This document shows positions 1 to 32,936 of a stretch of 32,936 nucleotides of DNA, in pieces. The position numbers and the translations under genes were made by a program. The notes below the pieces were generated by a model, which saw only the letters and a program-made list of their open reading frames with translations, had not been told where the DNA came from and did no database searches. Origin of the DNA: an uncultured Bacteroidota bacterium. Lineage in GTDB: Bacteria; Bacteroidota; Bacteroidia; 2-12-FULL-35-15. Each line of letters starts with the position of its first letter. Within the stretch, counting starts at the first letter, position 1. The stretch covers positions 1 through 32,936 of the forward strand of contig CAIWDF010000135.1 in assembly GCA_903911435.1 (NCBI GenBank), read 5' to 3'.

Positions 1-455
1 CATACCCTATCCACCCCATACAGACATCTCATAATTGGCATACAGGTATCTCATACACCGTATACAGACATCTCATAAACCATATACAGACATCTCGTAA
101 ACCGTATACAAGCACCCCATACCCCCATTTCGCCACCCCATATTCCGTATACAGGTATCTCATATAAAGCATACAGGTATCTCATAAACCGTATACAGAC
201 ATCTCATAAACCGTATACAAACATCTCGTAAACCGTATACAAACATCTCGTAAACCGTATACAGACATCTCATAAACCGTATACAAACATCTCGTAAACC
301 GTATATCCATATCTCGTAAACCGTATATCCACTTCTCCCAAACCGTATATCCACATCTCCCAATCCGTATGTCCTATTCTCCCAACTCGTATATTCTGTT
401 CTCCCAATAGACATTTCCACTCCTCCCAAACCGTATCTCCACATCTCTTATCTCC
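1..455. repeat. 22-bp degenerate tandem repeat array, about 20 copies
   Basis: The unit is about aaccgtatacagacatctca plus ta, 22 bases, repeated about 20 times. It is best conserved at about 160-310 and decays to the right, where units become pyrimidine-rich (tccacatctccca). It is cut by the left window edge. Because 22 is not a multiple of 3, successive copies pass through all three frames, and the minus strand stays open over 160-444 as a repetitive shadow peptide. The rest of the stretch to 625 is A+T-rich and holds only the promoter-like site at 584. I see no gene here. Whether this is an intergenic satellite or has a structural role cannot be told. Confidence 0.9.
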
Positions 456-583
456 CTTCTGCCCTACTTAGATTTGAAATGTGAGATTTAAAATATGAAA
501 TGGGCATTGAATTAACCACCTATAAAAAACCTAAACTACATTTGTTATTTAAAAAATTATAGATGATATAATCAAAACTTATC

Positions 584-591
584 TATATTTG
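584..591 (+). promoter_or_regulatory. Putative Bacteroidota -7 promoter element for the first permease
   Basis: TATATTTG matches the TAnnTTTG -7 consensus known in Bacteroidota and lies 34 bases before the ATG at 626. No convincing -33 TTG is seen at the usual spacing. Confidence 0.45.
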
Positions 592-625
592 AAACTCATA
601 ATTAAAACAACATTATTTAAAGCCT

Positions 626-2311
626 ATGTCAATATTTAGAAAAAAATCGTTGGAATCGCTACTAGCTCATTCGGCAGAAACAGATGGAGGACTGAAACGA
701 ACCCTAGGAATGTGGTCGTTAATAGCACTTGGTATAGGAGCCATTATAGGGGCAGGATTGTTTGTGCGAACTGCAGCAGCCTCGGCCGAAGCAGCTGGTC
801 CGGCAGTAACGCTTTCGTTTGTGGTAGCCGCCATTGGATGTGCTTTTGCAGGCCTCTGTTATGCCGAATTTGCATCGATGATACCCATTGCGGGTAGTGC
901 GTACACGTATGCTTATGCCACCATGGGCGAGTTGATAGCTTGGATAATTGGTTGGGCATTGATATTGGAATATGCCTTGGGGGCAGCCACTGTGTCGATA
1001 GCGTGGAGCGAATACTTGAATAAATTGTTGGGAGGTGCTATTCCGTTTGAATGGTGTCATTCGCCTTTCGAGGTAAGCGTTAGTGGAGTGCATGGGTTTG
1101 TGAACCTTCCGGCTCTCTTCATTTTATTATTACTTACCTTATTATTAATTAAAGGAACGCAAGAATCGGCTGCAGTGAATGCTATCATTGTTTTTCTAAA
1201 GGTTTCGATTGTACTTATATTTATAGTACTAGGTTGGCAGTTCATAAAACCCGAAAACCATACACCTTACTTAATACCCGAAGGAGTGGCAGGCCATACT
1301 GGATTCTTCACGTGGGGATGGGCAGGTGTGCTGAAGGGTGCGGGCATTGTATTTTTCGCTTTCATTGGTTTTGATGCGGTGTCGACAGCTGCGCAAGAAG
1401 CTAAAAACCCAAAACGCGATATGCCAATAGGTATCTTGGGGTCGTTGGTGGTGTGTACGTTTTTATACATTGTGTTCTCGCATGTGCTTACTGGAGTGGC
1501 CAATTGGCAAGAGTTTGGCGACCCAACAAAAGGTAAAGAAGCATCGGTGGCTTACGCTATTTCAACTTATATGCATGGCTACGGATGGTTGGCAACGGCA
1601 GTTACGGTGGCTATTCTAGCAGGGTTTTCATCGGTTATACTGGTGATGTTGATGGGTCAAAGCAGGGTCTTCTTTTCGATGTCGAACGATGGTTTATTAC
1701 CAAAAGTATTCTCGCATCTTCATCCAAAGTTTCGTACACCGTATAAATCGAATCTTATGTTATTTGCATTTGTGGGTATATTCGGAGGTTTTATACCGGG
1801 CAGCATAGCTGGCGACTTAACGTCAATAGGCACTTTACTAGCATTCGTTTTAGTGTGTGCCGGTATATGGATATTGCGCAGAAGCGACCCAAAAGCCGAA
1901 CGCCCTTTCCGCACTCCTTTGGTACCTCTGGTTCCGATATTAGGAATGGGAGTATGTACATTGATGATTATTTCGCTCGACCGATTTACACAACAGTCGG
2001 CACTTATATGGATGTTGATTGGGCTTGATGTGTATTTATTGTTCGGCTTGAAAAACAGTATATTCAATCACGGAGAAGAAGCGCATCATAAGTTCAGAGG
2101 GCAAAACTCGGCATCTGTTGCAGGCATCATGTGTGCATTGTTCTTACTCATTTTAACGGTATTGGATTATTATTTCAAGCATGTGGAGTTTATGGCAAAT
2201 CAAAACAATACTCCTGTGCCATCGCGTCCTTATTTCTTTTTGATATTTGCTCTGCTTCACTTAGGCATATTTATATTAAGTAGGATGAGGAAGAATAAAA
2301 CAGGGTTATAA
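626..2311 (+). CDS. APC-superfamily amino acid permease (CAT/YfnA-like)
   Basis: A polytopic inner-membrane protein of 561 residues, likely a proton-coupled amino-acid importer. The first membrane segment carries the APC signature GIGAIIGAGLF at residues 36-46, and about 12-14 hydrophobic segments follow. The C-terminal pair of segments after residue ~440 and the length above 500 fit the cationic amino-acid transporter (CAT)-like branch better than the shorter branches. The ATG at 626 is the first in-frame start after a TAnnTTTG element. A perfect hairpin terminator follows at 2344, so it is probably transcribed alone. Substrate cannot be read from sequence. It is followed by a second, only distantly related APC permease. 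Confidence 0.9.
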   Translation: MSIFRKKSLESLLAHSAETDGGLKRTLGMWSLIALGIGAIIGAGLFVRTAAASAEAAGPAVTLSFVVAAIGCAFAGLCYAEFASMIPIAGSAYTYAYATMGELIAWIIGWALILEYALGAATVSIAWSEYLNKLLGGAIPFEWCHSPFEVSVSGVHGFVNLPALFILLLLTLLLIKGTQESAAVNAIIVFLKVSIVLIFIVLGWQFIKPENHTPYLIPEGVAGHTGFFTWGWAGVLKGAGIVFFAFIGFDAVSTAAQEAKNPKRDMPIGILGSLVVCTFLYIVFSHVLTGVANWQEFGDPTKGKEASVAYAISTYMHGYGWLATAVTVAILAGFSSVILVMLMGQSRVFFSMSNDGLLPKVFSHLHPKFRTPYKSNLMLFAFVGIFGGFIPGSIAGDLTSIGTLLAFVLVCAGIWILRRSDPKAERPFRTPLVPLVPILGMGVCTLMIISLDRFTQQSALIWMLIGLDVYLLFGLKNSIFNHGEEAHHKFRGQNSASVAGIMCALFLLILTVLDYYFKHVEFMANQNNTPVPSRPYFFLIFALLHLGIFILSRMRKNKTGL

Positions 2312-2343
2312 AAGAACATGAATTTAATAATGTAATAAACACT

Positions 2344-2372
2344 AAAAAGGACGGAATTTTCCCGTCCTTTTT
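2344..2372 (+). terminator. Rho-independent terminator
   Basis: Arms aaaaaggacgg (2344-2354) and ccgtccttttt (2362-2372) pair perfectly over 11 bp around a 7-base loop and end in a T-run. It lies between the two permease genes and ends 20 bases before the second start, so the second gene's transcription must start very close by or arise from read-through. Confidence 0.88.
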
Positions 2373-2392
2373 AGTTCAACAAATAAAGATAG

Positions 2393-3829
2393 ATGTCGCA
2401 AGAATTAAAACGTTCGCTTGGATTAGTAGATGCCACTAGTATAGTTTCGGGTTCCATGATAGGTTCAGGTATATTTATTGTTACCACCTTTATGGCTCGC
2501 GATATTGGGGCTTCGGGCTGGTTGTTGGTATTGTGGCTCATCACAGGATTGATAACGGTAACAGCAGCGCTAAGTTATGGTGAGTTAGCTGGCATGATGC
2601 CCAATGCAGGAGGGCAATACGTTTACATTCAACGAGCCTATGGAAGAATGATTTCTTTTCTTTATGGTTGGACTGTGTTCACCGTAATTCAAACAGGAGT
2701 GATAGCGGCTGTGGCTGTGGCGTTTGCAAAATACACTTCGGTGTTTTTTCCGGAATTGAATACCGTATGCATTGCATTGGGCTCGTTCTTGCAAATTACA
2801 TTTGCTCAACTATTGGCTATTGTGAGCATTGTTGTTCTCACTTTTTTCAATAGCCGAGGCGTACAAAATGGAAAAACCATTCAACTTATATTCACCTCAG
2901 CCAAATTGTTTGCCCTCTTTGCATTAATCATCTTGGGCATTGCCATTGGTCTAAAAGGAAATACATTGATAGAAAACTTTAAAGACATGTGGTCGGCTAG
3001 CAAAACAACGATTAATAACGGAGTGATAACGGTGATACCACTCACAGGATTCGCTTTGGCAGGAGCTATGGGAGCAACGATTATCAATTCGCTTTTCTCG
3101 AGCGATGCATGGAACAATGTTACCTTTATAGCAGGCGAGATAAAAGACCCTAAGAAAAATATCCCTCGAAGTTTATTTCTTGGAACACTCATCGTTACTA
3201 TCATTTACATTCTTGCGAACATTGCTTATCTTTCTTTATTGCCTTTGCATGGAAATCCAGCAGCAAGTGATGTTATTGGTCAGGGCATTATGTTCCCGAA
3301 CAACGACCGAGTGGGTGCTGCAGCAGCATCAGTAATCTTTGGCAATTCGGCAGTTTATATCATGGCAGCATTAATCATGGTTTCTACTTTTGGTTGCAAC
3401 AATGGCATTGTTCTTTCGGGAGCGCGATTGTTTTATGCCATGGCAAAAGATGGGTTATTCTTTAAACGTGCTGAAACATTGAACACAAAACAAGTACCTG
3501 CAAAAGCGTTGTGGTTGCAATGCATATGGGCTAGTGTACTTTGCCTTTCGGGCAAGTACAGCGATTTGTTAACCTATGCCACATTTGCCTCTCTTTTGTT
3601 TTATATCTTAACAATAGCGGGTATATTTATTTTACGTAAAAAAGAACCAAATACCGAACGACCTTATAAAGCTTTTGGATATCCTGTGGTGCCAGCCATC
3701 TACATCATTGTAACGACAGCTATTTGTATCGACTTGCTGATATACGATACCAAGAACACAGGGTTAGGATTATTAATTGTTTTGCTGGGTATTCCAGTTT
3801 ACTATATGACGAAGAAAAAAATGACATAA
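2393..3829 (+). CDS. APC-superfamily amino acid permease (LAT/SteT-like)
   Basis: A 478-residue inner-membrane transporter with about 12 hydrophobic segments. The N-terminal signature SGSMIGSGIF at residues 19-28 and the length fit the L-type/SteT-like amino-acid exchanger or permease group. The ATG at 2393 lies 20 bases after the terminator hairpin of the upstream permease. The two neighbouring permeases differ in length and in most positions, so they are not a recent duplication and probably handle different substrates. A hairpin at 3841-3867 follows the stop codon. Substrate is not determinable from sequence. Confidence 0.9.
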   Translation: MSQELKRSLGLVDATSIVSGSMIGSGIFIVTTFMARDIGASGWLLVLWLITGLITVTAALSYGELAGMMPNAGGQYVYIQRAYGRMISFLYGWTVFTVIQTGVIAAVAVAFAKYTSVFFPELNTVCIALGSFLQITFAQLLAIVSIVVLTFFNSRGVQNGKTIQLIFTSAKLFALFALIILGIAIGLKGNTLIENFKDMWSASKTTINNGVITVIPLTGFALAGAMGATIINSLFSSDAWNNVTFIAGEIKDPKKNIPRSLFLGTLIVTIIYILANIAYLSLLPLHGNPAASDVIGQGIMFPNNDRVGAAAASVIFGNSAVYIMAALIMVSTFGCNNGIVLSGARLFYAMAKDGLFFKRAETLNTKQVPAKALWLQCIWASVLCLSGKYSDLLTYATFASLLFYILTIAGIFILRKKEPNTERPYKAFGYPVVPAIYIIVTTAICIDLLIYDTKNTGLGLLIVLLGIPVYYMTKKKMT

Positions 3830-3840
3830 TATAAATCAAC

Positions 3841-3867
3841 ACCAAGCTAGCTCATCGTGAGCTTGGT
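3841..3867 (+). terminator. Hairpin, probable weak terminator after the second permease
   Basis: Arms accaagct (3841-3848) and agcttggt (3860-3867) pair perfectly; an inner gctca/tgagc pairing is an alternative. Only a short T-run follows. The hairpin covers the GTG at 3857, which argues against that codon as the start of the next gene. Confidence 0.5.
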
Positions 3868-3883
3868 TTCAAAAGAGCACAAG

Positions 3884-4831
3884 ATGAAACAGTTTATTCG
3901 CGATTTCCTAAGCTTCCATCGAGGCGAAAAGAGAGGTATAGTTATACTCCTTGGTATTGTTATTATCCTCATTCTTTATTTGAATTATTCCTACCTCTTC
4001 TATTCTCCTCCCGAGAAAATTGATTTCACTTCATTCGAAAAAAGAATAAAAAGTTTCAACGATTCTATTCGACAAGAAACCGATTCCATTGATGATTACA
4101 ATCAATCGAAAAGGCAAAACTATTTCCATACAAAAGAGGAAAAACCTTTAGGGATAAAAGGCGAACGTTTTATGTTTAACCCCAACCAATTGCCTGATAA
4201 GGATTGGAAACGTTTGGGATTCTCGGAGAAGCAAATAAAGATGCTCGACAATTACCAAGCAAAAGGAGGAAAGTATAGAACCAAAGCCGATGTAAAAAAA
4301 ATGTATTGCATATCGGATGAAATGTACAAAAGTCTTGAGCCTTACATAGCAATACCCGAGAAGAAACCAGACAGCCTTGCAACCAAACGTTTCGTGAAAG
4401 ACACGGCAAAATATATTCCTCCAAAAAGAGAATTGGTTTTGGTGGAATTGAATTCGGCCGACTCGCTTGCACTAACAAAAATTAGAGGAATAAAAGCATT
4501 CTATGCTAAAAAAATAATCGAACATAGAAATGAACTTGGTGGATATTGCCGAAAAGAACAGTTGATGGAGCTATGGAAATTTGATCAGGAGAAGTATGAT
4601 GGGGTAGAAAAACAAGTAACTGTGGATGCAAGTGCCATCAAAAAAATTGCCATTAATAGTTGCACGGCCAAGGAACTGAAGCATCCCTATCTCACCTGGA
4701 ATATGGTGAATGGTATCATCAATTACCGCTCAAAACATGGAAAGTTCACAACTATTGAAGATATAAAGAAAACAGATTTGGTAGATGACGAAACTTACCG
4801 TAAAATTGTACCTTATTTAAAACTTGACTAA
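3884..4831 (+). CDS. Membrane-anchored helix-hairpin-helix (ComEA-like) protein
   Basis: A 315-residue protein with a basic N-terminus, one membrane segment at about residues 18-40, a charged linker, and several helix-hairpin-helix repeats in the rest. Typical HhH patterns include LNSADSLALTKIRGI followed by an IIEHRNELGGY stretch, and a last repeat ending KHGKFTTIEDIKK. HhH repeats of the ComEA kind bind DNA non-specifically. Topology puts the domains on the outer face if the N-terminus is inside. I choose ATG 3884 over the in-frame GTG at 3857 because that codon lies inside a terminator-like hairpin and adds nine polar residues. The stop codon directly abuts the apt ATG, so the two are probably one operon. 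A role in DNA uptake is only inference. Confidence 0.8.
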   Translation: MKQFIRDFLSFHRGEKRGIVILLGIVIILILYLNYSYLFYSPPEKIDFTSFEKRIKSFNDSIRQETDSIDDYNQSKRQNYFHTKEEKPLGIKGERFMFNPNQLPDKDWKRLGFSEKQIKMLDNYQAKGGKYRTKADVKKMYCISDEMYKSLEPYIAIPEKKPDSLATKRFVKDTAKYIPPKRELVLVELNSADSLALTKIRGIKAFYAKKIIEHRNELGGYCRKEQLMELWKFDQEKYDGVEKQVTVDASAIKKIAINSCTAKELKHPYLTWNMVNGIINYRSKHGKFTTIEDIKKTDLVDDETYRKIVPYLKLD

Positions 4832-5359
4832 ATGCTTAAACGTAAAATAAAAGACACCATTCGCGATGTGGCTGATTTCCCTAAACCAGGAATATTATTC
4901 AAAGACATCACACCATTGTTTCACAATCAGCAATTGTGCAATGAAATTGTTTCCGCATTTGCTAAAGACCTTGATGAGCGCAAAATAAATGCTATCATTG
5001 GGGTGGAGAGTCGCGGATTTTTATTTGGATTTGCTTTGGCAAATAAATTAAACATTCCTTTCATCCTTGTTCGTAAAGCAGGTAAACTTCCATTCAAAAC
5101 CATCTCGTATGAATACGAGTTGGAATATGGTAGTGCAAAAGTGGAAATGCAGGTAAACGAAATTCAGCCAGGCTGGAACGTAATCATTCATGATGATTTG
5201 TTAGCTACTGGCGGTACTGCCGAAGCTGCTGCTAAGCTTGTCAACATGCAAGGTGGCAATGTAGCTGGATTTGCTTTTGTAGTCGAATTAGATTTTCTGA
5301 AAGGTCGCGAGCGATTAACACAATACTCAGAACATATTCACAGTTTGATTAACTACTAA
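4832..5359 (+). CDS. apt: Adenine phosphoribosyltransferase
   Basis: Cytoplasmic purine-salvage enzyme joining adenine and PRPP to give AMP and pyrophosphate. The PRPP-binding loop VIIHDDLLATGGTA is at residues 117-130, preceded by the family patterns DFPKPGILFKDITPL (15-29) and GVESRGFLFG (57-66). The length of 175 is typical. The ATG follows the stop of the HhH gene with no gap, so translation is probably coupled. Confidence 0.96.
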   Translation: MLKRKIKDTIRDVADFPKPGILFKDITPLFHNQQLCNEIVSAFAKDLDERKINAIIGVESRGFLFGFALANKLNIPFILVRKAGKLPFKTISYEYELEYGSAKVEMQVNEIQPGWNVIIHDDLLATGGTAEAAAKLVNMQGGNVAGFAFVVELDFLKGRERLTQYSEHIHSLINY

Positions 5360-5416
5360 GTTTACCGACCGACATCTTAATTTCGTCTGTTTAAAAAGCC
5401 TTATACTTGACATTAA

Positions 5417-5438
5417 TGCATCGTTTCTAACGAATGCA
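5417..5438. other. Imperfect hairpin in the apt / ABC-F gap
   Basis: tgcatcgtt (5417-5425) pairs with aacgaatgca (5429-5438) with one bulged base and a 3-base loop. It lies 58 bases after apt and has no T-run. It might end apt transcription or shape the leader of the next gene; function is unknown. Confidence 0.35.
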
Positions 5439-5461
5439 TATCAATTGCTGAAGGAATAAGC

Positions 5462-5470
5462 TATATTTGC
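5462..5470 (+). promoter_or_regulatory. Putative -7 promoter element of the ABC-F gene
   Basis: TATATTTGC is a full match to TAnnTTTGY. It lies 34 bases before the TTG start at 5504. A TTG at 5445-5447 is upstream but 14 bases away, shorter than the usual spacing. Confidence 0.55.
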
Positions 5471-5503
5471 ATTCTTTTAATCCTAACAACCTAGAGAACT
5501 AAA

Positions 5504-7408
5504 TTGAATTATCTATCAGTAGAATCGATTTCTAAATCGTACGGTCCAAAATTATTATTCGACAAAATAAGTTTCGGTCTTAATAAGAGTCAACGCATCG
5601 GACTTATTGCCAAAAACGGAGCAGGGAAATCAACCTTGTTGAAAATAATTATGGGAAAAGAAATACCCGATGAAGGGAATATTACTTTTCGCAAGGACAT
5701 CAGCGTTATTTATCTTGATCAAAACCCTTTGTTTGATGAGAACAGCACAGTACTTGAGGCCATATACAACACCAATAATCCTTCACTAAATGCTGTTCGT
5801 GATTATGAGCGAGCACTTCTGGATTTTGAAAAAGAATATAACGAAGGAACTTCGGTTCGACTTGAGGAATGTTCGGCTATGATGGACAAACTCGAAGCTT
5901 GGAGTGTAGAAGCTAAGATACATGAAGTGCTTCAACGTCTCAAAATTGCTTTTCTCGATAAAACCATTGGAACTCTTTCGGGAGGACAAAAAAAGCGGGT
6001 AGCACTCGCCAAGGTATTGATTGACGAACCCGACTTATTAATATTGGATGAGCCCACCAATCACTTGGATGTAGAGATGATTGAATGGCTCGAAAATTAT
6101 TTAATCACTCGCGATTTAACGTTGTTACTTGTATCTCACGATAGGTATTTTCTCGACAGTGTTTGCAGTGAGATTATTGAAATAGATGCAGGAAAGATAT
6201 TTCATTACCGTGGCAACTTTCAGTATTTTGTAGAAAAGAAAGCTGAGCGTGAAGACATGGAAAATTCGGAAATAGACAAAGCCAAAAACCTTTACCGAAG
6301 AGAATTAGAATGGGTTCGGAAAATGCCACGCGCAAGAGGAACAAAAGCTAAGTATCGTGTTGATTCGTTTTATGAAGTAAAAGATAAAGCGTTCAGTAAA
6401 AAGGTGGAAGAAAAGCTTGAACTGTCAGTAAAAATGACTCGTTTGGGAGGTAAGATATTAGAGCTTATTAAACTTAGAAAAGCATACGGCACTACTCCAA
6501 TACTAAATAACTTTTCCTACACTTTCAAAAAAGGTGAAAAGATTGGCATCATTGGGAAGAATGGTGTTGGTAAGACCACCTTCCTGAATATGATTATGGG
6601 AACGGAGCAACCCGATGCTGGCAAAATTCAAACAGGTGAAACCATTGTGTTTGGCTATTATTCTCAAGATGGTTTGATATTGAATGAAGATAAAAGGGTG
6701 ATAGAAGTAGTAAAGGACATTGCTGATTTTATTCCGTTGGCAGATGGAAGTAAACTCACTGCATCTCAACTTTTACAAAAGTTTCAATTCAATCCTGATG
6801 TTCAATATAATTTCGTTTCGAAATTAAGTGGAGGCGAAAAACGCAGGTTGTATCTGATGACTGTATTAATCAAAAATCCGAACTTTTTGATTCTTGATGA
6901 ACCTACGAATGACCTTGACATATTGACCTTGGCTGTACTTGAAGATTTCTTAACCACATTTCAAGGTTGTGTTCTGATTGTTACTCACGACCGGTATTTT
7001 ATGGATAAGATGGTTGATCACCTTTTTGTATTCGAAGGCAATGGAGTGGTAAGAGACTTTCCTGGGAACTATACTGAATACAGAGACAAAAAAGAACAAG
7101 AGGAAAAACAACTAAAGAAGGAAGAAACAAAAATAAGTGCACCCGTAAAAGCGGAAGAACCTAAAGAGGAAATCCCTGAAGTATCTGCTAACAAAAAGAA
7201 GCCAAGCTTTAAAGAGAAGTTTGAGTTCGAACAATTGGAAAAAGAAATTGCTGCGTTAGAAGAAGAAAAGAAAAAGCTAACAGACTTATTGAATGCAGGT
7301 AGTTCTAATCACGAAGACATGATTAAATGGGCTAGCGATATTGGTAAATTAGAATCTGAATTAGATGATAAATCTTTTCGTTGGATGGTGCTTAGCGAAT
7401 TGATGTAA
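5504..7408 (+). CDS. ABC-F family ATPase (Uup-like)
   Basis: A soluble 634-residue protein with two ABC ATPase domains and no membrane segments. Domain 1 has Walker A AKNGAGKST at 36-44, the signature LSGGQKKRVALAK and Walker B LLILDEPTNHLD. Domain 2 has GKNGVGKTT, LSGGEKRR and FLILDEPTNDLD. A charged linker joins them, and a Lys/Glu-rich tail ending in a coiled-coil segment follows, as in Uup. ABC-F proteins act on ribosomes; Uup-type members are linked to ribosome function or DNA repair rather than proven antibiotic resistance. The start is a TTG: it gives NYLSVE, the usual N-terminus, and no better ATG is upstream. It converges on threonine aldolase with a 2-base gap. Confidence 0.92.
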   Translation: MNYLSVESISKSYGPKLLFDKISFGLNKSQRIGLIAKNGAGKSTLLKIIMGKEIPDEGNITFRKDISVIYLDQNPLFDENSTVLEAIYNTNNPSLNAVRDYERALLDFEKEYNEGTSVRLEECSAMMDKLEAWSVEAKIHEVLQRLKIAFLDKTIGTLSGGQKKRVALAKVLIDEPDLLILDEPTNHLDVEMIEWLENYLITRDLTLLLVSHDRYFLDSVCSEIIEIDAGKIFHYRGNFQYFVEKKAEREDMENSEIDKAKNLYRRELEWVRKMPRARGTKAKYRVDSFYEVKDKAFSKKVEEKLELSVKMTRLGGKILELIKLRKAYGTTPILNNFSYTFKKGEKIGIIGKNGVGKTTFLNMIMGTEQPDAGKIQTGETIVFGYYSQDGLILNEDKRVIEVVKDIADFIPLADGSKLTASQLLQKFQFNPDVQYNFVSKLSGGEKRRLYLMTVLIKNPNFLILDEPTNDLDILTLAVLEDFLTTFQGCVLIVTHDRYFMDKMVDHLFVFEGNGVVRDFPGNYTEYRDKKEQEEKQLKKEETKISAPVKAEEPKEEIPEVSANKKKPSFKEKFEFEQLEKEIAALEEEKKKLTDLLNAGSSNHEDMIKWASDIGKLESELDDKSFRWMVLSELM

Positions 7409-7416
7409 TATTACAT
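7403..7416. other. Perfect 14-bp palindrome spanning two convergent stop codons
   Basis: atgtaatattacat holds the TAA of the ABC-F gene (7406-7408) and the TAA of threonine aldolase on the other strand (7411-7413). Both proteins end Met-stop, which by itself generates most of the symmetry. Confidence 0.6.
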
Positions 7417-8427
7417 ACTCTTCAATACCTTTTCTGTTCTATCCAACATATCATCAGTGAAATCTAAATGGGTTACAAATCGAATAGCTTGTTTTCCAAA
7501 ACCTGTTGCCTTGATGTCATGCTTAGCTAAATTCTTTACAAAGTCTTCTGGTTTTAATTTATCATTCAAATTAAAAATAATGATGTTAGTATCTACTGGC
7601 AATACATTATCGATAAAGGAAAGACTTTTCATTGTATCGGCTAATTGCTTTGCTCTTTTGTGGTCGTCCCTCAATCTATTAATATTGTTATCTAAGGCAT
7701 AAATTCCGGCTGCTGCCAAATAACCAGCTTGACGCATTCCTCCACCAAAAACTTTTCTCACCCTTCTTGCTTTTCGAATAAATTCTTTGTCACCTAACAA
7801 GACAGAGCCTACTGGTGCTCCCAGCCCTTTTGATAAACAAACCGAAATAGAATCAAAGAGGTTACCAAGATCCATTGGAGTATAATCGTTCTCAACGATA
7901 GCGTTAAAAACACGTGCTCCGTCAAGATGATAAGCCAATTTATTCTGTTTACAAACTTGATGCAGTTGTTTCATTTGGTCGAGCGTGTAATAACTCCCTC
8001 CTGCACGATTAGCAGTATTCTCAACACATACCAAACTGGTTTTTGTTAACCAATCAAACGTTGGATTAATACTCTCGACCACTTGTTGAGCAGATATTCG
8101 TCCTCGCTCCCCAGGTATTAATTTTGCCTGAACACCTGAATTGAAGGATATTCCACCACCTTCGTAATTATAAATATGCGCAGTGGTATCACACAAAACC
8201 TCATCACCAGGTTGAGTGTGAACTTTAATGGCAATTTGATTAGTCATAGTGCCAGATGGGCAAAACAGGGCTTTCTCTTTTCTGAAAAGCGCAGCCACTT
8301 TTTCTTCGAGCTTATTAACAGTAGGCTCTTCGTTAAAAACATCATCTCCAACTTCGGCACTAAACATGGCTTCCAGCATTCCCTTCGAAGGCTTGGTAAC
8401 AGTATCACTCCTTAAATCAATTATCAT
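7411..8427 (-). CDS. ltaE: Low-specificity threonine aldolase
   Basis: A PLP enzyme (fold type I) cleaving threonine or allo-threonine to glycine and acetaldehyde. The opening [10 protein letters not shown] and the segments [12 protein letters not shown] (54-64) and HLDGAR (167-172) are family hallmarks. The Schiff-base lysine is K200 in [12 protein letters not shown], and H84 is placed to stack on the cofactor. The length of 338 is normal. It is last in a minus-strand run after ywbE and an O-methyltransferase, 34 bases behind the latter. With glycine C-acetyltransferase at 17524, it gives the strain two routes between threonine-derived carbon and glycine. Confidence 0.95.
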
Positions 8428-8461
8428 AGTTTATTAAATTTTGTATTATTATCTTGAACAA

Positions 8462-9103
8462 TTACTTTTTTCTTGCAATCATTAATCCATCTCGTATTGG
8501 AAGCAACATGTTTTCAACGCGACTATCGTCATTTACTTTCTTATTAAACGCATCAATAGCTTTGGTGTCGGCATCCATTTTATCAAACGAATCCACTACC
8601 TTACCACTCCACAAAACATTATCAGCAATTATATAACCACCACTTTTCACGTTATCAAAAACCAAATCATAATAATTCGCGTAGTTTTTTTTGTCGGCAT
8701 CTATAAATACAATATCATATATCTTATTTATTGAAGGTATGATTTCAAGGGCATTACCAATGTAATAGTTTATTTTCTCATTCAAACCCGCCTCGCTAAA
8801 AAACCCACGAACCATTTTTTCTAATTCTTCATTTATATCAATGGTGTGTAATTCGCCACCCTCAATTAATCCTTGTGCTAAGCAAATGGCAGAATAACCT
8901 GTGTAAGTACCTATCTCCAAAATTTGTTTTGGTTGAATCATCTTGCTTAGCATGCTCAGAACATTCCCTTGCATATGCCCAGAAAGCATACGAGGCATCA
9001 ATACTTTTGCATTGGTTTCTCTATTAATTTTTCTCAGTATGGCGGACTCTTGTTGCGAATGCAAGAGCGCATAATTTTCAATTCTTTCGTCTATAAATTC
9101 CAT
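8462..9103 (-). CDS. Class I SAM-dependent O-methyltransferase (family 3, catechol/caffeoyl-CoA OMT-like)
   Basis: A cytosolic 213-residue methyltransferase. The SAM motif LEIGTYTGYSA, the acidic TIDINEE at the end of strand 2, and FIDADKKNY with its metal-binding Asp mark the divalent-cation-dependent OMT family 3. The lid region after NVLWSGKV is also typical. I choose the ATG at 9103, two bases after the ywbE stop; a TTG at 9109 overlapping that stop is also possible. The tight spacing suggests translational coupling. The natural substrate is unknown; bacterial members often act on small catechols or on tRNA (TrmR). Confidence 0.9.
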   Translation of the reverse strand: MEFIDERIENYALLHSQQESAILRKINRETNAKVLMPRMLSGHMQGNVLSMLSKMIQPKQILEIGTYTGYSAICLAQGLIEGGELHTIDINEELEKMVRGFFSEAGLNEKINYYIGNALEIIPSINKIYDIVFIDADKKNYANYYDLVFDNVKSGGYIIADNVLWSGKVVDSFDKMDADTKAIDAFNKKVNDDSRVENMLLPIRDGLMIARKK

Positions 9104-9105
9104 TA

Positions 9106-9315
9106 TCAATCGTTTGAACTATTTTGTTCTTGCTCTAGTATTTCTTGAACCCGCCCAATTTGTCTACTGTCAAGCATCACTTTTATTCCACGCGTATGAA
9201 AGGAGGCGCTCGTTAAAATGGCTCGTACCTTACCTCTGGTGCGTTTTCCTGTTCGCTGATCTTTCTTCAGCACAATGTCAACAACTTGTCCAAGTTTAAT
9301 ATTTTCCCTGAACAT
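9106..9315 (-). CDS. YwbE family protein
   Basis: A 69-residue protein resembling Bacillus YwbE: an N-terminal NIKLGQVVDIVLKKDQRTGK stretch, then GKVRAILTSASFH and GIKVMLDSRQIGRVQEIL. The family is small, soluble and of unknown function; its KOW/SH3-like beta pattern hints at nucleic-acid binding, which is inference. The open frame continues upstream to an ATG at 9378, but that would leave only 17 bases to the divergent gene at 9396 and adds residues not usual for the family. M at 9315 gives the expected length. Confidence 0.85.
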   Translation of the reverse strand: MFRENIKLGQVVDIVLKKDQRTGKRTRGKVRAILTSASFHTRGIKVMLDSRQIGRVQEILEQEQNSSND

Positions 9316-9362
9316 ATTTTTCGAATGAGGAGCATTTAAGTTCATATATGGGTAAAAATACT

Positions 9363-9370
9363 TATTTTTG
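9363..9370 (+). promoter_or_regulatory. Putative -7 promoter element of the PD40/SPOR gene
   Basis: TATTTTTG fits TAnnTTTG and lies 25 bases before the ATG at 9396. It falls inside the longer ywbE reading, which favours the shorter ywbE start. Confidence 0.4.
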
Positions 9371-9395
9371 GCTATCATAAAATAAATAGGAAGTT

Positions 9396-11447
9396 ATGAA
9401 AAAGATATTATTGATAGTTTTATTATCATTTTTGATGTTTGAAGGTTACTCTCAAAGTACTATGAAGACAAGAAAGTGGCGCCAAACAGAACAAGATAGT
9501 TTAGCGAAAGCACAAGCTATTTTCGAATCAAAAAATTATTTGGTGGCCTTATCATTTTTTGAAAAAATCCTTGCCAACCATCCTACAGAGTTGTACCTAC
9601 GATATGCCGTTGGAATTTGCGGACTATATCGAAGTGACATGCATGAGAAATCGTTAGAATATCTAACGGAGGCTTATTCTAAAAGTAAAAAAATAAATGC
9701 TATAAATTATGATTTAGCGAGAGCACAGCATTATAGTGGAAAATTTGATGACGCATTGGCAAATATTGACTTGTACTTAAAGCAGAAAAATCTTACGGTA
9801 ATGGAGAAAAAAGATGCTCTACTATTGCAAGATTTTTGTAACAATGGAAAAGCGATTGTTACTACTCCCCTATCAGCAAAAATTGAAAATGCAGGAAAAA
9901 CAATAAACACAGCAAATTCAGAATATTCACCAGTAATTTCATCTGACGAATCGTTGATGATGTATACCTACGTGGGTGAAGAAAGTACTGGAGGAAAACA
10001 GGATGAAATGAATCGGCCGGATACGCTTGGAAGTTACAATGAAGATATTTTTATTACATCAGGTGAAAATGGCAAATGGGGTAAACCGAAAAATATTGGA
10101 GAAAACATCAATACAAATTTGAACGATGCAACTGCTGGCATTTCGAATGATGGACAAAAACTATTCGTTTATAGAGACGATGGTACTGATGGAGGAGACA
10201 TCTATATGAGTGTTTTAAGTGGAAACGTTTGGTCAGTTCCTGAAAAATTAAGAGGAGATGTGAATACCATTTCATGGGAAGGGAGTGCATCTCTTTCTGC
10301 TGACGAAAAAACACTATACTTTTCCAGTGAGCGTCCAGGAGGCTTAGGTGGACGCGACCTTTATAGGGCAAGTCTTTTGTCGGATGGCTCTTGGGGTAAT
10401 GTTCAAAATTTAGGATTGGATATTAATACCACTTACGATGATGATGCCCCGTTTATTCATCCTGATGGGAAAACGCTTTACTACAGTACAATGGGCATTA
10501 GAAGTATGGGATACAACGACATCTTTGTTACTCGTTTTAATGTCGCTGATTCTTCATGGACTAAACCTGAAAATATTGGATACCCTATAAACACTGCAGA
10601 TGATGACAAATTTTTTGTTCTATCGGCTGATGGGAAACATGGTTATTATTCGTCTGCAAAATTAGGAGGGTTTGGTCAACAAGATATATACTCGGTGGAA
10701 ATGCCTACAAACGTTGCAAAACCAATTGTTCAAACTGTTAAGGGAATAATAACTCTTGATGATAAACCGAAAGAAGTTGCGTTTCAGGTTGACATAACCA
10801 ATAAGAACAAAAACTTTGGAAGCTTCCATTCCAATTCATTATCTGGGAAATATCTTGTAAATGTAGTGCCTGGCAACAATTATAAATTCACTTTTAAATT
10901 GAAAGGTTATCCTGATCAAGAAAAGACCATTGACGCTTCCAATATTAAGTCCTACACCGAAACCGTAATCAATATTAACTTTGTAACTAAGATAGATACT
11001 GCATTGGCAAGTGAAGTAATAGCTAATGCTGGTGGGATTAACAATAACGTTGACGGGAAAGACGCTAATTCGAGCAAAAACGACAAGTCAGTTTCTGCTG
11101 CTAAAATAGATAAAACGACAGCTATTGAAACAAAAGTAGCAAGCAAATTGGGCAATGTATCCAAAGAAGGACTTGTGTTTAAAATTCAAATTGGCGCATT
11201 GAAATCTCCTGAGAAATTTAACATTGGTAAGCTGAGTGGACTCGGTAAGGTTGAAAAGAAACTGCTTGATGATGGATTAACTCGAGTTACTATTGGTTCA
11301 TACAAAACGCTGAACGAAGCGCTTGATTTCAAAAAGAAGGTAAGAACTAGTGGATTTCCAGATGCTTTTGTAACAGCTATCTATAATGGAAAACGAGTTT
11401 ACTTAACAGAATTGGAGACTATGGGAATAATAAAACTTGATAAATAA
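9396..11447 (+). CDS. Secreted TPR / PD40 beta-propeller protein with C-terminal SPOR domain
   Basis: A 683-residue envelope protein. Domains in order: Sec signal peptide (1-19, ending GYS before Q); TPR-like helices at about 30-150; five PD40/WD40-like blades at about 170-445, with repeats such as LSADEKTLYFSSERPGG and HPDGKTLYYSTMG; a carboxypeptidase-regulatory-like beta domain at about 450-530; a low-complexity Ser/Asn/Lys linker; and a SPOR domain at about 593-675. The first four domains follow the order of the T9SS protein PorE and related OmpA-family proteins, but the usual C-terminal OmpA peptidoglycan domain is replaced by SPOR, which in known cases binds denuded septal glycan. So it probably sits in the periplasm bound to peptidoglycan. 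It converges on another PD40 gene through a bidirectional hairpin. Confidence 0.85.
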   Translation: MKKILLIVLLSFLMFEGYSQSTMKTRKWRQTEQDSLAKAQAIFESKNYLVALSFFEKILANHPTELYLRYAVGICGLYRSDMHEKSLEYLTEAYSKSKKINAINYDLARAQHYSGKFDDALANIDLYLKQKNLTVMEKKDALLLQDFCNNGKAIVTTPLSAKIENAGKTINTANSEYSPVISSDESLMMYTYVGEESTGGKQDEMNRPDTLGSYNEDIFITSGENGKWGKPKNIGENINTNLNDATAGISNDGQKLFVYRDDGTDGGDIYMSVLSGNVWSVPEKLRGDVNTISWEGSASLSADEKTLYFSSERPGGLGGRDLYRASLLSDGSWGNVQNLGLDINTTYDDDAPFIHPDGKTLYYSTMGIRSMGYNDIFVTRFNVADSSWTKPENIGYPINTADDDKFFVLSADGKHGYYSSAKLGGFGQQDIYSVEMPTNVAKPIVQTVKGIITLDDKPKEVAFQVDITNKNKNFGSFHSNSLSGKYLVNVVPGNNYKFTFKLKGYPDQEKTIDASNIKSYTETVININFVTKIDTALASEVIANAGGINNNVDGKDANSSKNDKSVSAAKIDKTTAIETKVASKLGNVSKEGLVFKIQIGALKSPEKFNIGKLSGLGKVEKKLLDDGLTRVTIGSYKTLNEALDFKKKVRTSGFPDAFVTAIYNGKRVYLTELETMGIIKLDK

Positions 11448-11460
11448 TCAAAGTTTTATT
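11429..11460. terminator. Bidirectional terminator between convergent PD40 genes
   Basis: aataaaacttgat (11429-11441) pairs with atcaaagttttatt (11447-11460) with one bulge and a 5-base loop. A/T runs on both outer ends suit termination in both directions. The hairpin covers both stop codons. Confidence 0.7.
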
Positions 11461-12361
11461 CAGCAACAATTGCCAACTTGTTGCCTTCGCGATTTATTGC
11501 AATTCTCGAAATGTTTTTTATTCCTATTCCTGATAAGTCTATAATCGATTTTTCAACACTTTGATTCGGAAATAAAGTGAATATTTTAGATTTTAAGCCA
11601 TTAAGTAAAGCAGGTTCTTTAGAATTAAGAAAGGTGAAATCTTCACTTTTTAATTTTTGAACTTTCTCTTCTCCTTCCTTCACGCTTCTAGGGTATGTTG
11701 TTAATAAAATACCCGCATCAGATTGCTTTTGGGTGTAGTAAAGTCGCCCATCTCTCTCAATCATACACCTACCAACATTGCTTTTAACAACAACAGTCTT
11801 TCCTGAATTCACATTCACGACTTCCAAAGTTGGCGGCTCTGTGATTAAAATTAATGCCAAGCTATCTTTAGAAATCCAGCGATAGTATCCTATAGAATCA
11901 ATATCATTAAGTACCAAATTTGCTTTCCCTCCTTTTATTGGGAACTTCCACAATCGTTGAACACTGTCTGGCTCGACCATTACAACTGAAATACTTTTTC
12001 CATCTGGTGTAAATGCAGGTGAATATTCGCTAGTAGGAGTGAATGTAAGCCGTGATGTTTGTTTTGACACTAAATCAAACTTGTAAATATCTGCTTGATT
12101 GTCCTCTCTAATGGATGTGTAAAGAAGATACTTCCCATCAGGAGAAAAGACTGGCTGATTGTCGTATCCAGAACGAGTGGTAATGTTTACAGGGTTTCTG
12201 AGAACTATACTATCTTGAGATTTATCAATGTCTAACAACCAAATATCAGTATTGGGCAATTGGGCACAAGCAGTGGTAATGGCAAAAAATAAAATAAAGT
12301 AAACTATAAATGTTTTGAAAATATGTCCACTGTTTATGTGAGATGGTATTCCCGATTTCAT
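11456..12361 (-). CDS. Secreted TolB-like PD40 beta-propeller protein
   Basis: A 301-residue exported protein with a hydrophobic signal segment ending ATTACA before Q, followed by a propeller. TolB-like repeats include NQPVFSPDGKYLLYTS and YSPAFTPDGKSISVV; later blades are more diverged, and the last is REGNKLAIVAE. There is no OmpA, TPR or sorting domain, so it is probably a free periplasmic or lipid-independent binding protein. The open frame extends to 12406, but a GATATTTG promoter-like element at 12384-12391 lies inside that extension; M at 12361 follows it closely and keeps a good signal peptide. The partner or ligand is unknown. Its closeness to the other PD40 gene suggests a shared envelope theme but the two are transcribed separately. 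Confidence 0.75.
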   Translation of the reverse strand: MKSGIPSHINSGHIFKTFIVYFILFFAITTACAQLPNTDIWLLDIDKSQDSIVLRNPVNITTRSGYDNQPVFSPDGKYLLYTSIREDNQADIYKFDLVSKQTSRLTFTPTSEYSPAFTPDGKSISVVMVEPDSVQRLWKFPIKGGKANLVLNDIDSIGYYRWISKDSLALILITEPPTLEVVNVNSGKTVVVKSNVGRCMIERDGRLYYTQKQSDAGILLTTYPRSVKEGEEKVQKLKSEDFTFLNSKEPALLNGLKSKIFTLFPNQSVEKSIIDLSGIGIKNISRIAINREGNKLAIVAE

Positions 12362-12383
12362 GCTTGAAATTTTAAAAGTAAAA

Positions 12384-12391
12384 CAAATATC
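12384..12391 (-). promoter_or_regulatory. Putative -7 promoter element of the TolB-like gene
   Basis: GATATTTG on the minus strand matches TAnnTTTG except at the first base. The same tGATATTTGt is found before mutY at 14213. Confidence 0.35.
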
Positions 12392-12475
12392 AGATTTCAT
12401 TGTCAATTAAAATATCGAGGAATCTTAAATCACAATACCCATAATAATTTAAAAAATTAAGAATGAGACAAAAGT

Positions 12476-13027
12476 TTAGTTAGTACATGTAAAAATAAAA
12501 GCTGGAGGGAGGTTAATTGGAGTAAAATTCAAATCAACTCTTCTAAACGTTTTTCTAAGTTTTGTGTAAGCGTTCAATGAATACTGATATTGTATAAATG
12601 CTCCTTTGGGAGTTAGTACACTCTTTGCAATTTTCAAGATTTTACGAACAACTAAATTAGGTATTAGGGTGAAAGGAAGCGAAGAAACGATATAATCAAC
12701 CTTGCTAATATTTTGGCTTTGTAAATACAATTCGAGATTTTCAGCGCTGTCACCTATAATTTTGATGCGTGAGTCATCAATATTCCTAAGTTTTTCGCAG
12801 AATTCTTTATTAATTTCAAACACTATCAAAATTGCATTCTGAGGCATTCGATTCAGAAGCTCATGTGTAATAGTTCCTATTCCTGGACCAAATTCCACAA
12901 TGCATTTCACCTTACTGAAATCAATAGGATCAATCATTTTCTTAACCAAGAATTTAGAACTTGGAGCTACGGCACCAATATGGATTCCTTGTTTGATTAC
13001 TTCTGAAAAAAAGTTTCTTGATTTCAT
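12476..13027 (-). CDS. PmtA-like SAM-dependent methyltransferase (phospholipid N-methyltransferase / rRNA adenine methyltransferase-like)
   Basis: A 183-residue class I methyltransferase. The N-terminal GIHIGAVAPSSKFL pattern, the SAM-binding VEFGPGIGT at about residues 44-52, the acidic VFEINKEF, and IVSSLPFTLIP in place of a catalytic NPPY-type motif resemble the Rhodobacter PmtA phosphatidylethanolamine N-methyltransferase group, which shares its fold with KsgA/Erm enzymes. The short length also fits PmtA. It follows mutY by 52 bases on the same strand, with its own weak TTAATTTG element at 13049-13056. Activity on phosphatidylethanolamine is inference. Confidence 0.75.
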   Translation of the reverse strand: MKSRNFFSEVIKQGIHIGAVAPSSKFLVKKMIDPIDFSKVKCIVEFGPGIGTITHELLNRMPQNAILIVFEINKEFCEKLRNIDDSRIKIIGDSAENLELYLQSQNISKVDYIVSSLPFTLIPNLVVRKILKIAKSVLTPKGAFIQYQYSLNAYTKLRKTFRRVDLNFTPINLPPAFIFTCTN

Positions 13028-13079
13028 TGCCTAAGATTTAATTACATGCAAATTAAACAATAATTATTCAAAAATCACA

Positions 13080-14150
13080 CTAAGTTGATAATTGTTTTTC
13101 CTTATTTATCAGATAAAGTTCCACAAGCCTTGGTACCGCATACTTTTGTATCTCTTCTTGGTTTATTAAAATTGCAGAATTTGGACAAATCTTTTTTATT
13201 GGCGACAGACACTCTATTTCAATAAAACGCGCATAGATATGCTGATGACTTAAAATATGTTTATTGGCCTTCGTGATGGACGTCACATTGAATCTATTTT
13301 TCCCGAAGAACCTTTTCCATTCTGATGATGAGAACAATTCATCTTCTGTTTGTTCTTTTTCTGTTTCTATCACAGGGAAATCATAAAGATTGGTCCAAAT
13401 ATCTTTGTTGATTCTTTTGTTTATGACAACAAGGCGTTTTTGGTTCAGAACAATATAATTAAAATATCTATTTCTAACCTTAGTAGTTTTTGATTTCACA
13501 GGAAATGATGAAACACTTTTGTGTTGATGCGCAAAACACATTGCAATCAATGGACAATCTTCACAATTAGGAGACACCGGTTTGCATTGTATAGCACCAA
13601 ATTCCATGATGGCTTGATTGTGAATGGCAGGATGCTTTTCTGAAATTAATTCATTCGCAAGTAAACCAAATTCTTTCTTCCCTTGCGAACTGTCAATAGG
13701 AGTATCAATACCATAGACTCGGGCTAGCACTCTGTATACATTACCATCAACCACAGCATACGGTTGATTATACGCAAAAGAAGCGATAGCGGCAGCTGTA
13801 TAATCTCCAATACCCTTTAAAGACAGTATATCGACATGATTGCCTGGGAATTTCCCTTTATACTTGCTAACAATTATTTTAGCGGTTGTATGCAAATTTC
13901 TTGCTCTTGAGTAATAACCGAGGCCTTGCCAAAGTTTCATTACTTCTTCGTTCTCAGCCTTTGCTAAATGCTGAACAGTTGGGAAAGCCGAAGCGAATTT
14001 TAAATAATAGGCCAAACCTTGCTCCACTCTTGTTTGTTGAAGAATAATCTCAGACAACCATATTAAATAGGCATCATTTGTTTTACGCCAAGGCAAATCG
14101 CGTTTATTATTTTGATACCACTTAATTAATTTTTGTGAAAACGAATTCAT
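13080..14150 (-). CDS. mutY: A/G-specific adenine DNA glycosylase
   Basis: Removes adenine mispaired with 8-oxoguanine or guanine. The 356-residue protein has the HhH-GPD fold: catalytic E43 in QQTRVEQ, hairpin LKGIGDYTA at 111-119, and catalytic D135 in VVDGNV. The [4Fe-4S] loop cysteines are C189, C196, C199 and C205, with the exact C-x6-C-x2-C-x5-C spacing. The region after residue ~220 is the NUDIX-like domain that reads 8-oxoguanine. All key residues are present. A promoter-like GATATTTG lies at 14213-14220. The gene is divergent from the PlsC-like acyltransferase. Confidence 0.96.
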   Translation of the reverse strand: MNSFSQKLIKWYQNNKRDLPWRKTNDAYLIWLSEIILQQTRVEQGLAYYLKFASAFPTVQHLAKAENEEVMKLWQGLGYYSRARNLHTTAKIIVSKYKGKFPGNHVDILSLKGIGDYTAAAIASFAYNQPYAVVDGNVYRVLARVYGIDTPIDSSQGKKEFGLLANELISEKHPAIHNQAIMEFGAIQCKPVSPNCEDCPLIAMCFAHQHKSVSSFPVKSKTTKVRNRYFNYIVLNQKRLVVINKRINKDIWTNLYDFPVIETEKEQTEDELFSSSEWKRFFGKNRFNVTSITKANKHILSHQHIYARFIEIECLSPIKKICPNSAILINQEEIQKYAVPRLVELYLINKEKQLST

Positions 14151-14212
14151 TCTTCCTTGGGTTTATCCTAAAATTATTGATACATAAAACAATTAACATT
14201 GAGTTAAGTTGA

Positions 14213-14220
14213 CAAATATC
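14213..14220 (-). promoter_or_regulatory. Putative -7 promoter element of mutY
   Basis: GATATTTG on the minus strand, one mismatch to TAnnTTTG, 62 bases upstream of the mutY ATG. Confidence 0.35.
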
Positions 14221-14315
14221 ACTGAATTTTGAATTGAATCGAAAAAGTAATGAATATTTAAAGAAATAATTCTTCGTATTCTATTTTTACAATTTTAAAT
14301 TCTAATTTCGCAACC

Positions 14316-14894
14316 ATGTTTTTTCTCTTCGAACTTATATTTAATTTCCGTGGTTGGAAAGTCAAGCACTTTCTGCCACAAGACATTAAGAAATGTGTGA
14401 TTGTTGTTGCACCGCACACGAGTAATTGGGATTTCATATACGGCATGGGGACCGTGAGTATTATGAAATTGAATCAAACCTTTGTTATCAAAAAGGAGTG
14501 GATACGTTTTCCTTTTAAGCGATTTCTACTTGCATTAGGAGCAATGCCAATCGATAGAAACAAAAACAAATTTAGTGGCGAAAAAACCAGTGCTGTCGAT
14601 TCGATGGTTGAATTATTTAAAACACACGATGTGATGCGACTTGTGATAACTCCAGAAGGAACACGCTCGCGAGTTGAGAAATGGAAGACAGGTTTTTATT
14701 ATGTTGCCATAAAAGCAAAGGTTCCTCTTGCCTTGGCATATATTAACTACGAAAACAAAACAACCGGAATAGATAAAATAATATATCCAACTGGCGACTA
14801 TAAAAAGGACATGAAAGAAATTATGGACTACTATAAAAACATGAAAGGCAAGAACAATTCGAACTTTTCAATTGATGTTGAACTAGCTAAATGA
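14316..14894 (+). CDS. PlsC-like 1-acylglycerol-3-phosphate acyltransferase family protein
   Basis: A 192-residue acyltransferase of the glycerolipid family. The catalytic HX4D motif is HTSNWD with H34 and D39, and the acyl-acceptor phosphate-binding motif is TPEGTRSR with EGTR at 114-117. It is shorter than classical PlsC (about 240 residues) and starts with a brief hydrophobic segment, like the small acyltransferases common in Bacteroidota. It probably acts at the inner membrane on phospholipid or lipid A precursors; the substrate is not clear. It is divergent from mutY and has a weak TAATTTCG element just before its ATG. Confidence 0.85.
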   Translation: MFFLFELIFNFRGWKVKHFLPQDIKKCVIVVAPHTSNWDFIYGMGTVSIMKLNQTFVIKKEWIRFPFKRFLLALGAMPIDRNKNKFSGEKTSAVDSMVELFKTHDVMRLVITPEGTRSRVEKWKTGFYYVAIKAKVPLALAYINYENKTTGIDKIIYPTGDYKKDMKEIMDYYKNMKGKNNSNFSIDVELAK

Positions 14895-14911
14895 GTTTTT
14901 CTGAATCATCT

Positions 14912-15016
14912 TAGATTAATTTCTTTATTGATTTCTTCTTTCCTTCCAATAATGTTTGTCCAAGAAGAGTAACAGGTATACCTTTGCCACCAGCGATGTC
15001 CAGATATTGTCGTGTC
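14912..15016 (-). pseudogene. Possible remnant of a glutaredoxin/thioredoxin-like gene (C-terminal end)
   Basis: The minus strand reads TRQYLDIAGGKGIPVTLLGQ and then about 14 more, Lys-rich, residues to a TAA at 14912. The GG-x-GIPV-x-LLG stretch resembles the cis-proline loop and last strand of glutaredoxin-like proteins. An in-frame TAG lies immediately upstream at 15017-15019 and no start or N-terminal half is visible, so if real it is a decayed 3' end. It could be chance. The remainder of the 14895-15091 gap shows only a TATATCTTGC promoter-like stretch near 15064. Confidence 0.3.
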
Positions 15017-15091
15017 TAAATATTGATATTGTCTAAAATTACACCAACTCATTGATTAAAAGTTTATATCTTGCGTTTGAATTTAACAAGG

Positions 15092-15520
15092 ATGTTACAA
15101 CACAAAACAAAACCAACGATAGGACGCAGAGAAATTATTGATTTCCCTGACTTAGGCTTATTTTCTATAGAAGCCAAAATTGATACAGGAGCGTTCACTT
15201 CTGTACTTCACTGCCATGATATCAGAATAGAAAATGATATTTTGTATTTTAAATTACTAGACCCAAGTCACCCCGAATACAACGAAAAGGAACAACACTC
15301 TTCCGATTTTTTTCAAAAGGAAATAAAGAATTCGTTTGGCGAAACAGAAAACAGATACGTGATAAAAACAATTATTAAAATTGGGAACAAAAGAATAAAA
15401 GCATTAATTTCGCTTACCAATAGAGGAACGATGCGTTACCCTGTTTTGTTGGGTAGACGTTTTTTAAAGAATAAATTTATTGTGGATGTATCCCTTTTGA
15501 ATTGTATGGAATCGAAATAA
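15092..15520 (+). CDS. RimB-like protease (ATP-dependent zinc protease family, retropepsin-like fold)
   Basis: A 142-residue cytosolic protein with IGRREIIDFPDLG near the start, the aspartic-protease-like KIDTGAFTSVLH and the closing YPVLLGRRFL. This is the family often annotated as ATP-dependent zinc protease. In Pseudomonas the member RimB removes or cuts glutamate tails added by RimK, so despite the name it is not ATP-dependent. I choose ATG 15092; a TTG at 15071 is in frame but overlaps a promoter-like TATATCTTGC. It is followed by rimK 67 bases on, supporting a functional link. Confidence 0.85.
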   Translation: MLQHKTKPTIGRREIIDFPDLGLFSIEAKIDTGAFTSVLHCHDIRIENDILYFKLLDPSHPEYNEKEQHSSDFFQKEIKNSFGETENRYVIKTIIKIGNKRIKALISLTNRGTMRYPVLLGRRFLKNKFIVDVSLLNCMESK

Positions 15521-15587
15521 CATTTTTAAAATAAATAGTAATCATTTCAATTAACACAGTGTTTCATTTATCTAAAACTCAACTACT

Positions 15588-16475
15588 ATGAAAATAGCTA
15601 TCTTATCGCGAGGACCAAAACTCTACTCTACCCGAAGATTGGTGGAAGCAGCTGAACTGCGAGGACACGAAGTAATTGTTCTCGACCATTTGAAATGTGT
15701 GTTGGTTATTGAAAAAAGCAATCCTCACATCTTTTACGGTGGAAAAGAAGTGAAAGGAATTGACGCTATCATTCCACGTATTGGCACTTCTGTTACATTT
15801 TACGGAGCTGCTGTGGTTCGTCAGTTCGAACAGATGAAGGTATTTTCTTCTGTTGAATCACAAGCTTTAGTTCGTTCGCGAGACAAGTTAAGAAGCCTTC
15901 AATTGCTTGCAAAAGCAGGAATAGGAATGCCTAAAACTGCATTTGCTTCTGCTCCAAAGAACATCGATAGCGTGATAGAACAAGTGGGTGGTGCGCCTGT
16001 GGTGATAAAGCTTTTGGAAGGCACCCAGGGTATTGGTGTGATATTGGCAGAAACGCACAAATCAGCGAAGTCGGTGGTGGAATCTTTTCTTGCCTTGAAA
16101 GCAAACATTTTGGTTCAGGAGTTTATTAAAGAAGCCGGAGGTGCTGATATACGTGCATTTGTAGTGGATGGCAAAATAGTGGGAGCAATGAAACGCCAAG
16201 GATTGCCTGGCGAATTCAGAAGCAATTTGCATAGAGGAGGGAATGCTACCGTGTTAGAACTTACCAAAGATGAACGGGAAACCGCCATTAAATCGGCAAA
16301 AAAGTTAGGCCTTGCCGTAGCAGGTGTTGATATGCTTCAGTCTTCGCGTGGTCCGTTGGTGATGGAGGTGAACTCCTCGCCTGGACTAGAAGGAATAGAA
16401 GGCGCCACGGGTGTGGATATTGCTGGCAAAATCATTGAATATGTAGAACGTAATGAGTTTAATCACGAACCTTAA
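15588..16475 (+). CDS. rimK: RimK: ribosomal protein S6 / alpha-L-glutamate ligase
   Basis: A 295-residue ATP-grasp ligase that adds glutamate to the C-terminus of ribosomal protein S6 or makes poly-alpha-glutamate. The N-terminal [18 protein letters not shown], the [20 protein letters not shown]-binding loop at about 141-157, [18 protein letters not shown] at about 183-200, and the Mg-binding [14 protein letters not shown] at about 260-273 are close to E. coli RimK. Length is normal. It lies between the RimB-like protease and the M14-like enzyme, all in one orientation. Confidence 0.95.
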
Positions 16476-16512
16476 TTAATCTTTATTCCCTCAACAAATA
16501 CTGAACTACGCG

Positions 16513-17478
16513 ATGGAGTACGAAAACAAAACCATACGAATAAATGAAGTAAACATTGAACCAGGTAACTCCGCTCAAATAAGTTTGAACTGGTATCAAT
16601 TGCCAACGAAAGCTGTAATTGAAATTCCTATTTATGTTTTTCGCTCGAAAAATCCTGGGCCAACATTATTGATACAAGCAGGTATGCACGGTGACGAAAC
16701 GAACGGAATAGAAATCGTTCGTAGATTGATCACTAAGGAAGAAGTTCGTAACCCGCTTTGTGGGAGTGTGGTGGCTATTCCTGTTATCAACACCTTTGCG
16801 TTTCTATACGGCACTCGCGATTTGCCTGATGGCAAAGATTTGAATCGTTGTTTTCCGGGTAGCAAAAATGGTTCGTTGGGTAGTCGCATTGCCTACGACC
16901 TTACAAACGAAATTATTCCTCAAATCGACCTTGGGCTTGACTTCCACACTGGAGGAAAACAAATCAACAATTATCCGCAATTACGTTGCACGTTTGAAGA
17001 TGGTCGCTCGTTGGAGCTTGCAAAACAATTTGCACCGACCTACATTATTAATGCTCCTTTTCGTGATCAATCATATCGAAAGGAAGCCGCTAAGAACGGT
17101 AAACCTATTTTGGTTTTTGAAGGTGGCGAATCATCGCGCTTTCATTATCAATACATCAATGAAGGTGTGAATGGCTGCTTGCGATTGATGAAATATTTGA
17201 AGATGGTTGATGTGGATGTACGTGAGAATTCTTATTCGTTGGTGATTAAATCATCGTGGGTGAGAGCTCGATCATCAGGCATGTTTCATTGTACTAAAAC
17301 CAATGGTGTGCCTATTACTAAAGGTGAAGTGATTGGAGAAATCACCGACCCATTTGGAGAACAAATGGAGAAAATAACTGCTCCTCAAAATGGATTTATC
17401 ATTGCTATCAACACGCATCCGGTGATTAACCAAGGCGATGCGTTGATGCACATTGGCGTAGAAAAAAATTCGGACTAA
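16513..17478 (+). CDS. Succinylglutamate desuccinylase/aspartoacylase family (M14-like) zinc hydrolase
   Basis: A 321-residue zinc-dependent amide hydrolase. Zinc ligands are H59 and E62 in GMHGDE, and H145 in DFHTGG. The substrate-carboxylate-binding LNRCFPG (110-116) and the probable catalytic E203 in VFEGGE are present. The last ~90 residues form a beta-rich, lipoyl-like domain (ITAPQNGFII, then VINQGDALMHIG) typical of this subfamily. It follows rimK by 37 bases, a common neighbourhood. The substrate could be glutamate tails or an N-acyl amino acid; the link to RimK is inference from context. It converges on glycine C-acetyltransferase. Confidence 0.9.
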   Translation: MEYENKTIRINEVNIEPGNSAQISLNWYQLPTKAVIEIPIYVFRSKNPGPTLLIQAGMHGDETNGIEIVRRLITKEEVRNPLCGSVVAIPVINTFAFLYGTRDLPDGKDLNRCFPGSKNGSLGSRIAYDLTNEIIPQIDLGLDFHTGGKQINNYPQLRCTFEDGRSLELAKQFAPTYIINAPFRDQSYRKEAAKNGKPILVFEGGESSRFHYQYINEGVNGCLRLMKYLKMVDVDVRENSYSLVIKSSWVRARSSGMFHCTKTNGVPITKGEVIGEITDPFGEQMEKITAPQNGFIIAINTHPVINQGDALMHIGVEKNSD

Positions 17479-17479
17479 T

Positions 17480-17513
17480 ACTTGCACCATCAGTTTTGGC
17501 TGATGATACAAGT
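17480..17513. terminator. Hairpin between convergent genes, probable bidirectional terminator
   Basis: acttg pairs with caagt on the outside and catcag (17488-17493) with ctgatg (17500-17505) on the inside, around a ttttgg loop. There is no T-run, so termination strength is uncertain. Confidence 0.45.
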
Positions 17514-17523
17514 GTTCGACCTT

Positions 17524-18714
17524 CTACTTAATTACATTTAATTCTCTTCCTACTTTTTCGAAAGCTGCAAGTGCTTTATCAATATGCTCCTTAGTATGTG
17601 CTGCCGATAGCTGAACACGGATACGTGCTTGCCCTTTTGGTACCACAGGATAAAAGAAACCGATGACGTAAATCCCCTCGGCTAAAAGTTTGTTTGCAAA
17701 GTCTTGAGCCAACTTGGCATCGTAAAGCATAACAGGAACAATGGCTGAGTCGCCATCTTTTATTTCTAATCCAACCTTTTTAATTCCTTGTTTGAAATAG
17801 TTAACGTTCCACTCTAATGTGTCGCGCAAAGTGGTGGCTTCGCTAAGCATATCGAGCACAGCGATAGAAGCGCCCACGATATGAGGTGCTAGTGAATTGC
17901 TAAACAAATAAGGGCGCGAACGCTGACGAAGCATGTCGATGATTTCTCTTTTTCCGGTAGTGAAGCCACCCATGGCACCACCAAGGGCTTTGCCCAATGT
18001 TCCGGTGATGATGTCGACACGATGCATTACATTTTTCAATTCAACAGTGCCTCTTCCTGTTTTGCCAATGAAGCCTGTAGCGTGACTTTCGTCAACCATT
18101 ACCATGGCATTATATTTTTCGGCAAGGTCGCATATTTTGTCAAGAGGTGCTACAAATCCATCCATCGAAAACACACCATCGGTTACTATCAATCGGAAAC
18201 GCTGTGCTTGCGCTTTCTTTAGCTGTTCTTCCAAATCGTTCATGTCGGAGTTGCGGTATTTATAGCGTTGTGCTTTGCATAGCCTAACTCCGTCAATAAT
18301 GGAAGCATGGTTTAGTTCGTCAGATATCAAAGCATCTTCTTCGCCAAGCAATGGTTCGAAAACACCGCCATTGGCATCGAAACATGCAGCATACAAGATG
18401 GTGTCTTCTTGACCAAGGAACTTTGCAATTTTATTTTCCAGTTCTTTATGTATATCTTGAGTACCACAAATAAAACGCACACTGCTCATGCCATATCCGT
18501 GTTTGTCGAGGGTCTTGTGAGCGGCCTCTATTACTTTGGGATGAGAGGATAAGCCTAAATAATTGTTGGCACAAAAGATAATAACCTCTTCACCTGTGCT
18601 TACTTTTACAACTGCTCCTTGTTCGGTGGTAATGATTCGTTCTTTTTTAAACAACCCCGACTCTTCGATGGTTTTTAATTCGGACTGTAAATGATTCTTG
18701 AAATCTCCGTACAT
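17524..18714 (-). CDS. kbl: Glycine C-acetyltransferase (2-amino-3-ketobutyrate CoA ligase)
   Basis: A PLP-dependent alpha-oxoamine synthase of 396 residues. It cleaves 2-amino-3-oxobutyrate with CoA to glycine and acetyl-CoA in threonine breakdown. The Schiff-base lysine is K242 in [12 protein letters not shown], and the cofactor-binding [16 protein letters not shown] lies at 207-221 with H136 for ring stacking. The N-terminal [26 protein letters not shown] is characteristic of Kbl rather than serine palmitoyltransferase or BioF. No threonine dehydrogenase gene is next to it. A TATCTTTGC promoter element lies at 18755-18762. Confidence 0.93.
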
Positions 18715-18753
18715 ACTTTATTTTAGTTTTAGTTGAATTTTTCTAATTGTGTG

Positions 18754-18762
18754 GCAAAGATA
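18754..18762 (-). promoter_or_regulatory. Putative -7 promoter element of kbl
   Basis: TATCTTTGC on the minus strand is a full match to TAnnTTTGY, 40 bases upstream of the kbl ATG. No -33 TTG is visible. Confidence 0.5.
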
Positions 18763-18890
18763 ATTTTATTTGTTTATTCTGTAGATGACGGAAAACATAT
18801 TTAGGAATTAACCTCAACTGCCCTCGATACAAACAAGGGAGAGGGGGGCTAATCTGCTTTAGTTACTGGAGCTTTGACACTTTGTTATTA

Positions 18891-19196
18891 TCAAATCCAC
18901 ACTTCAAAATCGCAGCGATTGTCCAATATAGCCAATACCTCTACTGTTGATTTTTCGATTCTATAAAATACTGAGAGCGGTTTACTCAAAACAGCACGCC
19001 TCACATTTTTCTTTTTAGTTGTTTTGGGGTAGAGTTGTGGATAGGATATCACAACTGATTCGAACGATTGCAACAAAGAAAAAAAATGATCCACTTCTTT
19101 TTGTGAAAACTTATTTGATAAATACTTTTTTATAGCAGTTGCATTGCTTAAGGAAGTGCTAGTATAAACAATTTGTTTAATCCTTATTTCAGACAT
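18891..19196 (-). CDS. RelE/ParE-superfamily toxin
   Basis: A 101-residue basic protein. The pattern of a helix with spaced Leu/Phe (YLSNKFSQKEVDHFFSLLQS), a basic KKKNVRRAVLSKPLSVFYRI stretch and a final VEVLAILDNRCD strand is that of plasmid-stabilisation (RelE/ParE) toxins. Its ATG region overlaps the end of the upstream antitoxin gene by 8 bases, the normal antitoxin-first order. Whether it is an mRNA interferase or a gyrase poison cannot be read from sequence. Confidence 0.82.
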   Translation of the reverse strand: MSEIRIKQIVYTSTSLSNATAIKKYLSNKFSQKEVDHFFSLLQSFESVVISYPQLYPKTTKKKNVRRAVLSKPLSVFYRIEKSTVEVLAILDNRCDFEVWI

Positions 19197-19425
19197 TTTT
19201 TATCTTCTTCCAAAAATCTTTAGAGTCAATTACCTTTCCTTCATCTGCATCTTTTATGCCTGATAAAATTTGCTTTTTTTGAACTGTTGATAATTCATTC
19301 CACCAATCTTCGTTTGCTCTTGAAAGTCGAATTCCATCGAGAAAAGAGATTAACTCTTTGTCTGAGAGTTGATTTATCCAGCTTATCAAATTAAGTTTTA
19401 TTCCATTTAGTTCTGCTGTTGACAT
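19189..19425 (-). CDS. Antitoxin of the RelE/ParE pair
   Basis: A 78-residue, largely helical protein with an N-terminal helix (LNLISWINQLSDKELISFLDGI) and a C-terminal half WWNELSTVQKKQILSGIKDADEGKVID, the pattern found in antitoxins paired with ParE-type toxins in Bacteroidota. The acidic GIKDADEGKVI stretch is the usual toxin-neutralising segment. A TATCTTTGT promoter element lies 17 bases before the ATG, giving a very short leader that could allow autorepression. Confidence 0.8.
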   Translation of the reverse strand: MSTAELNGIKLNLISWINQLSDKELISFLDGIRLSRANEDWWNELSTVQKKQILSGIKDADEGKVIDSKDFWKKIKNV

Positions 19426-19440
19426 GGCTTATTTTTTTTT

Positions 19441-19449
19441 ACAAAGATA
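19441..19449 (-). promoter_or_regulatory. Putative -7 promoter element of the toxin-antitoxin operon
   Basis: TATCTTTGT on the minus strand is a full TAnnTTTGY match just upstream of the antitoxin start. Confidence 0.55.
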
Positions 19450-19481
19450 AAGTTTTTATGAATTACTCGTTTTATTCGCCA

Positions 19482-19498
19482 CTAAGACATTAAGACAC
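19482..19498. repeat. Short direct repeat taagaca x2
   Basis: ctaagacattaagacac lies between the antitoxin gene and the T9SS gene. Similar ctaagacac-type short repeats recur in intergenic DNA of many Bacteroidota; origin unknown. Confidence 0.4.
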
Positions 19499-19527
19499 CA
19501 AGTGCTTTGTTTCATTGTGGTAAGCCG

Positions 19528-21759
19528 TTACTCCACCACTATTTTCCTGTTCTCTACTCCAGCTTGAGTAGTTACGGTTAAGAAATAAATACCGGGTTTC
19601 ATTTCGCCTTTTTCTATTACCACTTGTCGGCCTGAAAAATTTATGTTTTTAATTTCTTTTCCAAGTTGGTCGGTTACTTTAACAGTTGTATTCTTTTGTT
19701 CTTTTTGAAAACTAATGATGGTTTGTGTGGAGAAAGGATTTGGATAAATGCTTACTTCATTTTTGTTGGTCAAGTGCGAAACCGAAACCGAAGTGCCGTT
19801 ATTAATAATATTAGAACGAGTGGTAGTGAACGAACGCGTTGGGCTGCACGAAATGCTCCATGCTACATCCACACGATAGCTTGCATTGGGATAACTTGCA
19901 TAGTTCACATCGGTATATGTACTATTGGTTCCGGGTATAGTGGAGCTTATGGGTAAAAAGTTTCCTGTATTGTTATCGTCTCTGTTTACAATATAAAATA
20001 TGACAGGATTTCCCGAGTTTTCTATTTGATATAAAGTCCATATCAAATTTCCATTTCCTAAATGTTGCAAATGGATGGTGTTGTGAAAAGGGCTTAAACC
20101 ATACGTTGTGTCACCGCAAATATCAGTGGCGCGCAACTTATATTTATATGAAGTAGAGTTGGGATTGCTACCGTAATCGTGATATTCGCTTAACGAATCG
20201 TTGGAGACTGAACCAATCAATGTGTATACATTGGTCATTGTTTCACGATATATTCTGAAACTATCAATGGAAGCTGGTAATGTTGATTTTTCCCAAATAA
20301 CAATGTTGTGCGTTGACAAGGAATCAACAGTAACCATACAAATAGAAATGGTATTGAGCATATTTGTTCCAATAGTAGCAACTGATGAAACTGCGGTACA
20401 TCCATTGGCATCGGTAACTGTACACGAATATTGACCTGCATTGATGTTTACACTGGTTAATGTTGTATCACCATTCGTCCAAAGGTAAGAATAGGGTGAA
20501 GTGCCACCACTTGTTGTAGAGGATATGCCACCATTGTTCACACTGCAGTTGGCATTAACGGGCGAAGTGGTTGAAATGGTTAATGGTTGAGGCTGTGTAA
20601 TGTTTATTTGTAAGGTATCCGAAAAGTGATTGTTTGCATCTTGAATAACTATTGAATATGTACCTGCAGCCAAGCCGCTGAACACATCACCCGACTGATA
20701 ATTAACTCCACCATCATTTGAATATTGAAATGGAGGAGTTCCTCCGGTGGCAGTAGCTGTAATACTTCCGGTAGTATTGCCATTGCAATCAACATCGGTT
20801 TTAACCACCGATGCAAAAGGAGGGAAGTCTGCAAGTGTTCGTTTCCACAAACCTCCCTGCATTCCTGCAAATAGCAATGTGTCCATCACATTTAGCGATT
20901 GAACGAAAGGGTTAGCATAAGTAATACCTGTATTGTCAGTAATCCAATTATTGCCGTTATCGGTCGAATAGTAAATTCCTGTACCACTAGTTCCGGCATA
21001 TAAATAAGGACCATTTATGGCTACTGCTAATGTGTAAAGATTAGGATTGTTAGGAAAACTTGGGGTGTAATACGACCAGTTGTAGCCATGATCGAACGAA
21101 CGGTGAACTCCATAAGAGCTTCCTCGCACACCTGCTAACACAACCGAATCGCTGGCGGCTAATGAATAGTAATCATCACCCGACACAAAATTCCAACTCG
21201 TTCCGTTATTGGATGAGATAAACAAAGCTCCACCTACCACATAATAAGTTGCCAGAACAACATTGCTACCACTTGTAACAATAGCTGTGGGTGTTCCGAA
21301 AAACAAACCCGGTGCATGTGTCCAAGTTGCAGCACCGTCTGTAGAATAATAAAAACCAACTTGAGTTACTGCGTAAATACTAGCACCGCTTGTGGTTATA
21401 GAAACGATAGGACCAACTATTGGTAATCCACCAGCAACCTGATTCCAGCTTAATCCATTGTCGATTGATTTATACATTCCGCTATCTTTTGTTCCTGCCA
21501 AAAGAATGGTATCGCTTATCGCCAAACAGTTTATCCAGTTTGACGATGGCAAACCAGTGCTGACATCAGACCAAGTGCCACCACTGTCGATGGATACAAA
21601 TACTTTTCCGATGGTATCGCCTGCGAAAATATGAGTTCCGTTGTTTACAATGCAGGTAGGCGAATATTCAGGATAACTGGTTTGTACCCATTGTGCACGT
21701 GTGGTGAGGCTAATGATAGCCAACACAAGAATTGTTAGTAGTTGTTTTTTCATTTTCAT
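19528..21759 (-). CDS. Secreted BNR/Asp-box propeller protein with SprB repeats and T9SS type A sorting domain
   Basis: A 743-residue protein with a signal peptide (1-22, MKMKKQLLTILVLAII, cleaved near TTRA). Residues ~25-310 form a propeller with six Asp-box motifs (SIDSGGTW, SIDNGLSW, STDGAATW, SSNNGTSW, SFDHGYNW, STDNGNNW), as in sialidases and Vps10-type folds but with no catalytic residues evident. Two SprB-like beta repeats follow at ~311-465 (SITATATGGTPPFQYSNDGG, then SGGTSPYSYLWTNGD), then FN3-like sequence to ~660. The C-terminal sorting domain (YPNPFS, GIYFLTVTT, RKIVVE) directs export through T9SS and attachment to the surface. It follows the next T9SS gene by 38 bases, so they may be co-transcribed. 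The ligand is unknown. Confidence 0.88.
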   Translation of the reverse strand: MKMKKQLLTILVLAIISLTTRAQWVQTSYPEYSPTCIVNNGTHIFAGDTIGKVFVSIDSGGTWSDVSTGLPSSNWINCLAISDTILLAGTKDSGMYKSIDNGLSWNQVAGGLPIVGPIVSITTSGASIYAVTQVGFYYSTDGAATWTHAPGLFFGTPTAIVTSGSNVVLATYYVVGGALFISSNNGTSWNFVSGDDYYSLAASDSVVLAGVRGSSYGVHRSFDHGYNWSYYTPSFPNNPNLYTLAVAINGPYLYAGTSGTGIYYSTDNGNNWITDNTGITYANPFVQSLNVMDTLLFAGMQGGLWKRTLADFPPFASVVKTDVDCNGNTTGSITATATGGTPPFQYSNDGGVNYQSGDVFSGLAAGTYSIVIQDANNHFSDTLQINITQPQPLTISTTSPVNANCSVNNGGISSTTSGGTSPYSYLWTNGDTTLTSVNINAGQYSCTVTDANGCTAVSSVATIGTNMLNTISICMVTVDSLSTHNIVIWEKSTLPASIDSFRIYRETMTNVYTLIGSVSNDSLSEYHDYGSNPNSTSYKYKLRATDICGDTTYGLSPFHNTIHLQHLGNGNLIWTLYQIENSGNPVIFYIVNRDDNNTGNFLPISSTIPGTNSTYTDVNYASYPNASYRVDVAWSISCSPTRSFTTTRSNIINNGTSVSVSHLTNKNEVSIYPNPFSTQTIISFQKEQKNTTVKVTDQLGKEIKNINFSGRQVVIEKGEMKPGIYFLTVTTQAGVENRKIVVE
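19533..19630. repeat. Copy 1 of a 98-bp near-identical repeat encoding the T9SS sorting tail
   Basis: Matches 21803-21900 with 5 mismatches in 98 bases, direct orientation; homology stops sharply beyond cacttgtcgg. Confidence 0.9.
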
Positions 21760-21797
21760 TCAATTTTATTCGTTCCTAATTCGATTGCTGTACTTAT

Positions 21798-23609
21798 TTA
21801 TTCCACCACTATTTTCCTATTCTCTACTCCGGCTTGGGTAGTTAGGGTTAAGAAATAAATACCCGGTTTCATTTCGCCTTTTTCTATTACCACTTGTCGG
21901 TCGCGCACATGAGGGATGGTTCTTATTTGTTTGCCTAGTATATCGGTGAGGATGATGGTTGCGGGTTGTTGGGTTGAGGGTAGTGTGATGGTGGTGTAGT
22001 TGCTAAAAGGATTGGGGGAGATGGTAACAATTGATTGCGGATTATTTAAAGTTGATACCTCCGCGCTAACCTGCACAAACAATAACGAATCGGATAAGGT
22101 GTTAAATAAAACAGGTGCTCCGAATGCATCGTTCGCAGTATAATTTGAAATAGAAAGTTGACACAATGAAGCCGATGTGATATTGTTTTTAACCTGAAAT
22201 TTAAAGTCTGCTATTTTTCCATATCCGTTCGCATCAATATGATTGGTGCGAGTTATAGCACCATACATAGAATTTGCAAGTGGGTCGGATTTGGATATTT
22301 TAAGCGCATCAACACCGGGTGTACCTATCCAACTTGGGGGATAGGTAAGGTTTTCGGTGCCGGGCTGAACCAACGCGGTGGTATAGTTTACTGTAAAGGC
22401 AAGTCCATATAAACTCGAAACAGGGTTGGCTGCATCACCTGCCCAAATTTCGGCATCTACCATATCGCCTGCATTGTAAGAAGAATTATTGGTTACAAAA
22501 TAAATTGTTGGAGATGAGGATTTCGCTTGATTATTAGATAAAGTAGAAATGGCATGTACCAAATTAAAATTAAGATTGATGGCCAACGTGTCGTTAGCAT
22601 CAATGATTCCGTCTCCGTTGCAATCGGCATGTTTTATATCGGCAGCATTTGGTCCTGATATGCCGGTATCAGTAGCGGTATCACCTTGCCAAAGGTTTCC
22701 TTGCACCAAGCGTGGACTAACAGAGGTGGAGTAAAACAAACCTATTGGTAACAAATCAGTATTGGTTACTACCGAATCGAAATTAGCATCACCCGGCCAA
22801 ACCAATTGATTGGAAGCAGTGCATGTGGTATCACAATAAATGATAACATTATAATACGATGTAGCAGCAGGAATGCCATTATCAGTGGCTGAAAAGCTGA
22901 CAATATTCATTCCGGAGTTTTGTATCCAATTGACTAGCCTAATTTGGGTATGTGCTATAAACCCGGTTGTATTCGCAAGAACGATTACATTTGCGACTCC
23001 ATTCAAATTTACACAAACGGAAGTAATTTGTCCTGCTTCCACGGAAGAAAAATCAAGACTTACAAGAATAGTATCTCCAAGATGGCAGGAACGAATGGTA
23101 TCATTATTTTGATACGTGAGTGACTGAGGTGCTATGTTATTTCCGGGGTCGGTAACACAAAGTGTAAAGGTAGTGATAGGAGGAATAGCCGAACCTCCTG
23201 TAAACACTCTGACCCAATAAACAGAACCGATTGAGGTGGAATTATAAGTTAGGATTAAAGTATCTCCTGAAACATGATAATGGTCTGAAAAATGAAAATT
23301 AGTTCCGCAGGCACCTTCGAATAATTCGAAAGTGGCATTAAGACCAGGCGTATTAATCAAAGTGATTTGAATATTATTTGACGTACACGTAAATGAATAC
23401 CAAACATCATCATTTACGGTAGCTCCCCAATAATTAGGAATTCCCGAATTGGTTGCATTGGCAAGGTCGCCTGCTGTGGATGTGCAGGTGGTGTTCATGG
23501 TTAATATGACAGGTGCTCCACAACTATCGTTTGGCGGTGCTTGCCCCTTTACCATATTGCTCCAGCCGATAAAAGCGAGCATAAGAAATAAAATGTAATT
23601 TTTTTTCAT
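21798..23609 (-). CDS. Secreted PPC-like / dockerin-like / cohesin-like protein with T9SS type A sorting domain
   Basis: A 603-residue exported protein. Domains in order: signal peptide (MKKNYILFLMLAFIGWSN..., cleaved near KGQ); a PPC-like beta domain at ~25-150 with NDDVWYSFT; a middle beta domain; two dockerin-like calcium-loop segments (GDANFDSVVTNTD at ~271 and DCNGDGIIDANDT at ~330); a cohesin-like beta sandwich at ~363-513; and a T9SS type A tail (SPNPFSNYTTI, GIYFLTLTT, RKIVVE). I choose the ATG at 23609: the open frame continues to 23669, but a perfect TATATTTGT promoter element at 23666-23674 overlaps that start, and only the later Met gives a clean signal peptide (23615 is a second option). 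It heads a two-gene set with the propeller protein. Function is unknown; adhesion or surface assembly is likely. Confidence 0.85.
   Translation of the reverse strand: MKKNYILFLMLAFIGWSNMVKGQAPPNDSCGAPVILTMNTTCTSTAGDLANATNSGIPNYWGATVNDDVWYSFTCTSNNIQITLINTPGLNATFELFEGACGTNFHFSDHYHVSGDTLILTYNSTSIGSVYWVRVFTGGSAIPPITTFTLCVTDPGNNIAPQSLTYQNNDTIRSCHLGDTILVSLDFSSVEAGQITSVCVNLNGVANVIVLANTTGFIAHTQIRLVNWIQNSGMNIVSFSATDNGIPAATSYYNVIIYCDTTCTASNQLVWPGDANFDSVVTNTDLLPIGLFYSTSVSPRLVQGNLWQGDTATDTGISGPNAADIKHADCNGDGIIDANDTLAINLNFNLVHAISTLSNNQAKSSSPTIYFVTNNSSYNAGDMVDAEIWAGDAANPVSSLYGLAFTVNYTTALVQPGTENLTYPPSWIGTPGVDALKISKSDPLANSMYGAITRTNHIDANGYGKIADFKFQVKNNITSASLCQLSISNYTANDAFGAPVLFNTLSDSLLFVQVSAEVSTLNNPQSIVTISPNPFSNYTTITLPSTQQPATIILTDILGKQIRTIPHVRDRQVVIEKGEMKPGIYFLTLTTQAGVENRKIVVE
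21803..21900. repeat. Copy 2 of the 98-bp T9SS-tail repeat
   Basis: Direct repeat of 19533-19630, about 95% identical in DNA, 2.27 kb away, covering the last ~33 codons of the reading frame. Confidence 0.9.
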
Positions 23610-23665
23610 CACCATCACGATTTGTAATTTGTAAATACAATTAGTTAATGAGCCAATAAGCGATA

Positions 23666-23674
23666 ACAAATATA
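23666..23674 (-). promoter_or_regulatory. Putative -7 promoter element of the T9SS gene pair
   Basis: TATATTTGT on the minus strand is a full TAnnTTTGY match, 51-57 bases before the chosen start codons. Confidence 0.55.
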
Positions 23675-23690
23675 CGGTTTCTTCGATGCC

Positions 23691-23716
23691 TTTGTTGGTG
23701 TTTTTTCACCAACAAA
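23691..23716. other. Perfect 10-bp hairpin with a T6 loop upstream of the T9SS promoter
   Basis: tttgttggtg (23691-23700) and caccaacaaa (23707-23716) pair perfectly around tttttt. It lies just upstream of the TATATTTGT element. It could be a protein-binding inverted repeat or a weak terminator; there is no downstream T-run. Confidence 0.55.
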
Positions 23717-23765
23717 CAAACGACTCATTATATACACCACTTTTTTCATCTCCCAAATATACTAT

Positions 23766-23793
23766 AAAAAATCCTGCCCATAGTGCAGGTTTT
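23766..23793. terminator. Hairpin with flanking A and T runs
   Basis: aaaatcctgc pairs with gcaggtttt (one bulge) around ccatagt. It is a second hairpin behind the stronger one at 23826 and may back it up. Confidence 0.5.
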
Positions 23794-23825
23794 CTAGTTA
23801 TTTTATTGCAACGTCAAGTATAAAA

Positions 23826-23857
23826 AAACCCACTTTGCGATTCGGCAAAGTGGGTTT
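23826..23857 (-). terminator. Rho-independent terminator of the FN3-like gene
   Basis: aaacccactttgc (23826-23838) and gcaaagtgggttt (23845-23857) pair perfectly over 13 bp around gattcg. On the minus strand it is followed by a run of T, 23 bases after the stop codon at 23880. Confidence 0.9.
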
Positions 23858-23879
23858 CGAACTAGCTTTGTTATTCTTA

Positions 23880-24524
23880 TTATAATGGTCTAGCTACCAC
23901 AGGGTCGCTATAAGTAAGGTCGGCAACGGTGCCCATGGCAAACGAAACGAATTTGTAATCTACCTTACTTTCTAAATTTTTGATGGTTCCATGGCGGTGT
24001 GCTGCATAGAAGAACGTCCAAAGTGCAGGGTTGGGTTCCAAGTTGTCGGCTTTGGTGTACATTAGTCCGTATCTTACCGCATTGGCTTTAACGTTGGAAA
24101 TAGAAAAATCAACTTCTTGTATTCCTGGAATAAGGGTAAGTACGGTTTGTTCGAGCTTGCCCTGTGCTTCGCTTTCTTTTTGCAATGGATAACCTGTTTT
24201 TTGAAGTAACCCAAGGTCGGGGCCACAAAAATCGTTGAGCCAATTTCCATTTTTAGTAATCATTTTCTGAGTTTTTAGTCGAGCGGTGGCGGTGTCGCCA
24301 GTTTTGCCCGCATAGGGTGCCGAATTGCGAACGGTATTGTAAATTACAATCATGGAGCCAAGGCTGCCTGCTGGTAGTGGTCCTAGGGTACCCATTGCTA
24401 TCGGGATTCCAGGATAGAGCGCTGTGTTTAAGGTTAATAAATTGAAAATAAGCATTACAGCATCATAAAAATTACTGTCGCTTAGATCACTTAGGTCTGT
24501 GTTAAGTTTAGGACTTTTTGCCAT
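23880..24524 (-). CDS. Uncharacterised Bacteroidota protein with FN3-like C-terminal half
   Basis: A 214-residue protein without signal peptide or membrane segment. The N-terminal part has a helical stretch with DLSDLSDSNFYDAVMLIFNL and a Gly/Pro-rich segment; the C-terminal part alternates strands (VDFSISNVKANAVRYGLMYT, WTFFYAAHRHGTIKNL, YKFVSFAMGTVADL) like a fibronectin type III fold. This resembles a family of ~200-residue Bacteroidota proteins with a helical N-terminus and FN3 end, of unknown function, which I recognise only by pattern. It is the last gene of a minus-strand cassette after a heptad-repeat protein (62-base gap) and an HTH-like protein, and a strong terminator follows. Its leader just before the ATG is A-rich. 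Confidence 0.75.
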   Translation of the reverse strand: MAKSPKLNTDLSDLSDSNFYDAVMLIFNLLTLNTALYPGIPIAMGTLGPLPAGSLGSMIVIYNTVRNSAPYAGKTGDTATARLKTQKMITKNGNWLNDFCGPDLGLLQKTGYPLQKESEAQGKLEQTVLTLIPGIQEVDFSISNVKANAVRYGLMYTKADNLEPNPALWTFFYAAHRHGTIKNLESKVDYKFVSFAMGTVADLTYSDPVVARPL

Positions 24525-24586
24525 TTTTTTTTGTTTTTAATTGTTAATCTATCTGTTTTTGTTTGTTCTGTATTTAAAGTTTTAGG

Positions 24587-24844
24587 TCAAAATTCGAAGG
24601 TCATGAAGTTTCCCGTCTCCTTCACGACTTTTTTCATTTCCGCGATGACTTTTATGTTCTCCGTCATGACTTTTTTCGTTTCCGCGATGACTTTTATGCT
24701 CTCCGCTACGACTTTTTTCGTTTCCGTCACGACTTTTATGTTCTCCGCGATGACTTTTTCTGTTTCCGTTATGACTTTCATGTTCTCCGCTACAACTTTT
24801 TTCGTTTCCGTCACGACTTTTATGGTTTCCGTCACGACTTTCAA
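24587..24844 (-). CDS. Small 7-residue-repeat helical protein
   Basis: An 85-codon reading frame starting with TTG (no in-frame ATG between it and an upstream TAG; agaggg lies just before it). Residues 1-75 are about ten copies of K-V-[VI]-[TA]-E-[TNS]-x, for example KVVTETK and KVIAENI, ending in a short unique tail. The seven-residue period puts Val/Ile on one helix face and Lys/Glu elsewhere, as in a coiled coil or amphipathic rod. Variation between copies is conservative in this frame (V/I/M, T/A, T/N/S), which favours true coding on this strand. It lies between an HTH-like gene and an FN3-like gene. I do not know its function; LEA-like, tail-fibre-like or structural roles are possible. 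Confidence 0.5.
   Translation of the reverse strand: MKVVTETIKVVTETKKVVAENMKVITETEKVIAENIKVVTETKKVVAESIKVIAETKKVMTENIKVIAEMKKVVKETGNFMTFEF
24628..24840. repeat. 21-bp tandem repeat with 42-bp higher-order alternation
   Basis: About ten 21-base units. Two unit types alternate for most of the array: ttttttcgtttccgtcacga (plus c) and ttttatgttctccgcgatga (plus c). It is the DNA form of the 7-residue repeats of the gene at 24587-24844. Confidence 0.88.
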
Positions 24845-24916
24845 ATTTCCCTCTTTAATTTCCTGCTAAATCCATTGACTTGTTATAGTTTTAGACTGCT
24901 TTTTTAAAGATTTCTT

Positions 24917-25267
24917 TTATTCGTTCGACCTATTTTTTTGTTCCTTTTTTTCGTAAATCATCAATTTGTCATTTGCTATCTTAAGCTCTTCTTGCAACCT
25001 ATAGATCTCTAGCGTCTGTTTTCTTATTGTTATACCTTGCATTTCTGCTTCAAACTCTTTGTCGTCAGTTATCGTAGGTTCGGGGAAAACGATATTGAAA
25101 TATTTTTCTACATTTCTCCGATAAGGTTCTTTTAATGTTTCCTGATGAAAAAGTTTGTAAAGTACCGAACGAGAAGTGCCTATTTGTCGAATAAACTCTT
25201 GTTCCGAAAACAATTTCTTTTTCTTTAGTTCTTCAAATTTCCCTTTTAAATATTTCCCCTCGTCCAT
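24917..25267 (-). CDS. Small HTH-like DNA-binding protein with C-terminal coiled coil
   Basis: A 116-residue charged protein. Residues ~8-55 (KFEELKKKKLFSEQEFIRQI, then GTSRSVLYKLFHQ) read as a helix-turn-helix of XRE or resolvase type, with TSRSVLYKLF as the recognition helix. The C-terminal 45 residues (ITIRKQTLEIYRLQEELKIA) form a probable coiled coil. It heads the cassette with the heptad-repeat and FN3-like genes, so it may be the local regulator. I do not recognise a specific family, and no clear TAnnTTTG element precedes it. An alternative is a phage- or plasmid-type accessory regulator. Confidence 0.65.
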   Translation of the reverse strand: MDEGKYLKGKFEELKKKKLFSEQEFIRQIGTSRSVLYKLFHQETLKEPYRRNVEKYFNIVFPEPTITDDKEFEAEMQGITIRKQTLEIYRLQEELKIANDKLMIYEKKEQKNRSNE

Positions 25268-25460
25268 TTTTGATGTAAAAGTAAAGTCGGAAATTGCAAC
25301 TATTATCCTGATGTTGTCTTGAATATAAATAGAAGCAGGATTATGTCGGGATTGTCTAGGAAAGCTTATGAACTCATAAAAAACAATTCGGTGTTATAAT
25401 GAATGGGAAATTAATGAAGGAATAATTTTATTATTCTTCCTTTAATTTGATTCAGCCGAT

Positions 25461-25480
25461 TTCTTCAAGAGGTTGAAGAA
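25461..25480. other. Perfect 8-bp hairpin with GAGG loop
   Basis: ttcttcaa and ttgaagaa pair around gagg. Just upstream, gaaggaataa and ttattcttc (25416-25439) form a second, imperfect hairpin. Both lie in the 344-base gene-free stretch 25268-25611, which otherwise holds only the CAATTG repeats and a promoter element. Confidence 0.6.
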
Positions 25481-25485
25481 TGAAC

Positions 25486-25544
25486 AATTGAACAATTGCC
25501 TACTGCAAAATTGTGTAATTGAACAATTGCCTACTGCACAATTG
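25486..25544. repeat. CAATTG-rich direct repeat, two copies of 28 bp at 31-bp spacing
   Basis: aattgaacaattgcctactg plus cavaattg-type ends occurs at 25486-25513 and 25517-25544, differing at one base (a or c). A third partial copy, gcaaaattgcc, follows at 25544-25554. Each contains the palindrome caattg. Confidence 0.85.
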
Positions 25545-25576
25545 CAAAATTGCCCTTTATGGCCAATAAAAAACAA

Positions 25577-25585
25577 TACATTTGC
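25577..25585 (+). promoter_or_regulatory. Putative -7 promoter element of the two-gene envelope operon
   Basis: TACATTTGC is a full TAnnTTTGY match, 26 bases before the ATG at 25612. A TTG at 25550-25552 is a possible -33 element at slightly long spacing and lies at the end of the CAATTG repeats. Confidence 0.55.
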
Positions 25586-25611
25586 ATCCTCAAACTAACG
25601 AAGTAAAAAGG

Positions 25612-26343
25612 ATGGGTAAAAGAATCAACATACTAGTATTACTATTGATAGCCTTTCTGGGTGGGGCATTCGCGCAATCCACCGAGCAGGCTTCCTATTT
25701 GCGTTTGAAAATATACGGTTGCAAACGCCCACTCTGCAAGCTCGACAACGAAACCTCGTTTAAAGTAAACGACACTGTGATGAAGATGGAACCCGGCAAA
25801 CACCGCATCCGCATTTGGACTCCAACCATTGCGCTTATCGATTCGACCATCAACATTCGTCCCAAAGATACTGCCCGTTATACCTATCGCGTGAAAACCG
25901 ACCCTTTGTATACCAAGTACATCAACGAGAAAAATACCTATCAACAAGTGCGAAACAAACGCTTGTACATTTCGCCTGTGCTCATGGGTGCCGCCATTGG
26001 TGCAGGTTTGATTGTGAACAAAGTGGTGGCCGAAAAGCAATACATCAATGCCATCAAAGCCCGCGACACCTATCTACGGCTTGGCAGCCAGGCTGCCATC
26101 GACCAACAGCGGAGCGACTTTGAGACCTATCAGAAAAAATACAACAACGATAAAAAACTCGAATACACGTGTTACACCGTGTCGGGATTGCTAGCGCTTA
26201 ATTACGTTCGCTTGATTTTGAAACAGCGCAAAACACTGCCTCCTGTTTACAAACAAGAAACTTTATTGTCGAGCATTCAGTTCAACCTACTCCCCGACCC
26301 CACGAGCAAAGGTGTTTACGGAGGATTAACACTGAAATTTTAA
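25612..26343 (+). CDS. Exported or membrane protein of unknown function, PEGA-like N-terminal domain
   Basis: A 243-residue protein with a signal peptide (MGKRINILVLLLIAFLGGAF, cleaved near FAQ). Residues ~30-100 form a beta domain with KLDNETSFKVNDTVMKMEPG and a KHRIRIWTP stretch, like PEGA domains, which often lie next to membranes or peptidoglycan. A hydrophobic segment (~122-137) with ISPVLMGAAIGAGLIV and a second near residue 190 flank a helical segment. ATG 25612 is chosen because the upstream in-frame TTG at 25582 lies inside the promoter element. The stop is separated by one base from the next ATG. By eye this operon is richer in G+C than its neighbours. Function unknown. Confidence 0.75.
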   Translation: MGKRINILVLLLIAFLGGAFAQSTEQASYLRLKIYGCKRPLCKLDNETSFKVNDTVMKMEPGKHRIRIWTPTIALIDSTINIRPKDTARYTYRVKTDPLYTKYINEKNTYQQVRNKRLYISPVLMGAAIGAGLIVNKVVAEKQYINAIKARDTYLRLGSQAAIDQQRSDFETYQKKYNNDKKLEYTCYTVSGLLALNYVRLILKQRKTLPPVYKQETLLSSIQFNLLPDPTSKGVYGGLTLKF

Positions 26344-26344
26344 A

Positions 26345-26755
26345 ATGAAAAACATGACACGACTTCTATACATTGCCCTGTTTTCAATCGTTGTGCTATC
26401 GGGCTGCAACAAACTGAAAGATACAAAACTGAACAACAACCCCTACGACAAAAACTACGAAGGCTCCAAAGTGGTAAGCATTTCCAATGTTTCCACCTCC
26501 TTCGATTCGGGTATTCCGCGCAACCACCTCACGGTAAATATCAATTATAATTTATACGAAAAGGTGGTGCTTTACCGCGATGGAGTGGTTAAAGGAACTT
26601 TCTCGCGATTGGATTATTCCAGTGTTTCTACATTCACCGAAAGCTTCAGCGACATGTCGCCAACTAACGGAGAGACGTATACCTATCAAGTTGCATTGAC
26701 TTACGATTCGGGCACCACTTCCCTCTCCGACTCTTATGTGTACACCACGCCATAG
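26345..26755 (+). CDS. Small lipoprotein, Ig/FN3-like
   Basis: A 136-residue protein with a lipoprotein signal peptide: hydrophobic segment followed by the lipobox VLSGC, with lipidation at C21. The rest is beta-rich (LTVNINYNLYEKVVLYRDG, YTYQVALTYDSGTTS), like a single Ig or FN3-type domain. It begins one base after the stop of the preceding PEGA-like gene, so the two are translated together and probably act together at the envelope. Family not recognised. Confidence 0.75.
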   Translation: MKNMTRLLYIALFSIVVLSGCNKLKDTKLNNNPYDKNYEGSKVVSISNVSTSFDSGIPRNHLTVNINYNLYEKVVLYRDGVVKGTFSRLDYSSVSTFTESFSDMSPTNGETYTYQVALTYDSGTTSLSDSYVYTTP

Positions 26756-26786
26756 AAGGTGAAGCAACCTAAGAAAGAGAAACGAG

Positions 26787-26820
26787 AAGGGTAAATAACA
26801 AGGTCTGTTATTGCCCTTTT
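26787..26820 (+). terminator. Imperfect terminator hairpin after the lipoprotein gene
   Basis: aagggtaaataaca pairs with tgttattgccctt with one mismatch/bulge around aggtc and ends in tttt. Confidence 0.65.
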
Positions 26821-26884
26821 GTGGCATACTTAATTCCTAATTTTTTGATGAAAGAAAACCCCTCTTCATATCAATTACATTTCC

Positions 26885-26892
26885 TATCTTTG
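26885..26892 (+). promoter_or_regulatory. Putative -7 promoter element of the holB operon
   Basis: TATCTTTG matches TAnnTTTG, 27 bases before the ATG at 26920. Confidence 0.45.
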
Positions 26893-26919
26893 AAACTTAT
26901 TTTTGAACACCATTAGGGT

Positions 26920-28050
26920 ATGCTTTTTAAAGAAATAATAGGTCAAAGCGCTATCAAAGAGCGGTTGTTGCGTTCCGTTAAAGACGGTCGCATTAGCCAT
27001 GCCCAATTATTTCTTGGCCCGCAAGGTAGCGGAAGCCTTGCTTTGGCTGTTGCCTATGCCCAGTACATCAGCTGTATCAATAAGCAAGAATTCGACTCGT
27101 GTGGCAAATGTTCGAGTTGCATTAAGTACAACAAACTCATCCATCCCGATCTGCATTTTGTTTATCCAGTAGCACTTTCGAAAGATGTGCGCGTGAGCAC
27201 CGATGTGGCTAAAGAGTGGCGCGAAGCATTTATCGATAACCCCTACATCACGCTGTTCAATTGGTTTGAACAATTGTCGGCCGAAAACAAACAAGCGGTG
27301 ATAGGTGTTGACGAAAGCGGAGAGATATTGCGAAAGCTAAGCCTCACTACTTATGAGAGCGAATACAAAATCATGATTATCTGGCAAGCAGATAAGATGA
27401 ATCATCAGTCGGCAAATAAACTTTTGAAAATCTTAGAAGAGCCACCTGATAAAACCTTGTTCCTATTGGTGTGCGAAAGCGAAGACCAATTGTTGCGCAC
27501 CATTTTATCGCGTACGCAACTCATCAAAATACCAAAGCTTACTGAAGAAGATTTGCAACAAGCCCTAGTAGAAAGGCATGGAATAAACCCTGAACTAGCA
27601 GCAAACACAGCCAACTTGGCCGATGGTAATTATGCCGAAGCTATCTTGATGATTAGCGATAACGAGAACGCAGCACAAAACTTAGCAAGCTTTCAGAAAC
27701 TCATGCGTGCTAGTTTAAAGTTCGACCCAAAAGCGGTAATGGTTTGGATTGACGAAGTGGCAGCTACTGGCAGAGAGCGACAAAAAAACTTTTTGAAATA
27801 TGCGCTTCACATCATGCGCGAAAGTTTGATGATGAGTTATGCCGATGCAAGTTTGATTAAACTCGGTGTGGATGAACAAGAGTTTGTAAAAAAATTCTCG
27901 CCATTTATTCATGCCAACAATGTAGAACGATTTATTGAAGAACTGAACAAAGCGTATTTTCACATGGAACGAAATGCCAACACAAAAATCCTGTTTATGG
28001 ATTTGGCATTAAAGTTTAATGAATTATTAAATTTACCAAAACCAGTGTAA
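26920..28050 (+). CDS. holB: DNA polymerase III delta-prime-like clamp-loader subunit
   Basis: A 376-residue AAA+ protein of the clamp loader. The N-terminal FKEIIGQSAIKERLLRSV and HAQLFLGPQGSGSLALA are typical. The P-loop reads GPQGSGS and lacks the GKT lysine, as expected for the non-hydrolysing delta-prime subunit. C52, C61, C64 and C67 form the zinc module (CGKCSSC). IIWQADKMNHQSANKLLKILEEPP is the sensor/arginine-finger region, with the SRTQ motif following. It starts the run holB-ricT-gldH-PBP, an order common in Bacteroidota. Confidence 0.92.
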   Translation: MLFKEIIGQSAIKERLLRSVKDGRISHAQLFLGPQGSGSLALAVAYAQYISCINKQEFDSCGKCSSCIKYNKLIHPDLHFVYPVALSKDVRVSTDVAKEWREAFIDNPYITLFNWFEQLSAENKQAVIGVDESGEILRKLSLTTYESEYKIMIIWQADKMNHQSANKLLKILEEPPDKTLFLLVCESEDQLLRTILSRTQLIKIPKLTEEDLQQALVERHGINPELAANTANLADGNYAEAILMISDNENAAQNLASFQKLMRASLKFDPKAVMVWIDEVAATGRERQKNFLKYALHIMRESLMMSYADASLIKLGVDEQEFVKKFSPFIHANNVERFIEELNKAYFHMERNANTKILFMDLALKFNELLNLPKPV

Positions 28051-28060
28051 TTGCACTGAC

Positions 28061-28082
28061 GGAGAGCGAACGAGGAGAGCGA
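28061..28082. repeat. 9-bp direct repeat ggagagcga x2
   Basis: Two copies at 28061-28069 and 28074-28082 separated by acga, in the holB-ricT gap; purine-rich, meaning unknown. Confidence 0.5.
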
Positions 28083-28124
28083 GAACAAAAAATTATTAAC
28101 GAGCATTAAGAAGTAAAAAAAGAT

Positions 28125-29537
28125 ATGGGATGTAGTGGATGTACGAGTGCCAGAGGATGCAGCACGGTGAGTGGATCACTGCCGGGCGGTTGCAAAAACA
28201 ATGGCTCATGCGGAACAGGAGGATGTAATAAATTGAGTGTGTTCGACTGGTTATCCAATATGGAATTGCCTAGCGGACAAGCGCCATTCGACATAGTAGA
28301 AGTTCGTTTCAAGAATAGCAGAAAAGAATTTTATAGAAATACTACCAACGATCAAATCAACGTTGGTGATGTATTAGCAGTAGAAGCAGGTTCTGGACAT
28401 GATATTGGAGTAGTATCCTTGTCGGGTGAATTGGTGCGATTGCAAATGAAAAAACGCAACGTAAAAGAGAACTCCGAAGAAGTAAAAAAAATCTATCGCA
28501 AAGCGAAACCAAGCGATATCGACAAGTGGCAAGAAGCGCAAAAGCTAGAACAAGCTACCATGTACAGCGCACGAACGATGGCTGTAAAGCTCAACTTGCA
28601 AATGAAAATATCAGATGTGGAGTATCAAGGCGATAGAACCAAAGCCATCTTTTACTACACAGCCGAAGACCGAGTTGACTTTCGCGAACTGATAAAAGTA
28701 TTGGCGAACGAGTTTAAAGTGCGAGTGGAGATGAAACAAATAGGTGCCCGACAAGAAGCAGGGCGCTTAGGTTCCATTGGTTCATGTGGTCGCGAACTTT
28801 GTTGTTCTACTTGGCTTACCGATTTCCGTTCGGTATCGACCAGTGCCGCAAGGTATCAGCAACTTTCGCTCAACCCATTGAAACTTGCCGGACAATGTGG
28901 CAAACTGAAATGTTGCCTCAATTACGAATTGGATAGTTACATGGATGCATTGAGAGACATTCCTGATGTTAACCATGTAAAACTTGAAACACAAAAGGGA
29001 AGAGCTTTTCATCAAAAAACGGATATCTTCCGCCACATCATGTTCTTCTCTTACACTGACGAACCAGATACTTTCATAGGACTTTCGGTGGCACGTGTAA
29101 AAGAAATTATGGCAATGAATGCTGAAGGCACCAAACCAGAAGACCTTACGCTAAAAGTTGTTCCGTTGAAGCTGGTTGAGAAAAAACACGATTACGAAAA
29201 TGTGGTGGGGCAAGATAGTCTTACTCGATTTGACAGGAGCAAGAAAAAGAAAAAGAAGAAACGTAATGGTCCGCCAAATGCTAACAAACAAGAGGCTGCA
29301 CCAAATGCAACACCCGACAAGCCGAACCCGAATCCGAATCAAATTCGGCCAGCTCAAAACAAACCGAATTCGAACAGACCTGCTCATAATAAACCGAACC
29401 AGGCAAAACCGAATGCGGATGGAAGTAAGCCGAATGCAAATGCGAATCCTAATCCGAATCGCAATAGACCGAACAGAAATCGTCCAAGGCCGAACAATTC
29501 GGGTCAACCAAAACCTCCTCAGGAAACCAAGGAATAA
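28125..29537 (+). CDS. ricT: PSP1 domain protein, RicT/YaaT-like
   Basis: A 470-residue cytosolic protein. A Cys-rich N-terminus has C3, C6, C12, C23, C29 and C34. The PSP1 domain follows, with SCGRELCCSTWL (C221, C226, C227) and QCGKLKCCLNYE (C258, C263, C264), the conserved cysteines of the family. In Bacillus RicT forms the Y complex with RicA and RicF, binds [4Fe-4S] clusters and helps RNase Y process mRNA; holB next to ricT is also seen there. RicA and RicF are not in this window, so function here is inference. From ~385 on, the tail is a Lys run then Asn/Pro-rich low complexity (PNPNPNQIRPA, PNANANPNPN). The stop codon overlaps an in-frame ATG of the next reading frame. Confidence 0.88.
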   Translation: MGCSGCTSARGCSTVSGSLPGGCKNNGSCGTGGCNKLSVFDWLSNMELPSGQAPFDIVEVRFKNSRKEFYRNTTNDQINVGDVLAVEAGSGHDIGVVSLSGELVRLQMKKRNVKENSEEVKKIYRKAKPSDIDKWQEAQKLEQATMYSARTMAVKLNLQMKISDVEYQGDRTKAIFYYTAEDRVDFRELIKVLANEFKVRVEMKQIGARQEAGRLGSIGSCGRELCCSTWLTDFRSVSTSAARYQQLSLNPLKLAGQCGKLKCCLNYELDSYMDALRDIPDVNHVKLETQKGRAFHQKTDIFRHIMFFSYTDEPDTFIGLSVARVKEIMAMNAEGTKPEDLTLKVVPLKLVEKKHDYENVVGQDSLTRFDRSKKKKKKKRNGPPNANKQEAAPNATPDKPNPNPNQIRPAQNKPNSNRPAHNKPNQAKPNADGSKPNANANPNPNRNRPNRNRPRPNNSGQPKPPQETKE

Positions 29538-29587
29538 TGTTTATTGTACACCATCCATTTAATTTAAAAAAACGATTCAATAAACAA

Positions 29588-30067
29588 ATGAACAAAATAA
29601 CGGTCAAACAAATTGCTTTCCTATTCATGGTTTCGGCATTGTTTTTTACTTCCTGCGATGGAAAACGAATCTTTGAGAAAAACATAGAGATACCTGAAAC
29701 AGGTTGGAAAACGGACAACATCCTAAAATTTGATGTGGATATTAAAGACCCTTCATCACCAACTAATTTTTTTGTAAACGTTCGCAATGCGGATGGTTAT
29801 CCTTACCAAAACCTATACCTCTTTATCAAGACTAAATTTCCAAATGGGAAGATGTCGAACGATACCTTAGACTGCATCCTTTCGGATGAAAAAGGAAAAT
29901 GGCTCGGTAGCGGAATGGGCGACATCTACGACAATCAAATATTGTTCAAGCGCAATGTTCGATTCCCTGTGGCTGGAACCTATTCGTTCGAAATACAACA
30001 TGGAATGCGAGCTGATATTGTTCCGTTGATTATGGATGTTGGATTAAGAATTGCAAAAGCAGAATAA
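29588..30067 (+). CDS. gldH: Gliding motility lipoprotein GldH
   Basis: A 159-residue lipoprotein with a signal segment ending in FTSC, giving lipidation at C23. The mature part (EKNIEIPETGWKTDNILKFD, LYLFIKTKFPNGKMSNDTLD, RFPVAGTYSFEIQHGMR) is the GldH family. GldH is needed for gliding and T9SS in Flavobacterium, though many non-gliding Bacteroidota keep it. An upstream ATG at 29537 overlaps the ricT stop but would add a basic stretch before the signal peptide; ATG 29588 gives a standard lipoprotein. It is followed after three bases by the PBP gene, so co-transcription with the cell-wall enzyme is likely. It fits the two T9SS cargo proteins elsewhere in the window. Confidence 0.93.
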   Translation: MNKITVKQIAFLFMVSALFFTSCDGKRIFEKNIEIPETGWKTDNILKFDVDIKDPSSPTNFFVNVRNADGYPYQNLYLFIKTKFPNGKMSNDTLDCILSDEKGKWLGSGMGDIYDNQILFKRNVRFPVAGTYSFEIQHGMRADIVPLIMDVGLRIAKAE

Positions 30068-30070
30068 TAC

Positions 30071-32329
30071 ATGAGTGCACAAAAAGAAAATAAAAACAAA
30101 AGATACATACTCTGGTTCTGGATATTATTTAGCCTACCCGTTATTTCCCTTTTATCCTTTGTACTCGGTGTCCGCTTGTTTGCCGATTTGCCCGACACGG
30201 AAGCATTACAAAACCCTAAAACAAATTTAGCAACCGAAGTATTTTCGAGCGATATGAAAGTGCTCGGGAAATACTTTGCCGAAAACCGCACCAATGTAAA
30301 GTTTCAAGACATCTCACCTAATGTGGTGAATGCGCTCATCGCCACTGAAGATGCTCGTTTCTATAGTCATTCCGGTGTTGATATCCGGGCATTGGGCAGA
30401 GCAATATTTGGTGCGATGCGTCATAGTGAAAGCAGTGGAGGAGGAAGCACCATCACACAGCAATTAGCGAAGATGCTTTTCCCTCGCGAAGATCTGCATG
30501 GTTTTCATTTAGTCATTCGAAAATTAAAAGAATGGATCATTGCTGTGAAACTAGAGCGAGAGTACACCAAACAAGAAATCATTGCAATGTATCTCAACAA
30601 ATTTGACTTTGTAAATAATGCAGTGGGTATTAAATCAGCTGCCGAAATTTACTTCGACACCACTCCTGACTCATTGCGATTGGAGCAGGCTGCAGTGCTG
30701 GTAGGTATGGCCAAAAATCCTGCTATGTTCAACCCAAATCGATTTAAGATTAAATCGGAAGGCAGAAGGAATACCGTGTTGCAGCAAATGAATAAATACG
30801 GATACATCACCAACGGTCAATTGGATTCGTTACAAAAAATTCCACTTACGTTAAGTTTCCATCCTGCCGACCATAACGATGGTTTAGCTCCTTACTTTAG
30901 AGAATATATTAGAGATGTGTTTTTGAAAAAATGGTGTGAAGAAAACTTGAAGCCCGATGGAAAAAAATACGATGTATATCGTGATGGATTAAAAATTTAT
31001 ACCACCATCGATTCGCGAATGCAGCGCCATGCCGAGGAAGCAGTAGCCGAACACCTAACAAAGCTCCAAGAATCTTTCATCAAAGATTGTAAACAAAAAC
31101 GAAATGCTCCGTTTGCCTACAACGTAACGAAAGCTGAAATAAAAGGCATACTACATCAGGGAATGAAACGTTCGGAACGTTACCGTGTGCTTAAGAAAGC
31201 AGGGTTGAGTGATGCAGAGATTGAAAAGAACTTCAGCACCCCGACAGCAATGACCGTGTTTTCATGGAAGAGAGAAATAGACACCGTCATGAGTCCTTTC
31301 GATTCGATACGCTATTACAAAGGTTTTCTTCAAACAGGATTTATGTCTATCGAACCACAAACAGGCTATATCAAAGCTTGGGTTGGTGGCAACAGTCATA
31401 AATTTTTTCAATACGACCATGTGCAGATTGGCCATTCACGTCAAGTTGGTTCTACGTTCAAACCCTTTATCTATGCCCTCGCTGTTCAAGAAGGATATTC
31501 TCCTTGTTACCGATTGCCTAACGTTAGAACTTGCATCGATATGCCAGCTGGTCAACCTCAATATTGCCCTGACAACTCAGCTGGTGAAGAAAAATACGAG
31601 GGAAGACAAGTCACGCTTCAATTTGCACTTGCTAACTCTATCAATTATATTTCTGCATACTTAATCAAACAGTTTGGGCCACAAGCAGTGGTGAACCTTG
31701 CAAGACGAATGGGTATTGTTAGCCCTATTGACGCGGTACCTTCCATCTGTTTGGGTACCCCCGAAATATCAGTATTTGAGATGGTAGGTGCTAATGCAAC
31801 TTTTGCAAACAAAGGTACATGGATACAACCCACATTTGTAACTCGCATCGAAGATAAGAATGGAAAAGTGTTGGCAGATTTTGCTCCGAAAACAGAAGAG
31901 GTAATGAGTGAAGAAAAAGCATACGTGATGCTTCAATTAATGAAAGGAGTTGTATTAATGGGTACTGGCGCTCGATTGAGAGGCACTTATAAATTAACCA
32001 ATCCTATGGCGGGTAAAACAGGAACAACTCAAAACAATAGTGATGGCTGGTTCATGGGCATCACTCCTGATTTGGTTTCAGGTTGTTGGGTAGGTGCAGA
32101 AGATAGAAGTGTACACTTCAATAGTACCGACCAAGGTCAAGGGGCAAACATGGCGTTACCAATCTTTGCCAAGTTTATGCAAAAAGTGTATGCCGATAAA
32201 ACAATTAAAATCACCCAAGGTGATTTTACAAAACCATCTAAACGAATAGACATTGAAATGGATTGCTCCAAATACAATAAGGAAATTGAAAGTGGAACAG
32301 AAAATTTTAATGCCGAGGATGTGTATTAG
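30071..32329 (+). CDS. Class A penicillin-binding protein (PBP1A-like)
   Basis: A 752-residue bifunctional peptidoglycan synthase. A short cytoplasmic N-terminus and membrane anchor (~11-38) precede the GT51 glycosyltransferase domain, with TEDARFYSHSGVD (catalytic E93), GGSTITQQLAK and the LEREYTKQEIIAMYLN motif. The transpeptidase domain has the serine nucleophile S461 in STFK, S523-I-N525 and KTGT at 649-652; all three active-site motifs are intact. It polymerises glycan and crosslinks peptides on the periplasmic side and is a beta-lactam target. It starts three bases after gldH, and no terminator is obvious before the next gene. Confidence 0.96.
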   Translation: MSAQKENKNKRYILWFWILFSLPVISLLSFVLGVRLFADLPDTEALQNPKTNLATEVFSSDMKVLGKYFAENRTNVKFQDISPNVVNALIATEDARFYSHSGVDIRALGRAIFGAMRHSESSGGGSTITQQLAKMLFPREDLHGFHLVIRKLKEWIIAVKLEREYTKQEIIAMYLNKFDFVNNAVGIKSAAEIYFDTTPDSLRLEQAAVLVGMAKNPAMFNPNRFKIKSEGRRNTVLQQMNKYGYITNGQLDSLQKIPLTLSFHPADHNDGLAPYFREYIRDVFLKKWCEENLKPDGKKYDVYRDGLKIYTTIDSRMQRHAEEAVAEHLTKLQESFIKDCKQKRNAPFAYNVTKAEIKGILHQGMKRSERYRVLKKAGLSDAEIEKNFSTPTAMTVFSWKREIDTVMSPFDSIRYYKGFLQTGFMSIEPQTGYIKAWVGGNSHKFFQYDHVQIGHSRQVGSTFKPFIYALAVQEGYSPCYRLPNVRTCIDMPAGQPQYCPDNSAGEEKYEGRQVTLQFALANSINYISAYLIKQFGPQAVVNLARRMGIVSPIDAVPSICLGTPEISVFEMVGANATFANKGTWIQPTFVTRIEDKNGKVLADFAPKTEEVMSEEKAYVMLQLMKGVVLMGTGARLRGTYKLTNPMAGKTGTTQNNSDGWFMGITPDLVSGCWVGAEDRSVHFNSTDQGQGANMALPIFAKFMQKVYADKTIKITQGDFTKPSKRIDIEMDCSKYNKEIESGTENFNAEDVY

Positions 32330-32366
32330 TTAGTAGTGATTAGTTTTTGATTTAATTAATAGTTTT

Positions 32367-32861
32367 ATGAATAAAAGTGTAAAAAATGCAGAAGAAGCCA
32401 TAAGAGATATTGGCGATAATGCAACCATCATGTTGGGTGGTTTTGGTTTGTGTGGTATACCCGAAAACAGTATTACCGCATTAGTAAAAAAAGGTGTTAA
32501 AGGATTGACATGTATATCGAATAATGCCGGAGTGGATGATTTCGGAATCGGATTAATGTTGCAAACACGACAAGTAAAAAAAATGATTTCGAGTTATGTA
32601 GGCGAGAATGCAGAATTTGAAAGACAATTACTGAGCGGAGAACTTGAAGTGGAATTAATTCCTCAAGGCACTTTAGCCACACGATGCATGGCTGCAGGAT
32701 ATGGGATGCCAGCTATTTTTACACCAGCTGGTGTAGGAACTGAAATAGCAATTGGTAAGGAGGTTAGGAAATTTGTGGTTGATGGTGAGGAGAAGGAATT
32801 CTTGATGGAGATGGCGTTTGATGCTGACTTTGCCGAACCGTTGCCCTTGCTGGCGACCTGA
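32367..32861 (+). CDS. scoA: 3-oxoacid CoA-transferase subunit A, C-terminally disrupted
   Basis: Succinyl-CoA:3-oxoacid CoA-transferase subunit A would normally be about 230 residues. This reading frame matches the family to residue ~156: [13 protein letters not shown] at 21-33, [12 protein letters not shown] at 51-62, [22 protein letters not shown] at about 101-122, and the IGKEVRKF stretch. After DFA (codon ending 32834) the family continues with a hydrophobic KAW-type segment, but here it reads EPLPLLAT and stops at 32861. The change coincides with a jump in G+C. The gene is either truncated by an assembly chimera or really broken; the catalytic glutamate of the enzyme is in subunit B, not here. 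Confidence 0.85.
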
Positions 32862-32936
32862 ACGGCTTCTTTGAGTGCTTTCATTGTCTCCTCCTGTCGC
32901 CGTCGGGCCGCGCCGCGTTGCATTGTTTTGGTGTTC
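32835..32936 (-). other. Foreign-looking G+C-rich tail with a minus-strand gene start
   Basis: About 60% G+C by eye, unlike the rest. On the minus strand aggaggagaca is followed by ATG (32885-32883) and the peptide [17 protein letters not shown]. Another frame ends in TGA overlapping that ATG (ATGA), the usual form of a coupled operon junction in proteobacteria. The strong Shine-Dalgarno site is atypical for Bacteroidota. Confidence 0.6.

Follow-up and report, generated by a model that had tools for sequence, protein, structure and literature searches.

The window analysed here, a stretch of 32,936 nucleotides that makes up contig C135 of the 4.19 Mb draft genome of an uncultured Bacteroidota bacterium, carries on its minus strand, from 25267 to 23825, a cassette in which the ORF listing and TRF place an HTH-like ORF, then a tandem array of 21-bp units, and then an ORF of 214 aa, with a terminator at its end (Table 1). 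The initial annotation had described three neighbouring minus-strand ORFs ending in a strong terminator, and this arrangement is borne out by the coordinates and by the stem and T-run that close the cassette. The relatives present in GenBank are uncultured Bacteroidetes MAGs, and several of their isolate names suggest lakes or reservoirs. Elsewhere, the window contains two small overlapping genes (18891-19425) that have the look of a ParE/RelE-type toxin and its antitoxin, and short 31-bp and 8-bp repeats (AATTGAACAATTGCCTACTGC) at 25486-25552, upstream of the plus-strand gene at 25582. Rfam gave no match in the window.

Table 1. Features of the minus-strand cassette and the evidence used for each.
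Feature	Positions	Strand	Evidence
Putative regulator of 116 aa; small HTH (weak) and probable coiled-coil protein	24917..25267	-	Pfam, pN/pS
Tandem array, probably non-coding; 21-bp period, ~11 units	24616..24841	-	TRF, period scan, coding tests
Leader from array to start codon; A-rich just 5' of the ATG, likewise in homologous loci	24525..24615	-	
FN3-like protein of 214 aa	23880..24524	-	Structure model, Foldseek, purifying selection
Intrinsic terminator at the end of the cassette; stem of 14 pairs followed by a T-run	23858-23825	-	

The FN3-like gene is real and selected: 9 of 59 relatives contain homologues, its own genome carries five copies, and it is under purifying selection (pN/pS 0.13-0.39). 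No Pfam, NCBIfam or PADLOC model matches its product, and a PADLOC search for known defence systems matched none of eight proteins. In the AlphaFold model of the protein (pLDDT 88.6), an N-terminal 4-helix bundle (residues 16-108) is followed by a C-terminal FN3 beta-sandwich (129-211), and the sandwich matched FN3 domains in a Foldseek search against the PDB (E about 1e-4); on the basis of this model, the gene is predicted to encode an FN3-domain fold. The FN3-like label given initially is therefore upheld for the beta-sandwich, although it has no counterpart in Pfam, and the helical bundle had gone unnoticed. A phage origin was rejected, as there was no match in phage records or viral contigs; against viral structures, Foldseek returned generic FN3 domains. 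A second family, of 220-aa helix+FN3 proteins, was first met beside arrays, after which its members were searched for by protein similarity alone. Its structure models have the same element order as the FN3-like family, hhalign detected no homology between the two, and both are present in largely the same species. The product of the first gene of the cassette had been taken for an HTH/coiled-coil protein, a view that holds only in part: the HTH match in Pfam is weak (HTH_26, E 0.13), and the coiled-coil look was judged by eye from the lysine/glutamate-rich C-terminus. The pN/pS of this gene is 0.48, and homologues of the protein at two loci (L002 and L003) are encoded directly 5' of arrays with periods of 21/42 bp, which in turn lie in front of other genes.

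The array between these two genes has a best period of 21 with a score of 0.71, the 99th percentile of the best score in shuffled sequence being 0.47, and TRF also detects higher-order periods of 42 and 84 bp. It ends ~90 bp 5' of the FN3-like start codon and overlaps an 85-aa ORF with a TTG start (24587-24844, minus strand), which the initial annotation had tentatively interpreted as the gene of a helical-rod protein, taking the conservative variation of the repeat as a sign of selection. Neither proposal withstands closer analysis. The array is open on the opposite strand as well (112-aa ORF), as readily happens with periods divisible by 3, and the within-array pN/pS of the proposed frame (0.60) does not differ from that of two antisense frames (0.61 and 0.58), while the values of the two genes on either side are lower (0.13-0.39 for the FN3-like gene, 0.48 for the HTH gene). 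Composition and column variability show no 3-bp component across 74 arrays. Stops are present in all three sense frames of 34 of the 52 arrays located upstream of the two families, and the fraction of these 52 arrays with an open sense frame (0.35) shows no excess over that obtained after column permutation (0.38). In addition, some arrays have a period of 22 bp, and the units of homologous loci are unrelated. Conservation of the frame in relatives had been named beforehand as the test of the protein reading; the frame is not conserved, and that reading fails. A heptad-repeat protein was thus rejected as a general rule on account of the pN/pS values, the lack of a 3-bp signal, the closed frames, the 22-bp periods and the turnover of the units, and the middle element of the window is probably not a gene. 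Annotation pipelines will nevertheless go on calling such arrays short repeat proteins. One array related to that of the window is present at L034 (962-1379; G000:C258). Its ORF is 258 bp, as in the window, with 67% aa identity in the same frame and 52 differences, 23 of which are at third positions; it has no FN3-like gene alongside and adjoins another, unrelated 21-bp array.

The cassette recurs, as had been anticipated. TRF detected 21-bp arrays upstream of nearly every FN3-like copy, with a different unit each time, and a small protein is encoded on the same strand just upstream in ~11 of the 19 FN3-like loci with enough flank. Periods of 12-34 were scanned in up to 800 bp upstream of 40 FN3-like homologues, which had been found by protein similarity alone and span many families of Bacteroidia; the best period was 21 in 33 of them and 22 in another 3. 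Upstream of the 220-aa family, the best period was 21 in 25 of 28 cases. Among 626 ordinary genes of a relative, 21 was the best period in 77; 39 reach a score of at least 0.5, and these are mostly beside genuine arrays. The arrays are associated with both gene families, the enrichment over this background having Fisher values of about 1e-21 (FN3-like) and 1e-18 (220-aa family), and a 21 x 9.9 array is also present at an FN3-like locus in a different class of the phylum. The period is constant: degenerate arrays (about 50% identity) peak at exactly 21 all the same, and so do L027, L106, L113 and L116, whose scores are at or near threshold and of which the last three have a weak 21-bp signal. 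Identity at lag 10-11 is depleted in the FN arrays, which indicates that the full 21 bp is the unit. As for a 10.5-bp composition signal, W/S content is not raised and single bases give only a modest one. The units have a weak 7-bp W/S component, which is driven partly by L109 and L110. At these two loci, perfect 7-bp tandem arrays (GCTGTTG at 2477-2538 of L109 and AACCCAG at 841-954 of L110) lie beside 21-bp arrays, 21 being 3 x 7. A length of 21-22 bp corresponds to two turns of B-DNA.

In contrast to the period, the sequence of the arrays turns over freely. Once protein identity falls below about 65%, the units are no more alike than by chance. At the syntenic locus L006/L007, the FN3-like proteins are 76% identical, the flanking genes 78 and 84%, and the period is kept, whereas the identity of the units is 0.38 against a chance value of 0.45; here, the unit has been wholly replaced while the gene and the period stayed. 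Within one genome, the pairwise identity of the units is the same as that of shuffled units (0.478 in both cases), and the 40 arrays found in 800 kb of the relative G027 are mutually unrelated except for one pair. A dispersed repeat family was rejected for this reason, the exceptions being that pair and the array of L034 related to that of the window. Guide-like targets were rejected as well, given that the 13-mers of the G027 arrays match other positions in the 800 kb sampled no more often than expected. Selection seems to act on the spacing of the repeats and not on their sequence, an uncommon situation for a bacterial element of any kind.

Arrays number 39-62 per Mb in two genomes that have the families, whereas a congener lacking them shows none in the 230 kb sampled. 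According to inspection, about half of the 40 arrays of G027 are located 5' of a few small unannotated families and the rest near ordinary genes; four are between convergent genes. The array-led families on its contigs C1-C3 (L059-L078 and L173-L192) include proteins of 300 aa with a CarboxypepD_reg-like end, of 253, 220 and 310 aa, and others. The intergenic region between divergent genes at L063 (13606-14684) contains three mutually unrelated arrays with a 21-bp period. A further array in the window (13-447, about 14-20 units) precedes an amino-acid permease gene at the edge of the contig; its period is 22 bp, in a genome in which 21 dominates. Contigs end in or beside 21-bp arrays at L014, L022, L088, L098 and other loci; draft assemblies may thus break there, and the array counts are lower bounds.

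In 14 of 36 loci, the Bacteroidota promoter element TAnnTTTG lies no more than 110 bp 5' of the array, a rate several times that found farther upstream; L013 deviates in having it between the array and the gene. A word search of the 5' flanks of the arrays returned GTTCTTT, and the enriched k-mers were mainly promoter and boxA words. Including variants, this boxA-like motif is present in 25 of 52 5' flanks, a position between promoter and untranslated RNA like that of boxA in rrn leaders, and in 0 of 41 regions farther upstream and 0 of 55 regions between array and ATG. It is strand-specific, with 4.1 hits/kb on the sense strand compared with 0.5 on the antisense strand. The rRNA leader of the same genome contains TACTTTTGTCGCCCC, followed by GTTCTTTAAAA and GTTCTTTGAAA. 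It has been reported that boxA is located upstream of 16S RNA and of CRISPR arrays, and that the boxA of the Legionella pneumophila Lens CRISPR array is the 11-mer GTTCTTTAAAA (PMC7862264). Because this 11-mer occurs in the rRNA leader of the genome itself and is identical to the Legionella boxA, the GTTCTTT-type motif is, by its sequence, boxA. Promoter and boxA occur together in 11 of 55 array-led loci versus 2 of 644 genes of G027 (p 2e-11); of the latter two genes, one belongs to the 220-aa family. The median distance from boxA to the ATG is 446 bp. The enrichment is restricted to protein-led loci: only 3 of 80 array ends in G027 have the motif, and boxA was rejected as a general feature of arrays. 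The rRNA leader at L230 (about 950-1300; G000:C218) has, upstream of the 16S gene, a promoter-like sequence that occurs three times in nearly identical form (TACTTTTGTCGCCCCAAACAAA), and a GTTCTT-like word comes after each copy. A purine-rich, GGGAGG-like stretch extends between promoter/boxA and the first unit in the 5' flanks of L006, L009, L010, L017, L018 and L023, and runs of 10 purines are about twice as common in the 5' flanks of FN3-like arrays as farther upstream. In the window, the interval from the HTH gene to the array showed neither promoter nor boxA, and this array is therefore probably co-transcribed with the HTH gene.

Given the promoter and boxA located 5' of the array and the lack of a coding signal inside it, the arrays at these loci are probably transcribed, most likely as an untranslated RNA leader under antitermination. 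The explanation that we judge best, and about which our confidence is evenly divided, is that the repeat is a non-coding 21-bp array (elsewhere also 22-bp) in the 5' untranslated leader of a gene encoding a helical bundle and an FN3 domain, and that it is transcribed in the typical locus. There, a Bacteroidota promoter (TTG...TAnnTTTG), together with a boxA-like signal for antitermination (GTTCTTTGA), would start a transcript of ~450 nt or more, which would remain untranslated through 8-15 units before entering the protein gene, while the gene of a small, putatively DNA-binding regulator frequently lies directly upstream. The array may act as transcribed RNA that is multivalent, mildly self-complementary and locus-specific; it may work together with the downstream protein or in its control, and the two-turn period may be needed for this function. 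It should be noted, as an argument against a functional RNA, that an inert untranslated leader would call for antitermination too.

The main rival, which we consider unlikely, is that the array functions as DNA, i.e. as a row of often dyad-symmetric sites that are two turns apart on one face of the helix and are bound by a locus-specific regulator, often the adjacent HTH protein, which would control the FN3-like gene. Consistent with this, a period of 21-22 bp keeps the phase of the helix, the depletion at lag 10-11 makes the full 21 bp the unit, and several of the small proteins encoded upstream are LuxR/response-regulator or HTH (GerE/HTH) proteins by Pfam. The units are also more dyad-symmetric than flanking 21-mers (p 4e-9). 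They fold more stably too (p 4e-7), and the gain in structure is equal on both strands, so that the dyads do not favour RNA over DNA. However, ~40-60 unrelated arrays per Mb would need equally many specific proteins, and many arrays have no adjoining regulator. Moreover, the regulators of L008 and L015 have recognition helices that are similar by eye, whereas their units are at chance similarity (0.43), and the promoters are mostly located 5' of the array. We find it less likely again that the arrays are minisatellites of mutational origin, made and erased in tolerant intergenic DNA by a slippage or staggered-break process favouring 21-22 bp, and either functionless or serving as phase-variable length switches. 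Fast sequence turnover, higher-order periods of 42/63/84 bp, and the presence of arrays near many other genes and between convergent genes would all follow from such a process. It does not account for the association of about 90% with two protein families, compared with 6-12% in the background, that is kept across the phylum, nor for the exact peak at 21 of degenerate arrays, the low indel rate taken from TRF (2.0% in 21-bp arrays versus 6.5% in arrays of other periods) or the array-free congener; given the fixed position and the gene association across a phylum, a purely mutational origin is insufficient. The protein reading, in which the 85 codons encode a helical rod that works with HTH and FN3 partners, is very improbable, since the frame of equal length that is open in the window and in L034 and the purine-rich stretch 5' of its TTG are outweighed by the equal pN/pS of the antisense frames, the missing 3-bp component, the closed frames, the 22-bp arrays and the unconserved units. 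A wider, tentative possibility is a phylum-wide RNA-protein system of the Bacteroidota, in which each locus would pair a two-turn repeat RNA of its own, arbitrary in sequence and under boxA antitermination, with a helical-bundle/FN3 partner, and a dedicated process would build the arrays in steps of 21-22 bp whatever the starting sequence.

The initial annotation knew of no described system with such a set of components, and we likewise found no description of arrays of this kind in the literature searched, which is a subset of the whole; they apparently form a large class of DNA arrays in bacteria that has gone undescribed. Among the intergenic repeats already described in bacteria, BrickBuilt and the TAACTGA heptamers come closest; both conserve sequence, and neither fits, nor do CRISPR or TIGR arrays. 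BrickBuilt is a minisatellite-MITE of Porphyromonas gingivalis consisting of intergenic tandem 23-nt units without spacers; it is transcribed, and dyad-symmetric stem-loops have been reported for it (PMC4596501). It resembles the arrays described here in belonging to the Bacteroidota, in its contiguous intergenic units and in its changes in copy number, but its 19 copies share one conserved unit with a conserved leader and tail (PMC4596501). The arrays described here each have their own unrelated unit, with unit identity within one genome at the shuffled level, a period of 21-22 bp, and dedicated protein families downstream. The TAACTGA heptamers are intergenic direct repeats upstream of start codons, in some Bacteroidetes included, and are suspected regulators; they consist of short sets of one fixed heptamer without a fixed downstream gene family (PMC4679880), whereas our arrays vary freely in sequence but have a fixed spacing. 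CRISPR arrays with boxA leaders, described in PMC7862264 with reference to Stringer et al. 2020, resemble the present loci in combining a long untranslated repeat array with an upstream promoter, a boxA of identical sequence (GTTCTTTAAAA) and a nearby gene for a partner protein. They differ in having unique spacers between the repeats; our units are contiguous, the k-mers of the arrays match nothing else in the sampled chromosome, and no cas genes were noticed in the neighbourhoods read. In TIGR-Tas systems, a tandem array is likewise located next to one small protein, and the repeat is conserved within a locus and variable between loci; their units run in the order edge repeat, spacer, loop repeat, spacer, and their protein contains a Nop domain (PMC12045711). 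The arrays described here lack such alternating repeats with two variable spacers; they are self-similar at 21 bp throughout, the variation being spread over the unit, and the FN3-like protein consists of helices and FN3 without a Pfam match. The present arrays, in which selection seems to act on spacing, are tied to protein families that have no Pfam, NCBIfam or PADLOC model, and their boxA leaders link them to the few long RNAs, namely rRNA and CRISPR RNA, that are untranslated and protected from termination.
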